Shown here: positions 1 to 64,000 of the stretch, piece by piece
How positions within the stretch are numbered: position 1 is the stretch's first letter
Layout of the letters: each line of letters starts with the position of its first letter
Source: an uncultured Rhodospirillaceae bacterium
Lineage (GTDB): Bacteria > Pseudomonadota > Alphaproteobacteria > Reyranellales > Reyranellaceae
DNA: 64,000 nt
Direction: 5' to 3'
Assembly (NCBI GenBank): GCA_945952105.1
Contig: CAMFGZ010000017.1
Coordinates: 62,001 to 126,000 of the forward strand
Notes under the pieces: generated by a model
Database searches by the model: none
Told to the model about the DNA's origin: nothing
Seen by the model: only the letters and a program-made list of their open reading frames with translations
Made by a program: the position numbers and the translations under genes

Positions 1-1096
1 GGCAATCCAGCGCCATCTCGGTCGCCTGGTCGCCGTTGGTGTGGCTGTGCACCAGCACGCCCTTCTGCAGCGCCAGTCTGTAGAGGCCCGCGATGGCCTC
101 GGGCGGGGTGTACCACAGGCCGTTCGGCGCGCCGTTGTAATAGCCGGGCCAGCGAAGGCGCGCGGAGAAGCCCTGGATCGAGCCGTCGACAAAGAGCTTG
201 ATGGCGCCGAGCCGCAGCCGGTCGGTCGACTTGGCCTTGAGCTTCACGGCGATGTCGACGACCTGCTCGGGCGTCAGCGCCTGGAAGCGGCGGAACGACA
301 CGATGCGCACCGGGTAGCCGGCCTCGCCCGTGACCCGCACCATCATCGACACGGCATCGTCGGGCAGCAGGTTCGCGAGGTCGGTCGCGGTGGTGACGCC
401 CTGGCGCACGCAGAGTTTCGCGAAGCGGCGCAGCCCCTCCTCGTCGTTGGCCAGCGCCTCGCGGTCGAAGCCGACATGGGCGCCGACGATGGTCATCGCC
501 TCCGGGCCCTTCAGCTCGCCCGTCGGAAGGCCGTCGGTGCCGAGCGGAATGCCGGGATGGTTGACGCCCTGCCGCAGCAGGCCGGCCAGTTCCAGCGCCC
601 GCGTGTTCACGTTCAGGATGTGGCCGCTGGCGTGCATCACGCCGATCGCGCGCGTCGTCGACACCTGGTCGAAATCGGCGCGCGAGACGCGGCGGTCGCC
701 GTAATAGATCGGATCGAGGCCCCAGCCGGCCAGCGCTTCCGTGGGTGAGGCGAGCTTGCGCTCGGCCTGTTGCAGGCTTTTCACCACGTCCTCGATCGAC
801 TGCGCGCCCGGCCACACCTTGCCCTCCGGATCCATGCGGTCGAAGCGGCCGAGATAGGTGTAGCGCCAGAAGGTGCCTTCGGCGGCGTGGCTGTGGCCCT
901 CGACGAAGCCCGGCATCAGCACCTTGTCGGCGAAGCGGTCGTCCAGCGCGTAGATGCCCCAGCCCGCCAGCTCCTCCAGCGGGCCGGCGCCCAGGATACG
1001 GCCCTCGCGCACGGCCACATGCGTGGCCTCGGGACGGGCGGGGTTCATGGTGAGGATGCGGCGGGCGCGGAAGATCGTGATCGGGCTGAGTGTCAT
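1..1096 (-). CDS. Amidohydrolase, YtcJ-like (C-terminus beyond window)
   Basis: Metal-dependent hydrolase of the amidohydrolase superfamily (YtcJ/AmidoHydro_3 type); substrate unknown. I translated the minus strand by eye from the ATG at 1096. It starts MTLSPITIFRARRILTMNP, then shows the N-terminal beta-sandwich, the metal-site segment MPGFVEGHSHA (HxH about residue 72), VMHASGHILNVN, and KLFVDGSIQGF with HSHTNGDQA near the window edge, all typical of YtcJ. About 365 codons are present; the family is usually 530-580 residues, so roughly a third is outside. It is divergent from the Bug protein gene across 157 bp. An ATG 48 bp further in is an alternative start. The family assignment is solid, the substrate is not. 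Confidence 0.85.
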   Translation of the reverse strand, partial: MTLSPITIFRARRILTMNPARPEATHVAVREGRILGAGPLEELAGWGIYALDDRFADKVLMPGFVEGHSHAAEGTFWRYTYLGRFDRMDPEGKVWPGAQSIEDVVKSLQQAERKLASPTEALAGWGLDPIYYGDRRVSRADFDQVSTTRAIGVMHASGHILNVNTRALELAGLLRQGVNHPGIPLGTDGLPTGELKGPEAMTIVGAHVGFDREALANDEEGLRRFAKLCVRQGVTTATDLANLLPDDAVSMMVRVTGEAGYPVRIVSFRRFQALTPEQVVDIAVKLKAKSTDRLRLGAIKLFVDGSIQGFSARLRWPGYYNGAPNGLWYTPPEAIAGLYRLALQKGVLVHSHTNGDQATEMALDC

Positions 1097-1253
1097 GTCG
1101 TCGACAGTAGCGGGCCGGCGCCGGCAACGCCAAGCGTTGCGAAGTTGCCGGCAGCGTATACGCTGTGGCGAAAGCGGGCGAATCGACCTGCTCCAGACAA
1201 TCAAGGCCAGAGGGACGGCGCCGCCTCCTCGCTGCGGCCAGGAGGAGACATCG

Positions 1254-2234
1254 ATGCGCCTGACACGTCGCGCCACGCTGGGTCTGCTGGCAACGTCACC
1301 CGCCCTGGCGGCGCCTGCGGTGTGGGCGCAGGGGCGCGACTGGCCCAGCCGGCGACTCCGTCTGCTCGTTCCCAGCGCCGCCGGCGGATACGAAGTCTAC
1401 GCCCGCATCCTCGCGCCGCGCCTTGCGGAACTGCTGGGCCAACCCGTCGTCGTCGACAACAAGCCCGGCGCCAACGGCATCATCGGCATGCAGGAAGTCC
1501 AGCGAAGCGCGCCCGATGGCTACACGTTCATGTTCGCCCATATCGGCGCGATCTCGATCGGCAGCAGCATCTATCCCAACATGCCTCTGGATCCGGTCGA
1601 CGACCTCGCGTCGATCTCGGTCGCCGTCACCTCGCCGCTGGTCTGGGTCGTCACCCCGTCGCAGCCCTTCAAGTCGATGCCGGAGTTCATCGCCAGGGCG
1701 CAGGCGGAGCCCGGCCAGTGGCGCTACGGCCTGCCGGCCTCTGGCAGCATCCCGCACCTGGTCGCGGAGGACACCAAGATCCGGCACAAGATCGACATGC
1801 CCGCCGTGCCCTACCGCAGCACGCCGCAGTCGCTGATGGCGGTGATCAACGGCGAGGTGCCGATCACGGTCGACAGTCTCGGCGCGAGCGCCGGTTACAT
1901 CGCCAACGGCCAGTTGCGTGCGCTGGCCGTCACCTCGCGCGAACGCTCGGAGCGCCTGCCCGGCGTGCCGACGATGATGGAGCAGGGCCTCGATCCGCGC
2001 GAATGGGTGGCCTGGTACGCGTTCATGGCACCGAAGGGCACGCCCGACGACATCATCCAGAAGCTCAACACCACGATCAATCAGGCGCTGCAAGAGCAGG
2101 CCATCGCCACGCGCATCCGCGAGCTGGGCGCCTCGCCGCGCATCACCACGCCGGCCGAGACGCTCGCCTTCATCACGCAGGAACGCACCGATTTCGGCGC
2201 CATCGCGCGGGCCGGCAAGATTCGCGTCGAGTAG
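1254..2234 (+). CDS. Bug/TctC-family periplasmic solute-binding protein
   Basis: Extracytoplasmic binding protein of the tripartite tricarboxylate transporter receptor (Bug/TctC) family, 326 aa. The start at 1254 follows a strong AGGAGGAGA. The N-terminus carries a twin-arginine-like signal (RRATLGLLATSPALAAP, cleavage near AQG). Family landmarks follow: VPSAAGGYEVYARI in place of the usual PFPPGG.xD, GQPVVVDNKPGANGIIG, SAPDGYTFMF and VPYRSTPQSLMAVINGEVPI. No TctA/TctB membrane genes are adjacent, which is common because Bug genes are often orphans. The divergent amidohydrolase might act on the captured compound, but that is only inference. A second Bug gene lies at 26367. Confidence 0.93.
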   Translation: MRLTRRATLGLLATSPALAAPAVWAQGRDWPSRRLRLLVPSAAGGYEVYARILAPRLAELLGQPVVVDNKPGANGIIGMQEVQRSAPDGYTFMFAHIGAISIGSSIYPNMPLDPVDDLASISVAVTSPLVWVVTPSQPFKSMPEFIARAQAEPGQWRYGLPASGSIPHLVAEDTKIRHKIDMPAVPYRSTPQSLMAVINGEVPITVDSLGASAGYIANGQLRALAVTSRERSERLPGVPTMMEQGLDPREWVAWYAFMAPKGTPDDIIQKLNTTINQALQEQAIATRIRELGASPRITTPAETLAFITQERTDFGAIARAGKIRVE

Positions 2235-2249
2235 ACCGGCTTTCTCGTT

Positions 2250-3665
2250 CTAGGGCCGCTGTTGCGCCAATGGCAGCTGCAGGGTCACGCGCAGGCCACC
2301 CGCCGGCGCCCTGGCGAAGGCAAGGCTGCCGCCATACAGCTCCACGAGCTCGCGGGTGATCGACAGGCCGAAGCCGAAGCCCGGGGCGCTTTCGTCGAGC
2401 CGCTGTCCCGGCTGCAACAACTGGGGCAGCTGTTCGGCCGACAGGCCGGGCCCGTCGTCGTCTATCTGCAACCGAACCGTGCGGCCTTCGATGACGGCGC
2501 TCACCGTCACGGACTGGCGCGTCCACTTGAAGGCATTGTCCAGAAGGTTGCCCGCGATCTCGTCGAAGTCCTGCGGTTCGCACGACACGGCCAGCCCGTC
2601 CGGTATGTCTGCCGCGAAATCGATGGCGCGCCCGGCATAGACTTTCGTGAGGACGGCGCCGAGGTCGCCGATGGCGGTCGCGACCCGCGTCTGCGACCGA
2701 GCCGGTCCGGCCAGCGCGGCCGCCCGCGCCCGGCCGAGATGATGACGGATGCGGCGCTCCATCGTGTCGACGAGGTCGGCGAGCGTGCGGCCGTCGTCGC
2801 CCCTTGCCGACAACGCGAGGCCCAGCGTCGCCAGCGGGGTCTTCAGCCCATGGGCCAGATTGGCGACATGGGCGCGGGCGCGTTCGAGGTTGGTGGCGTT
2901 CTGCTTCAGCAGTGCGTTCAGTTCGTCGACGAGCGGCCGCACCTCCGCCGGCTGCTCTTCGGGAACCAGCGACTGACGTCCCGCGCGCACGTCGGCGATG
3001 GACTGGCGCAGACGGTCGAGCGGTCGCAGTCCGAGCCGAACCTGAAGCACGATTGCCGTCACCAGTGCCCCGCACAGTACCAGCAGCGACAGGCCAAGCG
3101 TCGTCATCGCCTCGCGCAAAGGGCCGATCACCGCGGCGCGTGGCGCCGCAGCGACGATTTCGATCGGGGTGTCGCCGATGACGAGGCGCTGCACGCGATA
3201 ATGCAACGCCTGGCCGTTCGGACCCGGTCCGTCGGCAGCACGCGGCGGCGGTCCGGCGCGGGGCGGCGGTGGTGGGGGCGCTCCGCTCGAGGTGGCGGGC
3301 GGGGGCGGCGGCGGACGAGGGGGAGGCGGTGGCGGTGAGGTCGCCGGAACCTCGAGCATGTCGAGGCCCAGCCCGCGCGAGCGGATCGTGTTGCTCGGTC
3401 CGCTCACCTGCCAGTACCAGCCGCGCGCGGGCCGGTCGAACGGCGGACCGTCGGCGCTGCCGTTCAGCGAGAGCTGGCCGGCCGCATCGGCCTGCACCAT
3501 CGAGGCGAGGAAATTGATCTGGGTGTCGAGGCGCTGGTCGATCTGGCCCTGCACGAACCGGTGCAGCACGAAGCCGATGACGATGGCGGCAATCACCAAT
3601 GCCAGGGCGATGAACACCGAGGCGCCAATCAGCAGCCGCCGGCCCAGCGAGGCTTCCGGCCTCAT
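2250..3665 (-). CDS. Sensor histidine kinase, QseC/PhoQ-like, with proline-rich sensor domain
   Basis: Membrane histidine kinase of 471 aa, partner of the response regulator just upstream, which it overlaps by ATGA at 3662-3665. Order: TM1 (residues about 11-33), periplasmic domain about 35-180, TM2 about 185-207, HAMP-like linker, H-box with phospho-acceptor His272 (NLAHGLKTPLA), N-box DEIAGNLLDNAFKW, G1 IDDDGPGLS, G2 GFGFGLSITRELV. The periplasmic domain contains a low-complexity run of prolines (about residues 110-141). A long poly-Pro stretch is unusual in a sensor domain and resembles the Pro-rich segment of the divergently transcribed OB-fold protein. The resemblance to QseC rests on layout and neighbours, and the signal is unknown. 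Confidence 0.93.
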   Translation of the reverse strand: MRPEASLGRRLLIGASVFIALALVIAAIVIGFVLHRFVQGQIDQRLDTQINFLASMVQADAAGQLSLNGSADGPPFDRPARGWYWQVSGPSNTIRSRGLGLDMLEVPATSPPPPPPRPPPPPPATSSGAPPPPPPRAGPPPRAADGPGPNGQALHYRVQRLVIGDTPIEIVAAAPRAAVIGPLREAMTTLGLSLLVLCGALVTAIVLQVRLGLRPLDRLRQSIADVRAGRQSLVPEEQPAEVRPLVDELNALLKQNATNLERARAHVANLAHGLKTPLATLGLALSARGDDGRTLADLVDTMERRIRHHLGRARAAALAGPARSQTRVATAIGDLGAVLTKVYAGRAIDFAADIPDGLAVSCEPQDFDEIAGNLLDNAFKWTRQSVTVSAVIEGRTVRLQIDDDGPGLSAEQLPQLLQPGQRLDESAPGFGFGLSITRELVELYGGSLAFARAPAGGLRVTLQLPLAQQRP

Positions 3666-4330
3666 TTGCCCGCCGTCGCCGTCAGCCGATAGCCGCGGCC
3701 CCTCACCGTCTCGATCGCGTCGCGGCCGATCTTGCGGCGCAGGCGCGCCACGATCACTTCCAGCGAGTTTGAATCGGTGCCGACGTCGCCCTGGTAGACC
3801 TTCTCGGTGAGGTCGCCGCGCTCGATCACCACTTCCTTGCGCAGGATCAGGCATTCGAGCACGCGCCATTCCAGCGCCGTGAGCTTGAGCGGCAGCCCGT
3901 CGAGTTCGAACACGCCGGTCTGCGCATCGAACGATACCGCGCCGCAGACGATGCGCGGCGTCGCATGCCCGGCGGACCGCCGCACCAGCGCGCGCAGCCG
4001 CATGATCAACTCCTCGACCCGGAACGGCTTGGTGAGATAGTCGTCGGCGCCGGCCTTGAAGCCATCGACCTTGTCGGTCCAGCCATCGCGCGCCGTCAGG
4101 ATCAGCACCGGCAGCTGCCGGCCGGCCTTGCGCCAGGCGCGCAGCACGGCGGCCCCGGGGATCTTCGGCAGGCCGAGATCGAGCACGGCGACGTCGTAGG
4201 CTTCTGTCTCGCCCATGTGCTGGCCATCGATGCCGTCGGCGGCGATGTCGACGGCGAACTTCTCGTCGCGCAGCGCCGCCGCGATCCGGTCCGCGAGTGG
4301 GCCGTCGTCCTCGACGAGGAGGACCTTCAT
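3662..4330 (-). CDS. OmpR-family response regulator, QseB/PmrA-like
   Basis: DNA-binding response regulator of 222 aa starting MKVLLVEDDGPLADRI at the ATG at 4330; an upstream in-frame extension looks non-coding. The receiver domain has the acidic pair (EDD), phospho-acceptor Asp51 (VAVLDLGLP), Thr in LILTARD and Lys101 (YLTKPF). The C-terminal winged helix ends VARLRRKIGRDAIETVRGRGYRLT, the OmpR/PhoB signature. It is first in an operon with the kinase (4-bp overlap). A direct repeat CTGAA-N6-CTGAA lies 50-70 bp upstream and is a likely site for itself. Regulation of the divergent OB-fold gene is inferred from this shared intergenic region. Confidence 0.95.
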   Translation of the reverse strand: MKVLLVEDDGPLADRIAAALRDEKFAVDIAADGIDGQHMGETEAYDVAVLDLGLPKIPGAAVLRAWRKAGRQLPVLILTARDGWTDKVDGFKAGADDYLTKPFRVEELIMRLRALVRRSAGHATPRIVCGAVSFDAQTGVFELDGLPLKLTALEWRVLECLILRKEVVIERGDLTEKVYQGDVGTDSNSLEVIVARLRRKIGRDAIETVRGRGYRLTATAGK

Positions 4331-4380
4331 GGATTCCCCGGATGTGGCGTGTATCTCATCCCTGCTGAAATAGCCGACCG

Positions 4381-4400
4381 AAGCTGAACGCAAGCTGAAC
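4381..4400. promoter_or_regulatory. Direct-repeat operator, putative OmpR-family site
   Basis: AAGCTGAAC occurs twice (4381-4389 and 4392-4400), giving CTGAA-N6-CTGAA with an 11-bp period, the geometry expected for tandem binding of an OmpR/PhoB-type regulator (PmrA and QseB sites have this half-site/spacer layout). It sits between the divergent response regulator (start 4330) and OB-fold gene (start 4474). A TCCTATGTT at 4431-4439 could be the -10 of the rightward promoter. Confidence 0.6.
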
Positions 4401-4473
4401 TGTTCGATTCAGCGTGCATTCGGAGGCGGATCCTATGTTGAGGCCATCGCAACACTTACAGGAGGCGATGGTC

Positions 4474-5010
4474 ATGACAAACTCAATCGTTCGTTCGACG
4501 TTCAAGCCGCGGCGCGCCGCGGCCCTGGCGCTCACCGGAGTACTGCTGGCCGCCGGCATCGGCGGCGCAGTCGCCCAGACGGCCGTGGCGCCTCCCGCGC
4601 CGCCGGCTGCCGGTGTCGCGCCGCCGCCCCCGCCGCCTGCTCCCGTCGCCAGCCAGCCGCAGGCGGTGATGCTGATCACGCCCATGCCGATCGCCAAGTT
4701 GCAGCCATCCGACGTCGTCGCCGTTAAAGGCAGTGTTGCCGAGATCTACGGCAACAAGTTCGTTCTGGAGGATGACAGTGGCCGCATGCTGGTCGATCTC
4801 GGTCCCCGCGCTGACGACCGGGTCGTCGTGACCAAGGGCGAGCAGGTCTCGGTGCAGGGCCGCTTCGATCGCGGCTTCGTTGCAGCCCAGGTGCTGTCGC
4901 GCGCCGACGGACGCAGCGAGGCGTTCGGCCCGCCGATGGCGCCGCCGCCGCCGCGCGAAGCCGATCGCGGCCCCGGCCGCCGCCCGCCGCCGCCGCCGGC
5001 TCCGCGCTGA
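4474..5010 (+). CDS. Secreted OB-fold protein, YgiW/YdeI- or DUF5666-like, proline-rich
   Basis: Predicted periplasmic protein of 178 aa. The signal peptide (KPRRAAALALTGVLLAAGIGGAVAQ) is followed by a Pro/Ala-rich linker (about residues 36-62), then one compact beta-rich domain: VVAVKGSVAEIYGNKFVLE, GRMLVDLGPRA, GEQVSVQGRFDRG. This is the pattern of bacterial OB-fold (BOF/DUF5666) proteins. The C-terminus is again Pro-rich. I chose the ATG at 4474 because AGGAGG at 4460-4464 is well spaced for it; an ATG at 4468 is possible. In enterobacteria ygiW sits beside qseBC, and the divergent arrangement here with a QseBC-like pair fits that. Ligand unknown. Confidence 0.8.
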   Translation: MTNSIVRSTFKPRRAAALALTGVLLAAGIGGAVAQTAVAPPAPPAAGVAPPPPPPAPVASQPQAVMLITPMPIAKLQPSDVVAVKGSVAEIYGNKFVLEDDSGRMLVDLGPRADDRVVVTKGEQVSVQGRFDRGFVAAQVLSRADGRSEAFGPPMAPPPPREADRGPGRRPPPPPAPR

Positions 5011-5096
5011 CGCACCGGCCATTCTCGCGGTCCGGCCGAACGTCCGGACCGCGCTTTTTCCCTCCCCCTCTGTCGTTCACTCAACAGGAGTCCACG

Positions 5097-5582
5097 ATGC
5101 CCGGGCATCATCACGCGAGCGCCACCGGCAAGATTCTCCACGTCTTCGCCCATCGCTTCGTCGTCCAGACCAAGGCCGGCGCGATCCTGGCCGACGTCAC
5201 GCCGCACGGTCTGGATCATGTCACCCTGCGCGTCGGCGACACCGTCTCGCTCGAGGGCGAGTCCAAGCCGTCGGAGCTGAAGGTGTCGCGTTTCACGCTC
5301 AAAGGCCGCACGGTGAGGATCGAGCACAAGAAGCCGCATCATCATCATGACCATCATCATGAGCATCATCACGGGCCCGCCGATCCGGAAGTGGTCCTGA
5401 AGGCGGCGCGCGAGGCCGGCTACGAGCCCGCCGCTCTACCGCGCCGCAAGCCCAAGCATTTCGAGGTGCTGGGGAAGCGCAACGGCCGCTATGCCGAACT
5501 GCACATCGAACTCGATGGCCATATTCGCAAGACCAAGCCCGCCGCCAGTCGCGATCCCAAGTGGGAACGCACGGCGGCGTGA
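5097..5582 (+). CDS. Histidine-rich OB-fold-like protein, putative metal binding
   Basis: Protein of 161 aa without a signal peptide. The N-terminal half (about 8-76) repeats the beta pattern of the preceding gene (GKILHVFAHRFVVQTKAG, LRVGDTVSLEGE). It is followed by a His/Asp/Glu run at residues 81-92 (HHHHDHHHEHHH) and a C-terminal part (about 95-148) resembling a PepSY-type fold (EVVLKAAREAGYE, YAELHIELDGHI). A further HHH cluster is at residues 4-6. The His run suggests transition-metal binding (Zn, Ni, Cu or Co). It starts 86 bp after the secreted OB-fold gene with a clean AGGAG, so it probably belongs to the same two-component regulon. The domain composition is my inference. Confidence 0.72.
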   Translation: MPGHHHASATGKILHVFAHRFVVQTKAGAILADVTPHGLDHVTLRVGDTVSLEGESKPSELKVSRFTLKGRTVRIEHKKPHHHHDHHHEHHHGPADPEVVLKAAREAGYEPAALPRRKPKHFEVLGKRNGRYAELHIELDGHIRKTKPAASRDPKWERTAA

Positions 5583-5621
5583 GAGAACCCTCGGCTGGAT
5601 CTTAGTTGAATAGAGGAACCG

Positions 5622-5984
5622 ATGTCCTTCCTGCCCGCCAGCATCACGCCGATCGTCCTGCTGCTGATCTCGAACGTCTTCAAGACGTTCGCCTGGTACG
5701 GGCACCTGAAGTTCACCGACAGGCCGCTGTGGCTCGTGGTGGTGGCGAGCTGGGGCATCGCCTTCGTCGAATACTGCTTCGCCGTCCCGGCCAACCGGTA
5801 CGGCCACGAGATCTATTCCGCCGCCGAGCTCAAGACCATGCAGGAGGTGATCACGCTCGTCGTGTTCGCCGCCTTCTCGGTTCTCTACCTCGGCGAACGC
5901 TTCACCTCGAACCATCTCGTCGGCTTCGCCCTGATCTGCGGCGGCGCCTTCTTCATCTTCAAGGGACCGCTGCCGTCCTGGTGA
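5622..5984 (+). CDS. DUF486 / DMT-superfamily small membrane protein
   Basis: Integral membrane protein of 120 aa with four hydrophobic segments (about 5-20, 36-55, 72-92, 98-114). Sequence matches the DUF486 family as I recall it: ITPIVLLLISNVFKTFAWYGHLKF, GIAFVEYCFAVPANRYG, SAAELKTMQEVITLVVF, LGERFTSNHLVGFALI. Family members are small relatives of drug/metabolite transporters with no firmly established substrate. The start follows GAGGAA. It lies 39 bp after the His-rich protein, so it may be co-transcribed. Confidence 0.93.
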   Translation: MSFLPASITPIVLLLISNVFKTFAWYGHLKFTDRPLWLVVVASWGIAFVEYCFAVPANRYGHEIYSAAELKTMQEVITLVVFAAFSVLYLGERFTSNHLVGFALICGGAFFIFKGPLPSW

Positions 5985-6015
5985 CGGGCAGCGGTCGAAC
6001 GCGGTTGCGGCGGGC

Positions 6016-7272
6016 TTATCGAACCGTGTTCCGCGGCACGTCGCGGAAGGGCTTGGTCGTGTCGATGCTCGGTTCCTTGGGCATCTTGAGGACGCGCTCG
6101 GAGATGATGTTGCGCTGGATCTCGTCGGTGCCGCCGGCGATCGAAGTGGCCGGCACGGAGACGAGGATCTCGGCGATCACGCCGTTCAGCGGGCTGTCGG
6201 ACCCCGTGAGCAGTGCGTCGGCGCCGGAGAGCTGGGTGTGGATGCGGGCCGCGGCGCGCGCGACGTGGCTCGACACCAGCTTGCCCAGCGAGCCCTCCGG
6301 TCCCTGCGGCTTGCCCTGCTGGGCGGCGGCACGGGCGCGACGGGCCGTCCATTCGGCCGCCTTCGACATGGTCAGCAGTTTGGCGATCTCCTGGCGCACC
6401 ACCGGATCGTCGAGATGGCCGGTCTCCTCGGCGCGCGACAGGATCAGGTCGACGCGGCCGGCACGCTGCGGATACCACTTGTAGGGCTCCATCGTCGTGG
6501 CGATTTCCGCGCGCTCCTCGTCGTAGGCGCGGCCCTTGCGGTCCGAACCCATCGCCCAGGTGCGCAGTCCGTCGGCACCGCGGCGCTCGTGCATCAGGGT
6601 CGTCGTCGTCACCGCCCAGCCGTCGCCCACGTTGGCGACCAGGAATTCCGGCTCGACGACGGCGTCGGTCATGAACACCTGGTTGAACGAGGCGTGCCCG
6701 TTCATCTGCTTCAGCGGCTGCACGTTCACGCCGGGCTGATGCATGTCGATGATGAAGTAGGACAGGCCCTTGTGCTTGGTCTGGTCCCAGTCGGTGCGGG
6801 CCAGCAGCAGGCCCCAGTGGGCATGATGCGCCGAGGTCGTCCAGACCTTCTGGCCGTTCACGATCCACTTGTTGCCGCTCATCTCGGCGCGCGTGACGGC
6901 GCCGGCCACGTCGGAGCCGGAGCCGGGCTCGCTGAAGAGCTGGCACCAGGTATCCTCGCCGGTGAGGATGCGGCGCAGGAACTTCTCCTTATGCAGGTCG
7001 GTGCCGTGCGCCAGGATGGTCGCGGCGGCCAGCGTGCGGATGCCGGCCTTGGCGACGCCGATCGCGCCGATGCGCGCGAATTCCTCGTCGACGACGGCCT
7101 GGAAGGCCTGCGGCAGGTCGCGGCCGTACCATTCCTTGGGCCAGGTCGGCACGCCCCAGCCCGAGTCGGCCAGCTTGTTGCGCCACTCGACCAGGCCGAG
7201 TTCGGGGTTCCAGTTGGCTTCGAGCCAGGCGCGCACGTCGGCGCGGACGGAGTCTTCGGTGAGTTCGCTCAT
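6016..7272 (-). CDS. Acyl-CoA dehydrogenase family protein
   Basis: FAD-dependent acyl-CoA dehydrogenase, 418 aa, second gene of a two-gene operon. It has the N-terminal helical domain (WGVPTWPKEWYGRDL), flavin-site segment CQLFSEPGSGSDVAG, the beta domain (GNKWIVNGQKVWTTSAHHAHWGLLLART) and the C-terminal four-helix domain ending with GGTDEIQRNIISERVLKMPKEP, where T-D-E-I-Q is the ACAD C-terminal flavin-contact motif. Pairs like this, one about 420 aa and one about 380 aa, often form heteromeric alpha2beta2 ACADs for steroid or branched acyl-CoAs. The start is separated from the upstream ACAD stop by 11 bp containing AGGAGCAGG. Exact substrate unknown. Confidence 0.96.
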   Translation of the reverse strand: MSELTEDSVRADVRAWLEANWNPELGLVEWRNKLADSGWGVPTWPKEWYGRDLPQAFQAVVDEEFARIGAIGVAKAGIRTLAAATILAHGTDLHKEKFLRRILTGEDTWCQLFSEPGSGSDVAGAVTRAEMSGNKWIVNGQKVWTTSAHHAHWGLLLARTDWDQTKHKGLSYFIIDMHQPGVNVQPLKQMNGHASFNQVFMTDAVVEPEFLVANVGDGWAVTTTTLMHERRGADGLRTWAMGSDRKGRAYDEERAEIATTMEPYKWYPQRAGRVDLILSRAEETGHLDDPVVRQEIAKLLTMSKAAEWTARRARAAAQQGKPQGPEGSLGKLVSSHVARAAARIHTQLSGADALLTGSDSPLNGVIAEILVSVPATSIAGGTDEIQRNIISERVLKMPKEPSIDTTKPFRDVPRNTVR

Positions 7273-7283
7273 CTTCCTGCTCC

Positions 7284-8414
7284 TCAGGCGGCCCAGTGCT
7301 GCATCATCTGCTCGCGGTGGTGATGGGCATCGCCCAGCAGCACCTCCGAGCTCTTGGCGCGCTTGAACCAGAGATGGGTGTCGTTGTCCCACGTGAAGCC
7401 GATGCCGCCATGGATCTGGATGGCGTGGACGGCGGTCTGCAGGGCGGCGTCGCTGGCCGCGGCCTTGGCGAGCGACGCCATGGCGACGATGTCCTCGTCG
7501 CCCTCGTCGAGCGCAGCGGCGGCGTAGTAGGCCGCCGACTTGGCGAGTTCCACGTCGACCAGCATGTCGGCATGCTTGTGCTTCATCGACTGGAACGAGG
7601 CGATGGCGCGGCCGAACTGCATGCGCATCTTGGCGTATTCCAGCGCATCCTCGCGCAGCCGCTCGGAGACGCCCGCCATCTCGTTGGCCAGGCACACCGC
7701 GGCTTCGACCATGGTGCGGGCGAACGGCGCGGCGGCACCGCCGGCCTCGCCCAGAAGGGTCGCCTCGACGCCCTTGAAGTCGAGGCGGGCGAGCTTGCGG
7801 GTCTCGTCCATCGTCTTCAGGAGCTTGCGCGACATGCCCTTGGCATCGCCCTTGACGGTGAAGAGCGAGAGGCCCTTGTCGCCGCTGCTGCCCGGCGCGC
7901 GGGCGAGGACGACGATCAAGTCGGCCGTGTGGCCGTCGAGGACGTAGCTCTTGAAACCGTCGAGTACGTAGCCCGAGCCGGACGGCTTGGCGGTCAGGGT
8001 CGTGGCGGCGGCATCCCAATGGGCGGGGTTTTCGACCCAGGCCAGGGTGGCGACCGTGTCGCCGGCGGCGATGGAGGGCAGCAGCGCCTGCTTCTCGGCC
8101 TCCGTCCCGGCGTTGAGGATGGCACCGGTCGCGAGGACGGCGGTGGAGAAGAACGGCGCGCACAGCAGGGCGCGGCCCATTTCCTCAAGCACGATGCAGA
8201 GTTCGCCGAAGCCGAAGCCCTGGCCGCCATAGGCCTCGGGAATGCGCACGGCGGTGAGGCCGAGCTCGCTGTTGAGCTTGCGCCACGCGGCGGGCTCGAA
8301 TCCGGTTTCGGTCGCCATCAGGCGCCGCACTTCCTTGGTCGGCGAACGCTCGCCCAGGAAACGGCGCAGGTTCGACCTGAACTCTTCCTGCTCGCTGGAG
8401 AAGCTGAACTTCAT
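7284..8414 (-). CDS. Acyl-CoA dehydrogenase family protein
   Basis: FAD-dependent acyl-CoA dehydrogenase-like protein of 376 aa, first gene of the operon. It starts MKFSFSSEQEEFRSNLRRFL. The family pattern is visible: AYGGQGFGFGELCIVLEEMG, a beta domain that is less conserved (ATLAWVENPAHWDAAATTLTA replacing the usual T.P.aGSD), and RMQFGRAIASFQSMKHKHADMLVD with AVHAIQIHGGIGFTWDNDTHLWFKRA. The weaker flavin segment and its pairing with the longer downstream ACAD fit the non-canonical subunit of a heteromeric enzyme. That is inference from known FadE-type pairs. Confidence 0.95.
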   Translation of the reverse strand: MKFSFSSEQEEFRSNLRRFLGERSPTKEVRRLMATETGFEPAAWRKLNSELGLTAVRIPEAYGGQGFGFGELCIVLEEMGRALLCAPFFSTAVLATGAILNAGTEAEKQALLPSIAAGDTVATLAWVENPAHWDAAATTLTAKPSGSGYVLDGFKSYVLDGHTADLIVVLARAPGSSGDKGLSLFTVKGDAKGMSRKLLKTMDETRKLARLDFKGVEATLLGEAGGAAAPFARTMVEAAVCLANEMAGVSERLREDALEYAKMRMQFGRAIASFQSMKHKHADMLVDVELAKSAAYYAAAALDEGDEDIVAMASLAKAAASDAALQTAVHAIQIHGGIGFTWDNDTHLWFKRAKSSEVLLGDAHHHREQMMQHWAA

Positions 8415-8538
8415 GAACCAATCCTCCCGACGCCGATTTTAGGCACTGGGAGGGATGATCGGAAGCGTCCCTGATGGTTCGGGGACTGCAGGGCGAGACG
8501 CCACCGCAGTAAGAGTCATTCCATCGAAAAAAAGCTCC

Positions 8539-8692
8539 CTCACCTTGAGGAGCATGCCGCAGGCATGCGTCTCGAAGGGTGAGCACGCGCACCGTGTTTG
8601 CTATCCCTTCCTTCGAGATGGCCGATGCGTGGCCTCAGGACGAGGTTTGGCGGCTCAATTCGAGACGAGAGGACTCCTGCGGAGTCCTCTCG
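8539..8692. repeat. Dispersed palindromic repeat, paired inverted copies (family 1)
   Basis: The 289-bp gap between the acyl-CoA dehydrogenase and the cellulase holds no gene. A unit CTCACCTTGAGGAGC..GCGTCTCGAAGGGTGAG (8539-8583, with inner hairpin GCATGCC/GGCATGC) is followed by a degenerate inverted copy (about 8606-8645) and a perfect 12-bp stem with a 3-nt loop at 8666-8692. The same family recurs at 49372-49512. There is no T-run, so a terminator role is not evident. Confidence 0.75.
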
Positions 8693-8703
8693 ACCGTTCG
8701 ACC

Positions 8704-11700
8704 TCAGACATGCAGCAGGTCGATGTGCACCAGCGACGGATCCTGTGCGCCGGTCGCCACGAAACCGAAATTGGTGTCGGCGGCGTGGGCGATGGTCCCA
8801 TTGTAGGCGGCATTGCCGACCACGTAGCCGCTCGCATCGTGCGACACGATGACGGCGTTCCAGATGTCGGTGATCTGGTTGGTCGTCTCGATCTTGACCT
8901 GCCAGCCGTTGACGGCGCTGGCGCCGTCATTCTCCAGGGTCACGCTGCCGTTGAAGCCGCCCGACCAGGAATTGACGATGGCGAACATCGCCTCGAGGTC
9001 GCCCGAGTGCGACGGCTCGGTCGGCGTGGTGGGCGTGCTTGGCGTCGTGGGCGTCGTGGGCGTCGTGGGCGTCGTCGCGGCCGCCGTATCGTCGTCGACG
9101 ATGGTCCCGCTGCCGGTGGCGCGCGTGATCGTGGCGCCCACGGCGTTGCTGAGCACGACGCCGAAATGCTCGTTGCCCTCGACCAGCTTGTCCGGCGTGA
9201 TCTCGATCGTGATCGTCTTGCTCTGCTCGCCGGCCGCGAAGGTGACGTGGCCGTTGCTGGCGATGAAGTCCGCGGCGCCGGCCGTGCCGTAGACAGTCTG
9301 GTAGTCGACCGTCACCTCATGCGTCGCGGCCTCCGAGAGGGTGAGCACGAAGCTCGCCGTCGGGCCGCTGGTGCCGCCGCCGTCACCCGGCGCATCCTCA
9401 TGGAACTGGTATTCGATGGGCGTGAGATAGCCCATCTTGGTCTGGTTAACGGTGTTCCAGTTGTCGTTCAGGATGCCGCCGGTGTCGCCCGAGTTGGGGT
9501 TCCACGACCAGAAGGTCCAGCTCGGCCCTTTTTGGCCGGGCGCGAGGTCGGACGTGCCGTCATTGTTGAAGTCGCCGCCCAGGTAGGAGGTGATCGCCTT
9601 GAGCCACGGCGCATCCTTCGGGTCGACCAGCTTGGTGCCGAACTCGCCGATCCACACGGGGGCGATGCCTTCCTTGTAGATATAGCCCCACATCTGGTCG
9701 AACTTGGCGGGCAGGTTCGCGGGGAAGTCGGCGCCCTGGAACCACGACTGCGGATAAACCGAGTTGGGATAGTCGTGCGCGGAGTAGACCAGCTTGTCGT
9801 CGAGCGCGAGGTCGATGGGCCGGTCGCGCACGCCCATCAGGTTGCCGCCCCACCAGTAGCTCTGGCCCTTGTAGGTGCCGACGCCCTCGACGAAGATCAG
9901 CCAGTTGGGATTGACCGTGCCGATGGCATTGCCGGCCGTCTCCGCCGCCAGCGCCCAGTCGTTGGCGCCGCCACCGCCCCACGTGCCGTTGTACGGCTCG
10001 TTGTGCAGGTCCGCGCCGATCACCGACTGGTCGTCGGCGTAGCGTGCCGCCAGCATCTTCCAGTCATTGATCCAGGCGGCTTGCGTGTATTGGCTGTTGT
10101 ACCAGAGGCCGTTGTCGGACGTACCGGCGCCGGCGTTGCTGCGGTGATGGTCCAGGATGATCTTGAGGCCGATCTGGTCGGCATAGTCGACGATCTTGTC
10201 CATGACCTGCAGCGCCGACAGGCCCTGCAGGTCGGGGTTCTTGCTGAAGTCGATGCCGTTCGGCGCGGCGGTCGTGTGCAGCATCTCGCTGGAGAAGGGC
10301 AGGCGGATCGTGTTGAAGCCCAGATCCACCATCTGGTCCATCATGTCCTTGTAGCCGCGCGTCCACAGGCCGTGCGGCGCGAAGTTCGACGATTCGAAGC
10401 CGAACCAGTTCACGCCCGCGATCTGCACCGAATGTCCCGCCGAGTCGACGATCTGGTTGCCCGAGGTGCTGAGCCATCCGGGCGCCGCCCCGCCACCGGG
10501 ATTGCCCTCGATCACCGTCGCGTCCGAGATGCTGAGCGTCGGCCCTGCCGCCACATCATCGTTGACGATCGTGCCGATGCCGATCGCGTCGGCGATGGTG
10601 GCCCCGGTCGGGCTGGACAGCACGACGCTGAAACCTTCGTTGGCCTCGACCACGGCATCGCCGATCGTCGCGACTGTAATGGTCTTCTGGGTCTCGCCGG
10701 CCGCGAAGGTGAGTGTGCCGGACTGGGCGACATAGTCGCTGCCCGCCACGGCGGTGCCGTCGGCGGTCGCGAAGTGTACCGTAACGGGCGTCGTCGAGGT
10801 CGCGGACAAGCTGACGGTGAAGGTGGTGTGTCCCGGCGCCGCCGCGCTGCCTTCCGCCGACGAGACGTCGTTGATCGAGAGAGAGGGCAGGGTCGTGGCG
10901 CTGTCGTCGTTGATGATGGTGCCCAGCGCGCTGCCGTCCTTGATCGTGGCGCCGGCCGGCGAGGAGAGCAGAAGTTTCAGCGTCTCGTTGGCTTCGACCG
11001 CCGTGTCGCCCGTCACCTGGACGCGGACGACCTTGGAGGTCTCGCCGGCCGCGAAGGTGAGCACGCCGCTCTGGGCTATGTAGTCCTGGCCGGCCTTGGC
11101 CGTGCCGTTGGCGGTGGTGTAGGCGACAGTGACCGGGCCGGAGGCCGCCGTCGACAGCGAGACGGTGAAGGCGAGCTCGCTGGTGCCGCTGTTGCCTTCG
11201 GTCACAGAGGCGTCGGCGACCGAGATCGTCGCATCGTCGTTCACGATGGTGCCAATGGCGCTGCGGTCCACGAGCTTGCCGCCGGTCGGCGCCGACAGGT
11301 TGACCTTCAGCGTCTCGTTGCCTTCGATCGTCGTGTCACCGGTGACCTTGACGTTGATGACCTTGGAGGTTTCGCCGGCTGCGAAGGTGATCGTGCCGGT
11401 CTGTGCGATGTAGTCCTGGCCCGCCTTGGCCGTGCCGTCGGCGGTGGTGTAGGCCACCGTGACCGGACCGCTGGTGGCTTCGGAGAGAGCGACGATGAAA
11501 GAGAGGTCGCGCGTGCCGCCGTCGCCTTCCTTCACCGAGGCATCGGCGATGCTGATGTTCGGCACGATGGCGTCGTCGGTGAGGATCGTGCCGGTCGCGG
11601 CGCCGCGGGCGATGGTGGCACCGTTCGGTGTCGACAGGTTCAGCTTCAAGGTCTCATCGAGTTCCGCAACCTTGTCGCCGTTGACGGCGATGCTGATCGT

Positions 11701-12222
11701 CTTCTGCGTTTCGCCGGCGGCGAAGGTGATGGTGCCGGACTTCGCGACATAGTCCGAGCCCGCCGTGGCGGTGCCGTTGGCCGTGGAGTAGGCGACCGTT
11801 ACCGGCCCGGTCGCGGCCTTGGACAGGCTGACCGTGAAGTTTATCTGTGTGGTGCCGCTGTTGCCTTCGATGACCGAGGCGTCGCCGACCGAGATCGTCG
11901 GCAGCGCCGGCGGCGGCTCCTCGCCTGCACCGTTCAGCGCCAGGCCGGTCGTCGTCGTGCCGCCCGAGGCGCCCGGAGTCGCCTGGAAGCCGAAGGTGAC
12001 GCTCCCGCCCGACGAGACGTCGCCGTTGTAGGAGGCGTTGCGCAGGACGTAGTGGGTGCCGACGCGGCTCACGATCTCGGCACCCCAGATGTTCGTGATG
12101 GTGTAACCGGCGTCGAACTCGACGGTCCAGCCATGGAGGCTGCCCGCGCCGGCATCGACGGTCATGTTGCCGATGAAGCCGGAACCCCAGTTGTCCTTGA
12201 CGGTGTACCTGACCGTAGCCAT
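8704..12222 (-). CDS. Multidomain GH5 cellulase with CBM2 and Calx-beta domains
   Basis: A 1172-aa extracellular glycoside hydrolase. Order: CBM2-like domain (1-82), four Calx-beta domains (about 108-217, 222-330, 332-440, 447-556), the first strand of a fifth Calx-beta (562-574), a GH5 catalytic domain (about 580-945), the rest of that Calx-beta (about 953-1045), a Thr/Pro linker (1050-1070) and a C-terminal CBM2-like domain (about 1075-1155). The GH5 acid/base is Glu742 (DLHNEP) and the nucleophile Glu860 (WIGEFG). There is no signal peptide. The end, SLVHIDLLHV, has the Asp-plus-hydrophobic character seen in some type I secretion substrates. GGAGGAAAG precedes the start. It is divergent from a LytS/LytTR pair. 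Beta-glucan cleavage is certain only at family level. Confidence 0.95.
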   Translation of the reverse strand: MATVRYTVKDNWGSGFIGNMTVDAGAGSLHGWTVEFDAGYTITNIWGAEIVSRVGTHYVLRNASYNGDVSSGGSVTFGFQATPGASGGTTTTGLALNGAGEEPPPALPTISVGDASVIEGNSGTTQINFTVSLSKAATGPVTVAYSTANGTATAGSDYVAKSGTITFAAGETQKTISIAVNGDKVAELDETLKLNLSTPNGATIARGAATGTILTDDAIVPNISIADASVKEGDGGTRDLSFIVALSEATSGPVTVAYTTADGTAKAGQDYIAQTGTITFAAGETSKVINVKVTGDTTIEGNETLKVNLSAPTGGKLVDRSAIGTIVNDDATISVADASVTEGNSGTSELAFTVSLSTAASGPVTVAYTTANGTAKAGQDYIAQSGVLTFAAGETSKVVRVQVTGDTAVEANETLKLLLSSPAGATIKDGSALGTIINDDSATTLPSLSINDVSSAEGSAAAPGHTTFTVSLSATSTTPVTVHFATADGTAVAGSDYVAQSGTLTFAAGETQKTITVATIGDAVVEANEGFSVVLSSPTGATIADAIGIGTIVNDDVAAGPTLSISDATVIEGNPGGGAAPGWLSTSGNQIVDSAGHSVQIAGVNWFGFESSNFAPHGLWTRGYKDMMDQMVDLGFNTIRLPFSSEMLHTTAAPNGIDFSKNPDLQGLSALQVMDKIVDYADQIGLKIILDHHRSNAGAGTSDNGLWYNSQYTQAAWINDWKMLAARYADDQSVIGADLHNEPYNGTWGGGGANDWALAAETAGNAIGTVNPNWLIFVEGVGTYKGQSYWWGGNLMGVRDRPIDLALDDKLVYSAHDYPNSVYPQSWFQGADFPANLPAKFDQMWGYIYKEGIAPVWIGEFGTKLVDPKDAPWLKAITSYLGGDFNNDGTSDLAPGQKGPSWTFWSWNPNSGDTGGILNDNWNTVNQTKMGYLTPIEYQFHEDAPGDGGGTSGPTASFVLTLSEAATHEVTVDYQTVYGTAGAADFIASNGHVTFAAGEQSKTITIEITPDKLVEGNEHFGVVLSNAVGATITRATGSGTIVDDDTAAATTPTTPTTPTTPSTPTTPTEPSHSGDLEAMFAIVNSWSGGFNGSVTLENDGASAVNGWQVKIETTNQITDIWNAVIVSHDASGYVVGNAAYNGTIAHAADTNFGFVATGAQDPSLVHIDLLHV
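9013..9075. repeat. Short tandem repeat encoding Thr/Pro linker
   Basis: Near-perfect 9-12 bp tandem units (GTGGGCGTC) encode a T-T-P repeat linker (residues about 1050-1070 of the GH5 protein), joining the split Calx-beta domain to the C-terminal CBM2. Such repeats change length easily by slippage. Confidence 0.85.
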
Positions 12223-12384
12223 CGCTTTCCTCCGCTCGGTTTCCGCGTATCGCGTGTGGGACCAGATGCCATCGATATCGGGGCGTTACATCGGCAGCCG
12301 CCGGGCTAGTCGATGAACCCGGCAGGAAAGTCGGCGAACGGGGCCTTGCGGGCGTGGCAGGCAATGCTTGCCTGACTTCGTCAA

Positions 12385-13521
12385 ATGCCCAATCCTTCGC
12401 GGGAATTCAGCCGTCCCGCCCGGAGCCCATCGATCTTGTCCGCACTTCTGCTTGCCCGGTGGAACGGCCTGTCCATGTTCTGGCGAGCCCAGATCGCGGG
12501 CTGGGGGCTCTTTGCGATCGCCGACATGCTGGCGCAGCGCGTCGCTTATCACAGCTATGCCATCGCCTTCGCGCGGACCGGCGTGATCCTCGCCTGCCTC
12601 GTCGCGATCTCGACGGCGATGCGCCGCGTCTACGTCACGCGGCGCTTCGCCCATCGCGTCTCGATCGGCGGCGTGGCGACGATCGCGCTGCTCTCGCTGC
12701 TGGGAGCGCTCGTCGTCGCGAGCATGATCGTTCTGGTCCATGAGGCACTGCCCTGGATCGTGCCGCCCGACCGTCGCGGCGTCGAAGAGTTTTTCGTTCC
12801 ATTCGTGCATTACTTCTTTGCCCTTGCGGGGTGGAGCCTCGCCTATTTCTGGCTGCGCGCGGAGATGGCGGAGCAGGCCCAGCACCGCCGGACCATGCGC
12901 GCCGAGGCCGATGCACTGAGAGCCGAACTGGAGCAGCTTCGCCTGCAACTGGATCCGCATTTCCTGTTCAATGCCCTGAACGGTGTCGCCGAGGAGATTC
13001 CCGAGCATCCGACGGCGGCATTAGACATGCTTCGCAACCTGACTGCCTACCTGCGGCACTCGCTCGACGGCATCAATCACACGGTTGTCACGGTTGAGGG
13101 CGAAGTGACGGGGCTCGCGGCCTATCTCGCCGTCCAGAAGGCGCGCTTCGGCGAGCGACTGCAGGCACGGCTGGACGTGACGCCCGAGGCCCGGCGTCGC
13201 CGCATTGCGAGCTTCCTGCTCCAGCCGCTCGTCGAGAATGCCGTGAAGCACGGGCGCCGTGAGCAGGGGCTCGACCTGCGCGTCTGCATCCGTGGCGACG
13301 GCGAGTGGCTTCATGTCGAAGTGTCGAATGCCGGCACGCTTGCCTCCACGGGGGCCACCCGCCGTCAGCGTCCGGGTATCGGGGTGGAGAACGTGCGCCG
13401 GCGGCTCGCGCTGCACTATCCCGGACGACACGCTTTCGAACTGCGCGAAGCGGGCGAACGGCCTGAAGGGAAGACGGTGGTCGCAACCCTTGAGCTGAAA
13501 GGCGAGCCGTGCGGGTCCTGA
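12385..13521 (+). CDS. LytS/YpdA-type sensor histidine kinase
   Basis: Membrane-bound kinase of the His_kinase (LytS/AlgZ) family, 378 aa. Four hydrophobic helices (about 34-160), then a coiled coil (QAQHRRTMRAEADALRAELE) and the family motif LRLQLDPHFLFNALN, whose His in DPHFLFN is the phospho-acceptor. The ATP-binding domain has FLLQPLVENAVKHG and GIGVENVRRRL. The stop overlaps the GTG of the response regulator by 13 bp, indicating translational coupling. No Shine-Dalgarno precedes 12385, so the ATG at 12475 (MFWRAQIAGWG) may be the true start. It is divergent from the GH5 gene with a 162-bp gap. Confidence 0.93.
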   Translation: MPNPSREFSRPARSPSILSALLLARWNGLSMFWRAQIAGWGLFAIADMLAQRVAYHSYAIAFARTGVILACLVAISTAMRRVYVTRRFAHRVSIGGVATIALLSLLGALVVASMIVLVHEALPWIVPPDRRGVEEFFVPFVHYFFALAGWSLAYFWLRAEMAEQAQHRRTMRAEADALRAELEQLRLQLDPHFLFNALNGVAEEIPEHPTAALDMLRNLTAYLRHSLDGINHTVVTVEGEVTGLAAYLAVQKARFGERLQARLDVTPEARRRRIASFLLQPLVENAVKHGRREQGLDLRVCIRGDGEWLHVEVSNAGTLASTGATRRQRPGIGVENVRRRLALHYPGRHAFELREAGERPEGKTVVATLELKGEPCGS

Positions 13522-14225
13522 TCGTCGACGACGAGCCGTTGGCCCGCGGCGCCATTCGGCGATTGCTCGCGTCGTTCGCTCATGTGGAGATCGTGGGCGA
13601 GGCGGATAGCGCCGAAACGGCGCGCGCGCGCGTCGCGAACCTGCAGCCCGACCTGATCTTCTTGGACATCGAACTGGGCGGCGGCAGCGACGGGTTCGAT
13701 CTGATCGAGTCGCTGGAACGGCCGCCCATCGTGATCTTCGTCACGGCCTTCGCCGAGCACGCGGTCGAAGCCTTTGCCGTGAACGCGGTCGACTATCTGC
13801 TGAAGCCGGTCGAACCGGCCCGCCTGGAGGCGGCGCTGGCCCGTGCCTCCCGCCAGCTCGCCCTCGCCGCGCTGCCGCCCGGGCCGGGCGTGATCGAACT
13901 CAGGACTCCGCGGCGGACGCTGTTCGCCACACCGGCGGAAATCGTGGCGATCTCCGCCGACGGTGATTTCACCCGGGTGTTCGTGGCTGGCCAGTCCGCG
14001 ATGATGATCCTGCGCACCCTCGGGCATTTCGAGGAACTGCTGCCGACACCGCCCTTCGTGCGTCTGGGCCGGTCGGTGCTGATCAACCGCGACCGGTTGC
14101 GCGGCCTCGAAGCGCCTACGCGCTCGACCGGCCGCCTCATGCTCGACGGCATGGCCCATCCGCTGACGATCGGCCGGGCCGCGACGGCAAGGCTGCGCGA
14201 AATCCTCGCCTCCGACAAAGCCTGA
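13509..14225 (+). CDS. LytTR-family response regulator
   Basis: Response regulator of 238 aa beginning at a GTG (13509) inside the kinase gene. The receiver domain has RVLIVDDEPLARGAIRRLL, phospho-acceptor in LIFLDIELGGGSDGF, and the output-face lysine in VDYLLKPVEPARLEAAL. The C-terminal LytTR DNA-binding domain includes EIVAISADGDFTRVFVAG, PPFVRLGRSVLINRDRLRGLE and GMAHPLTIGRAATARLRE. It forms a two-gene operon with the LytS-type kinase. LytTR proteins often control export, polysaccharide or adhesion genes, so the divergent GH5 gene is a plausible target, but no operator was identified. Confidence 0.95.
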   Translation: MRVLIVDDEPLARGAIRRLLASFAHVEIVGEADSAETARARVANLQPDLIFLDIELGGGSDGFDLIESLERPPIVIFVTAFAEHAVEAFAVNAVDYLLKPVEPARLEAALARASRQLALAALPPGPGVIELRTPRRTLFATPAEIVAISADGDFTRVFVAGQSAMMILRTLGHFEELLPTPPFVRLGRSVLINRDRLRGLEAPTRSTGRLMLDGMAHPLTIGRAATARLREILASDKA

Positions 14226-14296
14226 GCCCTCCCGACGTTCCGTCTGGCATCGAAGCTGCACGGCCTTCGCCCGCGACTGTCGCGCGGGAGGAACCC

Positions 14297-15280
14297 ATGA
14301 AAGCCGTCGTCATCCACGCCACCGGAGGTCCCGAGCAGCTCGTTCTCGCCGAGGTGCCGGATCCCGTGCCCGGCGCGGGCGAAGTGCTGATCGACGTGGC
14401 CTATGCCGGCTGCAACTGGGCCGACACGCAGGTCCGCATGGGCATCTATCCGCACCCCATGACCTATCCGATGATCCTGGGATTCGAGGTCTCCGGCACG
14501 GTCGCGGCGCTGGGATCGGGCGTGACGGGCATCAAGGTCGGCGATCGCGTCGCGACTTTCCCTGAAAAGGGCGGCGCCTACGCCGAGAAATGTGTCGCTT
14601 CGGCCAGGGGTCTCATCAAGCTGCCCGACGCGGTCCCGCTCGATGTCGGCGCGGCCTTTCCCATCCAGGCCCTGACCGCCTGGCACATGATGTGGACGAT
14701 CCATGGCGGCATCGGGCCGGGCGACACGGTGCTGGTGAATGCGATCGGCGGCGGGGTGGGGCTCATGTGCACCCAGCTCGCCGTGAAGGCGGGCGCGCGC
14801 GTGATCGGCACGACCGGCACGCCGGGCAAGGAGGCCAGAGCGCTGGCCTTCGGGGCGTCGCGGGTCGTGATGACCTCCCAGGAGGATTTCGAACGCGCGG
14901 TGCTCGACTTCACCGGCGGCAAGGGCGTCGATCTCGCGATCGATTCCTATGGCGCCACGATGCTCGACCGCACTTTCGGCGTGGTGAAGATGCTGGGACA
15001 CATCATCAGCATCGGCGAGGCGGAGGGGCAGCCCTTCAAGAACATCCGCGAGCGTATCCTCCCGCGCTCGCAGACTTTTACGCGTCTGCATCTCGGCCAT
15101 ATCGACCAGACGTCGGCCGAGTGGGAGGCCGGCGTAGACCATGTGCTGGCGGCCCTGGCCGAAGGCTGGCTCAAGGTGCCGATCGAAGGCGTGTTCCCGC
15201 TGGCCGCGGCGGCCGATATGCACCGCCGTCTCGAAGGTCGCGGCGTTGCCGGCAAACTGCTGCTGAAGGCGGGTGGCTGA
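14297..15280 (+). CDS. Zinc-type / quinone oxidoreductase (MDR superfamily)
   Basis: NAD(P)H-dependent medium-chain dehydrogenase/reductase of the quinone oxidoreductase class, 327 aa. The GroES-like N-domain (ILGFEVSGTVAALGSGVTGIKVGDRV) is followed by a Rossmann domain with NAIGGGVGLMCTQLAVKAGARVIGT, the A/G-x-G-x-x-G variant typical of QOR. The structural-zinc cysteines of alcohol dehydrogenases are absent. The C-terminus GRGVAGKLLLKAG fits the family (GK.VL.). GGGAGGAA precedes the start. It is probably a monocistronic unit downstream of the LytTR gene. Substrate unknown. Confidence 0.94.
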   Translation: MKAVVIHATGGPEQLVLAEVPDPVPGAGEVLIDVAYAGCNWADTQVRMGIYPHPMTYPMILGFEVSGTVAALGSGVTGIKVGDRVATFPEKGGAYAEKCVASARGLIKLPDAVPLDVGAAFPIQALTAWHMMWTIHGGIGPGDTVLVNAIGGGVGLMCTQLAVKAGARVIGTTGTPGKEARALAFGASRVVMTSQEDFERAVLDFTGGKGVDLAIDSYGATMLDRTFGVVKMLGHIISIGEAEGQPFKNIRERILPRSQTFTRLHLGHIDQTSAEWEAGVDHVLAALAEGWLKVPIEGVFPLAAAADMHRRLEGRGVAGKLLLKAGG

Positions 15281-15445
15281 AAAGGGGGCGAAATCGGCCT
15301 CTTTCCCTTTGCGAAATGCCCAACGAAAAGAGTTCTCGTCGTGCGTCTCGAGCATGTCGCGAGATCGCGGGCACGACGGTGTCGACCTGGCGGCGCGGTC
15401 TGCTATCGTCCGCCGCCCGTTGCGAGAAACCCCAGGAGATCAGAA

Positions 15446-16312
15446 GTGACCACTGCCCCTCAGCGCCTGCGCGCCCTGCTGGCCGAACCCGGCCTCGTCG
15501 TCATGCCGGCGGTGTGGGACGGGCTGACCGCCAAGTTGACCTATGGCGAAGGCTTCAGGACGGCGTTCCTCTCGGGCTCCTGTGTCGCGGCCAGCCGCCT
15601 CGGCGGTCCGGATCTAGATCTCGTCTCGTTCGGCGAGATGTTCGATTCCTTCAACATGGTGCACAGCGCGGCCCCCGACCTGCTGGTCCTGGCCGACGGC
15701 GACCATGGGTACGGCAATGCGATGAACGTGCAGCGCACCGTGCGCGCCTACGGTCGTGCCGGCGCCGCCGCCGTTCTGATCGAGGACAAGATCACGCCGC
15801 GCGCGCTCACCGCCGCCGGCAAGCCCTGCCTGCCGCGCGAGGAAGCGCGCATGAAGATCCGTGCCGCCGTCCAGGCCGCGAAGGAGTCCGGCATCCTCGT
15901 GCTGGCACGCACCGATTGCCGCCCGACGCAGGGCATCGACGAGGCGGTGGCGCGCATCGAGATGTATGTCGAGGAAGGCGCCGACATCCTGTTCCTCGAC
16001 TCGCCGGCCGACGACGAGGAGATCAAGCGCGGCGTCGCCGCCGCCAAGGGCCGACCCTCCTTCGCCGTGCTGTCGCCCGGCGCGCCGCGAGCCACGCCGT
16101 CGCAGGCCGAAGCCCTCAAGCTCGGCTTCAAGATCGGCACCTATCCGACCGGCATGCTGTCGCCGGCCGCCGCCGGCATGAAGGCCGGCCTGGCCGCGCT
16201 CAAGGCGGGCGAGGCGGAGAGCAAGAGCGCCCTGTCCCCGGCCGACCTGCGCACGACCCTGGGCTATGCCGACTACGATACGATGGCCAAGCCGTTCATC
16301 GTGAAGGCCTGA
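15446..16312 (+). CDS. Isocitrate lyase / PEP mutase family protein
   Basis: TIM-barrel enzyme of the ICL/PEP mutase superfamily, 288 aa, acting on C-C or C-P bonds of 2-oxo/2-hydroxy dicarboxylate-like substrates (methylisocitrate lyase, oxaloacetate decarboxylase or carboxyvinyl-phosphonate type). The start is GTG at 15446 after CCAGGAGAT. Signatures: VMPAVWDGLTAKL, SGSCVAASRLGGPD, LVLADGDHGYGNAMNV (Mg-binding acidic cluster), AVLIEDKITPR and ILVLARTDCR. The catalytic-loop KKCGH of true isocitrate lyases is not seen: the segment reads DKITPRALTAAGKPCLP. It is followed 6 bp later by the SET-domain gene, so the two are likely co-transcribed. Confidence 0.9.
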   Translation: MTTAPQRLRALLAEPGLVVMPAVWDGLTAKLTYGEGFRTAFLSGSCVAASRLGGPDLDLVSFGEMFDSFNMVHSAAPDLLVLADGDHGYGNAMNVQRTVRAYGRAGAAAVLIEDKITPRALTAAGKPCLPREEARMKIRAAVQAAKESGILVLARTDCRPTQGIDEAVARIEMYVEEGADILFLDSPADDEEIKRGVAAAKGRPSFAVLSPGAPRATPSQAEALKLGFKIGTYPTGMLSPAAAGMKAGLAALKAGEAESKSALSPADLRTTLGYADYDTMAKPFIVKA

Positions 16313-16318
16313 GAATCC

Positions 16319-16774
16319 ATGAAGCGCAAAGTCAGCAAGGCGTTCGTCCATCTCGGCGCTTCTTCCATCCATGGTCTCGGCTGCTTTGCCGACATCGATA
16401 TCAAGAAGGATGAGCTGGTCCGTGTGTGGGACGGCAAGGACAGCCGCTGGATCCCGCTGGCAAGGGCCCACGCCTCGCCGCAGGTCCAGCTCATCAAGCG
16501 CTTCGGCATCCGCAGCACCGGCGGCTACTGGGCGCCGCTCGACTTCCTGCGGATCTCGACCGGCTGGTACATGAACCACGACGCCGATCCCAATATCGGC
16601 TCGGACGACGGCGACGTGACCTACTACGCGTTGCGCGACATCAAGGCGGGCGAGGAACTCGTCATGGACTACCGTCTCATGGACGAAGACCACGACAATC
16701 TCAGCCGCGACGAGGTCGTGCCCGCGACGTCCCGGAAGGGTGCTTCACGACGAGGCAAGCGCCGACCCCGCTGA
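16319..16774 (+). CDS. SET-domain protein, putative lysine methyltransferase
   Basis: Small SET-domain protein, 151 aa. Motifs: SSIHGLGCFADIDIKKDELV (SET N-terminus), GWYMNHDADPNIG (the NH.C/S-like pseudoknot strand, here N-H-D-x-D-P-N) and DIKAGEELVMDYRL (GEEL..DY). These are hallmark SET motifs for S-adenosylmethionine binding and catalysis. The C-terminal 25 residues are basic (SRKGASRRGKRRPR). Bacterial single-domain SET proteins methylate lysines of unknown targets. It lies 6 bp after the PEP-mutase-like gene. Confidence 0.9.
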   Translation: MKRKVSKAFVHLGASSIHGLGCFADIDIKKDELVRVWDGKDSRWIPLARAHASPQVQLIKRFGIRSTGGYWAPLDFLRISTGWYMNHDADPNIGSDDGDVTYYALRDIKAGEELVMDYRLMDEDHDNLSRDEVVPATSRKGASRRGKRRPR

Positions 16775-16852
16775 ACCGTCGTTTCAGCCCCGCGCGGCAA
16801 CCGGGTGCGGTTCGATGCCGTTCGCTTCTCGTCGATGAACCGAGGAGGAGAC

Positions 16853-17029
16853 ATGACAGATCTCGACCCCAAGCCACGCAAGCGCCTTCAGGAAAATCCG
16901 CGGTGCGACAGAGGCACGGGCGAAACGGTCCGTCCCAGGGAAAACGACACAAGCTGGACCGCCGAACCCGAGGACGAAGATCGCCGCGTGCGTCCCGGCG
17001 AGCGCAGTCCCGCGGGGACGATGCCTTGA
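16853..17029 (+). CDS. Small hydrophilic hypothetical protein (58 aa)
   Basis: Short ORF starting at the ATG at 16853 behind a near-perfect GAGGAGGAG at 16842-16850, which is the main support. The product is 58 aa, highly charged and without hydrophobic segments: MTDLDPKPRKRLQENPRCDR, later DNTSWTAEPEDEDRRVRPGE. It looks intrinsically disordered. No family is recognised. It lies 78 bp after the SET gene on the same strand and converges on the STAS-like gene. Confidence 0.6.
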   Translation: MTDLDPKPRKRLQENPRCDRGTGETVRPRENDTSWTAEPEDEDRRVRPGERSPAGTMP

Positions 17030-17034
17030 GGCTC

Positions 17035-17406
17035 CTATAGCGGTTGCTTCAGGATCCAGTCATGGGCCGGACCGGCCTCATGAAACACGCGCATGGGCCG
17101 GTTCGCCGCCGCAAGCATGCCCAGGACACGCGACACCATTGTGATCTTGTCTTCGGGCACCACGACGGCCAGCGGACCGACGGGGTTGGTATGGTGCGAC
17201 GTCCGCATGCGCACCCCGATCGCCAGGATGTTCTCGGGCCCCATTGTCGTATCGGCTCTGCCTCCGTCGAACAGCTTGCGGTAGGCATGGAGGCCTGCAT
17301 TGTCGATGACGTCCAGATAGGACTCGAACTCCGACCGCGTGACGTCGCCCTCGGCGACAACGGTCATGAGCTGCTCTTTGGAATCGATCGTCCAGTGAAT
17401 TGGCAT
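17035..17406 (-). CDS. STAS/SpoIIAA-like hypothetical protein
   Basis: A 123-aa soluble protein starting MPIHWTIDSKEQLMTVVAEG. The pattern TVVAEGDVTRSEFESYLDVIDNAGLHAYRKLFDGGRAD, then PLAVVVPEDKITMVSRVLGMLAAANRPMRVF, is that of SpoIIAA/STAS-like proteins common in alphaproteobacteria. The role is not established. The start at 17406 avoids a basic, low-complexity extension that would overlap the divergent TetR promoter region. It is divergent from the TetR gene across 116 bp, so it may be one of its targets. Confidence 0.75.
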   Translation of the reverse strand: MPIHWTIDSKEQLMTVVAEGDVTRSEFESYLDVIDNAGLHAYRKLFDGGRADTTMGPENILAIGVRMRTSHHTNPVGPLAVVVPEDKITMVSRVLGMLAAANRPMRVFHEAGPAHDWILKQPL

Positions 17407-17522
17407 GGCGCCGGACTTTGCCAGCGCCCCGGTTTGAGTTCCAGAGATGCGAAAGGAGGGGGTGACGGGGTCCGGCGACGGGCTTAATGCTCGTCCCTCA
17501 CTTTTCATGGGAGCGCCAAACA

Positions 17523-18164
17523 GTGTCCTCGCATGAGGCTGTCCCATCGGACGCGTCCGTCTCCGCATCGATCCGCTTCGATGGCAGGCGCCTGCGCAGC
17601 GAGCGCACCCGGCACCTGATCATCGAGGCCTACCTGATACTCCTGAAGGAGCATCGTCGCATGCCGACTGCGGCGGAGATCGCGGCGAAGGCTGGCTATT
17701 CGGTTCGCTCGATCTTCGAGCGTTTCACCGACCTCGATGCGCTCAGCCTCGCCACCGCCGACTATGCTATTGCGGTGGGCCAGGCCGAAGCCGAGCCCCG
17801 GGAAATCGGTGGCGATCGTGCCGCCCGCATTCGCTCCCATGTGCACACCCGCGCCCAGGCCTGCGAGAAGTGGCTGCCGCTGTGGCGGATCCTCACCGCC
17901 AAGCCGGCCGACGGGCAATTGCCCGATCTCAGGGCGCGCGTGCTGGCCGTTCGCCGGGCCAATGTCGAGCGGCTGGAGCTCATGTACCGGCCCGAACTCA
18001 CCGCGCTCGATCCTGCCGCGCGCGAAACGCTCGTCCTGGCCCTGGCGACGCTCACCAGTTTCGAGAGCTGGGGAGCCCTGCGGGAAGATTTCGGCCTGCC
18101 ATGGGAGTCCGCCCTCGATGTCTGGGCCGCGGCCATCGATCGGATGTTGCCGTCGATTTCCTGA
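17523..18164 (+). CDS. TetR/AcrR-family regulator (paralogue 1)
   Basis: TetR-type repressor, about 213 aa from the GTG at 17523 (an upstream ATG at 17487 is possible). The N-terminal helix-turn-helix reads RTRHLIIEAYLILLKEH, then PTAAEIAAKAGYSVRSIFERF. The C-terminal ligand domain contains CEKWLPLWRIL and TLTSFESWGALREDFGL. It is clearly paralogous to the TetR gene at 22448, with the same block order and shared motifs (RSERT, LIIEAYL, AGYSVRS.FERF, LALSLA.ADYA, WLPLWR). It converges on the FAD monooxygenase and is divergent from the STAS-like gene. Confidence 0.92.
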   Translation: MSSHEAVPSDASVSASIRFDGRRLRSERTRHLIIEAYLILLKEHRRMPTAAEIAAKAGYSVRSIFERFTDLDALSLATADYAIAVGQAEAEPREIGGDRAARIRSHVHTRAQACEKWLPLWRILTAKPADGQLPDLRARVLAVRRANVERLELMYRPELTALDPAARETLVLALATLTSFESWGALREDFGLPWESALDVWAAAIDRMLPSIS

Positions 18165-18188
18165 CGACGCGGCCTTGGTCGCCGTCGT

Positions 18189-19658
18189 TCAAGCCTTCAG
18201 CGCCGCGAGATAGGCTGCGGCTCCAGCCGCATCGTGCGGCCCGCCGACGAACCCCAAGTACCCGTCGGGCCGGATGAGGCGCACGGCGTCGGCATGATCG
18301 GGGTCGCACGAGGGCATCGCCACCACCAGCCGGGGAAATCTGGCGGCGAGGGCGGTCACGATGCCGGCCGGACCCAGAGCGGTGAACCTTCGTCCACCGG
18401 CACCCTCGGGCAATCGGTTCGGCCATCGCTCGCCGGCCTTGGGGCCGTCCACACCATGGCCGTTGCCCGCGGTGAGTGGGCTGTCGGGATAGCCGATGTC
18501 CATTTCCCCGAGTTGATCGGCAACCTTGTGCTGGATCTGCGGGAAGCCGGCGGCGAAGCGAAGCACCGTGTTGCGGATGTCCTGGAGCAGCGGATTGCGC
18601 AGCGTTGCCAGCTCGGTCAGGCGTCCGGCGTTCTTCAGGACGATGTCGCCCACCGCGGAGCGCTCGCGTGAGTAGCTGTCCAGTAGCGCGGGGCTTGCCG
18701 AACCCTCGATCACCAGCGCGAGTTTCCAGGCGAGGTTGAAGGCGTCCTGCATGCCCGTGTTCATGCCCTGGCCGCCGGCGGGACTGTGGATGTGCGCCGC
18801 GTCGCCGGCGAGGAACACGCGCCCGCGGGCATAGTCCTTCACCTTGCGCTCGTTGATGCGGAAGGCGGCGAGCCAGACCGGATCGGTCATCACGATGCCG
18901 GGCGAGCCGCGATGCGCCATCAGCTCGTTGATCTCCGCGAGCGTCGGGTCGGGATGGACTTCGCCGGCGGTGGCGGGCCCGAGGTCGGCGATCACCCGCC
19001 AGCGATCACCGACGATGGGAAAGAAGGCCAGTATGCCGTCGCGATGCCAGAAGATGTGCAGGTGGTCATGGGGATCGAGGCCCACGACACGCCCGTCCGC
19101 CAGCGCCCAATGGGATTGCAGGGTCGAACCTTCGAAGGCGAAGCCCAGTCCGTGACGCACCGCCGAATGGGCACCGTCGCAGCCCACGAGCCAGCCGGCC
19201 CGAAGCGTCTCGCTTTCACCGCCGGCCCTGGTGAGGAACGCCTCCACCGAATCGCCGTGGTCCGTGAAGTGGCTCAGTTCGACGGTGCGCTCGACCGTTA
19301 CCCCCGCCGCGACAAGCCTCTCCTCGAGAACACGCTCGGTCTCGCTTTGCGGGATCATCAGCGCGTAATCGAACCGGCTGTCGATCAGGTCGAGCGATAC
19401 CCTGGCGACCAACTGCCTGCCGGTGGAGATCTGCGCGCCGTGCGCCTGCAGGCCGGCCGCCATGAACGCTCCGGCGTAACCGGCATCGTCGAACAGCTCG
19501 AGGGTGCGGCTCCACATGACCAGCGCCTTCGACTTGTCGGTGCGGTGCGCCGCCTTGTCGACGATGCGCACGGGGATGCCGTGACGCACCAGCTCGTTGG
19601 CCAGTGTAAGGCCGACGGGACCGGCTCCGGAGATGAGCACTGTCGGATCACGGGCCAT
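18189..19658 (-). CDS. FAD-dependent aromatic-ring monooxygenase (PheA/TfdB/MhpA family)
   Basis: Flavoprotein hydroxylase of 489 aa. Signatures: N-terminal dinucleotide motif [17 protein letters not shown], the DG motif [17 protein letters not shown], and the FAD/GD motif [35 protein letters not shown] (reported in parts), all standard for NAD(P)H-dependent phenol or aromatic hydroxylases. The C-terminal thioredoxin-like domain ([21 protein letters not shown], then [12 protein letters not shown]) is present, as in phenol hydroxylase-type members. Substrate unknown. It converges on TetR paralogue 1, a possible regulator. Confidence 0.94.
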
Positions 19659-19928
19659 GAAACCGTCTCCCTCTTGCAGCGAAGGAGCTTAGACTTGGCC
19701 CGATTTGCCGCCAATCGGTCCTTGCCAAACCCCTGGCGAAAGGCCATATGCAGCCCGTCGATAGACGGACAGACGATTTGGTCCGCGTTCCCGGCCTTGC
19801 CGGCAGCTCGCTCCCGAACTTTGATCCCGAAAACCAGTGCGAATTCGACGGCCGGCTGCGCGTTCCCTTTGTTTGTATGTGGAACGCCGCGCGGGTCAGC
19901 ATATCTAAAAGTAGTGAAAGGGTTACCC

Positions 19929-20141
19929 ATGGCTACGGGAACCGTGAAGTGGTTCAACATTCAGAAGGGCTTCGGCTTCATCCAGCCGGACAACGGCGGT
20001 GCCGATGCCTTCGTGCACATCAGCGCCGTCGAGCGCGCCGGCCTGGGCACGCTGAACGAAGGTCAGAAGGTCGAGTATGAACTCGTCGCCGACCGTCGCA
20101 GCGGCAAGATGGCTGCCGACAACCTGAAGTCGGCCGGCTGA
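19929..20141 (+). CDS. Cold-shock-domain protein (CspA family)
   Basis: RNA-binding cold-shock protein of 70 aa: [32 protein letters not shown], with RNP1 (KGFGFI) and RNP2 (DAFVHIS). It usually acts as an RNA chaperone. It starts at the ATG at 19929 after GAAAGGG. It has a relatively long gene-free upstream leader (about 270 bp, 19659-19928), as is common for csp genes with structured 5' regions. It is followed by a strong intrinsic terminator at 20188-20220. Confidence 0.97.
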
Positions 20142-20187
20142 TCACGCGGCTGCCCTTTGTGGCAGCCACGTTACAGCTACGAGATTG

Positions 20188-20220
20188 CCCCGCACCCTCC
20201 AGGGTGCGGGGCTTTTCTTT
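20188..20220 (+). terminator. Intrinsic terminator after cold-shock gene
   Basis: Stem CCCCGCACCC (20188-20197), loop TCCA, stem GGGTGCGGGG (20202-20211), then CTTTTCTTT. A perfect GC-rich 10-bp stem plus T-rich tract, 46 bp after the csp stop codon. Confidence 0.93.
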
Positions 20221-20246
20221 GCCCGGAGAGTGGCGTCACCCGGAGG

Positions 20247-20516
20247 TCAGGGCCGAGGCGCCGCAGGCGTGGCGGGCGAAGCGGGTTGGGCAGGGGCGGG
20301 CTGCTGGATCGTGACGTCGATCTTGCGATCAGGGGCCTGGGCCTGGCTGGGCGACTTGTTGAGCCCCGGCATGCCCACGGCGAAATAGCCGATGGCCAGC
20401 ACTGCCACCAGCAGCGCGCCGACCATGAAGGACAGGCCGCTGCCGCCGCCCGCGGTTGGAGGTGGGACGACGGGGGTGACGTTTACGTTGGTGGGCCGGC
20501 GGTCGTAGTCGGACAT
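20247..20516 (-). CDS. Single-pass membrane protein, hypothetical
   Basis: A protein of 89 aa from the ATG at 20516 behind GGGAGGCAATACG. The N-terminus is polar (MSDYDRRPTNVNVTPVVPPP), followed by one transmembrane helix (about 32-52, SFMVGALLVAVLAIGYFAVG) and a Pro/Ala-rich tail containing DRKIDVTIQQPAPAQP. No family function is recognised; similar small anchored proteins are common in this bacterial group. It converges on the csp terminator. Confidence 0.75.
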   Translation of the reverse strand: MSDYDRRPTNVNVTPVVPPPTAGGGSGLSFMVGALLVAVLAIGYFAVGMPGLNKSPSQAQAPDRKIDVTIQQPAPAQPASPATPAAPRP

Positions 20517-20586
20517 CGTATTGCCTCCCTGGCGTGTGGGTTCGTCCGCCAACGCACCCATCCTGCAGATCGTTCCCGCCGCGGCC

Positions 20587-21258
20587 TCAGCCGAGAATGG
20601 ACCGCGCGGCCTGGGAGACATCCTTCACCTCGGTGAAGGGATGCCATTGCGGGTCCGCCGCCTCGCCACGGCGGTTCACCCAGTAGGCGCGGATGCCCAG
20701 CGCCTTGCATACGGCCATGTCGAGCGGCTGGCTCGCCGCCACGTGCAAGGTCTGGGCCGGCGTCACGCCGAGCACCCTGTGGGCGTGATGGAACAGCCGC
20801 AGGTCGGGCTTGTAGGCCTTGGCCTGCTGCGCGGTGATGACGGCGTCGAGTGCGAGGCCGAGGCTCGGCAGGCTGCCCGCGATCAGGTCGTCGTCGGTGT
20901 TGGAGATCGCCGCGAGCCGCCAGCCGCCGGAGCGCAAGCCGGCAAGGGCGGCTGGTACGTCTGGGTGTGCCGGCAGTCGTGATAATCCTGCGACCAGGCC
21001 CGCGACGTCCTCGTCGCGCATCGCGAGTCCGCCATGGTCCAATGCGACCCGCAGGCTGTCGCGCAACACATCGCGATAGGGACGCCATGGCGGCGTGTCG
21101 CGCAGCCGGCGGCCTTCCGTATGGAAGGCATGGATCAGCGGTGCGAGGTCCATCGCCGGCCTGCCGTGCCGCGCGACGATCGCGCGAAAGCCGGCTTCGA
21201 CTCCTTCGTGCCACTGCACGAGCGTGCCGTAGAAATCGAAAGTGACGGTGCGCGTCAT
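20587..21258 (-). CDS. HAD-family hydrolase, haloacid dehalogenase type II-like
   Basis: Haloacid dehalogenase superfamily protein, 223 aa. Motif I is VTFDFYGTLVQWHEG (nucleophile in DFYGT), motif II is LAAISNTDDDLI, motif III lysine is in AKAYKPDLRLFHHA, and motif IV lies around LHVAASQPLDMAVCKALGI, where the usual D-D/E is less evident. Overall it matches the L-2-haloacid dehalogenase/HAD-IA subclass. It overlaps the GST stop by 4 bp (ATGA at 21255-21258), so the two are co-translated. GST plus dehalogenase suggests handling of halogenated or electrophilic compounds, but this is inference. Confidence 0.93.
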   Translation of the reverse strand: MTRTVTFDFYGTLVQWHEGVEAGFRAIVARHGRPAMDLAPLIHAFHTEGRRLRDTPPWRPYRDVLRDSLRVALDHGGLAMRDEDVAGLVAGLSRLPAHPDVPAALAGLRSGGWRLAAISNTDDDLIAGSLPSLGLALDAVITAQQAKAYKPDLRLFHHAHRVLGVTPAQTLHVAASQPLDMAVCKALGIRAYWVNRRGEAADPQWHPFTEVKDVSQAARSILG

Positions 21259-21983
21259 GAGGTGAACGGTCCGATCTTCGCCGTGGCGAACGCCGGTCGC
21301 GCCTGGATCTCGGCCCACCATTCGGCGACGCGCGGATGCTTCGCCGGGGTGATCTCCTCCGGCGCGATCTCCTCGTCGATGCGTTTGATGAAGGGGACCG
21401 CGCCGATGTCGGCGAGCGAATAGTCGTTGCCGGCCAGCCATCGGCTCTGGCGCAGCGCTTCTTCCATTCGATCGACCAGCCCGACGGTGAGCCTGGTGCG
21501 CGCCTCCTGGCGCTCCTCGTCGGTGTAGGGCCTGCGCGCGGTGCGCAGCCACGCCTCGCGACGCTCCCTGCTGGGGACGTTGGCCAATTTCTCCGCGAGC
21601 TCCGCGTCCGACCATTGCGTGGCGACCTTGGCCATCGAATGCGCCCAGTTGAAGATGATCAGGTTGCCGATCAGCCCATCGACGTGGCGGATCCAGTTGC
21701 GCATCACGGCGCGGCCATAGGCGTCGGCCGGACGCAGCGGCGGTTCGGGCCAGGTCTCGTCGACATATTCGCAGATCGTGCCGCTCTCGTAGAGCGAGCG
21801 GCCGTCCTCTAGGATCAGGAGGGGGATCACGCCATTGGGATTCAGTTTCAGGAACGACGGCGCGTGATGTTCCATCTTGGTGAGGTCGATCACCTTGCTC
21901 TCGAAGGTCAGGTTCTTCTCGGCCAGGCACAACCGGACCCGCCGCGATGCCGATGATCTCCAGGCGTGATAGAGCGTGAGCAT
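21255..21983 (-). CDS. Glutathione S-transferase family protein
   Basis: Cytosolic GST of 242 aa. The thioredoxin-fold N-domain reads MLTLYHAWRSSASRRVRLCL (Ser-rich active-site region), KLNPNGVIPLLILEDGRSLYESGTICEYVDE (NPxGxIP cis-Pro and the E-S glutathione-binding pair). The helical C-domain has RWLAGNDYSLADIGAVPFIKRID (N-capping box). The start at the ATG at 21983 gives the conventional N-terminus. It is first gene of an overlapping pair with the HAD hydrolase. Confidence 0.94.
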   Translation of the reverse strand: MLTLYHAWRSSASRRVRLCLAEKNLTFESKVIDLTKMEHHAPSFLKLNPNGVIPLLILEDGRSLYESGTICEYVDETWPEPPLRPADAYGRAVMRNWIRHVDGLIGNLIIFNWAHSMAKVATQWSDAELAEKLANVPSRERREAWLRTARRPYTDEERQEARTRLTVGLVDRMEEALRQSRWLAGNDYSLADIGAVPFIKRIDEEIAPEEITPAKHPRVAEWWAEIQARPAFATAKIGPFTS

Positions 21984-22102
21984 TTCCCGATCCCCCATGA
22001 TACCAGGGCCGTCGACGCGGCCTTCGTCGCTTTTAGCTGAGCCGAAAGGGCGGCACGATGCCACGCCGGCAACAAGCGTCGCCTTGTTTCGTTGCACACG
22101 AC

Positions 22103-22414
22103 ATGACCTACCTGCTCCCCTTCCTTTCTCTATGCCTCGTCGCAGTCTTTCTCTGCCTCACCATGCCCGGTCGGGCGATGGCGGAGTCGATCGACGGCGA
22201 TGCCGCCCGTTGCAAGCAGCTCATCGATTACTACGACCGCTACAGCGCGGGTCGCAGCGCCCACTCCGATGGCCGGCGCAACATGACCCGCATCGCTGCC
22301 GCCATCGATTGCGAGCGCGGCGACTATGCTCGCGGCATTGCCGAGATGGAGGAGTTGCTCGAGTCGAGGAAGCTCAGGATTCCAGCGATTCCCTCCGCCG
22401 CGAATCCGCGCTGA
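22103..22414 (+). CDS. Small secreted hypothetical protein
   Basis: A 103-aa protein with a clear signal peptide (LLPFLSLCLVAVFLCLTMPGRAMA, cleavage before ES) and a short helical mature part: DAARCKQLIDYYDRYSAGRSAHSDGRRNMTRIAAAIDCERGDYARGIAEMEELL (given in pieces, two cysteines). The ATG at 22103 gives the cleanest signal; 22058 would add 15 residues. It resembles small periplasmic proteins of unknown function in this group. Divergent from GST and convergent with TetR paralogue 2. Confidence 0.75.
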   Translation: MTYLLPFLSLCLVAVFLCLTMPGRAMAESIDGDAARCKQLIDYYDRYSAGRSAHSDGRRNMTRIAAAIDCERGDYARGIAEMEELLESRKLRIPAIPSAANPR

Positions 22415-22447
22415 ACCAATCCCGCCGGGAAGTCTGGGCGCCGAACG

Positions 22448-23179
22448 TCAGCGAGGCTCTGGCGTCGGCGGCAGCAGCCTGTCGATCGCCGTGATCCATG
22501 CCTCGATGGCGTCCTCGACCGACAGGCCATGGCGCTCGCGCATGCGGCCCCAGCTCTCGAAGTCGGTGACCTGCTCGAGCGCGATCAGGATCTTCTTGCG
22601 CTCGCCGTCCGGCAGGGTGCCGAGTTCCGCGCGGTACATCAGGCTCAGCCGCGCCCACACGGCATCGCGCATAAGTCCGATCCGGGTCTTGAGGAATTCC
22701 GATTCGTTCTGGTTGAGCAACAGTACTCGCCAGAGCGGCAGCCAGCGCTCGCAGATCCCGGCGCGCGTCTCGACCTGTGCGCGCAGCCGCTGCTCGCGCG
22801 TGCCGTCTAGGTCGCGGATCGCGGCCTGGGCGAGGCCCTCGGCGAAGGCGTAATCGGCCGCGGCCAGGCTGAGCGCCAAGAGATCGTCGAACCGCTCGAA
22901 GACCGAGCGCACCGAATAGCCCGCGCGCTTGGCGATTCGTGCCGCCGTCGGAATCTCGGGACTTTCGCGCAACAGATCGAGATAGGCCTCGATGATCAGT
23001 TGCTTGGTCCGCTCGCTGCGCAGGGCGCGACCATCGAGGCGGCGAGGCTTCGGAGCACCCTCCGACGCCGACCCTGTCGTCTCGTCACCGTCCCGCACCT
23101 TGTCTCCACCATTCCGGTCCCGACGAGATTGTGCGGGGGCAGTGCAAGTATGCCGTTTTTCCTCGGGGCTCGCCAGCAT
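22448..23179 (-). CDS. TetR/AcrR-family regulator (paralogue 2)
   Basis: TetR-type repressor of up to 243 aa. The DNA-binding block is RSERTKQLIIEAYLDLL and PTAARIAKRAGYSVRSVFERF. The ligand domain has CERWLPLWRVLLLNQNESEF and VTDFESWGRMRERHGLSVED. It aligns along its whole length with the TetR at 17523. The first 45 residues are polar and may not be translated, since several in-frame GTG codons offer later starts. It is divergent from a small secreted protein gene (23283). Confidence 0.92.
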   Translation of the reverse strand: MLASPEEKRHTCTAPAQSRRDRNGGDKVRDGDETTGSASEGAPKPRRLDGRALRSERTKQLIIEAYLDLLRESPEIPTAARIAKRAGYSVRSVFERFDDLLALSLAAADYAFAEGLAQAAIRDLDGTREQRLRAQVETRAGICERWLPLWRVLLLNQNESEFLKTRIGLMRDAVWARLSLMYRAELGTLPDGERKKILIALEQVTDFESWGRMRERHGLSVEDAIEAWITAIDRLLPPTPEPR

Positions 23180-23282
23180 GCATGTCGTCCCGGGGCTGCT
23201 CGCCTATGCAATCGCGGCCGGTGAAATGGCATGCGGGCTTTTCTACAATGCCGGCTGATGTTTTTGCCGCTTGGGGAGATTG

Positions 23283-23561
23283 ATGATGCGTTCGAGTTTC
23301 GCGGCCCTGCTGGGCTTGGTCCTTGTGCCGGTTTCCGCCCATGCCGCGGACCAGGCGGCGGCGTCCGCCTGCGCGGCGCAGCTCTCGCCGGACGGACAAC
23401 TCCTTTACAACAAGGTGGCGCCGACCATGACGCCCAAGACCGACATCAAGGATGCTCTGACCGGCGTCGCCCGACCGATGGTGATGGGTGGCTCGATGTC
23501 CCGCGACAACGCCCGCGCCGCGGCCGAGGCGGCGGGGGAGTGCCTGAAGTTCCTAAAGTAG
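23283..23561 (+). CDS. Small secreted hypothetical protein
   Basis: A 92-aa protein from tandem ATG codons at 23283/23286 behind GGGGAGA. It has a signal peptide (SSFAALLGLVLVPVSAHA, cut before ADQAAA) and a mature part with two cysteines (ACAAQLSPDGQLLYNKVAP and AAGECLKFLK) that likely form a disulfide. The sequence between (TDIKDALTGVARPMVMGGSMSRDNARAAAEA) is helical. Similar short proteins are widespread in Rhizobiales and Rhodospirillales without assigned function. Divergent from TetR paralogue 2. Confidence 0.82.
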   Translation: MMRSSFAALLGLVLVPVSAHAADQAAASACAAQLSPDGQLLYNKVAPTMTPKTDIKDALTGVARPMVMGGSMSRDNARAAAEAAGECLKFLK

Positions 23562-23582
23562 CGTGCCAAGCGGCCGGGCCGC

Positions 23583-24800
23583 TCACACCGGGGGCGGCGT
23601 CGGACGCCGCCCCCGCAGCGCCACGGCCAGGAGGCCGGTAAGGGCCAGTCCCGCCACCGCCATCGCGATCACCGCACCGCGTGGGCCGATGGCGTCGGAG
23701 ATCGCGCCGGACGCGAGCTGGCCGAGCGGCGCCGTGCCGATGCACATCGTGACGACTCCCATCAGCCGGCTGCGCATCTCGGCCGGCGCCTCGGTGAGCA
23801 TCAGCGTCGACTGCATGTTGCCGAAGCCCGCCGTGCCGAAACCGCCCAGCACGAGGAGCGCGAAGGCGAGCCAGTAGAACGGCGACAGCGCCATCAGGAT
23901 CAGCGCGCACATGAACAGGGCGGCGCCGCCGGCGAAGGCCAGCCTGCGGTCCATGCGCAGGAAGCCCGCCGCGATCAGCGCGCCACCCATCAGCGCCCCC
24001 AGCGGCTCGCCGGCTGCCAGCAGACCGACCAGGGCGGGAGAAACGTGGAACGCGCCCTGCCCGAGCGGCGCGACGAGGCCGGAATAGGCGAAGGCGAAGG
24101 CATTGGTGACGATGGTGATGCCGAACACCAGCAGGATGGTGGGGCGCGTCGAGGCGAAGCGCAGCCCCTCGGCGATCTCGTGCGGAATCCGCACCAGGTC
24201 GAGCCGCCGCGTCACCTGCGCATGGACGAGGCCGGCAACGGCGAAGGCGCCGCCGAACTGCACCAGGGCGGTGATCGTGTAGGCGCCCTTCATGCCCAGC
24301 CACTGGAACGCGACGCCGCCCAGCAGCGGGCCGATCGCGCGCGTCGCGGCCGAGGTCACGCTGTCGAGCGCGATGGCGTTGACGATACGGTGCGGGCCGG
24401 CCACCTCGCCGACCATACGCCGGCGGGTCGACATCTCCGTCGACCACATGGTGCCGGAAACGAGATTGCCCAGCGCCACGTGCCAGACCTCGAGATTTCC
24501 CGTGACCGCGAGCGTGGCCAGCAGGGTCGAGATCAGGGCGGGCACGACGAGCGCCAGCATGAAGATCAGCTTGCGGTTCAGCGCCTCCGAGAGCGCGCCC
24601 GCGAACGCGCCGAACAGGAGCTGCGGAAGCTGCCGTAGCGCCACGACGAGGGTGACGGCGAGGGCCGAATGCGTCGCTTCCCAGGCGAACAGGCCCGAAG
24701 CCAGCAGTTCGAGCCATCGCATCGCATTGGCGAAGGCGCCGACGAGCCACAGTCTGAGGAAGTCGGGCGAGCGCAGCAGCTCGCGGATCGGCGAGTCCAT
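23583..24800 (-). CDS. MFS transporter, MFS_3 / exporter-like
   Basis: Major facilitator with 12 predicted helices, 405 aa. The start MDSPIRELLRSPDFLRLWLVGAFAN and the loop SEALNRKLIFMLALVV, then GEVAGPHRIVNAIALDSVT, GEPLGALMGG, match the MFS_3 group (enterobactin-exporter-like and related efflux proteins). The typical inter-helix motif EAPAEMRSRLMGVVTMCIG is present. Substrate unknown. It is followed by a second MFS gene 48 bp away on the same strand, but the two belong to different subfamilies. Confidence 0.92.
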   Translation of the reverse strand: MDSPIRELLRSPDFLRLWLVGAFANAMRWLELLASGLFAWEATHSALAVTLVVALRQLPQLLFGAFAGALSEALNRKLIFMLALVVPALISTLLATLAVTGNLEVWHVALGNLVSGTMWSTEMSTRRRMVGEVAGPHRIVNAIALDSVTSAATRAIGPLLGGVAFQWLGMKGAYTITALVQFGGAFAVAGLVHAQVTRRLDLVRIPHEIAEGLRFASTRPTILLVFGITIVTNAFAFAYSGLVAPLGQGAFHVSPALVGLLAAGEPLGALMGGALIAAGFLRMDRRLAFAGGAALFMCALILMALSPFYWLAFALLVLGGFGTAGFGNMQSTLMLTEAPAEMRSRLMGVVTMCIGTAPLGQLASGAISDAIGPRGAVIAMAVAGLALTGLLAVALRGRRPTPPPV

Positions 24801-24848
24801 TCCGGCAATCCTAACCCCGCACCCGCCGCGAGTCGCCGATGACTACCG

Positions 24849-26297
24849 TCAGATCTCCTCGAGATTTACGCCTGTCGTCTCTATGCGGAACCACCAAGTC
24901 ACCGCCGCCCCGAGCAGCGACGTGGCGATCAGGCCGAGCAGGAGGAAATGCGTTCCCGTCTCGGCGAGCACCAGGGGAAACACGAAGGCGGTCAGGACCG
25001 CGCCGAGCTTGGCGAAGGCCGCCGCGAAGCCCGCGCCCCTGCCGCGGATGGCGGTCGGGAACACTTCGCCCGCCAGCAGGTAGGTCTGCGCGTTGGGCCC
25101 GAGATTGGTCATGAAGTTGAACAGCATGAAGCCGCCGAACAGGAACAGGGTGCCGGCCGGCTCCGGCACGCGATTCTGCAGCATGGCCAGCGCCAGCCCG
25201 GCGGCGCAGCCGACGAAGCCCAGGATCTGCAGCCGGATGCGGCCGACCTTGTCCGCCAATAGCACAGCGGCGACGATGCCCACGATCAGCAACGTATCGA
25301 TCAGGGCGGCGCCCTTGGCCGCCTGGATGTCGTGCGCGATCACGCTCGCCGCATTGTGCAAGCGATCGACCTCGTGGCCGACGGTGCGGGCGAGGATGGT
25401 GGGCGTGAAGATGCCGATGCCGTAGGTCCCGAGGTCCTGCAGGAACCAGGGGACGGAAGCGAGGATGGTGGCGCGACGGTTCTTCTTCGACAGGAGGTCG
25501 CGCCAGCGGGAGCCGGCGCCATCGGCGAGCCGGGACGCGCGCGGTTCCTCGGCAAGACGGACTTGCTTGGGATATTGCGGTTCGCGCTCGAGCAATCGCT
25601 GCAACTCGCGTTCCGCCTCCAGCCGGCGTCCCTTCGACATCAGCCATTGCCCGCTGTCAGAGATGAACAGGCGGGCGATCACGACCAGCGTCGCGGGCGC
25701 GATCACGACGGCGTACATCCAGCGCCAGGCGTCCAGCTGCGGGTCGCTCACCAGGATGGCGTAGCCGAGGGCCGTTCCGACCAGGGCGCCGACCGCCTGA
25801 AAGGCGAAGGCCCCCAGCACCAGCCGCCCACGATCCCGGCTCGGGATGCTCTCCGAGATCACCAGGTGGCCGGTGGGATAGTCGCAGCCCAGCGCGACGC
25901 CGACGCCGAACAGGAAGAAGACCAGCCAGCCGAAACTCGGGCTCGCGGCCAGGCCGGCGAGGAAGACGACGAAGACCAGCATCTCGATGACGAACATGCG
26001 CCGCCGCCCGTACGTGTCGGCGAGTCCGCCCAGGGTGACGGCGCCGACCATGATGCCCGCCAGGGTGGCGGCGCCCACCAGCCCCTTCTGCGCGGGTGAC
26101 AGGCCGAACTCCTGGACGATCAGGGGCAGCGCCACGCCGGTCATGAACACGACCAGCCCCTCGAAGAACTTGCCGGCGGTCGCGAGCAGCCAGATGCGCC
26201 ATTGCATGCGCGTCATGGGCACGGTGGGCGTGGGGGTCCCGTCGGGCCATGACGGTGTCTGGTCGATGTAGCCCTGGACGCTCTGCGGTTCAGCCAT
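24849..26297 (-). CDS. MFS transporter, sugar-porter / metabolite:H+ symporter type
   Basis: Major facilitator of 482 aa. Signature loops: GGLADTYGRRRMFVIEML (D-x-x-G-R-R), DYPTGHLVISESIPSRDRGRLVLGAFAFQ (PESPR-like region), GQWLMSKGRRLEAERELQRLL, ADKVGRIRLQILGF and AGEVFPTAIRGRGAGFAAAFAKLG (the E-x-F-P-T-x-x-R-G-x-G motif of metabolite:H+ and sugar porters). Probably imports an organic acid or sugar-like solute. It is upstream of the other MFS gene, divergent from the Bug protein at 26367 across 69 bp. Confidence 0.94.
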   Translation of the reverse strand: MAEPQSVQGYIDQTPSWPDGTPTPTVPMTRMQWRIWLLATAGKFFEGLVVFMTGVALPLIVQEFGLSPAQKGLVGAATLAGIMVGAVTLGGLADTYGRRRMFVIEMLVFVVFLAGLAASPSFGWLVFFLFGVGVALGCDYPTGHLVISESIPSRDRGRLVLGAFAFQAVGALVGTALGYAILVSDPQLDAWRWMYAVVIAPATLVVIARLFISDSGQWLMSKGRRLEAERELQRLLEREPQYPKQVRLAEEPRASRLADGAGSRWRDLLSKKNRRATILASVPWFLQDLGTYGIGIFTPTILARTVGHEVDRLHNAASVIAHDIQAAKGAALIDTLLIVGIVAAVLLADKVGRIRLQILGFVGCAAGLALAMLQNRVPEPAGTLFLFGGFMLFNFMTNLGPNAQTYLLAGEVFPTAIRGRGAGFAAAFAKLGAVLTAFVFPLVLAETGTHFLLLGLIATSLLGAAVTWWFRIETTGVNLEEI

Positions 26298-26366
26298 CTG
26301 GACAGATTAGCGGACACCGCTACCTTGAGGTGTTCAAAAAGAAAATAATGAAATCGAGGAAACGCC

Positions 26367-27341
26367 ATGAAGAGACGTAGCCTGCTCGTCGCGGCTCTCG
26401 CCGCGCCGTCGATCGTTCCTGCCATCGCACTCGGCCAGGGCGCCTGGCCGAACAAGACCGTGAAATTCATCTGTCCCTTTGCGCCGGGCGGCGGCACCGA
26501 CACGGTGAGCCGCCTGATGTGCGACCAGCTCTCGAAGCTCCTCGGCCAGACTTTCGTGGTCGACAACAAGGGCGGGGCGGGCGGCAACATCGGCACCGTC
26601 GAGCTCGCGCGCGCCGCGCCCGACGGCTACACGCTGGGCCTGATCTCGGTGGCCAGCCACACGCTGAACCCGATGCTCTACACCAGGCTGCCCTACAATC
26701 CGGACAAGGACATCGTCGCGATCTCGCGCGTGGCGATCCTCGCCAATCTTCTGGGCGTCACCAACTCGCTGCCGGCCAACAACGTCGCGGAGCTGATCGC
26801 GCTCTGCAAGAAGGAGCCGGGCAAGTATTCCTTCGCCTCGTCGGGTCCGGGCACGTCGCTGCACCTGAGCGGTGAGCTGTTCAAGAAAATGGCCGGCGTC
26901 GACATCATCCACGTGCCCTACAAGGGCGCGGGCCCGGTCTACTCCGACCTGATGGCCGGCGTGGTGAACATGATGTTCGCCAACATGCCCTCGATGCTGC
27001 CGCAGGTCCGCGCCGGCAAGCTGAAGGGGCTGGGTGTCACCTCGGCGCAGCGGTCGAAGGCGGCACCGGACATTCCGGCGATCGCCGAGACCGTGCCAGG
27101 TTACGTCGCGACCTCGTGGTATGGCATCGGCGCGCCGGCCGGCACGCCCGAGCCGATCCTTGCGAGGCTCGAAGCAGCCATCGCCGAAGCGCTGAAGTCG
27201 GCGGACATCCAGAAGCGCTGGAACGACGATCTCGGCCTCGACCTGCCGCCACCGGGCCGCGCCGGCTTCGACCAGTTCCTGGCCGAGGACCGCAAGCTCT
27301 GGGAACCGGCGGTCAAGGCCTCCGGCGTGAAGCTGGATTAG
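26367..27341 (+). CDS. Bug/TctC-family periplasmic solute-binding protein
   Basis: Orphan tripartite-tricarboxylate-type binding protein, 324 aa. Signal peptide: RRSLLVAALAAPSIVPAIALG. Family landmarks: VKFICPFAPGGGTDTVSRL, GQTFVVDNKGGAGGNIGT, AAPDGYTLGLI, YSFASSGPGTSLHLSGELF, VPYKGAGPVYSDLMAGVVNMMF and PGYVATSWYGIGAPAGTP. The start follows CGAGGAAA. It is divergent from an MFS importer. Substrates of Bug proteins are mostly carboxylic or amino acids, and no specific one can be deduced. Confidence 0.96.
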   Translation: MKRRSLLVAALAAPSIVPAIALGQGAWPNKTVKFICPFAPGGGTDTVSRLMCDQLSKLLGQTFVVDNKGGAGGNIGTVELARAAPDGYTLGLISVASHTLNPMLYTRLPYNPDKDIVAISRVAILANLLGVTNSLPANNVAELIALCKKEPGKYSFASSGPGTSLHLSGELFKKMAGVDIIHVPYKGAGPVYSDLMAGVVNMMFANMPSMLPQVRAGKLKGLGVTSAQRSKAAPDIPAIAETVPGYVATSWYGIGAPAGTPEPILARLEAAIAEALKSADIQKRWNDDLGLDLPPPGRAGFDQFLAEDRKLWEPAVKASGVKLD

Positions 27342-27384
27342 CCCAGCGTTCTTGTCGAATTCATCCGGACCGCGGGTCTCCTCA

Positions 27385-27405
27385 GCGCGGGGGATTACCC
27401 CGCGC
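27385..27405. terminator. GC-rich hairpin after Bug gene, possible terminator
   Basis: GCGCGGGG (27385-27392) pairs with CCCCGCGC (27398-27405) around a 5-nt loop, 44 bp after the Bug gene stop and before the convergent membrane protein gene. No T-tract follows, so termination is uncertain. Confidence 0.3.
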
Positions 27406-27472
27406 GCGCCTTGATCATGAGCGGACCTGGAGGTCAGCGGTCCGTTTGATCAGGGCTTGGGGGTTCGGGCGA

Positions 27473-27805
27473 TCATGCGCCCAGCCACCAGAACCAGTGA
27501 TACCGAATGTCCGAGGGCGCGAGGCCGATGGCCACCGCGAGCATGACAGGCGCTGCCGCCTTGTAGGGCCACCGATCAACATGCCAGACGATGAGAACCA
27601 TCGCACCGACCAGCATCATAAGGCCAACCGACAAGGCGCCGAAGACTTGCAAAGGGTCCGCGCAGCTGTCGCACGACATGCCCATCGTGACGACCAGCGT
27701 CGCGATCCGAAATCCAAGGAACAGGAACGATCCGAGGAAGGCTGATCCCATGACCGCCCACAGGATCGCCGTGATGCTGCGATGGACGAGTAGGTTTACT
27801 GGCAT
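27473..27805 (-). CDS. Small integral membrane protein, hypothetical
   Basis: A 110-aa protein with three hydrophobic helices (about 8-42, 51-72, 84-97). It starts MPVNLLVHRSITAILWAVMG. Two cysteines sit in a loop (MSCDSCADPLQ), and the C-terminus is aromatic (DIRYHWFWWLGA). No domain recognised. It lies 21 bp downstream of the GntP permease gene on the same strand and could be co-transcribed. Real coding is supported by the clean hydrophobic pattern and a conventional ATG. Confidence 0.6.
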   Translation of the reverse strand: MPVNLLVHRSITAILWAVMGSAFLGSFLFLGFRIATLVVTMGMSCDSCADPLQVFGALSVGLMMLVGAMVLIVWHVDRWPYKAAAPVMLAVAIGLAPSDIRYHWFWWLGA

Positions 27806-27826
27806 CGGATCGTCAAAAGAACTCGA

Positions 27827-29017
27827 CTAGATGAACTGCCGGATCGCCGCGATCACTACCAGGGCGCCGATTGCCATGACGGCGCTGCCGAGCGAGATCA
27901 CGTAGAGCGCGCGGCCGGGCGAGAGGCGGCCCATATGGGCGGCGATCCAGAAGAACGGATCGTTGACGTGGCAGATCGCCATCGAGCCGGCGCCGACGGC
28001 GGCCGCGGCGATGGCGCGGCCCGAGGCGCTGTCGAGGCCGAGCGCCGGCAGCATCGGCTCGACCATGCCCGAGGCGGTCAGCACGGCCGTGAGGGAGTTG
28101 CCCTGCATCGTCTTCACGATGGCGGCCGCCAGGAACGGCGTCAGCACGCCGTACCGCGGATGCAGCGCATATTCGGCCAGAAGCTCCGACATGCCGGTCT
28201 CGTCGAAGACGCGGGCGAGTCCGCCCGATGCACCGACCGCCAGCAGAAGCGGCGCCCAGGAGCGGCCGGCCAGCGCCGAGGGCTCCCAGCGTCGCGCGAA
28301 CACGACGGCCAGCGTGATGGCGATGGCGGTCAGCATCAGCGGCTTGGAGACGCCGATATAGAATTCGCGCGAGCCGCCCTTGCCGAGCGGCTCGCTCGGC
28401 ATCTGCGCGATCGATTGCAGCACGAGAAGCCCAAGCGGAATGCCGACGCAAAGCCAGGCCCAGGAAAGTTGCCCGTCGGTTGGCTGCGACGGCACCTGTC
28501 GCGCCACATGCCACCAGCCCAGCGCCACGGCGATGGCGGCGACCGGAATGGCGATCATGAACTCGGTGCTGATCTTGGCCTTCATCACCGACGCCGCCGC
28601 GACGGCGAGTGGCGAGGGGGCGAGCAGGGCTGCCACCGCGAGCAGGGTGAGGGCGAGACCCAGCGCACGCCGCGGGGCGTCCTGCCCGGCCGGTTGCAGC
28701 AAGGCGAGGCCGCCTGAGGCCGAGCCGCCGAGGCCTGCCACGAAGCCGGCCGCGGCCGACGTGCCGGTGCCGAGCGGCGCGCGCAACACCAGGGCACTCA
28801 CAAGAGCGCCGGCGACGACCAGCAGGCCCGTCTGTTCCAGCGCCGTCGTGAAACCGAGCCCGAACGCCTTGCCGACCGACTGGAAGGTCATGTCGGCAGC
28901 GATGCCGTAGACGACGACGGTGGCCATGATCGCCAGGAAAGCCGGCAGGCGCACGCGCTGGACCAGGAAGACGATGGCGGCGACGGCGATCGGCAGCAGG
29001 AGGGAGGCGAGAATCAT
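27827..29017 (-). CDS. GntP-family permease (gluconate:H+ symporter type)
   Basis: Integral membrane transporter of 396 aa with about 12 helices. GntP hallmarks are near the C-terminal half: AAIVKTMQGNSLTAVLTASGMVEPML and GAGSMAICHVNDPFFWIAAHMG (substrate-binding N-D-x-F-W motif). It is shorter than E. coli GntP (about 440 aa) and lacks the canonical N-terminal block, so it is a divergent member. Likely substrates are sugar acids or short hydroxy acids. Divergent from the GH5 gene across only 37 bp. Confidence 0.9.
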   Translation of the reverse strand: MILASLLLPIAVAAIVFLVQRVRLPAFLAIMATVVVYGIAADMTFQSVGKAFGLGFTTALEQTGLLVVAGALVSALVLRAPLGTGTSAAAGFVAGLGGSASGGLALLQPAGQDAPRRALGLALTLLAVAALLAPSPLAVAAASVMKAKISTEFMIAIPVAAIAVALGWWHVARQVPSQPTDGQLSWAWLCVGIPLGLLVLQSIAQMPSEPLGKGGSREFYIGVSKPLMLTAIAITLAVVFARRWEPSALAGRSWAPLLLAVGASGGLARVFDETGMSELLAEYALHPRYGVLTPFLAAAIVKTMQGNSLTAVLTASGMVEPMLPALGLDSASGRAIAAAAVGAGSMAICHVNDPFFWIAAHMGRLSPGRALYVISLGSAVMAIGALVVIAAIRQFI

Positions 29018-29054
29018 GACGGGACGAACCTTAATGGCCTGCTACAGTCCCGTC

Positions 29055-30245
29055 ATGCGCCTCCTCGTCGCCCTCCTGCTGCTGCTCGGTCTTGTCGCGC
29101 CCGCCGCGCAGGCGGAAGCATTGGTCCGCATAGAGGGCAAGAACTTCATCGAGCCCGATGGCCGCATCCTGCGCCTCAAGGGAATCAGCCTCGGCAACTG
29201 GCTGATGCCCGAAGGATACATGTTCAAGTTCGAGGTCGCTAAGTCGCCTCGCCAGATCTACGACGCGTTCGACCGCCTGCTGGGCCCGGAACGCGCCGCC
29301 GATTTCTGGCGCCGCTATCGCGACACCTACGTCACCGAGGAGGATATCCGCTTCATCAAGTCGGTCGGCTTCAACATGGTGCGCGTGCCGCTGCACTGGC
29401 GGCTGTTCATGGGCGCCGACGGCGAGATCGGCGGCGAGGGCTGGGCGCTGCTCGACCGGGTGGTGGGCTGGGCCGCCGCCGCCGGGCTCTACGTGATTCC
29501 CGACCTGCATGCGGCACCCGGCGGCCAGACCGGCATCAACCACGATGACGGGCCGGGCTATCCGCTGATGTTCTACGTGGCGCGCGACCGCGATCTCACG
29601 GTGAGGCTCTGGCGCGCGGTGGCCCAGCGCTATCGCGGCAACCCGGCGATCCTGGGCTACGACATCCTGAACGAGCCGATTGCGCCCTATCACGACGTGG
29701 CGACGCTCAACGCACGGCTGGAGCCCTTCTACAAGCGCGCGACGGCGGCGATCCGCGACGTCGATCCCGAGCGCATCGTCATCCTGGCCGGTGGGCAGTG
29801 GAGCTCGAGCTTCGCGATGTTCGGCCCGCCCTTCGCGCGGAATCTGGCCTACACCTATCATTCGTTCTGGGCGTCGACGAAGCGCGACTCGATCCAGCGG
29901 CACCTGAACTTCGCCAACCTCCACGACGTGCCGCTGTTCCTCGGCGAGACCGGCGAGCTGACCGACGAATGGAACGAACGCTTCCGCCGGCTGCACGAGA
30001 TGCACGACATCGGCTGGTCGTTCTGGACCTACAAGAACCTCGACACGCCATCGACCATCGTCTCGATCACGCGGCCCGACGGCTGGAAGGAGATCGTGTC
30101 CTATGCCGACGGCGCGACGAAGGAGAAGCCGTCGGCGGAGCTGATCGATCGCGCCGTGGCGCAATACCTAGAGGCGATCCGGTTCAGGAACGGCACGGTG
30201 CGCTGGAGCTACCTCGCATCGCTCGGACTGAAGAGCGCTCCCTAG
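29055..30245 (+). CDS. Secreted GH5-family glycoside hydrolase
   Basis: Periplasmic or secreted glycoside hydrolase of 396 aa. The signal peptide starts at the ATG at 29055 (MRLLVALLLLLGLVAPAAQA, cut before EAL). The TIM barrel shows RLKGISLGNWLMPEGY, the catalytic acid/base in YDILNEP and the nucleophile in FLGETGEL, as in GH5. It resembles exo-beta-glucanase-like GH5 members (NWLMPEGYMF). It is divergent from the GntP permease and convergent with a GT2 gene. Together with the large GH5 protein at 8704, the strain has two beta-glucan-acting enzymes of different export type. Confidence 0.93.
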   Translation: MRLLVALLLLLGLVAPAAQAEALVRIEGKNFIEPDGRILRLKGISLGNWLMPEGYMFKFEVAKSPRQIYDAFDRLLGPERAADFWRRYRDTYVTEEDIRFIKSVGFNMVRVPLHWRLFMGADGEIGGEGWALLDRVVGWAAAAGLYVIPDLHAAPGGQTGINHDDGPGYPLMFYVARDRDLTVRLWRAVAQRYRGNPAILGYDILNEPIAPYHDVATLNARLEPFYKRATAAIRDVDPERIVILAGGQWSSSFAMFGPPFARNLAYTYHSFWASTKRDSIQRHLNFANLHDVPLFLGETGELTDEWNERFRRLHEMHDIGWSFWTYKNLDTPSTIVSITRPDGWKEIVSYADGATKEKPSAELIDRAVAQYLEAIRFRNGTVRWSYLASLGLKSAP

Positions 30246-30266
30246 GGGGGAGGCCGAGGCTCCCGC

Positions 30267-31316
30267 TCAGTGTCCGCGGCGCCACTGCCGTCCGGACGCG
30301 CCCGATTTTCCGGGGCCCAGGAGCGCCGACATCCGTGCCTCCATCGAATCGACGAACCGGATCCAGGCCCCCTTGCTGCCGGGCGATTCGGCATCCAGCG
30401 CGCGGCGGACGAGCGCCTTCGAGTTTGCGTGCCGCCATTCGCCGAACGCGGCGCGGATGGACGCCGCCTCCTCGTCGAGCACGCGCTCCACCAGGCGAAG
30501 GATGTGATCGCGGATCGGGCCCCAGTCCTTCGTCGAGGAATTGTAGGTGCCGCCCATGACGCTCGCGTTGGAATGCTTGTTGGAGCCATGCATGCGGTAG
30601 GCGTAGAGCGCATCGTGGATGGCGACCGACCCGGTCAGCAGGCCAGCGAAGGTCGACAGGTAATAGTCGAGGTAAAGCTTGAGATCGCTGTCCGGCAAGA
30701 CCAGGACGAGATCCACGAAGCTGCGCCGGAACATCATGCTGGCCATGCTGTTGGTGGCGCTCAGCACCGTCCATTGCGGATGGAACGTCACCCGCCCGTT
30801 GGTCGCGAAGGCGAAATCGCCGGTCGCCGGGTCGATGCGCGGCACGACATTGGAGCCGAAGGTCTCGCTCGACGCCTCGCCCTTGTCGAACCACCAGGCC
30901 GTGCCGGCCAGAAGGCGGTCGTCGGCGTCGATGATGTGCGAGTCGCAGTAGGTGAGCGATACCGGAAACGCGGCGTTCATGTGCACGCAGAGATGCCGCT
31001 CGATGAAATTCTCGTACCACTTGTCATCGGAATCGAGGAAGCCGACGAACGGCGTGTCCAGTTCCGCGAGGCCGCGCTTGATGGCGCCGGTCTGACCCAC
31101 GTTGGCGTCGAGGCGGATGTAGTCGAAGCGGGAATCGTTCAGGCGCGACAGGCAGCCGCGGATTTCCTCGTCCGACCCGTCGGTCGAAGCGTCGTCGATC
31201 ACGATCGTGCGCAGGTCGCGGCAGGACTGGCGCGCGACCGATTCGATCGCCCGTCCCACGAAGGCGCCGTTGTTGTAGTTGGCAATCACCACTCCGACCG
31301 GAGGCGTTGAAGGCAT
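30267..31316 (-). CDS. Family 2 glycosyltransferase
   Basis: GT-A fold glycosyltransferase of 349 aa from the ATG at 31316. Motifs: GVVIANYNNGAFVGRAIESV, TIVIDDASTDGSDEEI, DTPFVGFLDSDDKW (D-x-D metal/nucleotide site). The C-terminal half (ALYAYRMHGSNKHSNASVMGG) looks GT2-like rather than polyprotein-like. It transfers a sugar from a nucleotide donor; acceptor unknown. It converges on the secreted GH5 and lies 277 bp from the type I secretion ABC gene, so it may act in export of a glycosylated product, but no evidence links them. Confidence 0.92.
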   Translation of the reverse strand: MPSTPPVGVVIANYNNGAFVGRAIESVARQSCRDLRTIVIDDASTDGSDEEIRGCLSRLNDSRFDYIRLDANVGQTGAIKRGLAELDTPFVGFLDSDDKWYENFIERHLCVHMNAAFPVSLTYCDSHIIDADDRLLAGTAWWFDKGEASSETFGSNVVPRIDPATGDFAFATNGRVTFHPQWTVLSATNSMASMMFRRSFVDLVLVLPDSDLKLYLDYYLSTFAGLLTGSVAIHDALYAYRMHGSNKHSNASVMGGTYNSSTKDWGPIRDHILRLVERVLDEEAASIRAAFGEWRHANSKALVRRALDAESPGSKGAWIRFVDSMEARMSALLGPGKSGASGRQWRRGH

Positions 31317-31593
31317 ACTGACTGGTTCCGTGTGACTTAATTGAACTCTGGACGGGGCGGTCGCACCGATCATGCGGCGGCAGATTGAAGATGGGCGACG
31401 AAGACGGCCACTGCAACCTCGAGCGGTCACCTAGGTTTGGCCTGCCATCGCCCCTACGTAAAGACTCTGAATCGCACTCGAAGCGGTTTTTTGCCGCCGA
31501 AAGGGAGAGACAGCCGCAGTTTGTCGATGGTAGTGGGTCTGGCCGGCTCGCCGTCCGGGGACGGCCGGGCTGTCGACAAGGGATCAGACGAGT

Positions 31594-33417
31594 ATGGCGC
31601 AGGCCCCTTCTCCTGCCGGATCGCCACGCACCGAGCTGGCGGAAACGCTAAGGTCTTGCCGCTCCTCCTACCTGGGCGTCGCGGTTTTTACAGCCGTCCT
31701 GAACGTCCTGTATCTGACCGGCTCCTTCTTCATGCTGCAGGTTTATGACCGGGTGCTGCCGAGCCGCAGCGTGCCGACGCTGGTTGCCCTGTGCGTCCTG
31801 GCGCTCGGACTCTACGGGTTCCAGGCGGTCCTGGACATCGTCCGCAACCGGGTCCTGATCCGGATCGCCGGCGGGTTCAGCGAGGCGCTGGACCGCCGAA
31901 TTTACCATCTGCTTGTCAAGCTGCCGCTGCGAGCCCCGCAGATGAACGGCTTCGAGCCGGTCCGCGACCTCGATGCCATCCGGACGTTCATGTCCGGCGG
32001 CGGCCCTCCGGCCCTGTTCGACCTGCCCTGGATGCCGCTCTATCTCGGCATTTGCTACCTGTTCCATCCGTTGATCGGCCTGACGGCGACGGTCGGCGCG
32101 CTGATCCTGGTCGCGATCACTTTCATGACCGAGGTCAAGGTTCGCCAGCCGTCGATCGAGGTGTCGTCGCTCTCCAGCAGGCGAAACGGTCTGGCCGAGG
32201 CAAGCCGGCGCAATTCAGAGGTACTGCACGCGATGGGCATGGTCGGCCGGTTCGCCCATCAGTGGGCGGATTACGGCCGTCGCTACGTGAGCGCGCACCA
32301 GCGGGCCGGCGACATCACCGGCGGCATGGGCAGTTTTTCCCGGGCGCTGCGCATGGCGCTGCAGTCGGCGGTGCTGGCCGTGGGTGCCTATCTCGTGATC
32401 AAGCAGCAGGCGACGGCGGGCATCATCATCGCCGGCTCCATCCTGTCGGCCCGCGCCCTGGCGCCGGTGGAGCAGGTGATCGCCCAGTGGCGCGTCTTCG
32501 TCGCGGCCCGCCAGAGCTGGCACCGGCTGAACAACCTCTTGGCGCGCATCCCCGAGGACAAGGAGGTCATGGCGCTGCCGAAGCCCAAGGCCGTCCTGTC
32601 GGTCGAGGCCGTCAGCGTTGCGCCGCCGGGCGTCAATGTGCTGGTTGCGCGCGACATCGTCTTCTCGCTGAAGGCTGGACAGGGGCTGGGCATCATCGGC
32701 CCCAGTGCCTCGGGCAAGTCCTCGCTCGCGCGCACGCTGGTTGGGGTGTGGCGGCCGGTGACGGGCAAGGTCCGGATCGACGGCGCCACGCTCGACCAGT
32801 GGTCGTCGGAGTCGCTCGGCGAGCATATCGGCTATCTGCCGCAGGACATGGAGCTGTTCGCGGGCACGGTCGCGCAGAACATCGCGCGCCTGGAGCCGGA
32901 ACCGGACTCCAAGAAGGTGATCGCGGCCGCCCAGGCCGCCGGCGTGCACGAGATGATCCTCGGCCTGCCCAACGGTTACGAAACCGAGATGGGCGAGAGC
33001 GGCACCGCCTTGTCGACCGGACAGCGCCAGCGCGTCGGACTGGCGCGCGCGCTCTATGGCGATCCCTTCCTCGTCGTGCTCGACGAGCCCAATTCCAGTC
33101 TCGACCATGACGGCGAGGAGGCGTTGACCAAGGCCATCATGTCGGTGCGGGCGCGCGGCGGCATTGCCATTGTGATCGCGCATCGGCCGAGCGCGCTGGC
33201 GGCGGTCGACCAGCTCCTGGTCATGCGGGGCGGCCGGCAGCAGGCCTTCGGACCCAAGGACGCCGTCCTGCGCGAGACGCTCAAGGCCGCGGCGCCGCCC
33301 GGCACTCCCGGCGCGCCGGGGGCGCCAGCCGTACCACCCGGCGCGGTTGCGCCGACCCCCCTGCGTGCCACGATGGGGCCCGTGGGCCCAATGGCCCGAA
33401 CCCGGGAGCCGTCATGA
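31594..33417 (+). CDS. Type I secretion ABC transporter (PrtD/HlyB-like)
   Basis: Inner-membrane export ATPase with permease and nucleotide-binding domain in one chain, 607 aa. Membrane part about 25-320 with RSYLG-like start and DAIRTFMSGGGPPALFDLPWMPLYL. NBD: Walker A IIGPSASGKSSLAR (about residue 369), Q-loop LPQDMELFAGTV, signature LSTGQRQRVGLARAL (canonical LSGGQ altered to LSTGQ), Walker B FLVVLDEPNSSLDHDG and H-loop VIAHRPSAL. It lacks the C39 peptidase-like domain, as PrtD does. The C-terminal 40 residues are Pro/Gly/Ala-rich. It overlaps the HlyD adaptor gene by ATGA. The outer-membrane TolC partner is not in the window. Confidence 0.96.
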   Translation: MAQAPSPAGSPRTELAETLRSCRSSYLGVAVFTAVLNVLYLTGSFFMLQVYDRVLPSRSVPTLVALCVLALGLYGFQAVLDIVRNRVLIRIAGGFSEALDRRIYHLLVKLPLRAPQMNGFEPVRDLDAIRTFMSGGGPPALFDLPWMPLYLGICYLFHPLIGLTATVGALILVAITFMTEVKVRQPSIEVSSLSSRRNGLAEASRRNSEVLHAMGMVGRFAHQWADYGRRYVSAHQRAGDITGGMGSFSRALRMALQSAVLAVGAYLVIKQQATAGIIIAGSILSARALAPVEQVIAQWRVFVAARQSWHRLNNLLARIPEDKEVMALPKPKAVLSVEAVSVAPPGVNVLVARDIVFSLKAGQGLGIIGPSASGKSSLARTLVGVWRPVTGKVRIDGATLDQWSSESLGEHIGYLPQDMELFAGTVAQNIARLEPEPDSKKVIAAAQAAGVHEMILGLPNGYETEMGESGTALSTGQRQRVGLARALYGDPFLVVLDEPNSSLDHDGEEALTKAIMSVRARGGIAIVIAHRPSALAAVDQLLVMRGGRQQAFGPKDAVLRETLKAAAPPGTPGAPGAPAVPPGAVAPTPLRATMGPVGPMARTREPS

Positions 33418-34718
33418 AGCACGCCGTCTCCATCCCGGCGCGGACGCGCCGTCCTCTCGTGATCGGCATGGCCGCCTGCTTCGTCCTCGTCTTCGGCGTC
33501 GGGGGATGGGCGGCGACGACCCAGCTGTCCGGCGCGGTGATCGCGCCCGGCAAGCTCGTCGTCGACACCAACGTCAAGAAGATCCAGCACCCGACCGGCG
33601 GCGTCGTAGGCGAGTTGCTCGTCAAGGAAGGCGACAAGGTCAAGCAGGGCGACGTGGTCGTCCGGCTCGACGGCACGCAGGCCCGATCCAATCTCGGCAT
33701 CGTCACCAAGGCGCTGGAGGAGCTGGCGGCCCGCCAGGCCCGCTTCGAGGCCGAGCGCGACAACGACAGGACCGTCGAATTTCCGCCCGAGCTGACGTCG
33801 CGTGCGAGCGATCCCGAAGTCGCGCGCCTGATGACGGGCGAGCAGAAGCTGTTCGAGATGCGCCGCACGGCCCGCGATGGCCAGAAGGCGCAGCTGCGCG
33901 AGCAGATCCAGCAGCTCAACCTGCAGATCGATGGAATTCAGGCCCAGGAAGTCGCCAAGGGCAAGGAACTGAAGCTGCTCGCCCAGGAGCTCGAGGGCGT
34001 TCGCACGCTCTGGAAGCAGAACCTCGTGCCGATCAGCAGGGTCACGACGCTGGAACGCGATTCTGCACGCATGGAGGGCGAGCGCTCGTCTCTCGTGGCG
34101 TCTCTGGCGCAGAATCGCGGCCGCATCGCCGAGCTCGAACTGAAGATCCACCAGATCGACCAGGACCTCAGCACCGAGGTCGGCAAGGAGCTGGCCGAGA
34201 TCCGCGCCAAGAAGTCCGAGATGACCGAGCGGCGCATCTCGGCCGACGACCAGCTCAAGCGCATCGATCTCGTGTCGCCGCAGGACGGCAAGGTGTTCCA
34301 GCGCAACGTCCACACGGTGGGCGGTGTCGTCCAGGCGGGCGAGCCGCTCATGCTGATCGTGCCCGACTCCGATTCGCTGATCGTCGACGCCAAGGTCGCG
34401 CCGCAGGACATCGACCAGATCCACATCGGCCAGCATGCGGTCCTGCGCTTCGCCGCCTTCAACCAGCGCACGACGCCCGAGGTGAACGGCGAGGTGATCC
34501 ACATCGGCGCCGACGTCAGCCAGGACGACAAGGCGACCGAGCCCTATTACTCCGTGCGCATCCGCGTCTCCGAGGGCGAACTCGCCCGGCTGGAGGGCCT
34601 GCAGCTGCTGGCCGGAATGCCGGTCGAGGCATTCATCCAGACCACGCCGCGCACCGTAGCCTCGTTCCTGGTGAAGCCGCTCTCCGATCAGATCGCGCGG
34701 GCGTTCCGCGGGCGTTGA
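33414..34718 (+). CDS. HlyD-family type I secretion periplasmic adaptor
   Basis: Membrane-fusion protein of 434 aa: one N-terminal TM helix (about 17-36, LVIGMAACFVLVFGVGGWAA), lipoyl-like domain (GAVIAPGKLVVDTNVKKIQHPTGGVVGELLVKEGDKVKQGDVVVRLDG in pieces), long coiled coils (about 90-285), then a beta-barrel (DLVSPQDGKVFQRNVHT, MLIVPDSDSLIVDAKVAPQDIDQIHIGQHAVLRF). It bridges the ABC transporter to a TolC-like channel. Its ATG overlaps the ABC stop. The ABC/HlyD pair is the only secretion apparatus seen here. Confidence 0.96.
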   Translation: MKHAVSIPARTRRPLVIGMAACFVLVFGVGGWAATTQLSGAVIAPGKLVVDTNVKKIQHPTGGVVGELLVKEGDKVKQGDVVVRLDGTQARSNLGIVTKALEELAARQARFEAERDNDRTVEFPPELTSRASDPEVARLMTGEQKLFEMRRTARDGQKAQLREQIQQLNLQIDGIQAQEVAKGKELKLLAQELEGVRTLWKQNLVPISRVTTLERDSARMEGERSSLVASLAQNRGRIAELELKIHQIDQDLSTEVGKELAEIRAKKSEMTERRISADDQLKRIDLVSPQDGKVFQRNVHTVGGVVQAGEPLMLIVPDSDSLIVDAKVAPQDIDQIHIGQHAVLRFAAFNQRTTPEVNGEVIHIGADVSQDDKATEPYYSVRIRVSEGELARLEGLQLLAGMPVEAFIQTTPRTVASFLVKPLSDQIARAFRGR

Positions 34719-34743
34719 TCCCGACAAAAGTCGTTCGCATCGC

Positions 34744-36348
34744 TCAGGATGACAAACCGGCGTCCCGCAACACCATGTCCGCCGCCTTCTCGCCGATCAT
34801 GATCGAGGGCGCGTTGGTGTTGCCCGAGGTCAGAGTCGGCATGATCGAGGCGTCGGCGACGCGCAGGCCTTCGATGCCCCGCACGCGCAGCCGCGCATCG
34901 ACCACGGCCATCGCGTCGGAGCCCATCCTGCAGGTGCCGACCGGGTGATAGGTCGTCTCGGCGGCGCGCTTCACCCAGTCGAGGATCTCGTCGTCGGAGT
35001 TTCCGTTGGGGCCGGGCGCGATCTCCGCCACCTGCAGCGGCGCCATGGCGGGCGCCGTCATGATGGCGCGGGCGATGCGCACCGCGCGCACGGTGAGCTC
35101 GCCGTCGACCGGCGCCGACAGGAAGTTGAAGCGGATCTCGGGCGCCTGACGCGCATCGGCGGAGACGATGTGGATGTGGCCCTTGCTCTCCGGCCGCATC
35201 GGATGGGCGTAGCAGGAGACGCCCGACTGACGCGCGATCCGCGGGCCGCGCGGGCCGGCTTCGGTGAACATCGGCACCCAGCCCAGCAGCAGGTCCGGTG
35301 CGGCGAGGCCCTCGCGCGAGCGCACGAAGGCGCGCAGCGGGGCGCCGACCATGGACAGGAGACTGTCCTGCCTGAAGGCCCAGCGCAGCGCCTGGTTCAC
35401 GAGCCCCAGGCCGCGGCCGCGATCGTTGAAGGTCATGCCCTTCCTGCCGATGGTCCACCGGGTGCGCGGCGCATAGTGGTCGCGCAGGTTCTCGCCGACG
35501 CCCGGCAGCGCGTGGCGAACCTCGATACCCAGGTTGCGCAGCCGGTCCGGCTGGCCGATGCCCGAGAGTTCGAGGAGCTGCGGCGAGTTGATCGATCCGC
35601 TGCTCACCACGACCTCGCGCAGGGCGCGGGCTTCGTGCGAGGCCTCGCCGATACGGTAGCGCACACCGCTGCAGCGCTTGCCGTCGAGGATCAGCGACGA
35701 GGCGAGCGCGCCGGTCACGATCCGGAGATTGGGACGCCGCCGCGCCGGGTCGAGATAGCAGCGCGCGGTGCTCATGCGCCAGCCCGAGGCGATCGTCGCC
35801 TGGCTCATGGCGATGCCGTCCTGCCTCGCGCCGTTGTAGTCGGGGTTGTGCGCGATGCCGACTTCGCCGGCCGCCTCGATCACGGTCGCGTAGAGCGGAT
35901 TGAGCGGCGGCGGGTTGGTGACGCGCAGCGGGCCGCCGCGGCCGCGAAACCGCTCGTCGCCTTCCTCGTAGCTTTCCATCCGCTTGAAGAAGGGGAGGAC
36001 GTCCTCGTAGGCCCAGCCCTGGTTGCCCATCTGCGCCCAGGTGTCGAAGTCCTGCGCCTGGCCGCGCACGAAGGCGAGACCGTTGATGGCGCTCGAACCG
36101 CCTAGAAGCTTTCCGCGCGGCACGGGGATGCGCCGGCCGTTGGTGCTGGCCTCGGGCTCGGAACTGTAGAGCCAGTTGACCGCGGGATTGGTGATCAGCC
36201 GGGAATAGCCGACCGGGATGCGGGTCCACGGATGGTCGGCGGGTCCGGCTTCCAGCAGCAGCACCTTGTTCTTCGGATCGGCCGACAGGCGGTTGGCAAC
36301 GACGGCGCCCGCCGAACCGGCGCCGACGACGATGTAGTCGTATTCCAT
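34744..36348 (-). CDS. GMC-family FAD oxidoreductase (choline dehydrogenase-like)
   Basis: GMC oxidoreductase of 534 aa from the ATG at 36348. N-terminal FAD motif [19 protein letters not shown], the GMC signature [18 protein letters not shown], and [22 protein letters not shown]. The C-terminal catalytic pair is in [11 protein letters not shown] and [28 protein letters not shown], the BetA/alcohol dehydrogenase pattern. Likely oxidises an alcohol to an aldehyde with a membrane or quinone acceptor. It is divergent from the secreted protein gene at 36465. Confidence 0.96.
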
Positions 36349-36464
36349 TGCGGCAAGTATCTCCTTCGGCCTGCCGCCTGTCGACCGCCGCGACGATAGC
36401 CCGGCTTTACGCGGGCGGTTGTTTGGGCATGATGGCGCCCCCGACAACCCCCAAGGAAAAAACC

Positions 36465-36908
36465 ATGCGCGGTGTCTCCCTCCTGCTTCCCCTCGGCCTC
36501 TCGCTCGCCTGTGCCGCGGGCCTCGCGCAGGCGCAGCCGGCCGCCGTCGACATGACGGGTACGTGGACGGGAACCAACCGGAGCATCGTGAGCGGCCTGC
36601 CGGCCCACTTCCCGGTGACGTCGCCGGCGACGATCGTCGACGGCAACCGCCTGGTCGAACTCAAGATCACCGTGAAGATCGACGGCCAGGACGAGGGCCG
36701 CTTCTGGGGAACGCTCTCCTCCGAATCGAAGGCCGAACCGATCATCGGCGTCATCGGGTCGGACGGAAAGCGCGTGCGCATGATCGGGCAGGGCGGTTCG
36801 TCGATCGAGGGCACCTTGCTCGACGACGGCACGCTCGAACTCTTCTATACGGAGAACCGCGCGGGCGTTTCGGTCGCCGCCACCAACGTGCTGAAGAAAG
36901 CCAAGTAG
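36465..36908 (+). CDS. Secreted hypothetical protein, lipocalin-like beta barrel
   Basis: A 147-aa secreted protein. Signal peptide: [22 protein letters not shown] (cut before QPAAVD). Mature part reads [59 protein letters not shown] and [13 protein letters not shown], a repeating beta-strand pattern of small lipocalin/DUF-type proteins that begin with GTW.G. No function can be given. The start is the ATG at 36465; an upstream ATG pair in frame gives a less plausible N-terminus. The lysozyme gene follows after 13 bp. Confidence 0.8.
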
Positions 36909-36921
36909 GAACGTCCCGACG

Positions 36922-37719
36922 ATGATCTCCCGTAGAAGCATGCTGGCGGGCAGCCTTGCCCTGCCGGCGCTGGCCGGCTGCGGCGGCCAGCCGACGTCCC
37001 AATCGTCGGCCTATGCGCCGAACCAGACGCGGCCCGGCCTCGATGCCGTGATCGACATCAGCCACAACGTCACCGTCACCAGCTTCGCCGCGGTCCGGCG
37101 CAGCAACATCCTGGCCGTCATCCATAAAGTGACCGAGGGCGGCGACTGGTTCGATCCGTCCTATGCGTCGCGGCGGCGCCAGGCCGAAGCGGCCGGCCTG
37201 CTCTGGGGAGGCTATCATTTCGGGACGCGCCAGTATTCGGGCGAGCAGCAGGCGGCCTCGTTCCTGTCGGCCTGCCAGCCCGGCCCGCAGACCGTGATGG
37301 CGCTCGATCTCGAACCCAACGACGCCAACCCGCGCAACACGATGCGGCTCGACCAGGCCGAAGCCTTCGTCCGCGCGGTGCAGAAGGCTACGGGCCGGCT
37401 GCCGATGCTCTACGCCCATCCCGCCTGGGCGAACGGCGAAGTCTACGGCCGCAAGCGGCTTCGGCTCGACGCCGCCGTGCTGCCGGGCTCGCTCCTGTCG
37501 CGCTGCGATCTGTGGCTGGCCGACTATCGCGAGGAGCCTCGGCTGCCCAACGCCTGGTCGAAGTGGACGCTCTGGCAGTACGTCGCCGACGAGACGGCCC
37601 AGAACTTCGCCTACGGCAGCGAGCCGCGCCATGTCGAGGGCGTCGGCCACTGCGACCGCAACATGTACAACGGCGACGCCGCCAGCCTGACCCGCTGGTG
37701 GAAGAACGGCGGGCGGTAG
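36922..37719 (+). CDS. GH25 family lysozyme, lipoprotein
   Basis: Predicted lipoprotein of 265 aa with a twin-Arg N-terminus and lipobox (RRSMLAGSLALPALAGC). The GH25 fold shows VIDISHNVTVTSFAAVR, ILAVIHKVTEGGDWFDPSYASR, GLLWGGYHFGTRQ and the catalytic D-x-E in TVMALDLEPNDANPRNTM, with LPMLYAHPAWAN and WSKWTLWQYVADE (W-Q-Y). It cleaves peptidoglycan (muramidase). It lies 13 bp after the secreted beta-barrel gene and may share its transcript. A dispersed repeat begins at its stop codon. Confidence 0.93.
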   Translation: MISRRSMLAGSLALPALAGCGGQPTSQSSAYAPNQTRPGLDAVIDISHNVTVTSFAAVRRSNILAVIHKVTEGGDWFDPSYASRRRQAEAAGLLWGGYHFGTRQYSGEQQAASFLSACQPGPQTVMALDLEPNDANPRNTMRLDQAEAFVRAVQKATGRLPMLYAHPAWANGEVYGRKRLRLDAAVLPGSLLSRCDLWLADYREEPRLPNAWSKWTLWQYVADETAQNFAYGSEPRHVEGVGHCDRNMYNGDAASLTRWWKNGGR

Positions 37720-37809
37720 GCCGAGCCTCGCTCGGCCTCCTGAGCGTCAGGCTGCGGCTTGGTTACAAGCCGCTAAGCCGAGCGATGTCCGGGAGCGCCG
37801 AAGGAAGAG
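37719..37809. repeat. Dispersed palindromic repeat (family 2)
   Basis: Begins with hairpin GGCCGAGC/GCTCGGCC (37719-37737), then TGAGCG.CAGG, a second stem (GGCTTG..CAAGCC) and ATGTCCGGGAGCGCCGAAGG to 37809. The copy at 54971-55043 has the same order, and the 25-nt 3' part differs at one position. The sequence continues with CTTCGTTGCGCTCAGGATGACA, a frequent alphaproteobacterial intergenic repeat tail also seen at 34737. Confidence 0.75.
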
Positions 37810-37886
37810 CGAAGGACTCCCTTGCGGGCGTGAGATCCTTCGTTGCGCTCAGGATGACAGGAAGCGGTTAACCCGAGTGCATCAAG

Positions 37887-37961
37887 GGAGCGCGCCACTC
37901 CAGTGGCGCTCTTCCCTTGCTGCATCAACGAAGCATGAGCGCCACTGGAGTGGCGCGCTCC
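37887..37961. repeat. Perfect 25-nt inverted repeat
   Basis: GGAGCGCGCCACTCCAGTGG.. (37887-37911) and its exact reverse complement (37937-37961) flank 25 bp. Each arm also has an internal palindrome (GCGCCACT/AGTGGCGC). It lies between the family 2 repeat and the aminotransferase stop. No T-run. Confidence 0.8.
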
Positions 37962-37966
37962 AATGA

Positions 37967-39184
37967 CTACCGTGCCGCCAGCGCCTTGAACGCCTCGCGC
38001 GTCGCATTGAGCGCGAAGTCGATGTCGGCTTCGGTGTGGGCGGTCGACAGGAACATGTTGTGGCGCGGGTGCAGGTAGGCGCCGTGCTTCAGCGCCTCCA
38101 GGGTGAAGAAGTTGCCCTTCTCGCAGTCGGGATCGTCGTCGAACAGCACGGTCGGCATCTGCGGCGGGCCGCTCTGGCGCACGCCGATGCCGAACTCGGC
38201 CGACTGCGCGGCGATGCCGTCGCGCAGCCGCTGGCCCATGGCGCGCATGTGCGCCGGCCCGTCGACGCTCTCTAGCACGTCGAGCGTCGCCAGCGCGGCG
38301 GCCATCGAGACGGCGCTGCACCAGAACGAGCCGGTGACGTAGAGTTTGGACGCGGCCTCGCGGTAGCGGTCGTTGCCGGTGACGGCGGCCAGCGCATGGC
38401 CGTTGGCGATCGCCTTGCTCCAGGCGCTGAGGTCCGGCTGCACGCCCACGAGATCCCAGCTGCCGCGCATCGTCAGCCGGAAGCCCGCGCGCACGTCGTC
38501 GACGATCAGCGCCGCATCGTTGGCGTCGCACAGCTCGCGCGCGCGGCGGGCGAAGGCCGCGTCCGGCATCTCCTGGTCCTTGCCGAAATCGTGCTTGAAG
38601 GCGGAGACGACGATGCCCGCCAGGTCGTCGCCGGCACGCTGCACGGCGCTCTCGAGGCTGCCGGTGTCGTTGAACTTGAACGTCAGCATGTGGGCGCGAT
38701 CCTCCGGCGTCACGCCGTATTGGTTCGGCGTGCACCACGGGATGGCGCCGTGATAGGCGCCCTCGGCCACCAGGATCTTGCGCTTGCCCGAGGCGGCGCG
38801 CGCCAGCGTCACGCAGGTCGTCGTTGCATCCGTGCCGTTCTTGCCGAACAGCGCCCAGTCGGCGTGCGGGATCAGCCCGACCAGCCGCTCCGCCAGCTCG
38901 ACCAGCCGCTCCGACGGGCCGTTCAGGCAATCGCCCGCCGCCGTCTGCCGCGCCACCGCCTCGGCCACCACCGGATTGCCGTGGCCGACCACGATCGGGC
39001 CCCAGCTGCACATGAAGTCGACATAGCGCTTGCCGTTCACGTCCCAGAGATGACAGCCCTCGCCGCGCTCGAAGAACTGCGGATAGCCCTCGGGCAGCCG
39101 ATCGGTGCGCAGGTGGCCGTACATGCCGCCGGGAATGACCTGCCGGGCGCGCTGCCTGAGTTTCTGGTCGGCTGTGAGGCTCAT
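37967..39184 (-). CDS. Class III PLP aminotransferase (GSA mutase-like)
   Basis: Aspartate-fold class III aminotransferase, 405 aa. Landmarks: FMCSWGPIVVGHGNPVVAEAV, WALFGKNGTDATTTCVTLAR (G-K-N-G-T-D), EGAYHGAIPWC (phosphate-site histidine region), LIVDDVRAGFRLTMRG (PLP Asp-x-x-x-G pattern), and the Schiff-base lysine in LSAWSKAIANGHALAAV. It resembles glutamate-1-semialdehyde 2,1-aminomutase homologues that are not HemL itself. Divergent from the SDR gene; a shared pathway is possible but unsupported. Confidence 0.94.
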   Translation of the reverse strand: MSLTADQKLRQRARQVIPGGMYGHLRTDRLPEGYPQFFERGEGCHLWDVNGKRYVDFMCSWGPIVVGHGNPVVAEAVARQTAAGDCLNGPSERLVELAERLVGLIPHADWALFGKNGTDATTTCVTLARAASGKRKILVAEGAYHGAIPWCTPNQYGVTPEDRAHMLTFKFNDTGSLESAVQRAGDDLAGIVVSAFKHDFGKDQEMPDAAFARRARELCDANDAALIVDDVRAGFRLTMRGSWDLVGVQPDLSAWSKAIANGHALAAVTGNDRYREAASKLYVTGSFWCSAVSMAAALATLDVLESVDGPAHMRAMGQRLRDGIAAQSAEFGIGVRQSGPPQMPTVLFDDDPDCEKGNFFTLEALKHGAYLHPRHNMFLSTAHTEADIDFALNATREAFKALAAR

Positions 39185-39281
39185 CGAACGGGCTCCGCTA
39201 CGCTGTGAACTGGCCTATATATACCGCACGAACGCAGGCCCGCACCCGGTCGGGGTCGCAAGGCAGCCAAGGGGGAAACGG

Positions 39282-40031
39282 ATGGATCTCAAGGGAAAAG
39301 TGGCCGTCGTCACGGGCGGCAATGGCGGGCTGGGCCAGCGCATCTGTCACGCGCTGGCGGCCGAGGGCTGCCACATCGCCGTCGTCTACGCGAAGAGCCG
39401 CGACCAGGCCGAGGGCGTCACGCGCGATCTCGAACGGCACCAGGTCAGCGCCGCCGCCTTCGCCTGCGACGTCACGCAGCGCGACCAGGTCCAGCAACTC
39501 GTCGACGACGTGGTGAAGCGCTTCGGCCGGCTCGACATCCTCGTGAACGACGCGGCCTACAACAAGTCGATCCCCTTCACCGATCTCGACGGCCTCACCT
39601 ACGAGGAATGGACCAAGATCATCGACATCAACCTCACGGGCCCGATGCTGCTCACCAAGGCGGTCGGCCCGGTGATGAAGAAGCAGGGCGCCGGCCGCAT
39701 CGTCAACATCGCCTCGGTCGCGGGGCTCGGCCCGACCGGCTCCTCGATCGCCTACGCCGTCTCCAAGGCGGGCCTCATCCATCTCACCAAGTGCATGGCC
39801 GTGGCGCTGGCGCCCGAGGTGCTGGTGAACTGCGTGGCGCCGGGCCTGCTCGAAGGCACCCGCGCGACCGCGAACCTGCGCCCTGAGGTGGTCGCCAAGA
39901 ACGCCAGCGCCTCGCTGCTCGGCAAACCCGCCGACAAGGACGATTGCGCCGACCAGGTCGTCACGATGTGCCGGACCAACACCACGACCGGCCAGACGCT
40001 GGTGATCGATTCGGGGCGGGTGTTTCATTGA
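39282..40031 (+). CDS. Short-chain dehydrogenase/reductase
   Basis: Classical SDR of 249 aa starting at the ATG at 39282 after GGGGGAAACGG. Motifs: VAVVTGGNGGLGQRICHALA (TGxxxGxG cofactor site), DILVNDAAYNKSI (N-D-A-A), active-site IVNIASVAGLGPTGSSIAYAVSKAG (Ser, Tyr-x-x-x-Lys), and GKPADKDDCADQVVTMC near the end. NADP or NAD dependence is not clear. Divergent from the aminotransferase across 97 bp. Confidence 0.95.
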   Translation: MDLKGKVAVVTGGNGGLGQRICHALAAEGCHIAVVYAKSRDQAEGVTRDLERHQVSAAAFACDVTQRDQVQQLVDDVVKRFGRLDILVNDAAYNKSIPFTDLDGLTYEEWTKIIDINLTGPMLLTKAVGPVMKKQGAGRIVNIASVAGLGPTGSSIAYAVSKAGLIHLTKCMAVALAPEVLVNCVAPGLLEGTRATANLRPEVVAKNASASLLGKPADKDDCADQVVTMCRTNTTTGQTLVIDSGRVFH

Positions 40032-40230
40032 GGGGCGGGCGCGCCTGGTGTTGAGCCGGCGAATCAGGTTGTTTGGGTGTGCTCGTAGAGACGAAAACGC
40101 CATGCAGTTCCCAAATCCCTAAGTCTGGCAGAACCTCGGCTGGCTTTAGCGATGAGGTTTCGCGGAGCCGTATCCACCAAATTCAATCGAGGCCACCCTC
40201 GATGAGCCAATAGCTAAACGGCTCCAAAGT

Positions 40231-41151
40231 CTAAGACGGTGATGTAAAGAACACTCTCCGAGCTTCGTCACTATGAAGATCGTGATGTGCAATGTGGCTC
40301 GCCTTCGGCTTGACCGTAGGAGAGTAAAGTCTGAACGGAAGATTGTCGAAGCAAATCTCGGCAGTAACGGCCGCGATATCTTTGGCGTAGCAATCTGAAA
40401 GTATCTTCATGTTCGTGGATGGAAAACTGTTCTTGAATTCCTTGTTGAATCTAGGTTGGAAGTGCCGAATTAGCGAAGCTTCGTAGAGTGTTGTTCGTTC
40501 CGCTTCGGTTGTATTCCGAAGCTTGTCAAGTCCTTTGGCGATGCGCTCGCTGCCATGCTCTTTGTCTTTCGCAAAAGGATTAATCATGGTGATTATTCGA
40601 TTGGCAGGGACGATCTCAATCATTAGCAGCATCAGCGTGTAGCCTGCGGGGATGCCTTGTACTGCAATCTTTTGCAGCGTTTCATGCTTCTTGAGGCGAT
40701 CCATTGCGTTTCGCGAGCCATCCTCGCCAAATGCTTGACCGATATATAGAACCTCAAAATCATACGTAATTTTTTGCTCGCCAATCAATCGAGCTCGCAT
40801 TGTGTCTTCATTGGGAAATGATTTTCTTCCTTCTTGGTCGACGACATACCATGGCCCTTCCGCGCCACCCATGAATGTCGTTCCTGTGGGCATAGGCCAT
40901 ATAAGGTCGTAGCGTTTACTTAAAATCTCAAATGAAGTGATAAGGTTGCTGCCATCTTGTTTTGCGCCCGAAAAGTCGATCTTGGGAACAAGCCCTATTA
41001 GATAGATGTGGCAAGTCTTAAGCTGATCTTTGTATTTCTTTACGATGTCATCTTGGTAAATGGCGGATGCCGGCATAATCACATTGCTTGTGGCATACAT
41101 GTGAACGGCATGCTCGACATCGAATTTCTTCTTGTCGAATCCTTCGCGCAT
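40231..41151 (-). CDS. Orphan protein with GIY-YIG-like core, in low-GC patch
   Basis: A 306-aa protein in visibly AT-richer DNA than the flanks. The start is the ATG at 41151 with CTGGAG upstream. The middle has FEVLYIGQAFGEDGSRNAMDRLKKH (Y136-I-G, R152, H156) and later YEASLIRHFQPRFNKEFK (E224, N236). This order (YIG, Arg, His, Glu, Asn) is that of GIY-YIG nucleases, although the classical GIY strand is not obvious. The N-terminal 120 residues are unknown. It may be nuclease-related; that is inference. Flanked by the ordinary SDR and GGT genes. No integrase nearby. Confidence 0.6.
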   Translation of the reverse strand: MREGFDKKKFDVEHAVHMYATSNVIMPASAIYQDDIVKKYKDQLKTCHIYLIGLVPKIDFSGAKQDGSNLITSFEILSKRYDLIWPMPTGTTFMGGAEGPWYVVDQEGRKSFPNEDTMRARLIGEQKITYDFEVLYIGQAFGEDGSRNAMDRLKKHETLQKIAVQGIPAGYTLMLLMIEIVPANRIITMINPFAKDKEHGSERIAKGLDKLRNTTEAERTTLYEASLIRHFQPRFNKEFKNSFPSTNMKILSDCYAKDIAAVTAEICFDNLPFRLYSPTVKPKASHIAHHDLHSDEARRVFFTSPS

Positions 41152-41209
41152 TGTTTGCTCCAGTTTATCTGCCAGGTCATGTCTCTACGGACGCCGTGAA
41201 GGGTGGCCC

Positions 41210-42895
41210 TCACCCCGGCAACACGAACCGTACCCCCGCCCTGGCCAACCCACCACCCAGCGCCGCCGCCGTGCCATCGGCGCGCCAGCAGGCGGCGCCG
41301 GTCATCGTGCCGTCGTCGTGGAACTGGATGGCGTTCATGCCGCCGGCCACGGTCGGCATGATCTTGAGCGTGTGGCCGCGGGCTTCGAGGCCCTGGCGCA
41401 CCGGGGCGGGGATGCCGTGCTCGACTTCGAGGACGGGGCCCTCGGTCCAGATGCGTGGCGCCTCGACGGCTTCCTGCAGGGTCATGCCGTGGTCGATCAG
41501 GTTGAGCAGCGCCTGCAGCGCCGAGGGGAAGATCTTGCGTCCGCCGGGCAGGCCCAGCGCATAGCGCACCTTGCCGTCGCGCAACGCCATCATCGGCGAC
41601 ATCGAGGTCGTCACGCGCTTGCCCGGCGCGATCGACAGCGCGTTGCCGCGGCGCGGGTCGTAGTTGTTCATGTAGTTGTTGGGGATCATGCCGGTGCCGG
41701 GCACGATGAAGCGCGCGCCGAACAGGCTGTTGATGGTCTGCGTCGTGCTGACGACGTTGCCCATGCCGTCGGCCACGGTGAGATGGGTCGTGTCCTGGCC
41801 CTCGGCTGCCTGAAGCCCGCCGGTCCATTTGGTGGCGCGGGCGATGTCTAAAAGCTTGCGGCGCTGGTCGGCATAGTCGCGGCTCACGATGCGCTCGACC
41901 GGCACCTTCACGAAGTCCGGATCGCCGCTCGCCTCGGCGCGGTCGGCGAAGGCGATCTTCAGCACTTCCGCCAGCAGGTGCAGCGTGTCGACCGTGCCGA
42001 AGCCCATCTTGGCGACGTCGTAGGCGTCGAGGATGTTCAGCATCTGGGCGATGTGGACGCCCGAGGCGGCGGGCGGCGGCGGGCCCAGGATCTCCCAGCC
42101 GCGATAGTGGCCGCGGATCGGCGCGCGCTCCTCCACCCTGTAGCGGGTGAGGTCGTCGCGGCGCACGAAGCCGCCGGTCTTCCGCATGCAGTCCACCAGC
42201 AGGTCGCCGAGCGGCCCGCCATGCAGCGCCTTCTCGCCCTGCTGCGAGACCAGGGTCAGCGCCTCGGCATACTGGGCCTGCACGAGCTTCTCGCCGGGCT
42301 TCAGTGGCGTGCCGCCGGGCAGGAGGAGGGCGGCGGCGAGCTTGTCCCGGGAAAGGTCGGCGCCGGCGTCCTTGATGCAGTCCGAGAGATAGGGTGTCAC
42401 CGCGAAGCCGCGCGCGGCGTGGCGGATCGCGGGCTGCATCACGTCGGCGAGGCTCATCGTGCCGAAGCGTTCCAGCGCCAGGCACCAGGCGCGCAGCGAG
42501 CCTGGCGTCGCGACCGACTTCGGCCCGACCAGGTTCTCCTGGCCCTCGACGTCGTAGACTTCGGGCGCCGCGCCGGCGACCGGCTTGTACATGTCGGGAT
42601 GGCCCATCTGCGGCACGGCGCTCATGCCGTCGAGGATGCGGTGGCTGCCGTCGGCCAGGCGGATGTGGCAGGTCGTGCCGCCGATCAGCCCGACCATCAT
42701 CGGCTCGACGACGGTGAGCGCGAACTGCATGGCGACGGCGGCATCGACCGCATTGCCGCCGGCCGCCAGCATCTCGAGGCCGGCGGCCGAGGCCAGCGGA
42801 TGGTTGGACACGGCCATGCCGCGCGGCCCATGGGCCGGCTGCTTCTCGCAGGTGAAAAGCGTGCCCGCGCGCTCGCGCCATGTCGACTTGGTCAT
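41210..42895 (-). CDS. Gamma-glutamyltransferase family protein
   Basis: N-terminal nucleophile hydrolase of 561 aa from the ATG at 42895. N-terminal GMAVSNHPLASAAGLEMLAAGGNAVDAAVAM; autoprocessing site and nucleophile Thr in GQDTTHLTVADGMGNVVSTTQTIN (T-T-H); SPMMALRDGKVRYALGLPGGRKI and PRIWTEGPVLEVE at the C-terminal part. Such enzymes hydrolyse or transfer gamma-glutamyl groups (glutathione breakdown) or act as cephalosporin-acylase-like enzymes. No signal peptide is evident, so it may be cytoplasmic. Confidence 0.95.
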   Translation of the reverse strand: MTKSTWRERAGTLFTCEKQPAHGPRGMAVSNHPLASAAGLEMLAAGGNAVDAAVAMQFALTVVEPMMVGLIGGTTCHIRLADGSHRILDGMSAVPQMGHPDMYKPVAGAAPEVYDVEGQENLVGPKSVATPGSLRAWCLALERFGTMSLADVMQPAIRHAARGFAVTPYLSDCIKDAGADLSRDKLAAALLLPGGTPLKPGEKLVQAQYAEALTLVSQQGEKALHGGPLGDLLVDCMRKTGGFVRRDDLTRYRVEERAPIRGHYRGWEILGPPPPAASGVHIAQMLNILDAYDVAKMGFGTVDTLHLLAEVLKIAFADRAEASGDPDFVKVPVERIVSRDYADQRRKLLDIARATKWTGGLQAAEGQDTTHLTVADGMGNVVSTTQTINSLFGARFIVPGTGMIPNNYMNNYDPRRGNALSIAPGKRVTTSMSPMMALRDGKVRYALGLPGGRKIFPSALQALLNLIDHGMTLQEAVEAPRIWTEGPVLEVEHGIPAPVRQGLEARGHTLKIMPTVAGGMNAIQFHDDGTMTGAACWRADGTAAALGGGLARAGVRFVLPG

Positions 42896-43085
42896 CCGTG
42901 TCCTCGTTGAATTCTCCGGGCAGAAGCCCGCTTGGAAATCTCGCATGCGGTTCGGGCGGCCGCTACCCATTCACCGTCTCACGGGACGAAAGGTCCCTCA
43001 CTTCGTTCGGGAAGACAACTTTGTCGGGAATCGCGCAGTGCGTCGACCATGCAACCGATGTCAGCTTGAGCGGAGCGATGGACCT

Positions 43086-43526
43086 TTACTGCCCCACGCG
43101 CTGCTCGGCTGCCTCGCAGCGCTGCAGCCGCGCGCAGGCGGCCTCGTCGCGGTCGCTGTCCGGGTTGAAGCAACGGGCGGCGTCGGTCGAGCCGTCGGCC
43201 ACGATCTGCGTCAGGCGCGCGCGGGCCTCGGCGGGCTGCTCGATGTCCAAAAGGCCCTTGCGGGTCAGTTCGTTGGCGAAGCGGATGACCAGCCGCTCGC
43301 GAGCCCGCATCGCCTCCGGCGCGGAGGCCTTCGCGTCGCGGCACCATTGCATTCCCGCCGCCTTGCCGCAGCCCCAGAGCTGCATCTGGCGGAAGCGCTC
43401 GGCGAGCTGGCGGTTCACGCCCAGGCAATAGGCGGTGAGGTCGTCTTCCGAGGAGAGAGGCTCGGCGTCCTGCGCGTGCGCCGGCAGGGCGGCGAGCGCG
43501 AGCAGCAGGCAGAATCCGAACCGCAT
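43086..43526 (-). CDS. Secreted cysteine-rich small protein
   Basis: A 146-aa secreted protein: signal peptide RFGFCLLLALAALPAHA (cut before QDAE), then six cysteines in the mature part (AYCLGV, WGCGKA, WCRDA, RCFNP, ACARL, RCEAA), likely three disulfides. Otherwise helical. No family recognised. It lies 4 bp downstream of the PhyH gene on the same strand and probably shares its transcript. Confidence 0.8.
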   Translation of the reverse strand: MRFGFCLLLALAALPAHAQDAEPLSSEDDLTAYCLGVNRQLAERFRQMQLWGCGKAAGMQWCRDAKASAPEAMRARERLVIRFANELTRKGLLDIEQPAEARARLTQIVADGSTDAARCFNPDSDRDEAACARLQRCEAAEQRVGQ

Positions 43527-43530
43527 CCCC

Positions 43531-44694
43531 TCAGATGAACATGTCGAGCTGGTTGTAGTTCTTCAGCACCGTCTCGCGCATCGCCTCGCTCCAGCGATTC
43601 TCGTCCTGCCGGTCGGCGAGCGGGCGATAAACGTAGCTCTTCTCGTGCGGGAAGCGCTGGCGGCGCGCGTCGATGGCCAGCAGGAGAATGCGCAGCCGCT
43701 CGTCGATGCGGTCGAGGTCGTAGGTCTCGACCATGCCGTTCAGCCTCTTGGTGGTCACGCCCAGCACGCGCTTGCGCGGGAAGAAGCCGGCATTGAGCGT
43801 CACGCGGCGATCGGGCGAGGAGTTGGCGAAGGAGCCGTGCAGGAGCTGGCGGTTGGTGACGATCGTGTCGCCGGCGCCGGCCAGCATCGGCACCGCGCCC
43901 TCGATCCGGTCCGAGCCGCTCTCGGCGACCAGCCTGCGGATGTCGGCCTTGCCGTGCCGGTGGCTGCCCGGCAGCACCCAGACGCAGTTGCCCGCCGTGC
44001 TGGGATAGAGCTGGGTCATGAAGTTGAAGCCGTGGGCGCCCATGTCCCAGTCGGCGGCATCCCAGTGCGTCGTGCCGTCCTGGTGCCAGGCGACCGACGG
44101 GCCGAGGCCCGCTTCCTTGATGAAGGTCACTTCGTTGTAGGGAACGAAATCCTCGCCGAGGATCGCCTCGGCCACGGCGAGCAGGCCAGGATGGCCGTAG
44201 AGCCGCAGTGCGGCGTTCATCAGGTAGAGGTTGCCGTCGAGCAGTTCGACGGTCCAGGCGGGCGCGTTCTCGTCCAGGGTCGGCTGGCTCATCGCCACGG
44301 GATGGCGGCCGTTGTTCTTCGTGGTCCCGCCCAGCGGGTCGCTCAAGGGCTTGGCCCAGCGATAGGGCGGCTTCAGCACGCCCTCGCCGAAGGCCGGACG
44401 GCCATGGCGATCCACCGTTGCGCCCGGCTCGACCGGCGCGCGCTCGAGGATCGCATCGACGTCGGCGCGTAGTTCGGCCAGTTCCTCCGGTCCCGCGACG
44501 CCCTCGAAGACGTAGAAGCCGTGCGTCCAGTAGGACTCGACGATGTCCCGCGCCAGCTTTCCATTGGCATCGAGCCGGATCGGCCCGCGATTGCCCAGCG
44601 CCCGCGCACGCGCCTCGCCGGCGCGGCTGTACTCGGCCATCGTGCGCGCGTGGTCATGGGCGGAAAGAGGGGCAGCGGCTTCGGCCATCGTCAT
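43531..44694 (-). CDS. Phytanoyl-CoA dioxygenase (PhyH) family protein
   Basis: Fe(II)/2-oxoglutarate dioxygenase of 387 aa. The iron motif is H-x-D in SVAWHQDGTTHWDAADW and the distal His in RQLLHGSFANSSPDRRVTLN, with the Arg for 2-oxoglutarate after it. N-terminal helix region WTHGFYVFEGVAGPEELAEL is typical. PhyH relatives hydroxylate diverse small molecules, often secondary metabolites. Upstream of the Cys-rich secreted protein gene, 4-bp gap. Confidence 0.93.
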   Translation of the reverse strand: MTMAEAAAPLSAHDHARTMAEYSRAGEARARALGNRGPIRLDANGKLARDIVESYWTHGFYVFEGVAGPEELAELRADVDAILERAPVEPGATVDRHGRPAFGEGVLKPPYRWAKPLSDPLGGTTKNNGRHPVAMSQPTLDENAPAWTVELLDGNLYLMNAALRLYGHPGLLAVAEAILGEDFVPYNEVTFIKEAGLGPSVAWHQDGTTHWDAADWDMGAHGFNFMTQLYPSTAGNCVWVLPGSHRHGKADIRRLVAESGSDRIEGAVPMLAGAGDTIVTNRQLLHGSFANSSPDRRVTLNAGFFPRKRVLGVTTKRLNGMVETYDLDRIDERLRILLLAIDARRQRFPHEKSYVYRPLADRQDENRWSEAMRETVLKNYNQLDMFI

Positions 44695-44820
44695 CGGGAC
44701 GTCTCCATTATTCTTGGGCGACGACGATAGCGCGGGCTTTCATTCGGGACCAAGGGTGCGCCGGAAATTCGCCCGCTGTGCGGTAGGCCGAAGCTTTGGG
44801 CCGCAGGCGAGGGCGGTCGT

Positions 44821-45387
44821 TCAACCCTTCGCCGCCAGCGCCGCCTCGATCGCGCGTTCGAGCTTCGAGCCGGTGCCGCTCACCGCGGTGAACCAGTCGA
44901 TCACCCGCCCGTCGCGGCCGATCAGGATCTTGTGGAAGTTCCAGCTGGGCGTGCCGATCGTGCCGGTCTGCGCCGCGGCCCAGCGATAGAGCGGATGCGC
45001 GTCGGGGCCCGACACGACCTGCTTGTCGGCGAGCGGGAAGGTGACGTCGAAGCTCGCCTCGCAGAAGCGCTTGATCTCGGCATTGCTGCCGGGCTCCTGG
45101 CCGCCGAAATCGTTCGACGGCACGCCCAGCACGACGAAGCCCCTGTCCCTGTAGCGCCGCCACAGCTCTTCCAGGCCCTTGTACTGGCCGGTGAAGCCGC
45201 AGAGGGAGGCCGTGTTGACCAGCAGCACGACCTTGCCGGCATAGTCGGCGGTCGGCAGTTTCCCGTCGCCGATCGAGTCCAGCGACACGTTCGGCCAGTC
45301 GACCGGCTGGCGCCCGGCCTGCGACCAGGCCGCCGCCGACAACAGCGCGCCCGCCACGGCGAAGGCCAGCATGCGGATGACTTTCAT
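44821..45387 (-). CDS. Periplasmic glutathione peroxidase family protein
   Basis: Thiol peroxidase of 188 aa with an N-terminal signal (IRMLAFAVAGALLSAAAWSQ). Peroxidatic Cys in NTASLCGFTGQYKGLEEL; the conserved motif GVPSNDFGGQEPGSNAEIKRFC; and WNFHKILIGRDGRVIDWF completing the catalytic tetrad (Cys, Gln, Trp, Asn). Likely reduces hydroperoxides in the periplasm, with thioredoxin rather than glutathione as in most bacterial members. Confidence 0.95.
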   Translation of the reverse strand: MKVIRMLAFAVAGALLSAAAWSQAGRQPVDWPNVSLDSIGDGKLPTADYAGKVVLLVNTASLCGFTGQYKGLEELWRRYRDRGFVVLGVPSNDFGGQEPGSNAEIKRFCEASFDVTFPLADKQVVSGPDAHPLYRWAAAQTGTIGTPSWNFHKILIGRDGRVIDWFTAVSGTGSKLERAIEAALAAKG

Positions 45388-45411
45388 GAGGCCGGCCTTC
45401 GTTGTCGTGTC

Positions 45412-46119
45412 TTACTTCTTCGTCGCGGCGTAGCGCGCTTTGGCTTCGTCGTTCGGCGGGTAGAGGCCCGGCAGGGCGACGCCGCGCTCGACCTCCGACA
45501 TGATCCAGCCTTCGAGCCGTTCCTGCTCGGTGCCTTCCCTGGCGACCGCCTCGACCAGCGCCTTGGGGATCAGCACCGCGCCGTCGTCGTCGACCACGAC
45601 CACGTCGTCGGGGAACACGGCCACGCCGCCGCAGCCGATCGGCTCCTGCCAGCTCACGAAGGTGAGGCCGGCGACCGAGGGCGGGGCCGCGCAGCCCTGG
45701 CACCAGACCGGCAGGCCGGTGCCCAGCACGCCCGCCATGTCGCGCACCACGCCGTCGGTGATGAGGCCCGCGACGTTCTTCTTCACCATGCGCGCGCACA
45801 GGATGTCGCCGAAGATGCCGGCGTCGGTGATGCTCATCGCGTCGGCCACGACGATCGCGCCCTCCGGCATCGCCTCGATGGCGGCGCGGGTCGAGATCGG
45901 CGACGACCAGCTCTCCGGCGTCGCGAGATCCTCGCGGGCGGGCACGAAGCGCAGGGTGAAGGCGCGTCCCACGAGGCGGCCCTGGCCCGGCTTGATCGGC
46001 CGCGTGCCGCGCATCCAGACGTTGCGCAAGCCCTTCTTCAGCAGGATCGTCGTGATGCTGGCTGTGGTGATCTTCGACAGCGTGTCGTGGAGGTCTTTCG
46101 AAAGCGGCGTCGTCTGCAC
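45412..46119 (-). CDS. RraA / HMG-aldolase family protein
   Basis: A 235-aa member of the RraA-like family. The N-terminus (TTASITTILLKKGLRNVWM) and GDILCARMVKKNVAGLITDGVVRDMAGV (G-D...R-D metal- and pyruvate-site motif of HMG/CHA aldolases), then DVVVVDDDGAVLIPKALVE. Members cleave 4-hydroxy-4-methyl-2-oxoglutarate or act as RNase E inhibitors; the R-D motif favours the aldolase activity here. It lies 24 bp upstream of the glutathione peroxidase gene, probably same transcript. Confidence 0.9.
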   Translation of the reverse strand: MQTTPLSKDLHDTLSKITTASITTILLKKGLRNVWMRGTRPIKPGQGRLVGRAFTLRFVPAREDLATPESWSSPISTRAAIEAMPEGAIVVADAMSITDAGIFGDILCARMVKKNVAGLITDGVVRDMAGVLGTGLPVWCQGCAAPPSVAGLTFVSWQEPIGCGGVAVFPDDVVVVDDDGAVLIPKALVEAVAREGTEQERLEGWIMSEVERGVALPGLYPPNDEAKARYAATKK

Positions 46120-46201
46120 GGTGTCTCCGTTTCTCGTGGGGATTGCGCGGGTCGAGCGGAGAATAGGCGACGCGCCGCGGCACGGCCACGTCCGATTGCC
46201 G

Positions 46202-46585
46202 TCAATAGCCCAGAGGATCGGGCCCGTACCGGTTGGGTCCTGTGGTACCGCGCAGGAAGCCGAGTTCGACCAGGAGCCAGATCGGGCCGATCAGCGGCAC
46301 CAGCATGATGAAGATGAACCAGCCCGTCTTGTCGCGGTCGTGGCAGCGCTTCACCATCACGGCAAAGCTGATCCAGATGAAGGGCGCGAACATCAGACAG
46401 ATGAGGTTCATCGTTCTGGCGGCGTCCTGTATCGCATCCATATCCCGTGTCTCCATGACCGGGACAACGATGATGGCGAACAAGGCGCCGAAGATCGGGA
46501 ACTGGATGGCCGCCAGGGCAAGGTGCACGTACCAGTAGGGCGCGCGATTGAGGCGGCCCTGGAAGCTGAACAACAGACTCTTCAA
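46202..46585 (-). CDS. DUF805-family membrane protein
   Basis: Integral membrane protein of 127 aa. Starting at a TTG (46585) after GGGGAGTTAAAA, it reads MKSLLFSFQGRLNRAPYWYV; the alternative ATG at 46636 would add 17 polar residues and lacks a Shine-Dalgarno. DUF805 features: FQGRLNRAPYW, the charged loop KRCHDRDKTGWFIFIMLVPLIGPIWLLVEL and the C-terminal PNRYGPDPLG. Function unknown, about 4 helices. Confidence 0.9.
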   Translation of the reverse strand: MKSLLFSFQGRLNRAPYWYVHLALAAIQFPIFGALFAIIVVPVMETRDMDAIQDAARTMNLICLMFAPFIWISFAVMVKRCHDRDKTGWFIFIMLVPLIGPIWLLVELGFLRGTTGPNRYGPDPLGY

Positions 46586-46826
46586 TTTTAACTCCCCGAT
46601 GCTCGCATGCCGAGCATTGGAAGTGTGCCACCTCATCGAGCCGTGTGCCTAGACCAACCGTGGTCGGTCTCTCGTCGGCGCCGCAAATTTCACACGATGG
46701 GAAGAGACGGCACCTTGCCGCGCCGGTGACGGCTTCCCCTGGCCGCCGGGCTGGGGCAGAAGGGCCACCGTCGGCGCCCCGCGCCGGCCCGGTCGCAGAC
46801 CCACCCGGTCAAAACAGGAGTTCCCG

Positions 46827-46859
46827 ATGTTCGTCTTCCAAGCCCGAGCGCGCGGCTGA
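46827..46859 (+). CDS. Putative 10-aa leader ORF coupled to queD
   Basis: ATG at 46827, well spaced after CAGGAG (46815-46820), encodes MFVFQARARG and stops at TGA (46857-46859), which shares its A with the ATG of queD (TGATG). The only good Shine-Dalgarno in this region is upstream of this ORF, so queD translation may depend on reinitiation. The peptide may have no function of its own. Confidence 0.4.
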   Translation: MFVFQARARG

Positions 46860-47392
46860 TGTTCAGCCTCGTCTTCACCCGGCGTTTCAGCATGGCGCAC
46901 CGGCTGATCGCCGATCCCGCCGGCAAGTGCGCCATTCCCCACGGTCACAACGAACAGGTGATCGCCCGCCTCCAGCCCGTCGCGCCGCGGCGCCTCGACG
47001 GCCGCGCCAACATGGTGGCACCGTTCGAGCAGGCCAAGGCGCGCTGGCACCGCTGGATCGACGAGCAGGTCGACCATGCCTTCCAGCTCGGCGAGCGCGA
47101 CCCGATGATCGACTGGTTCCGCGTGCATGAGCGGGCGCGGCTGGCGCGGCTGCTGGTGACGCCCGGCGATCCCACGACCGAAATGCTGGCCGCCTGCTTC
47201 ATGGCCAAGCTCAACGCTTTCCTCGCCGCCGACGGCAGTGACCTGCACTGCGTTGAGCTGACGGTCGAGGAGACGCCGACCAACGCCGTCACCTTCATCG
47301 GCGATCCCGCCGACGCGCTGCCGGAACGCGGCGGCTCGACGTGGTGGCAGCGCGCCGACGACAGCATCAACGATCTGGACCTCGCGGCATGA
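46859..47392 (+). CDS. queD: 6-carboxytetrahydropterin synthase-like protein (QueD family)
   Basis: Member of the QueD/6-pyruvoyl-tetrahydropterin synthase family, 177 aa, second step of 7-deazaguanine (queuosine, preQ0) synthesis from GTP-derived dihydroneopterin triphosphate. Sequence: [28 protein letters not shown] gives the zinc histidines (H14, H28, H30) and the active-site Cys24. Later [15 protein letters not shown] corresponds to the P-T-A-E-N motif. Longer than standard QueD (120 aa) by an insertion about residues 40-90. It overlaps queE by 4 bp (ATGA). No queC in the window. Confidence 0.85.
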
Positions 47393-48114
47393 GCGCGATC
47401 CGCATCTCGGAGATCTTCGGGCCCACGGTGCAGGGGGAGGGCGCGCTGATCGGCAAGCCGACCGTGTTCGTTCGCACCGGCGGCTGCGACTATCGCTGCT
47501 CCTGGTGCGACACGCTCTATGCCGTGTTGCCGGAATACCGCCACGACTGGTCGCCGATGGCGCCCGAGGAGATCCTCGCGAAGGTCGCGGACCTCACGGG
47601 CGGCGCGCCGGTGCTGGTGACGATCTCGGGCGGCAACCCCGCGATCCAGCCGCTCGCGCCGCTGATCGAACAGGGCCACGCGCGCGGCCATCGCTTCGCG
47701 ATGGAGACGCAGGGCAGCGTGGCGGCCGACTGGTTCGCGACGCTCGACCATCTCGTCCTTTCGCCCAAGCCGCCGTCGTCGGGCATGGACACCGACTGGG
47801 CCGACTTCGACGACTGCCTCGCCGCGGCGAATGGCGGGCCGCGGACCGTGCTCAAGGTCGCCGTGTTCGACGAGACCGACTATGCCTTCGCGCGCGCCGC
47901 CGCCGCGCGGCATCCGTCGCTGCCGGTCTATCTCTCGATCGGCAACCACACGCCGGGCGAGCCCAACGAGGCCGGCCGCGACGGCGTCGACCAGAAGGGA
48001 ATCATGGCCCGCTTCCGCTGGCTGGTCGATCGCGTGGCGCAGGACCGCTGGTTCGACGCGACGGTGCTGCCGCAGCTCCATGTGCTGGCCTGGGGCAACG
48101 AGCGCGGGGTGTAG
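47389..48114 (+). CDS. queE: 7-carboxy-7-deazaguanine synthase (QueE)
   Basis: Radical SAM enzyme of 241 aa converting 6-carboxytetrahydropterin to 7-carboxy-7-deazaguanine in the queuosine pathway. The start ATG (47389) overlaps the queD stop. N-terminal [39 protein letters not shown] carries the C-x3-C-x2-C [4Fe-4S] cluster motif; [20 protein letters not shown] is the GG-x-P/GN motif; [13 protein letters not shown] follows (S-P-K). Compatible with a bicistronic queDE unit. Confidence 0.94.
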
Positions 48115-48132
48115 GAGAGCGAAAGGTTTAAC

Positions 48133-48594
48133 TCACCCCGGAATCTCCGGCTGCACGAGCTGCGCCAGCAGGGTCAGCGAGTCCTGCCAGCCGAGGCAGC
48201 AGGCTTCGGTCGGAATGGCGGCGGGGATGCCCTCCTGCACGATCTCGATCTCGGTGCCGACCGAGACCTTGCGCAGGGTGATGGTGGTCTGCATCTCGCC
48301 CGGCAGGTTGGGATCGTCGAATTTGTCGGTGTGCCGGATGCGCTCGTTGGGCACCAGCTCGACGAAGGTGCCGCCGAAGGAATGGCTGCTGCCCGACGAG
48401 AAGTTGGTGAAGGACATGCGGTAGCCGCCGCCGACGCGTGCATCCATCGAATGGACATGGCCGGTGAAGCCGTGCGGCGGCAGCCACTTGCACATCGCGT
48501 CGGCGTCGAGGAAGGCGCGGTAGATGCGCTCGGGCGGGGCGGTCAGGACGCGGTGGAAGCGGACGGTTCCGGTCTTGGCGGTCGTGGTCGACAT
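48133..48594 (-). CDS. SRPBCC / AHSA1-like protein
   Basis: START-like SRPBCC domain protein of 153 aa, the Activator of Hsp90 ATPase homologue 1-like group. It starts MSTTTAKTGTVRFHRVLTAPPERIYRAFLD and continues MCKWLPPHGFTGHVHSMD, FVELVPNERIRHTDKF and CCLGWQDSLTLLAQLVQPE (the W-x-x-x-L-x-x-L end helix). Ligand-binding fold of unknown target. Start at the ATG at 48594. Divergent from the small 64-aa gene at 48677. Confidence 0.93.
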   Translation of the reverse strand: MSTTTAKTGTVRFHRVLTAPPERIYRAFLDADAMCKWLPPHGFTGHVHSMDARVGGGYRMSFTNFSSGSSHSFGGTFVELVPNERIRHTDKFDDPNLPGEMQTTITLRKVSVGTEIEIVQEGIPAAIPTEACCLGWQDSLTLLAQLVQPEIPG

Positions 48595-48676
48595 GATCGT
48601 TCCTCCTTCTTCGCCCAGTGTGCCGGGGAGAACGACCGCCTTCAAAATAGGTTCACTATTGGCAGGCATTACTTGC

Positions 48677-48871
48677 GTGGTGCCAACCAAGCGAATCGAC
48701 GTCTTTCTCCAGGACGAATATGTCCGCTCCTATTCGGTCTCGCTGGGATTCGTGCACGCGCCGATCTTCGACCAGGACTATGTCGACCGCGCCCGCGAGC
48801 AGATGCGGGCGGACGGCTGGTCGGCGGCCGAGGTCGGGGAGGCCCGCTTCGTGGTCCGCGACGAGGACTGA
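48677..48871 (+). CDS. Small hypothetical protein (64 aa)
   Basis: ORF from tandem GTG codons at 48677/48680: VPTKRIDVFLQDEYVRSYSV, FVHAPIFDQDYVDRAREQMR, ending GEARFVVRDED. Soluble, alpha/beta, no domain recognised. No convincing Shine-Dalgarno. It is divergent from the SRPBCC gene (82-bp gap) and lies 53 bp before the VOC gene. Coding potential supported by the codon pattern continuing the frame into a conventional stop. Confidence 0.6.
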   Translation: MVPTKRIDVFLQDEYVRSYSVSLGFVHAPIFDQDYVDRAREQMRADGWSAAEVGEARFVVRDED

Positions 48872-48924
48872 CGGAACTTCGCCGCCGCTGGACCTTTGAC
48901 TGGGCTTGCCGATCGGAGGAGCCC

Positions 48925-49329
48925 ATGCGCGGCATCGTGCATCACATCGACCTCACCGTGCGCGATCTCGCGCGCTCGGGGCCGTTCTACGACGCGCTGC
49001 TGTCCTTCCTGGGCTACCGCCGCGTGAAGCAGGAGGCAACGTTGCATGTTTGGGACCTGACGCACGAGGGCCGGCTGCTGGCCGGCGTCGCCCTGCGCGC
49101 AGCCCGTTCGGACCGGGCGCACGACCGTACCAGCGCGGGCCTGCACCATCTCGCCTTCCGCGCCGCCGACCGCGCCGACGTCGCGGCCGCGCATGCGCTG
49201 ATGACGCGGCAGGGCGCCACCATCCTCGACCCGCCGGCCGACTATCCGCAATACGGCGCCGGCTATCACGCCGTCTTTCTGGCCGATCCCGACGGCCTCA
49301 AGCTCGAGGTCGTGTACTTCCCGGGGTGA
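48925..49329 (+). CDS. VOC (glyoxalase/bleomycin-resistance) family protein
   Basis: Vicinal oxygen chelate protein of 134 aa starting at the ATG at 48925 (CGGAGGAG upstream). Two beta-alpha-beta-beta-beta halves: HHIDLTVRDLARSGPFYDALLSFLGYRRV and LHHLAFRAADRADVAAAHALMTRQGATIL, YHAVFLADPDGLKLEVVYFPG. Metal ligands would be His in VHHIDLTV, His in LHHLAF and Glu in LKLEVVYF. Function unknown. Confidence 0.93.
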   Translation: MRGIVHHIDLTVRDLARSGPFYDALLSFLGYRRVKQEATLHVWDLTHEGRLLAGVALRAARSDRAHDRTSAGLHHLAFRAADRADVAAAHALMTRQGATILDPPADYPQYGAGYHAVFLADPDGLKLEVVYFPG

Positions 49330-49371
49330 AGGGGCGGGGGCGCCTGCGCGATCCCTTGTGCACCCACACTG

Positions 49372-49512
49372 CCACCACCCTGAGGAGCGCCGCGGAGCGG
49401 GGCGTCTCGAATGATGGGCAACAGGCGAGGTGCGCGTTCCCACCCCAGCGCGGAGGTTACTCCGCGCGACGAGACGCGGCCTGCGGCCGCTCCTTAGGGT
49501 GAGGTCGGTGGT
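49372..49512. repeat. Dispersed palindromic repeat, paired inverted copies (family 1)
   Basis: Left unit CCACCACCCTGAGGAGC..GGCGTCTCGAATGATGG; right unit is its degenerate reverse complement, ending CGCTCCTTAGGGTGAGGTCGG. An inner perfect hairpin GCGCGGAG/CTCCGCGC is at 49448-49467. Same family as 8539-8645. Between the VOC and AKR genes; no gene in this gap. Confidence 0.75.
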
Positions 49513-49521
49513 GGAAGATCA

Positions 49522-50487
49522 CTAGGTCTTCACCGGTCCCGGCAAATCGAGCCCCACCCCGCTCAGATGCCCGAAGGTCCGGTGCAGCCGCTCGATCACC
49601 GGGGCGGGCAGCGGCGGCCGCAGGATCGATTCGATGTTGGCCTTCACGTGCGCCCGGTTGCCGGTGCCGAACAGGATGACATCGGCGCCCTGCTCGTGGC
49701 GCGCGTAGCGATAGGCCGCATCGGTGATGCTCTCCGCGCCGCCCTCGGAGACGAGGAAGGCGAGGGGATCGCCGTCCGCGCTCCCCTGGGACAGCACCGA
49801 GGCGTCGAGCCGCCCGTCCTCGACCAGCTTCGCGAACACGGCGCGGCGGTAGGCGTCGTTGCTGAAGATGTTGCGCACCACGAACATCAGCAGCGTGCCG
49901 ATGCCGCGCCGCCGCGTGACCGGGAACACCTTGGTGCGCGCGCCCTGGTTCACCAGGCTGTAGGCCAGCATGATGACCTCCCACGGCGCCTCCTCGATCG
50001 CGCGGGAGAGCATCGCCTGCTCCGGATCGCGCGGCCCCGTCTCGGTGAGGCCGACATGGCGCACTTTGCCCTGCTCCTTCAGCCGCAGCAGCGCCGGCGC
50101 CAGCACGTCGCGATGATGCTCGTAGGAAGCGGGTCCGACTGCATGGAAATGGAAGACGTCGACATGGTCGAGCCCGAGCCGCTTCAGCGACGCCTCGACC
50201 CGCTGCGTCACCGTTTCCGCCGTGTCGTCGGTCTTGAACAACGCCTTGGTCGAGATCACGAGCTTGTCGCGGTCATAGGCTTTCACCGCCGCACCCACGA
50301 TCTCCTCGGTCCCGTAGACCTCGGCCGTGTCGAGGAAGTTCACCCCCAGATCGATCGCCGCCCGCGCGACGGCGACGCACTCCTCAAAGTTCGCCCCACG
50401 CCCCAGCCCGAGCCGGCTGTTACCGCCGCAGCCGAGCCCGGCGACGGAGACGGTGAGGCCGGTGTTTCCGAGGGGGATGTATTGCAT
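49522..50487 (-). CDS. Aldo/keto reductase
   Basis: NADPH-dependent aldo/keto reductase of 321 aa from the ATG at 50487 (preceded by a possible GTG). Start MQYIPLGNTGLTVSVAGLGC. Conserved barrel: ARAAIDLGVNFLDTAEVYGTEEIVG (active-site Asp and Tyr), DKLVISTKA (catalytic Lys), DHVDVFHFHAVGP (His). The C-terminal part has the cofactor segment DVILFGTGNRAHVKANIESI (F-G-T-G-N instead of the usual G-x-x). Its first 30 codons and promoter region are duplicated as a relic at 52264-52430, marking the left edge of the accessory island. Confidence 0.95.
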   Translation of the reverse strand: MQYIPLGNTGLTVSVAGLGCGGNSRLGLGRGANFEECVAVARAAIDLGVNFLDTAEVYGTEEIVGAAVKAYDRDKLVISTKALFKTDDTAETVTQRVEASLKRLGLDHVDVFHFHAVGPASYEHHRDVLAPALLRLKEQGKVRHVGLTETGPRDPEQAMLSRAIEEAPWEVIMLAYSLVNQGARTKVFPVTRRRGIGTLLMFVVRNIFSNDAYRRAVFAKLVEDGRLDASVLSQGSADGDPLAFLVSEGGAESITDAAYRYARHEQGADVILFGTGNRAHVKANIESILRPPLPAPVIERLHRTFGHLSGVGLDLPGPVKT

Positions 50488-50565
50488 CACGAGTTCCTGT
50501 GTGTCCTTGGTAGTGGATACTAGCCGTCGCGCCAGCGCGCTCTGGGCATTAACTCTGCGGATCGG

Positions 50566-51126
50566 TTAGCTTGCTGCAAGAGGAATCCGGCTAGCAGCGA
50601 AACCTAGGTCTAGGTGTCGGCCTCTTTTTCCAGAGTGCTGTTGTTTGAGAAAAAGTTCCCAAGCACAGCGCACGCTCGCCGCCAGATCGAAGGCGTCATA
50701 TTTCTCGCCGTCACTGATAATTGAGAGAGACTCACTATCAGTAAGGTTGCCGCCACCATATGGCGCGTACTCTCGCAGTTCTGTAAACGGCGTTGGCTGG
50801 CTAGGTCGAGAAATTGAATGGTGTTTGTGCGCATTCGCAATATCGCGGCAAAGGCGCATAACGGCACTCTGGGCAAAGAATCTATCGATATTGGTCGATT
50901 GCAGAGCGCCGGTATCGACCAGCCAATCTCTCAGATGAAAAGCGTTCTCGAAAAATGCATACAAGAAGTCGATCTTATCACTCGGCGCGGCATCGCGAAG
51001 GCGATCATGCCACCGGCACATCCGGCTAAACTGCGATTGCCAGCCACCAGTCATGTGCAAGCTCCAGCCCAACTCCGGACTTTTGCCTCGGTAACCTCTA
51101 GTCGTGATAGCGTTCGAGCTTGGCAT
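50566..51126 (-). CDS. Accessory-island gene A, HEPN-like (hypothetical)
   Basis: A 186-aa protein from the ATG at 51126 (an upstream TTG at 51174 could add 16 residues). Lower GC than flanks. Central segment FLYAFFENAFHLRDWLVDTGALQ followed by VMRLCRDIANAHKHHSIS. The pairing of an L-R-D-W helix with R-D-x-x-N-x-x-K-H is a recognisable pattern in uncharacterised HEPN-like helical proteins, where the R/H region is often the RNase site. The C-terminal helix CAWELFLKQQH fits a helical bundle. No catalytic function proven. Neighbouring gene B is on the same strand, 74 bp away. Confidence 0.5.
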   Translation of the reverse strand: MPSSNAITTRGYRGKSPELGWSLHMTGGWQSQFSRMCRWHDRLRDAAPSDKIDFLYAFFENAFHLRDWLVDTGALQSTNIDRFFAQSAVMRLCRDIANAHKHHSISRPSQPTPFTELREYAPYGGGNLTDSESLSIISDGEKYDAFDLAASVRCAWELFLKQQHSGKRGRHLDLGFAASRIPLAAS

Positions 51127-51200
51127 GGTTGAAGCTATATCACCGTCTAGTTGTAGAGGCGAAGAACAGTTCAAATACGTAGAGAAGCTAGGTTGACGGC

Positions 51201-52163
51201 CTACATTTGCGTGCCCATGCGCAATTTTCCATTAACCTCTTCGATGCGCCAGTATCTAACTCCAGTGCAGATGCCGGCAATGGGGTTATTTGGTTTGGTT
51301 AGCCCTTGTGTTTTGAAAAGCTGCTTCATGACATCAGAGGAAATGCGATCTGCTACTCGGATGCTCTTATTGACGGCATGCAACTGTGCGGTGTCGGCAC
51401 TGGCGTAGGCGAGATGCACCTTCTCGGGCAGCCGATATCCTGGAAGGATTTCTACTCCGCTATTAATTGCGGCTAGCTCATTCGCAAATGCGTCGACTAT
51501 GACAACAATTCTCCATCGGGCATCTAGAACGTCGCTGGCAAAAAGCTCCCTGAGACCGATTGCCCAGCCAATCTTCTCTTTTGGCTCTATGAGATTGCGA
51601 AACTCTGCTGCGTATTGGCCTTTGAACTTCACAAGCTTGGGAAATTTAAGTGCAAACTTTTCTGTGATGGCTACGCCCAGTACTGATACCTTGTCATCGC
51701 CGAGCAGGTGTTGACTCGAGTTCGTGTCAAGAGCGATGACGGCGTCGCACGCTTGAAAGATATGGCCCGGATTGATGCTGAAACTACCCGGAATGCCGGG
51801 GACCCAACTAAGCAGCTTGGGCTTTGTGCTCGTTGATTGCCTCTTGCGGAACGTTTCGATGTGATAGCGCAGTGGTCTGACGAAGCGGCCAAGGAAGTCT
51901 TGCGCGACAAGTTCCTTGTTTCCAAACATACCCAACGTTTGTGGTTCCTCGCCCAACCTGAATTCTGCAGTAAGTGCTGTCTCCACACCGTCATCGCGTA
52001 CGTCGATGCGGACGAATCTCGCCGGCCTCGGGAATTTCTGTATAGAAAGTGCATTGTCGGGCATGCGTGATGCCCAATTCGGATCAAGCTGTCGAAGGAG
52101 TTGTTTGTCATCTTTTTCGTTCTTTTTTCGACGCACTTGTCGCCCCTTGTTTGCTACCCGCAC
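51201..52163 (-). CDS. Accessory-island gene B, possible RNase H-fold protein
   Basis: A 320-aa protein, GTG start at 52163, in low-GC DNA. N-terminal 30 residues are basic (RVANKGRQVRRKKNEKDDKQ). Mid-to-C-terminal beta pattern ACDAVIALDTNSSQ (D146), VSVLGVAITE, ARWRIVVIVDAFANEL (D224) and YASADTAQLHAVNKSIRVADRISSDV (D257, D272) resembles the DUF3800/RNase H arrangement of spaced acidic residues on strands followed by an 'LQ..AD' helix. Family not firmly recognised. The fold assignment is inference. Upstream of gene A, same strand. Confidence 0.45.
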   Translation of the reverse strand: MRVANKGRQVRRKKNEKDDKQLLRQLDPNWASRMPDNALSIQKFPRPARFVRIDVRDDGVETALTAEFRLGEEPQTLGMFGNKELVAQDFLGRFVRPLRYHIETFRKRQSTSTKPKLLSWVPGIPGSFSINPGHIFQACDAVIALDTNSSQHLLGDDKVSVLGVAITEKFALKFPKLVKFKGQYAAEFRNLIEPKEKIGWAIGLRELFASDVLDARWRIVVIVDAFANELAAINSGVEILPGYRLPEKVHLAYASADTAQLHAVNKSIRVADRISSDVMKQLFKTQGLTKPNNPIAGICTGVRYWRIEEVNGKLRMGTQM

Positions 52164-52263
52164 TACATTGGATAGCCATACGTTCAGCAGTAAAGGTTAC
52201 GCTGAAGAAGATTGACCTGTAGGTGCTCCGCCCGATCGCGGGTAACTCGTCCGTAACGCACTG

Positions 52264-52430
52264 CTAACCCCTCCAAAGCCACCGCCCATCGCCCATGAAC
52301 GTCGGCCCACGCATTCGTCGGAACTCGCCCCGAGTTCGAGCCGGCTGTGCTGCTGGGGCCCGCGAAGCTGACGTTGGTGTTTCCGAGGGGGCGGTCCATG
52401 GGGGCTCCTGTCGGTTCTTACTAGCGGATA
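52264..52430 (-). pseudogene. Scar fused from aldo/keto reductase start and metallo-beta-lactamase end
   Basis: Within the 383-bp gap 52164-52546. From 52399 leftwards, minus-strand translation gives MDRPLGNTNVSFAG, a decayed copy of the aldo/keto reductase start (MQYIPLGNTGLTVSVAG), with exact DNA matches such as GGTGTTTCCGAGGGGG (52375-52390 versus 50461-50476). At 52264-52320 it switches to the 3' end of the metallo-beta-lactamase at 54590: two frames give RGPTFMGDG and ALEGLA, matching HGPTFKGDG and ALEGLA there, with TGAACGTCGGCCC shared. A frameshift separates the two halves, so it is non-coding. It marks the boundary between the two cassettes of the island. Confidence 0.75.
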
Positions 52431-52546
52431 TCGCCTGTCGCGTCCGCGTGGTCCTTCTTGATGGAACAGAAAAACTCAATCTCGCTTTGCGAGCGGCGTC
52501 CATTGATGGCAGATAAATAGGATCAAACAACTTACTGGGGAGTCGG

Positions 52547-53920
52547 ATGTCTGCTGAGGACTGGGTTGCAGATGTCAACTTTGTTCTGTCGGAATGCGTT
52601 CGATTTCAGCAAGAAGTAGACCGCATTGGGCTTTCAGCATGGCTCAAGAATGCATCACGAAGCGATGCAATGGCCCATTTGCCTCATCCCAGCGGCAAGG
52701 GGTCGCTTCTCTGTGGCATTGAGGCGATTAGGCGTCTTGAGCAGTTGTCGAATGTCGCAATCAGAAATAGCGACGCGCTGGGGACTTTGACCATCGACAG
52801 GGTCTACCAAGCGCTACGTACCCTTATCGTCCATCGCTTTATTCGCGATCAGCGACCTCTAAATGTGCAGCAAGTACAAAAGGCTCTGGCTGCCGCAGTC
52901 CGGGAGGCGAAGAGAGCGCGCTACGACGCAACCCACTTTATCCCTTGCCGGCTCGCTTCCACGTCCGAGCCCGATCAATTCAGCATCGGCCCGGTCGTCT
53001 TCCGCTCACGCGCGGCTTTCTTCGCGCGAATTCGGCCTCAAGTTGATGCACTTGCTGAACGCGGCAAGGCAACAGAGACAATTGAAACTAACGATTGGGT
53101 TCGTATTGAGAGTTATTATGGCGCATTCGACTGGATCGGCGAGGTAAGGATACGCAACTGCGATCCAGACATCTCGGAGGAGCGCGCCCGCCAAGCCGTC
53201 ACAGCGGCCATTGACATTCTTCAAGTGGTCTTCGGTGCTTCGTATACGGAAAGAATGGCAGTTGGAGGCCCGACGATGGCGAATGATCGCCGAGTCCACA
53301 TGCAATTGGGGCGCGACGATGAGTTGCAACTCTCTTGGTCGTGGCGAGCGACATCTCCTGTGGCTCTTCCGGATTTAAGGGACCTGCTAGCGAATTCCGA
53401 GGTGGCATTCCTGCTTGGAAGCGGGGGACAAGCGATCGAGGCGATAATAGATCCTGCTCTCGATAGGCCAATCTCTCGCCGACTTGTAGATGCTGCATCA
53501 TGGTATGGCCAAGCGGTGCGCGAAGAATTTGATGCGGCTCGCATCGTTAAAGCAGTCACCGCTCTAGAACGCTTACTGATGACTGAAGATGTTGCTGACA
53601 TTGCAAGTACGCTTAGCGCTCGAGGAGCTGCACTTGCTTGGCGTCCAACAAGCAGGTTTGATTTCGATGAATGGAAGGGTCGCCTAAAGAAAGCATATGG
53701 CCTTCGGTCGCAGCTAGTGCACGGTTCTCTCTCGCCATTTGATCAGGAAGTTCATCTTCGCTCTGATTGGTGCGTGTGGTTGAGCCAAGAAGTGCTTCGA
53801 GCCGCGTTTGGAGCGTGGAGAGCCGTCTCTGGACTTGATAGACGCGTCTTGGATTCAGATTTAAGCACTTGGTTTGGTCAGCTGGTGAAAAATGCCTCTC
53901 AAGGGAAGATGAATGAGTGA
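52547..53920 (+). CDS. Accessory-island gene C, Apea-like HEPN protein
   Basis: A 457-aa protein, ATG at 52547 with GGGGAG upstream. C-terminal domain (about 330-450) shows the ApeA-like HEPN arrangement: DAARIVKAVTALERLLMTED (long helix), SARGAALAWRP, and EWKGRLKKAYGLRSQLVHGS with R387-x4-H392, the HEPN ribonuclease motif. The N-terminal 330 residues are unknown, mixed alpha/beta. HEPN domains of this type occur in toxins and anti-phage abortive-infection proteins. Transcribed opposite to genes A, B and D. Lower GC than the chromosome. Confidence 0.6.
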   Translation: MSAEDWVADVNFVLSECVRFQQEVDRIGLSAWLKNASRSDAMAHLPHPSGKGSLLCGIEAIRRLEQLSNVAIRNSDALGTLTIDRVYQALRTLIVHRFIRDQRPLNVQQVQKALAAAVREAKRARYDATHFIPCRLASTSEPDQFSIGPVVFRSRAAFFARIRPQVDALAERGKATETIETNDWVRIESYYGAFDWIGEVRIRNCDPDISEERARQAVTAAIDILQVVFGASYTERMAVGGPTMANDRRVHMQLGRDDELQLSWSWRATSPVALPDLRDLLANSEVAFLLGSGGQAIEAIIDPALDRPISRRLVDAASWYGQAVREEFDAARIVKAVTALERLLMTEDVADIASTLSARGAALAWRPTSRFDFDEWKGRLKKAYGLRSQLVHGSLSPFDQEVHLRSDWCVWLSQEVLRAAFGAWRAVSGLDRRVLDSDLSTWFGQLVKNASQGKMNE

Positions 53921-53956
53921 ATTGGATCGAGGCTCAGATGCGGGCCATTTACGCAA

Positions 53957-54544
53957 TTAGAATTGCGCCTCGATTTCCAACTGCCACGTAGTGAAGATTT
54001 CAAAGACCAGGTCGGCGCGTCGTCTAACTATACCGAGGTTGATAAGCGACCACTCTTTCAGATGCTGCTCGCCCCTGATGCTGTCGGGGTAGCGGAAGAT
54101 GATTCCCTTAGGGTCGATTTCAGAGAAGTCCTTGATAGTGTCCGAGATCATCTGAATTTGATCATCTTTTGGAACCAAACTGATCTTCCGCGCCGCAGTG
54201 AGTGCGGCTTCCCAGTTATTTTCTAGGCTGTGGTTGGCCTGAAACTTGAGATTTGGGGCGTCTAGCAATTCTGAATATGCTGCTACAAGATATTTTATGA
54301 ACAACTCAATGCTGTGACGAAAGTTGTAACAAGCCGGGTAGACGAGTGTATCTACTGCGACGCCCATTTCTTGGTGATCAGCGGCAGCTAGAATTTTCTT
54401 CGTTGCGGCAAAGTATCCGTGAGCGTAGTCGAAAAGATCATACCGGCCACCATTGTCGCCAACGCATGCATTGAGTCCTGCAGCATTGAAATCCCCTCTG
54501 AAGAGACTGTTGCTGCGATACTTTGGGCCGAATTCTATCGCCAT
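53957..54544 (-). CDS. Accessory-island gene D, HEPN-like hypothetical protein
   Basis: A 195-aa protein, ATG at 54544. The segment TLVYPACYNFRHSIELFIKYLVAAY with NHSLENNWEAAL is a helical F-R-H-x-x-E-x-x-x-K-Y-L then H-S/D-L pattern found in HEPN/MNT-antitoxin-related helical proteins. N-terminus MAIEFGPKYRSNSLFRGDF is unlike any family I know. In low-GC DNA (one 60-bp line counted: 28/60 G+C). Convergent with gene C, 36-bp gap, and upstream of the truncated metallo-beta-lactamase. Confidence 0.5.
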   Translation of the reverse strand: MAIEFGPKYRSNSLFRGDFNAAGLNACVGDNGGRYDLFDYAHGYFAATKKILAAADHQEMGVAVDTLVYPACYNFRHSIELFIKYLVAAYSELLDAPNLKFQANHSLENNWEAALTAARKISLVPKDDQIQMISDTIKDFSEIDPKGIIFRYPDSIRGEQHLKEWSLINLGIVRRRADLVFEIFTTWQLEIEAQF

Positions 54545-54589
54545 GCTCTATCTCGCTCGTTTCAAGGAAACTGACTCTCAACCGCGGCT

Positions 54590-54976
54590 TTACCGCCGAG
54601 AGTAGTAATCCGCCAACCCCTCTAACGCCCCAGCCCCATCGCCCTTGAACGTCGGCCCGTGCATCAGCGCGATCGTCGTCGGCCTCAGCGCGGCCAGCCG
54701 TCGTAACGTCGGCTCTGCCATCGGTGTCGGCGGCATGAACGGCAGGCGTTCGGCGACCGCGATGGCGGGGGCGACGATGTCGCTTTCGGTGATGGGATCG
54801 GCGGGGCCGGTCTGGGTGAAGAGGTCGCTGCTGAACAGCGTGCCGGTCGTCTCCTCGTAGATCAGGCCGGCGTCCCAGCTGTGCGGGACGTGCGGCGTGT
54901 CGAGCCAGCGGACCCGCTTGCCGCCGAGGTCGAGGACCTCGTTGTCCTTCAGCGCGCGCGGTGGGCGGTCGGGCCG
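54590..54976 (-). pseudogene. N-terminally truncated metallo-beta-lactamase fold gene
   Basis: Only the last about 128 codons of an MBL-fold protein remain: RPDRPPRALKDNEVLDLGG, WLDTPHVPHSWDAGLIYEE, LFSSDLFTQTGPADPITES, ALMHGPTFKGDGAGALEGLADYY. The usual N-terminal HxHxDH half (about 100 residues) is absent; a family 2 palindromic repeat starts at 54971 instead. The frame stays open through the repeat, and an ATG at 55096 could make a 168-aa chimera, but it would lack the metal-binding half. The last 25 codons are duplicated at 52264-52320. Right flank of the accessory island. Confidence 0.75.
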
Positions 54977-55043
54977 AGCGAAGCTCGGCCCGTTGAGCGG
55001 CAGGACATTGCCTTGGCAATGTCCGGGAGCGTCGAAGGAAGAG
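54971..55043. repeat. Dispersed palindromic repeat (family 2)
   Basis: Hairpin GGGCCGAGC/GCTCGGCCC (54971-54991), then TTGAGCGGCAGG, second stem GACATTGCC/GGCAATGTC and ATGTCCGGGAGCGTCGAAGG (to 55043). Same order and near-identical 3' part as 37719-37809. A further hairpin CCCCATT/AATGGGG is at 55091-55106. Confidence 0.75.
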
Positions 55044-55119
55044 GGATCACGCAGGCCTCTGACCCGTCCGTCGCGTATGACGCGACACCTCCCCATTTGA
55101 ATGGGGCGGAGAATGATTC

Positions 55120-56088
55120 CTACGGCAACGGCTGCCAGATCGTGCTGCGGACCTCGCCGAACTCGCGCGGCAGCTTGGTCCAGGTGTCGCCGCCGTCGGT
55201 CGAGCGGAAGAGCTGGCCGAGGTTCGAGCAGACGAAGATCAGCTTCGGGTTCGAGGGATGCGTCGCCACCGTCCACGGCGTCGAGTTGAGTTCGCCCGGC
55301 AGGTTGGCGTCCGTCCAGTGCGCGCCATGGTCGGTGCTGCGCAGCAGCCGGCCGGTCGAGCCCGGCGGGCCGTTGCCGTTGGTGAGGAACACCGTCTCGT
55401 CGCCGTCGGCGCGCGGCACGATGGTGCGGGTGTACTGCCAGGGCGAGTCGAGTTCCTGGAAGGCGAAGGTCTCGCCATTGTCGCGGCTGACGTTGAGGCC
55501 GCGATTGGTCGTGGCGTAAACGAGCTTCGATCCGTTGCGCACCACCGCGACGCCGTGGATGTCCTCGGAGTTGATGCCGTGGCCCACCTTCTTCCAGGTG
55601 CGGCCGCGATCGGTCGAGCGGTGCACGCCATCGATCTCGACGCCGGCCCACAGAGTGTCCTTGTCGACCGGATCGAAGAGGATCTGCGTCACGCGGGGCT
55701 TGCCCACGAAGATGCAGGCGTCGGCGAAGGAGCCTTGCGCGGGGGCGAAGCTCTTTCCGCCGTCGGTCGAGACGAAGATGTTGGCGGGCTGGGTCCCGAC
55801 CACGATGAGGTCGGGATCGTCCGGCGCCTGCGCCATCGCCCAGATGTCGTAGTCGTCGAGCACCGAGGGCAGGTGCGTCCATTTCTGGTCGCCCTCGTTC
55901 CAGCGGTAGAGGCCGGAGTCGGTGCCGGCCAGCACTTCGCCCGGCCGCTTCGGATGCGCCGACAGCGCCCAGACGCGCGCCTCGAGATAGAGGCCGGATT
56001 CGATGTAGGGCCGGATCCAGGTCTCGCCGTCGTCGCGGCTGAACCACACGGACATGCCGGCGGTGCCGACGCAGAGCAAGTTGGACAT
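55120..56088 (-). CDS. BNR-repeat / sialidase-like beta-propeller protein
   Basis: Beta-propeller of 322 aa from the ATG at 56088. BNR-type repeats S-x-D-x-G-x-x-W/F: SRDDGETW, STDGGKSF, STDRGRTW, SRDNGETF, STDHGAHW, STDGGDTW. Regularly spaced, no signal peptide. The sialidase catalytic triad cannot be identified, so the protein is better called an exo-alpha-sialidase-like or VPS10-like propeller than an active enzyme. Its end is close to the truncated MBL gene (143 bp including the repeat). Confidence 0.93.
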   Translation of the reverse strand: MSNLLCVGTAGMSVWFSRDDGETWIRPYIESGLYLEARVWALSAHPKRPGEVLAGTDSGLYRWNEGDQKWTHLPSVLDDYDIWAMAQAPDDPDLIVVGTQPANIFVSTDGGKSFAPAQGSFADACIFVGKPRVTQILFDPVDKDTLWAGVEIDGVHRSTDRGRTWKKVGHGINSEDIHGVAVVRNGSKLVYATTNRGLNVSRDNGETFAFQELDSPWQYTRTIVPRADGDETVFLTNGNGPPGSTGRLLRSTDHGAHWTDANLPGELNSTPWTVATHPSNPKLIFVCSNLGQLFRSTDGGDTWTKLPREFGEVRSTIWQPLP

Positions 56089-56228
56089 CGTTGCCTCCCG
56101 GGGATCCGTCTTCTTGGGGCGAGCATAGGGCGGATGCCGACCACCGGCCAACATCGGCAAGGTTGCCCGGTTCGCGCTGCGCGTACATGATCGATCCCTC
56201 GCTGCACGCTGGGGCGTGGGAGGATGCC

Positions 56229-56510
56229 ATGTACAAGGAAGTCGGACTGGTTCTGGCCGGGGCGCTCTGCTTCGACCTCGGCGTCGTCGTCGTGCCGGCC
56301 AAGGCGGCGGACGAGAAGAGCGTGGCCTTCCTGAAGATCGATTCGTTCTCGCCGAGCCAGGACTACATCAAGATCACCATGGAGGACGTGCTGGTGACCT
56401 CCATGAAGTGCACGTCGAACAAGGGCACGCTGGTCGAGTTCAAGGGCACGAAATACTGCCAGACGCCCAAGCAGCCCGGCAGCCTTCCGGCGTCGACCCA
56501 GAAGAAGTGA
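56229..56510 (+). CDS. Small secreted hypothetical protein
   Basis: A 93-aa protein from the ATG at 56229 with N-terminal signal-like segment (VGLVLAGALCFDLGVVVVPAKAA). Mature part: DEKSVAFLKIDSFSPSQDYIKITMEDVLVTSMKCTSNKGTLVEFKGTKYCQ in pieces, two cysteines. Overlaps the next gene by GTGA. No function recognised. Confidence 0.7.
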   Translation: MYKEVGLVLAGALCFDLGVVVVPAKAADEKSVAFLKIDSFSPSQDYIKITMEDVLVTSMKCTSNKGTLVEFKGTKYCQTPKQPGSLPASTQKK

Positions 56511-57283
56511 CGGCAACGACGCTGCGGCTTTCGGCCGTCGCCGGCGACGGCCGGGCGTCGCTTTCCGGTCGCGTCGTCGTCGTGCTGGGCGACCAGCCGG
56601 TGGAATGCGAACTGGTCGTACCGGACGGCAAGGTCGCCTTCGAGGACGTGCTTCCCGTCCTCCGGCAACTGACCGATTTCATCGTCGATCGCGGCGCCGC
56701 CGCAGCCGAGGCGGCGGGGCGGGCCGTTTCCTGCCGCGCGGGTTGCGGCGCCTGCTGCCGGCAGATCGTGCCGATCTCCCAGTCGGAGGCACGGGCGCTG
56801 GTCCGGCTCGTGGCCGCCCTGCCCGAACCGCGACGCAGCGATGTCCGCCGCCGGTTTCGAGCGGCCCTGGAAGCGCTCGACGCAAGCGGCTTGCTGGCGG
56901 AAATCGATACCGCGCGCGAGGGCGAGCCCGCCGCCGCCGCCGACATCGGCATGCGCTACTTCCGGCAGGGCATCGCGTGCCCGTTCCTCGAGGACGAGTC
57001 GTGCTCGATCCATCCCGACCGGCCGCTCAGTTGCCGCCAGTATCTCGTGACCTCGCCCGCCCGCGCCTGCGAGAGCCCGTCGCCTGCCACGATCGAGACC
57101 GTGACGTTGCCGGTGAAGCCGTCGCAGGCCTGGCTGGTCTCGGACAGTCTCGATTCCGGGGTTGCGTGGATGCCGCTGGTGTACGCCCTGACCTACGACG
57201 AACAGGTGCCTCCACCCGGGCCGGCGCGCACCGCGCCGGACATCCTGCGCGACGTCTTCTCGCGGCTCGGCACGCGCGACTGA
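56507..57283 (+). CDS. YkgJ-type cysteine-cluster protein
   Basis: A 258-aa protein starting at GTG 56507, overlapping the previous stop. The cysteine motif VSCRAGCGACCRQIVP (C-x3-C-x2-C-C) and a second set ACPFLEDESCSIHPDRPLSCRQYLV are the YkgJ/Fe-S (or zinc) cluster arrangement, as in the UPF0153 family. The N-terminal 75 residues are extra. Its stop is directly adjacent to the convergent HpaB-like stop (57283/57284). Confidence 0.9.
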   Translation: MTATTLRLSAVAGDGRASLSGRVVVVLGDQPVECELVVPDGKVAFEDVLPVLRQLTDFIVDRGAAAAEAAGRAVSCRAGCGACCRQIVPISQSEARALVRLVAALPEPRRSDVRRRFRAALEALDASGLLAEIDTAREGEPAAAADIGMRYFRQGIACPFLEDESCSIHPDRPLSCRQYLVTSPARACESPSPATIETVTLPVKPSQAWLVSDSLDSGVAWMPLVYALTYDEQVPPPGPARTAPDILRDVFSRLGTRD

Positions 57284-58753
57284 TCAACCCGCGTGGGCCG
57301 CCCGGCCGGCCCGTGACAGCATGTCGTCGAGCAGGGCCTGCGAGCGGGTCCGGTCGAAGAATCGCTGGTGGAGCATCTGTTTGTTGCGCGCCGCCGAGGT
57401 CAGGTAGAAGCGTTCGTAGAGGAAGCCGCGTCCCGCCAGCGCCGAGCCGACGAAGTCCCAGGCCAGGCGGAACAGGGCCGCGCGATCGTCGGCCGCCACG
57501 CCGTCGGCGCCGCCCAGCATTTCGTCGATCAGCGGCCGTAGTCCGGGGTCGTCGAGCTGGGCGCGGCTGGGCGTCGTCAGCAGGTTGTGGCTGCCGATCA
57601 GGGTGACGATCTCCGCCACCCGCGGCATCCACACCGGCAGCATGGCCCGCATCGGCTCCAGCGGAGCGCCGGCCGGGAACCACACGCCGTCCTCCCGCTG
57701 CCAGGCCTGCTCGAGCGACAGGTCGAGGGCATTGGCGGTCATGCGCACGTAGCAGGCGAGCTCGCCCAGCATCTCCATCGTCGCCGGCGCGTGATCGCCG
57801 ATCGTCTCGGCCATGCGGGTGGCGAGGCCGTAGGCGAACTCGAGCTTGGTGAGTGCGCGGACGGTCGACTGGGTGGTCATGTTGATGGCGTAGCCGGTCT
57901 GGCGCATCGAATTGTAGATATCGACATCGCCGTCGATGAAGAGCCGGTCCCACGGCACCAGCACGTCGTCGAAGATGCAGAAGGCATCCTGTTCGTCGAA
58001 GCGCGACGACAGCGGCCGGTCGAACGGATCGGCGCCCGGGGCCGAGGCCGAATCGCGGCACAGGAATTTCAGCCCGGGCGTGTCGAGGGGAATGGCGAAG
58101 GAGAGGGCGTATTCGGTGGCGCCCGCCGGGATCGGCTGCCCGGGATAGACCGTCTGCTCGTCGGCATAGGGCGCAAGCGTGGCCAGCACGCGTCCGCCGC
58201 GGACGATGATGCCGTCGGCCGTCTGTCCGACTTTCCGCACCGTCACCTTGTTGCCCAGGATCCTGGCGTCGGTGCGTTTGTCGGTGGTGGGCTGGATGAT
58301 CGTGTGGGTGAGCGAGAGGTCCCGTTCGGCGAGTCGGCGCTGGAAGGCCACGAGGTTCCGCGCGCCCTGCGCGTTGCGTCCGTCGGCGCCTGCCCACACG
58401 CCGGGCGCGGACGCGAAGGCCGCGAACTTCATGTTCATGTAGTCGGGCGTGCGGCCCATGATGCCCATCGAACCTTCCGACAGGCGCACCAGCCCGGCAT
58501 GGCGATGCTGCAGCTCGTCCCTGGAGCGCGGGATCATGTGGCTGACGCTGGTGGCCTGGCCGCTGTCGGGATGCGTGTAGAGGCACTCGGCGGCCCAGCG
58601 ATGCTGGCGGTCGAAGAGGGCGGCCAGGCTTTCGGCGCCGCCGCGCAGCTTGGGATGGGAGGTGACGTCCCCGATCTTCTCGCCGTCGACCCAGATCTCG
58701 CGCTTCGTCTTGCGTAACCCGTCGAGGAATTGCGCGCCCGTCCGTGCACCCAT
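57284..58753 (-). CDS. 4-hydroxyphenylacetate 3-hydroxylase (HpaB) family protein
   Basis: FADH2-dependent monooxygenase of the HpaB family, 489 aa from the ATG at 58753 (GGAAGGAAG upstream; an ATG at 58768 adds 5 residues). Motifs: GAQFLDGLRKTKREIWVDGE, MGIMGRTPDYMNMKFAAFA, LSLTHTIIQPTTDKR, FCIFDDVLVPWDRLFIDGD and SALAGRGFLYERFYL. The reductase component (HpaC) is not in the window. Substrate unknown; it could also be a crotonyl/hydroxybutyryl-CoA-like flavin enzyme, but the IIQPTTDKR loop favours hydroxylase. Confidence 0.92.
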   Translation of the reverse strand: MGARTGAQFLDGLRKTKREIWVDGEKIGDVTSHPKLRGGAESLAALFDRQHRWAAECLYTHPDSGQATSVSHMIPRSRDELQHRHAGLVRLSEGSMGIMGRTPDYMNMKFAAFASAPGVWAGADGRNAQGARNLVAFQRRLAERDLSLTHTIIQPTTDKRTDARILGNKVTVRKVGQTADGIIVRGGRVLATLAPYADEQTVYPGQPIPAGATEYALSFAIPLDTPGLKFLCRDSASAPGADPFDRPLSSRFDEQDAFCIFDDVLVPWDRLFIDGDVDIYNSMRQTGYAINMTTQSTVRALTKLEFAYGLATRMAETIGDHAPATMEMLGELACYVRMTANALDLSLEQAWQREDGVWFPAGAPLEPMRAMLPVWMPRVAEIVTLIGSHNLLTTPSRAQLDDPGLRPLIDEMLGGADGVAADDRAALFRLAWDFVGSALAGRGFLYERFYLTSAARNKQMLHQRFFDRTRSQALLDDMLSRAGRAAHAG

Positions 58754-58941
58754 GCCGCTTCCTTCCATCCCGTGGCAGCCGCTGCGGCCGTCTTGCTTGT
58801 TGGCAGCGATTATGACGCCGCGCCGGCCAAATCCGACAACTTTCCCCGCGCCCGACCGGCGACATCCCGGCCGCGTTCCTCTCTCTCTCGCCCCTGATCG
58901 TCCAGCCCGCGGCGCTGCATGTGCCGGAGAGGCGCCGATGC

Positions 58942-59393
58942 TCAGGGGCTGCGCCCCGGCGGGAACTGGATGTTGAAGCCGGCGAAGACCTGGAAGCTCG
59001 GCTGTCCGATGCCGCTCGCGGCCGCGAGACCCCAGGCGTACGGCGCGCTCACGACGGCCTGCGCGCCGCCCTGCCACTTGCGCTCGCCCAGCGCAGGGCT
59101 GGTGGCGGTCGGCAGGATCAGCAGCGGGCCGATCCCCATCTTGGCGCTGGCGAGCTGGAAGAGCGGCACGTCGAACAGTGTGAGATCGCCCAGCCCGCTC
59201 TCGGTGCCAGCCGGGCCCCACACCGTCGTTCCGGCGGACAGCGAAGCCCGCATGAGCTGGGGCCAGCCGAACGTGTCGTGCGGCAGGATTCCGCGCAGGA
59301 ACGGCTGGTCGGCGCCGCTGCCGGCGCCATGGCCATTCCCGGCAGGAGCGCGGCGGCCCAGCCACCCGGGTCGGTCCGCGCTCGGCGGATCAT
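58942..59393 (-). pseudogene. Decayed outer-membrane transporter-like protein
   Basis: The frame ending at 58942 reads GILPHDTFGWPQLMRASLSAG, SGLGDLTLFDVPLFQLASAKMGIGPLLILPTATSPALGERKWQGG (in pieces), ending FQVFAGFNIQFP. This matches the family of outer-membrane 'neuromedin U-like' transporters as I remember it, but about 100 residues are missing between KWQGG and FQVFAGFN. There is no start codon in frame after the preceding stop. A signal-peptide-like start (ATG at 59393, MIRRARTDPGGWAAALLPG) lies in a different frame, so a frameshift or deletion is likely. Just downstream of the alpha/beta hydrolase stop. Confidence 0.6.
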
Positions 59394-59403
59394 CGTGCGA
59401 GCG

Positions 59404-60306
59404 TCACTTCGCGAGAACGCGCAGCAGGGTCTCGGTGAAGGCCTCCGCCGCCTCATACGCAACCCAGTGGCCGGCGCCGGGAATGACGTTCATCTCGAAC
59501 TCCGGCTGCAACGCCCTGAAGAGGTCGATGCGTTCCTGGATGTGCGGATAGGTCGTCGAATCGAATTCGCCCCAGATGCCGGTGAGCGGCGTCTTCACGC
59601 GCGGCAGGACTTCGCTGAGCTTGAAGGCCTGGCCCATGATGCGGCTGCGGGTCTTGGCGCGCGTGGTGTTCAGGATCTGCATGTGGATCGCGATGCCGTC
59701 GACATTCTTCGGATCGTGCAGCATCAGGATCTCGAGATTGCGCCGCGCCTCGGCCGCCAGAGTCTCGGGCAGCATCTCGGGCAGGAGCTTGTGCAGCTTG
59801 GGGCCGGGCTTGCGCGTCGCCTTCAGGCCGCCGGCACCGACCAGCGCGATGCGCTGGATGCGGTCCTGGAAGAGGGTGGCGATGTGGCCCGAGACCATGC
59901 CGCCGAACGAGAAGCCGGCGATCGAGAACTCGCGGTCTCTCGGCAGCAGCTCCTTCATCGCCGCCTCGACGCAATGCGTCACCGACCAGATGTCGTTCAC
60001 GTCGTCGGGCGGGTCGCTGTCGCCGAGGCCCGGCAGGTCGGCGGCGTAGACGCTGAAATGCTGGCTGAGCGGCAGGACGTTGCGGATCCAGTGGATCCAC
60101 GAGCCCGAGCCGCCATGGAACAGCAGCAGGATGGGCTTTTCCGGCGCGGCGCCGAAGACGTGCCACATCATCTTTCCGGTGCCGCCGGCGCTGCGGGGCC
60201 CCATCGGCACGCGCACGATCTGCGACCGGTTGGCGACCTCTTCGATGTGTTCGGCGGCAGTGCGGCCGTCCGGCATGCGCGGGACAGCGGAGAAATCGAG
60301 ACTCAT
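59404..60306 (-). CDS. Alpha/beta hydrolase
   Basis: Alpha/beta hydrolase of 300 aa from the ATG at 60306. Oxyanion region LLFHGGSGSWIHWIRN, strand-loop YAADLPGLGDSDPPDDV, nucleophile elbow FSIAGFSFGGMVSGHIA (G-F-S-F-G-G, catalytic Ser), Asp in TGIWGEFDSTTYPH, and catalytic His in NVIPGAGHWVAYEAAEAF. Ester or C-C hydrolase, substrate unknown. It overlaps the upstream serine hydrolase gene by 4 bp (ATGA). Confidence 0.95.
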   Translation of the reverse strand: MSLDFSAVPRMPDGRTAAEHIEEVANRSQIVRVPMGPRSAGGTGKMMWHVFGAAPEKPILLLFHGGSGSWIHWIRNVLPLSQHFSVYAADLPGLGDSDPPDDVNDIWSVTHCVEAAMKELLPRDREFSIAGFSFGGMVSGHIATLFQDRIQRIALVGAGGLKATRKPGPKLHKLLPEMLPETLAAEARRNLEILMLHDPKNVDGIAIHMQILNTTRAKTRSRIMGQAFKLSEVLPRVKTPLTGIWGEFDSTTYPHIQERIDLFRALQPEFEMNVIPGAGHWVAYEAAEAFTETLLRVLAK

Positions 60307-61358
60307 TTCCTGATCGCACCCAACAGACGTTCGACGAATTCCGGCGCCTTCTTGCGGTCGATCCAGCGCAGCACCGTGACGAGGTCGTTGTCGGGATCGA
60401 TCCAGACGATGTGGCTGCCCCAGCCCAGTGCGAAGTAGCTGCGCTCCGAGGCGGCGGCGAACTGGCGCCGGTTGGTGTTGAGCCACCACATCAGCCCGTA
60501 GAAGGGCGCGACCGGGCAGGGCTTCACCAGCTCGTCGGTCCAGCCCCTGGGCAGGATCTGCTGGCCGTCCCAGACGCCGCCTTGTGCCACGAGCCTGCCC
60601 ATCAGCGAGAGGTCGCGGGCGGAGATCACGATGCCACCACCCCAGTGGCCGCCGCCCGGCACCGACAGCATCTGTTTGCCGTCGATCGTGTCGAAGGAAT
60701 TGCGGTAGCCGTCCCATTTCCAGGTCTGCGAGGCGCCGATCGGGTCCATGATGCGCCGCTTCAGCACCTGCGGCAGCGGTTCCCGGAACACCTGCAGCAG
60801 CGAGCGCGACAGGCGGTTAACCCTCACGTCGTTGTATTCGTAGAAGCTGCCCGGTGTCTTCATCGCGCGGCGCGTGCCCTTGGGCGCGTCGGCGACCGCG
60901 ACGCCGACCACGCGATTGTGGTCGATGCGGTCTTCCTTGCCGAAGACGCTGCCCGACCATTCGCTGGTCTGGGTCAACAGATGGCGCCAGGTGATGTCCC
61001 TGTTCTGCTCGCTCGTGAATCCGTCATCGAGCGCGTAGGCCGCGACCTTGTCGTCGAGGCTTTTGATCAGCCCGTCGCCCACTGCCAGGCCGGCCAGCAA
61101 GGCGAGGTAGCTCTTGGCCACGCTGAAGGTCATGTCGGGGCGGTCGACGTCGCCCCATTCGGCGAGTTTCTTATCCCCCTGATAGACGATGCCCGAGGCG
61201 GCGCCGCGCGGCGTCACCGGGCCCAGCACCTCGTTGTCGGGAGCCTTCTCGCCGGAATCGTAGGTCATCACGAACTGCCCGTCGGGCATGTGCATGCTGT
61301 TGGGCCAGTGGCATTCGGCCCCCTGGGCGAAGGCGACGGCGTCTTTCAGGTCGGTCAT
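60303..61358 (-). CDS. Serine hydrolase, class C beta-lactamase-like
   Basis: A 351-aa beta-lactamase-fold serine hydrolase. Catalytic S-x-x-K in MTFSVAKSYLALLAGLAVGDGLI; Y-x-N in FYEYNDVRVNRLSR; the third motif is near FALGWGSHIVWIDPDNDLVTVL. No obvious signal peptide at the ATG at 61358 (MTDLKDAVAFAQGAEC); an ATG at 61373 adds 5 residues. Esterase/EstB-like role is as likely as lactamase. Operon with alpha/beta hydrolase; divergent from pyrC (51-bp gap). Confidence 0.93.
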   Translation of the reverse strand: MTDLKDAVAFAQGAECHWPNSMHMPDGQFVMTYDSGEKAPDNEVLGPVTPRGAASGIVYQGDKKLAEWGDVDRPDMTFSVAKSYLALLAGLAVGDGLIKSLDDKVAAYALDDGFTSEQNRDITWRHLLTQTSEWSGSVFGKEDRIDHNRVVGVAVADAPKGTRRAMKTPGSFYEYNDVRVNRLSRSLLQVFREPLPQVLKRRIMDPIGASQTWKWDGYRNSFDTIDGKQMLSVPGGGHWGGGIVISARDLSLMGRLVAQGGVWDGQQILPRGWTDELVKPCPVAPFYGLMWWLNTNRRQFAAASERSYFALGWGSHIVWIDPDNDLVTVLRWIDRKKAPEFVERLLGAIRK

Positions 61359-61409
61359 GCCCGCAATCAACATTGGAGCCCGTCCGGGAGCAAGCGTAGA
61401 AAGTGCAGC

Positions 61410-62465
61410 ATGGCTTCCGCACATCCGCTCCCCGCTTCGATCACCCTCCGCCGTCCCGACGACTGGCATGTCCACCTGCGCGACGGTGCAATGCTCGCGG
61501 CCTGCGCCGGGCACACCGCCCGCCAGTTCGGCCGCGCCATCATCATGCCGAACCTCGTGCCGCCCGTGACAAAGGTCGCCGAGGCCAGCGCCTATCGCGA
61601 GCGCATCCGTGCCGCCGTGCCGAAGGAACTGAACTTCGAGCCGCTGATGACCTGCTACCTGACCGACGGCGCCGATCCGGCCGAGCTGACGCGCGGCAAG
61701 GAAGAGGGCGTCTGGGTCGCGGCCAAGCTCTATCCGGCCCACGCCACCACAAACTCGGCGCACGGCGTGACCTCGATGGACCGCGTCGCGAAAGGGCTGG
61801 AAGCCATGGAGAAGGCCGGCATGCCGCTGCTGGTCCATGGCGAGGTGACCGATCCCGAGGTCGACATCTTCGACCGCGAGGCGGTGTTCCTCGAGAAGGT
61901 GCTGGCGCCGCTGCTCAGGCGCCACGAGGGCCTGAAGATCGTGCTGGAGCACATCACGACCCGCGAGGGCGTGGCCTTCGTCGAGGCGAACCCCGGCCGG
62001 ATGGGCGGCACGATCACGCCGCATCATCTCAGCTACAATCGCAATGCGCTCTTCAAGGGCGGCATCCGTCCGCACTTCTATTGCCTGCCGATCGCCAAGC
62101 GCGAGGAGCATCGTCTCGCTCTGCGGAGGGCGGCGACATCGGGCGGCACGCAGTTCTTCCTCGGCACCGACACCGCGCCGCACACGACCGACACCAAGGA
62201 ATGCGCCTGCGGCTGCGCCGGCGTCTTCAACGCGCCGGTCGCGATGCAGGTCTACACGCAGGTCTTCGCGGAAGAGGGCGCGCTCGCCCATCTCGAGGGC
62301 TTCGCCTCGCTGAACGGCCCGCGCTTCTATGGCCTGCCGCCGAACGAGGAGCGCGTGACGCTGCATGCCCGCCCGCTCGATATCCCCGACGTCGTGGCCG
62401 TACCGGGAGGCGGAAAAGACATCACCGTCTTTCGCCCCGACACGCCGGTCGATTGGAGTTTTTAG
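61410..62465 (+). CDS. pyrC: Dihydroorotase (PyrC)
   Basis: Class II dihydroorotase of 351 aa, ATG at 61410, third step of pyrimidine biosynthesis (carbamoyl-aspartate to dihydroorotate). Zinc-binding: RPDDWHVHLRDGAML (H-x-H), carboxylated Lys in VAAKLYPAHATTNSA, and HGEVTDPEVDIFDREAVF, VLEHITTREGV, TPHHLSYNRNALFKGG, and FLGTDTAPHTTDTKE (catalytic Asp). Length and motifs match E. coli PyrC. An upstream in-frame extension overlapping the beta-lactamase-like gene is rejected. Confidence 0.98.
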   Translation: MASAHPLPASITLRRPDDWHVHLRDGAMLAACAGHTARQFGRAIIMPNLVPPVTKVAEASAYRERIRAAVPKELNFEPLMTCYLTDGADPAELTRGKEEGVWVAAKLYPAHATTNSAHGVTSMDRVAKGLEAMEKAGMPLLVHGEVTDPEVDIFDREAVFLEKVLAPLLRRHEGLKIVLEHITTREGVAFVEANPGRMGGTITPHHLSYNRNALFKGGIRPHFYCLPIAKREEHRLALRRAATSGGTQFFLGTDTAPHTTDTKECACGCAGVFNAPVAMQVYTQVFAEEGALAHLEGFASLNGPRFYGLPPNEERVTLHARPLDIPDVVAVPGGGKDITVFRPDTPVDWSF

Positions 62466-62482
62466 ACTCTCCCCAGAAGCTC

Positions 62483-62606
62483 CGTCGTCTCGACCGGAGC
62501 GCGTAGCGCGGAGCGGAGAGACCTTCCCTCCACCAAATGCCGGCTATGCGTGGAGAGAAGGTCTCTCCGCTACGCCTCGCTGCGCGAGGCTCCGGTCGAG
62601 ACGACG
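62483..62606. repeat. Long imperfect inverted repeat after pyrC
   Basis: Arms begin CGTCGTCTCGACCGGAGC and end AGCGGAGAGACCTT (left 62483-62525, right 62558-62606 as reverse complement), with a GCGAG/CTCGC extension in the right arm and a 32-bp spacer. Between pyrC and the NUDIX gene; no gene in this 179-bp gap. Similar palindromes are typical of dispersed intergenic repeats in alphaproteobacteria. No T-tract follows. Confidence 0.8.
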
Positions 62607-62644
62607 GGATTGCTGGGCGCTGAACGACCCTTTACCTTCGGGGC

Positions 62645-63442
62645 ATGAGCAAGCGAGGCATTCCCGAAGGGGCCGTCGTCCGCGGCACCGACAAGGGTTA
62701 CGACGATCCCCCCAAGGTCCCCCTGAAACCCGGCAGCGAGCGGCCGGTCGAGCAGATCGACAAGGTCTATCCGTACATGCGGCCGCGCGATGCCGCGACG
62801 CTGATCCTGGTGCGGATGAAGGGCAGCACGCCGGAAGTGCTGATGGGCTGCCGTGCCGCCGCCCACGCCTTCATGCCGAACCGCTACGTGTTCCCCGGCG
62901 GCCGCGTCGATCCCGAAGATGCGCGCATTCCCGTCGCCACGTCGCTCGATCCCTTCGTCAACGAACGCCTGATGCGCGCCGCCTCGGCGCAGCGCGCGCG
63001 GGCGCTGGCGGTCGCGGCGGTGCGCGAGACCTTCGAGGAGAGCGGCCTGATGCTGGGCAAACCTCTGCCGGGTGGCGCGCCGAAGAAGGACTATGGCGAG
63101 CACTGGAAGGGCTTTCTCGACCAGGGCATGGCGCCGGCGCTCGATTGCCTCGACCTGATCGCGCGCGCGGTGACGCCGCCCGGTCGGCCGCGCCGCTTCA
63201 ACGCGCGCTTCTTCATGGCGCGGGCCGAAGACGCGACGGGCGAGATCCGCCATTCGAGCGAGATGGGCGACATCCGCTGGGTGCAGCTCGACGAGGCGCG
63301 CGAGCTGCCGCTGCCGACCATCACCGGGCTGATCCTGGGCGAGATCGGACGGCTGGTGAAGGAGCCGCCGGACCGTAAGGTGCAGCGCAAGATCCCGCTC
63401 TTCACGACGGTGCATCGCAAGCACCTCATGATCGAGGAATAG
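62645..63442 (+). CDS. NUDIX hydrolase
   Basis: NUDIX-family hydrolase of 265 aa, ATG at 62645. The Nudix box is extended: YVFPGGRVDPEDARI followed by an insertion (about 35 residues) and AVAAVRETFEESGLML, giving G-x..R-E-x-x-E-E (RETFEES). N-terminal 45 residues are extra. Such long-insert NUDIX proteins resemble RNA- or CoA/ADP-ribose-type hydrolases; target unknown. Followed by the RegB-like gene 4 bp later, possibly co-transcribed. Confidence 0.93.
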   Translation: MSKRGIPEGAVVRGTDKGYDDPPKVPLKPGSERPVEQIDKVYPYMRPRDAATLILVRMKGSTPEVLMGCRAAAHAFMPNRYVFPGGRVDPEDARIPVATSLDPFVNERLMRAASAQRARALAVAAVRETFEESGLMLGKPLPGGAPKKDYGEHWKGFLDQGMAPALDCLDLIARAVTPPGRPRRFNARFFMARAEDATGEIRHSSEMGDIRWVQLDEARELPLPTITGLILGEIGRLVKEPPDRKVQRKIPLFTTVHRKHLMIEE

Positions 63443-63446
63443 GATC

Positions 63447-64000
63447 GTGGCGGTGCGTGCCGACGACGCGCCCCGATCTGCCGAGCCATCGCCCGCCGCA
63501 CCCCGGCCTGCCGCCGCCGTGCTCGCGCTGCCGCGGGGCGGCGTGCGCCTGCGCACGCTGGTCCTCATCCGTTGGGGCGCGGTCGCGGGGCAGGCCTTCA
63601 CCGCCGCCGTGGTGCACTGGGGGCTGGGGTTCGGCATGCCGGTCCTGGCGGTCGGCGGCACGATCGCGCTCTCGGCGCTGCTCAACCTCACCGTCAGCAT
63701 CGGCCGCCCCGGCTCGGCGCGAATCGACGACCGCGAGGCCGCGGTCTTCCTGGCCTTCGACATCCTGCAGCTTGCCGTGCTGCTCTACCTCACCGGCGGC
63801 CTGATCAATCCCTTCTCGCTGCTGCTGCTGGCGCCGGTCGCGATCGGCGCGACCATCCTGTCGCTGGCGAGCAACGTGGCGCTGACCCTGCTCACCATCG
63901 CCAGCATTGCGCTGCTCGGTCTCTTCTATCAGCCACTGCCGTGGAAGGGCCCGCCGCCCAACCTGCCCGACATCTATCAGGTGGGCGTGTGGGCCGGCCT
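63447..64000 (+). CDS. regB: RegB/PrrB-type redox sensor kinase (N-terminal part)
   Basis: N-terminal fragment (184 codons in window) of a membrane kinase starting GTG at 63447. After a disordered N-terminus it reads LRTLVLIRWGAVAGQAFTAAVV, DREAAVFLAFDILQLAVLLYLTGGLINPFSLLLLAP, containing the quinone-binding GGLxNPF motif of RegB/PrrB/ActS. About five hydrophobic helices are visible so far. The kinase domain and its RegA partner are beyond the window. RegB sensors control redox-dependent operons (respiration, nitrogen or CO2 fixation). Confidence 0.88.
   Translation, partial: MAVRADDAPRSAEPSPAAPRPAAAVLALPRGGVRLRTLVLIRWGAVAGQAFTAAVVHWGLGFGMPVLAVGGTIALSALLNLTVSIGRPGSARIDDREAAVFLAFDILQLAVLLYLTGGLINPFSLLLLAPVAIGATILSLASNVALTLLTIASIALLGLFYQPLPWKGPPPNLPDIYQVGVWAG

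Follow-up and report, generated by a model that had tools for sequence, protein, structure and literature searches.

Introduction

Defense hotspots between core genes are known (PMC10250203), and hotspots lacking mobile elements have precedent, with recombination in the flanking genes having been proposed for them (PMC5635113). The locus described here lies between a metallo-beta-lactamase-like gene (MBL) and an aldo/keto reductase gene (AKR) in a 64,000-nucleotide stretch of DNA from an uncultured Rhodospirillaceae bacterium (hereafter, the window). With the mobile-element-free core-gene hotspots of Oliveira et al. 2017 (PMC5635113), this MBL-AKR slot shares variable cargo, fixed flanks and low GC content, as well as the lack of an integrase in the cargo examined and a proposed recombination in the flank genes. 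Unlike those hotspots, the slot contains partial copies of both flanking genes that mark stacked cassettes; a simple double-crossover replacement would leave no such partial copies. The cDHS1 and cDHS2 hotspots of Pseudomonas aeruginosa (PMC10250203) are similar to the slot in their fixed flanks, lower GC content and frequent lack of mobility genes, and in holding many different immune systems along with many genes of unknown kind. The MBL-AKR slot differs from cDHS1 and cDHS2 in being far smaller (0.1-6 kb across the genomes compared), in belonging to another lineage, and in that its variation was seen between species within one genus and not between isolates.

At the protein level, the closest described relatives are members of the HEPN superfamily (PMC3710099), including HEPN-T/AbiV and RiboL-PSP-HEPN. 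Two genes of the slot, termed C and D, share features with this superfamily, C through an Rx4H motif and D through a helical bundle with an Ex3K element and an upstream His; additionally, members of the RiboL-PSP-HEPN family (PF18735) are found in the slots of two congeners. They differ from it in that neither C nor D is matched by any Pfam HEPN model, and D lacks Rx4-6H. The model of D also aligns with HepT of the HepT/MntA toxin-antitoxin pair (PDB 6m6w, 6m6u; probability 0.72, TM 0.53 on the target), but no MNT nucleotidyltransferase lies beside D, and one D relative (locus L077) is near a separate HEPN/MNT pair. A bounded and easily recognized slot of this kind allows candidate defense genes to be picked by location from among unknowns in a little-studied genus, and its flank-gene scars allow the growth of an integrase-free slot to be reconstructed.

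Results and Discussion

Layout and composition of the island

A preliminary description of the window reported four low-GC genes between AKR and a truncated MBL, in the order A and B (minus strand), a scar, C (plus strand) and D (minus strand), and the ORF coordinates agree with this layout. AKR (49522..50487, minus strand; PF00248, E=4e-37) starts with the ATG at 50487 and forms the left flank of the slot, and the right flank is formed by the 3' part of MBL (54590..54972, minus strand), the stop codon of which is at 54590. All four genes between them are intact. Gene A occupies an open frame extending to 51174, with a likely extent of 50566..51054 (minus strand, giving a product of about 162 aa), and is followed by the orphan gene B (51201..52163, minus strand, 320 aa), gene C (52547..53920, plus strand, 457 aa) and gene D (53957..54544, minus strand, 195 aa). 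The GC content of the four genes is 0.485-0.539 (GC3 0.51-0.56), compared with 0.685 (GC3 0.91) for AKR and 0.666 for the window. Since C and D are convergent, with 3' ends 36 bp apart, at most A and B can be an operon, and the shared direction of these two genes makes such an operon possible. The motifs that had been reported were found in the translations of A (LRDW and RDIANAHKH), C (R387-SQLV-H392) and D (FRH-SI-E-LFI-KYL). Searches of A-D against Pfam, NCBIfam and PADLOC returned no match at E<1, and the search against PHROGs returned a single match (D, at E=0.05).

The MBL-AKR gap in congeners

Comparison with related genomes revealed that the same gap is variable in about a dozen congeners, with cargo that is unrelated between genomes. 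Of 65 genomes of the genus searched, 59 gave an MBL match (some matches being short and weak), AKR orthologues in congeners have 75-94% DNA identity, and MBL is followed by AKR in a subgroup of the genus; in more distant congeners, AKR has other neighbors, and the GC upstream of it is mostly normal. The two genes bracket variable DNA in genomes G017, G025, G027, G029, G031, G034 (two contigs), G393 and G784; in G015, G034 and G035, the slot is divided between contigs, and several slots are at contig ends. Slot GC is 0.48-0.57 vs. 0.68-0.71 for the flanks, the exceptions being G799 (0.59) and G032 (0.67). The G799 slot is nearly empty, with approximately 130 bp from the MBL stop to the AKR start (L145 2060-2194), the G032 gap contains ordinary high-GC genes, and the gaps of G017 and G029 contain no evident intact gene. 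As a separate observation, the short G799 gap holds a long REP-like palindrome (CTCTCCCCCAAGGGGAGAGG and its reverse complement).

Known defense or conflict genes were detected in the slots of some of these genomes. The G784 slot encodes ABC-3C components (CTD6, E=4e-27; MC2, E=2e-40) and an AAA-like protein, and the G027 slot contains a fused SIR2-HerA remnant (L031 1165-1783; PADLOC HerA E=1.3e-56, SIR2 E=9e-5). This remnant joins the first SIR2 residues to the last ~110 residues of HerA, as in a known defense system shortened by internal deletion. A RiboL-PSP-HEPN gene (PF18735) is present in the G025 slot (E=3e-11, above the cut-off) and adjoins AKR in G035 (E=4e-6, one bit below the cut-off), where a protein kinase gene adjoins MBL on a separate contig. 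Among the 31 genomes of the genus searched, PF18735 was matched at E<0.001 in 4, the G025 slot gene being the sole match over the cut-off; this rarity in the genus makes it unlikely that the HEPN genes at the MBL-AKR site are background. Further cargo comprises an M78/IrrE protein with a PDC-S70-like partner and a weak Nmad2 match (G031), a KRSATTH-containing protein (an Rx4H motif) without a match in Pfam, together with an HNH-like protein weakly matching PtuB (G034), and a GHKL ATPase with a protease-like gene (G393). In G008, MBL is followed by an SNF2 helicase gene and not by AKR.

Because the relatives each hold different genes in the gap, and often phage-defense genes, the gap looks like a chromosomal parking place for defense genes. 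Accordingly, the cargo of the relatives supports defense as the leading hypothesis, as had been suggested from the window alone. Conserved synteny of all four genes with chromosome-like GC was not seen in the relatives, as B, C and D, the genes searched for in congeners, have no counterpart in congener slots and slot GC is low. No integrase or transposase was matched in A-D, and no tRNA, Rfam RNA, attachment repeat or precise attachment site was found near the slot; the search for the integrase and attachment sites of an integron cassette or site-specific element was thus negative, and the insertion edges vary between species. Taken together, we consider it likely that the MBL-AKR gap captures defense and conflict genes in this genus without the help of an integrase, with A-D as the cargo of this species.

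Scars of the flanking genes

Fragments of both flanking genes lie between genes B and C. The MBL' part of this scar (52263..52314, minus strand) corresponds to the ~52 nt at the 3' end of a second copy of MBL and is identical at 44 of 52 positions to the MBL of the window and at 45 of 52 to that of G025, and the AKR' part (52306..52449, minus strand) corresponds to the leader and the initial ~120 nt of the gene in a second copy of AKR, with 118 identities over 143 aligned positions to the AKR of G032. The two parts overlap by 9 nt at the junction, and their alignment scores (50 for AKR' and 59 for MBL') exceed the maxima of 300 shuffles (30 and 32, respectively). The preliminary description had called these mirrored flank scars; the shuffle results establish the scars of both flank genes as real, and the mirroring has to be dropped, since AKR' and MBL' are in the orientation of the real AKR and MBL and therefore are direct repeats. 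The accompanying proposal of a foreign island of two cassettes is supported by the low GC and by the scar, which separates at least two acquisitions, AB and CD. The MBL gene at 54590 is without approximately its first 109 residues; what remains corresponds to residues ~110-232 of the MBL that is full-length in a congener (94%). Upstream of residue ~110, this gene runs into a 143-nt sequence (54973-55115), an interspersed repeat that recurs near AKR or an adjoining SRPBCC-type gene in G035, G017 and G032.

Two routes would yield the resulting arrangement, MBL-[D,C]-AKR'::MBL'-[B,A]-AKR. Tandem MBL-cargo-AKR copies would yield it once a deletion had removed the 3' part of the middle AKR and the 5' part of the middle MBL, and a closed MBL'-cargo-AKR' molecule would yield it by integrating through one crossover in AKR. 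Foreign DNA with cargo between MBL and AKR ends would enter by recombination in AKR and MBL, either as a circle or concatemer that integrates once or through an unequal exchange that produces a tandem copy, and a short-homology deletion could then leave only AKR'::MBL' between the two cassettes. The gap would on this view be permissive, its cargo being swapped through its two flanking genes, in line with a known principle (PMC5635113). Partial AKR and MBL copies recur across the congeners with differing junctions. The G025 scar has the start of AKR' fused to MBL', the two MBL copies of that genome being 92% identical, and the G015 scar joins ~200 nt of AKR' to part of the BNR gene located upstream of MBL. 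The scars of the window, G025 and G015 look like independent events.

Genes C and D as candidate effectors

The HEPN motif reported for gene C, R387-S-Q-L-V-H392 (53705..53722, plus strand), is conserved in all four family members available, namely C and its distant relatives in G036 (34% over 97 residues), G336 and G247 (both 34%). Across these four sequences, Y384, R387, L390, V391, H392 and G393 are invariant; R-x4-H with G as the next residue constitutes the classical motif of HEPN RNases (PMC3710099). From these conserved residues, gene C is predicted to encode an HEPN-type RNase with a classical site. hhalign shows homology between the C-terminal domain of the C family and that of the G036 protein (probability 91, 0/30 shuffles). 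The relatives of C are few; a scan of the genome collection with C alone found nothing, and in G336 and G247, genomes of another family, the C-family genes are directly 3' of a mutS-like gene (L059 892-2022, L060 898-2013). Comparison of C with known HEPN families gave no Pfam match, and hhalign results for ApeA-HEPN and RiboL-PSP were at noise with thin alignments. Assignment of C to ApeA is unsupported, and PF18739 was not found in the genus; matches of the C profile to a fucose-binding lectin (E 1e-4) were disregarded because they came from a four-sequence profile and did not cover the motif region.

Gene D belongs to a widespread family that has no name. Its relatives were found at 39 loci of named genomes, those of Bradyrhizobium at 38-46% and others as far afield as Fibrobacteraceae, Blautia and Moraxella, and in 239 plasmid records, mostly of Escherichia and Klebsiella; near-identical relatives are shared by a Bradyrhizobium genome and a same-class genome, pointing to Alphaproteobacteria as the probable class of the genus, and the genome of the window itself holds a paralogue (L058 1381-1962; G000:C2:12687-13049). 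Most relatives are ~400 aa long, D matching their N-terminal domain. Proteins of ~446 aa from this family, annotated as hypothetical, were noted on an IncF Salmonella plasmid (L063 6950-8296) and on the Klebsiella plasmid pKPN5 (L064 6956-8296), and the paralogue at L058 adjoins a PIN-domain-like (VapC-like) ORF on the opposite strand. Genes near D relatives, picked by eye for testing and without a control set, encode, among others, OLD/AAA_15 ATPases, RloB, SIR2 together with a caspase-helicase, an HEPN/MNT pair, HipA and a DNA methylase; several family members thus lie near defense genes, with no rate claimed.

The AF2 model of D is confident (pLDDT 88.7), and its most probable matches among solved structures are HEPN proteins (2q00, 0.98; 2hsb, 0.85; 4nqf, 0.75; 6m6w, 0.72), although with weak E-values of 0.4-1; the model agrees with the HEPN-like fold that had been suggested. 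Profile-profile comparison of D, and also of A and C, with ApeA, RiboL-PSP and HepT yielded noise, the sequences being too few. In place of the classical Rx4-6H, D has the motif R76-H77-x2-E80-x3-K84 (54293..54319, minus strand), and R76, H77, E80, K84, H105 and D144 are invariant in 31 aligned family sequences. An Ex3[KR] element occurs in many HEPN families, and in HEPN-T/AbiV and AF0298 the classical His is absent and an upstream (N-terminal) His is present (PMC3710099). With its upstream His and Ex3K, D fits an AbiV-like description, which is a resemblance rather than proof.

By analogy with these families, C and D are most likely RNA-targeting effectors of phage or plasmid defense or of toxin modules. 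C with its classical site and D with an alternative site as in HEPN-T/AbiV would be putative RNA-cutting effectors that, once triggered, bring growth or phage replication to a halt, and may be held inactive until released upon infection or plasmid entry, as family knowledge suggests; no MNT-like or other antitoxin gene was recognized next to C or D. A broader reading, offered tentatively, is that the D family is a large HEPN family with the alternative site RHxxExxxK, whose members are carried by hundreds of enterobacterial plasmids and serve on their own as RNases against phages or plasmids, together with an MBL-AKR slot that captures defense genes by integrase-free stacking of cassettes. As an HEPN-like family without a name that is carried on many Escherichia and Klebsiella plasmids and has no Pfam or PADLOC model as searched, the D family is open to direct testing in E. 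coli K-12.

Alternative interpretations

The wording of a system with this composition in the preliminary description was misleading, in that none of the 116 loci compared combines any two of these families and the scar marks at least two separate acquisitions. All four genes do share one slot and a low GC content, but the convergence of C and D, the flank-gene scar that parts AB from CD and the differing ranges of the four families make it extremely unlikely that A-D function together as one four-gene defense system, and the idea was rejected because of the lack of co-occurrence. A neutral landing site, that is, a non-essential gap where foreign genes of whatever kind come and go without any special link to defense, would accommodate the ordinary genes of G032 and the several cargos that are unknown or decayed (G015, G017, G029), and foreign low-GC genes are often defense genes anyway. 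We nevertheless regard this as unlikely given that named defense or conflict domains occur in at least 5 of ~12 occupied slots (G025, G027, G031, G035, G784) and that the only HEPN family checked (PF18735) is rare in the genus. It is quite improbable that A-D are what is left of an integrative element or plasmid inserted by its own, since lost, recombinase: D relatives are common on conjugative plasmids and A relatives occur on plasmids and viral contigs, but A-D match no integrase or transposase, the slot has no tRNA or attachment repeat, the edges of insertion differ from species to species, and the scars are flank-gene fragments with differing junctions. The integrase-free capture slot is the preferred explanation of the locus.

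With respect to the predicted effectors, D (and A) might instead be HEPN-like nucleic-acid binders, antitoxins or regulators without RNase activity, which is a real possibility, though not the one favored here. The absence of Rx4-6H from D is consistent with this role, and for HEPN proteins that lack conserved polar residues, a purely binding role has been presumed (PMC3710099). However, the conservation of R76, H77, E80 and K84 in 31 sequences matches the Ex3[KR] element and alternative N-terminal His of HEPN-T/AbiV (PMC3710099), which argues for D as a putative RNase.

Genes A and B

As part of the cargo of the proposed capture slot, A and B may represent a separate accessory pair. Relatives of A were found on 3 plasmids and 3 viral contigs, and their starts line up with Met41 of A, which makes the ATG at 51054 its more likely start; residues 1-39 of the AF2 model are of very low confidence. 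On the viral contigs (L069, L070 and L071), the A-family proteins sit amid phage genes. The model of A (pLDDT 66) has helices at 44-61, 64-87, 93-102, 104-119 and 161-181, and the family motif is H-L-[KR]-D-W ... C-x-D-[IL]-x-N-x-x-K-H, with H80, D83, W84, D111, N114, K117 and H118 conserved. The earlier assignment of A to HEPN was not supported, as the Arg of RDxxN is not conserved (R110 is Ala in the relatives) and no solved structure was matched above probability 0.25, the HEPN protein 3o10 appearing only at rank 35. A viral-structure search with A returned one match without a name (E=8e-4). For B, suggested earlier as a possible RNase H-fold protein, no credible relatives were found in genomes, plasmids, phages or viral contigs, and a match at E=7e-4 was rejected because it overlaps a glycosyltransferase-like frame. 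Sequence searches of the PDB with A, B and C gave noise. Elsewhere in the window, a second low-GC stretch (40231-41151, minus strand; GC down to 0.456) holds a 306-aa ORF with the look, judged by eye, of a GIY-YIG-type nuclease.

Follow-up and report, generated by a model that had tools for sequence, protein, structure and literature searches.

Two gene cassettes in a Reyranellaceae genome are separated by a relic made from the ends of the two core genes that flank them. The relic is a scar of ~200 bases at positions 52447–52251 (minus strand) of the window, the whole 64,000-nucleotide stretch of contig CAMFGZ010000017.1 that was analyzed. It is a genuine junction of the 5' end of an aldo/keto reductase gene (AKR) with the 3' end of a metallo-β-lactamase-fold gene (MBL), and it divides cassette D,C from cassette B,A. 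Similar fossils in relatives suggest that the site between MBL and AKR grew by faulty recombination rather than by the action of a dedicated integration enzyme. The second cassette was probably added by homology-facilitated illegitimate recombination (HFIR), which used one homologous flank and one illegitimate joint.

The Locus and Its Flanking Genes

In minus orientation the locus runs from BNR (56160–55120) through an MBL remnant (54972–54590), gene D, gene C on the opposite strand, the scar, and genes B and A to AKR (50490–49522). AKR, downstream of the cassettes, is an intact core gene (49522–50490; PF00248, E = 4e-37) with orthologues in close relatives that are 93–94% identical. Its native upstream region (50491–50536, minus strand) aligns with the upstream regions of genomes G032 and G063 and with the scar. 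The outer core neighbor, a BNR/sortilin-like repeat gene (55120–56160, minus strand; PF15902, E = 5e-22), has orthologues adjoining MBL in relatives at 92–98%.

The initial annotation took MBL as the right flank. The end of the gene is there, but only the 3' half survives (54590–54972, minus strand), corresponding to residues 108–234 of the intact protein, with the first ~108 codons missing. This core gene, upstream of the cassettes, matches PF19583 (ODP family beta lactamase) with E = 1.1e-10 for an intact relative's protein and 8.6e-4 for the window remnant. An interspersed palindromic repeat of ~140 nt with the perfect hairpin GGGCCGAGCTTCGCTCGGCCC replaces the MBL 5' half (54973–55110). 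Copies of this repeat at 80–83% are found in L033 and L035, downstream of AKR in G035 and G017. A second short repeat lies downstream of AKR in the window (49376–49445) and has 80–87% copies, on both strands, at several positions in L030, L031, L032, and L035.

The Scar Is a Chimera of Two Core Genes

The scar consists of the AKR leader and the first ~39 AKR codons fused to the last ~20 MBL codons. The leader segment (52400–52447, minus strand) was placed by alignment to the G032 and G063 upstream regions; it carries a Shine-Dalgarno-like ACAGGAG and shows 0 indels against G032 over ~46 nt. With this leader, ~47 nt of native sequence ahead of the start codon, the AKR half extends to ~52447 and is longer than the initial annotation had it. 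The AKR coding segment (52309–52399, minus strand) comprises the start codon and the first ~39 codons with several small indels, and alignments place the end of the AKR half near codon 39 (~52306). The MBL segment (52251–52308, minus strand), delimited by alignment to relatives, is frameshifted. At the joint the two parents have in common an exact 3-nt overlap, GGG (52306–52308, minus strand), which sits in an imperfect TGCRYGGG.

A fusion of this kind had been proposed in the initial annotation, and both halves align far better than shuffled sequence. The AKR half gives local alignment scores of 50 against its own genome, 91 against G032, 81 against G063, 56 against G027, and 41 against G019, scores that none of 1000 dinucleotide shuffles reached with any of these five reference genomes (maximum ≤36). 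The MBL half scores 59–73 against three references, with shuffles at ≤37 and 0/1000 reaching the observed values. The 16-bp exact match reported earlier, GGTGTTTCCGAGGGGG, is found at 50461–50476 in AKR and at 52376–52391 in the scar. The MBL end matches at 90% over 30 nt without gaps (52285–52314 versus 54635–54664), at 83% over 53 nt with one gap when the scar is compared with the window's MBL, and at 82–83% over 63–65 nt in comparison with the MBL genes of G008, G027, and G017. This half also reaches ~12 nt further into the MBL tail of G008 and G027 than into the window's own MBL tail. The terminal MBL peptides that had been reported in the scar, GPTFMGDG and ALEGLA, are both present, but a deletion of 1 nt in the scar copy has put them in different frames. 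The diagnostic sites of the decayed AKR half divide into three for the close clade, one for the outgroup, and four that are gaps or neither. The scar has a GC content of 0.655, against 0.51–0.52 for each of the cassettes and 0.67 for the window as a whole.

A Variable Site between Conserved Genes

Single contigs of close Reyranella relatives, and of G032 and G081, show the conserved order BNR-MBL-[variable]-AKR, and core gene order is kept on both sides of the site in relatives. The empty junction anticipated by the initial annotation exists in G081 (L095), where AKR lies directly beside MBL with a spacer of ~150 nt. Together with the many relatives that hold a single cassette (L034, L087, L092, L230, and others) and the two-insert locus L031 described below, this empty site bears out the earlier proposal that two cassettes occupy one MBL|AKR junction and are parted by an AKR-start/MBL-end relic.

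Measured from the last aligned MBL base, MBL-AKR spacers range from 173 nt in the empty G081 site to 5993 nt in G032, with 509 nt in G017, 607 nt in G029 (where MBL is truncated), 644 nt in G027, 1465 nt in G034, 1843 nt in G025, 3408 nt in G062, 4132 nt in the window, 4400 nt in G031, and 4534 nt in G066. Spacer GC is 0.50–0.57, with the exception of G032 at 0.67. A tblastx comparison found no protein-coding sequence common to any two spacers.

The cargo that can be recognized in relatives is mostly defense. The G066 spacer carries a Lamassu system (LmuA, 7e-87; LmuB, 7e-169; ABC-3C CTD6 and MC2 matches), and that of G031 encodes an ImmA/IrrE protease with a partner that we take to be PIN-like from its PDC-S70 match. 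A RiboL-PSP HEPN protein is encoded in G025, a PD-T4-6-like kinase follows MBL in G035 (6e-32), and the G062 spacer contains a gene for a GHKL ATPase that weakly matches REase_II. The G027 spacer (L030:1250–1710) holds the relic of a SIR2-HerA system (HerA, 6e-44; SIR2, 9e-5), which has lost its interior to a deletion and retains ~40 codons at the start and ~95 at the end. Given the conserved flanks, the empty site, and the mutually unrelated, mostly defense cargo, the MBL|AKR site is a core-gene-flanked, mostly defense hotspot at which foreign cassettes are gained and swapped in Reyranella. One gene further upstream, G081 has an insert of ~6 kb with a DUF5677 protein between BNR and MBL (L095:3100–9350).

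Cassette Genes of the Window

The four cassette genes are A (202 amino acids; 50566–51174, minus strand), B (320 amino acids; 51201–52163, minus strand), which precedes A in the same orientation at a distance of 26 nt, C (457 amino acids; 52547–53920, plus strand), and D (195 amino acids; 53957–54544, minus strand). All are open frames that match no known family in Pfam, PADLOC, PHROGs, or NCBIfam, the lone PHROG match being to D at E = 0.049, and these four resources recognize no defense system among them. Nor does any of the four have a strong relative among 64 other Reyranella genomes, in which gene A is absent and weak relatives of C (40%) and D (31–32%) lie at other places. Among the Reyranella relatives searched, none carries cassette D,C or cassette B,A by itself at the MBL|AKR site.

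Gene A has one weak plasmid relative. Gene B has no relatives in the genus, on plasmids, or in viral contigs. Comparison of B and C with PDB sequences gave no convincing match, and the structure prediction for B (pLDDT 31) is useless as a model. The plasmid search returned no relatives of C. In two other Alphaproteobacteria, relatives of C at 27% identity lie between mutS and glnD (L167:892–2022; L168:898–2013), and these proteins and C have in common an LVHG motif near the C-terminus. Gene D matches the N-terminal part of a larger (~440-amino acid) hypothetical protein whose genes occur on 57 plasmids of Klebsiella, Yersinia, Providencia, and others; 38 of these plasmids are conjugative. Of two such relatives inspected, one lies in an antiviral gene cluster beside SIR2, ATP-binding/ATPase, Abi, and toxin-antitoxin genes and the other is beside an integron and IS26.

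The site itself suggests that the cargo A–D may be defensive. Genes B and A might, in addition, be expressed from the AKR leader kept in the scar.

Displaced AKR Starts Recur in the Genus

The genus was searched with AKR 5' and MBL 3' DNA, and the loci recovered were then read. Three further displaced AKR starts were found, in G025, G015, and G082, each lying ahead of a complete AKR gene and sharing its orientation. In G025 an intact MBL is followed by ~440 nt of relic sequence, by an AKR 5' end of ~53 nt joined to MBL from about codon 95 to its end, and then by a HEPN gene and AKR. The arrangement is that of the window, with AKR5'|MBL3' between MBL and an intact AKR. Locus L031, from an independent relative, shows this order between two inserts. 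The G015 relic joins ~203 nt of AKR 5' end to a BNR fragment, which is followed by cargo and then AKR. In G082 the AKR leader and ~40 nt of the gene are joined to unrelated DNA, with AKR beyond; the cargo there includes an open frame that we read as an agmatinase-like gene. The G082 displaced start runs into sequence resembling a tRNA 3' end, GGTTCGATTCC... (L229, reverse complement of 4715–4870); ARAGORN called no tRNA at this joint.

The order of these pieces constrains their origin. Deletion cannot place AKR5' and then MBL3' between the end of MBL and a complete AKR, and addition of DNA is therefore required. The overlap at the joint is GGG for the window scar; G025 has CGG and G015 has GC. 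At random AKR/MBL joints an overlap of at least 3 nt has a chance of 0.074 and one of at least 2 nt a chance of 0.199; for the three overlaps together chance is ~0.001, a rough figure in which parents are approximated by relatives and joints are placed by eye. The joints fall at different AKR positions, about +40, +53, +115, and +203 in the four genomes, and these differences argue against a site-specific enzyme. No integrase was recognized among cassette frames with Pfam, PADLOC, PHROGs, or NCBIfam.

Two partial duplications of the AKR 3' end lie downstream of AKR, in G017 and G063 (L035:3234–3369; L245:1850–1924). They suggest that similar faulty joints have formed on the other side of the gene.

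How a Second Cassette May Have Been Added

The HFIR account, which we consider probable, starts from a strain with one cassette (MBL-x-AKR). Such a strain would take up DNA from a related strain with a different cassette between the same flanking genes. One flank would recombine by ordinary homology, and the other end would form an illegitimate joint, helped by a few matching bases, with the core gene of the opposite flank. The resident cassette would thereby be kept and the incoming one placed next to it, and the displaced AKR start and MBL end would then decay. Either flank could have served as the homologous one: MBL as anchor, combined with an illegitimate joint within the donor AKR, would yield the same product as the converse, with AKR as anchor and the illegitimate joint within the donor MBL. 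Against this account stand the shortness of the 2–3-nt overlaps, the mixed diagnostic sites of the decayed window scar, the failure of A–D to match a defense family, and the lack, in the relatives searched, of a strain with either cassette of the window alone.

The DNA may have entered by transformation-like uptake. A ComEC homologue is present in 36 of 41 Reyranella genomes, the window's included, although ComEC alone does not show competence. A gene transfer agent was rejected as the vector: a search of 41 Reyranella genomes for the marker GTA_TIM found it in none, and the control was detected.

The main alternative, possible for both the window and G025 but on balance unlikely, begins within one genome: MBL-cassette-AKR would be duplicated in tandem by way of a microhomology joint, AKR5'|MBL3', and homologous exchange with another strain would then replace one of the two cassettes. 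It would yield exactly the observed order with one illegitimate joint, and the halves of the G025 relic are similarly diverged (88% over 51 nt for the AKR piece and 92–93% for the second MBL piece). The MBL piece of that relic is nearest to G035, and an AU test did not reject the own-copy tree (p = 0.18). Against duplication, an extra replacement step is needed, no spacer holds two copies of one cassette, and a repeat search of the window found no long stretch of homology linking cassette D,C to cassette B,A, contrary to what a simple duplication would predict.

The ancestry of the G015 relic also weighs against duplication. Its AKR piece is 97.5% identical to the AKR of G025 (4/204 differences and one gap) and 94.5% identical to its own AKR (10/200 and one gap). 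An AU test rejected the tree in which the relic is sister to its own copy (p = 0.025), with the caveats that the identity data had suggested this comparison beforehand and that the bootstrap of the test had not settled. The BNR partner in this scar is only ~75% conserved, so that the two halves look unequal in age. The initial annotation had regarded the locus as two independent insertions joined by tandem duplication or by recombination between related strains; it had not noticed the illegitimate 3-nt joint, the defense hotspot, or the truncation of MBL. The G015 ancestry and the lack of any cassette present twice favor the second of these, and plain tandem duplication is less likely than HFIR for the window.

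Excision offers another route to the same order. A cassette may have left a donor as a circle in which AKR5' is joined to MBL3' and been re-integrated in a related strain by one homologous crossover, a scheme that also allows foreign ancestry for one cassette. We regard it as improbable: the illegitimate joint must first form in the donor, no recombinase or replication gene is recognized in any cassette, and no circle was observed.

Elements of the SXT type insert at prfC and supply a new start to the gene. A site-specific element acting in this way at the AKR 5' end would displace the old start, and displaced AKR 5' ends do lie upstream of an intact AKR in all four genomes. The differing joints lead into MBL, BNR, or unrelated DNA, and homology continues past any common core. 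These joints, together with the failure to recognize an integrase, led to rejection of insertion at the AKR start, which we hold to be very improbable. Least credible of all is an assembly chimera, for although the genome is a draft of 77 contigs, the scar lies inside a 127-kb contig, its sequence is decayed and unique, and analogous scars occur in independently assembled genomes.

Relation to Known Systems

HFIR-type growth and core-flanked defense hotspots have each been known or proposed separately. For type VI secretion (T6SS) effector-immunity arrays of Vibrio cholerae, HFIR was proposed as the means of module addition (Kirchberger et al. 2017, PMC5361080). The Vibrio arrays and the Reyranella site are alike in that modules accumulate at a conserved locus with no integrase, older events are marked by displaced conserved remnants, and foreign origin is preferred over duplication. 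They differ in that the Vibrio remnants are parts of the cargo (effector ends and immunity genes), whereas in Reyranella the remnants come from the ends of two core genes and their joint can still be seen. The Reyranella cargo in relatives is antiviral defense, unlike the T6SS modules.

The cDHS1/2 hotspots of Pseudomonas aeruginosa (PMC10250203) resemble the Reyranella site in their fixed core flanks, variable antiphage-rich cargo, and lack of a single mobile element. Unlike them, the Reyranella sites are small (zero to two cassettes) and can be empty. As summarized in PMC6382021, HFIR has been described in Acinetobacter, Pseudomonas stutzeri, and Streptococcus (de Vries & Wackernagel 2002). 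In that summary, as in Reyranella, a short overlap at one joint is paired with conserved sequence that could serve as an anchor on the other side; those cases were seen in laboratory transformation, whereas ours is reconstructed from old genomic relics. Rhs orphan 3' ends, as cited in PMC5361080, are likewise displaced gene ends strung together next to a conserved gene. In that citation the orphans are variable tips of a cargo gene, whereas the Reyranella relics are ends of core enzymes that have no part in the cargo.

What is new is a readable, recurrent chimeric relic of the flanking core genes at a mostly defense hotspot. In the open-access literature we found no paper that joins core-flanked defense hotspots with HFIR-type growth. 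As a tentative and rather doubtful generalization, hotspots of this kind might commonly grow by HFIR, in which case reversed-order chimeras of the flanks could form a fossil record of each addition.

How core defense hotspots are built, several systems deep and without an integrase, has been named as future work (PMC10250203). The Reyranella scars bear on how such core-flanked loci are built. In the window, location marks the family-less genes A–D as candidate antiviral genes. A scar with readable parents and a readable joint, recurring in relatives, makes the question of integrase-free growth by several systems testable.
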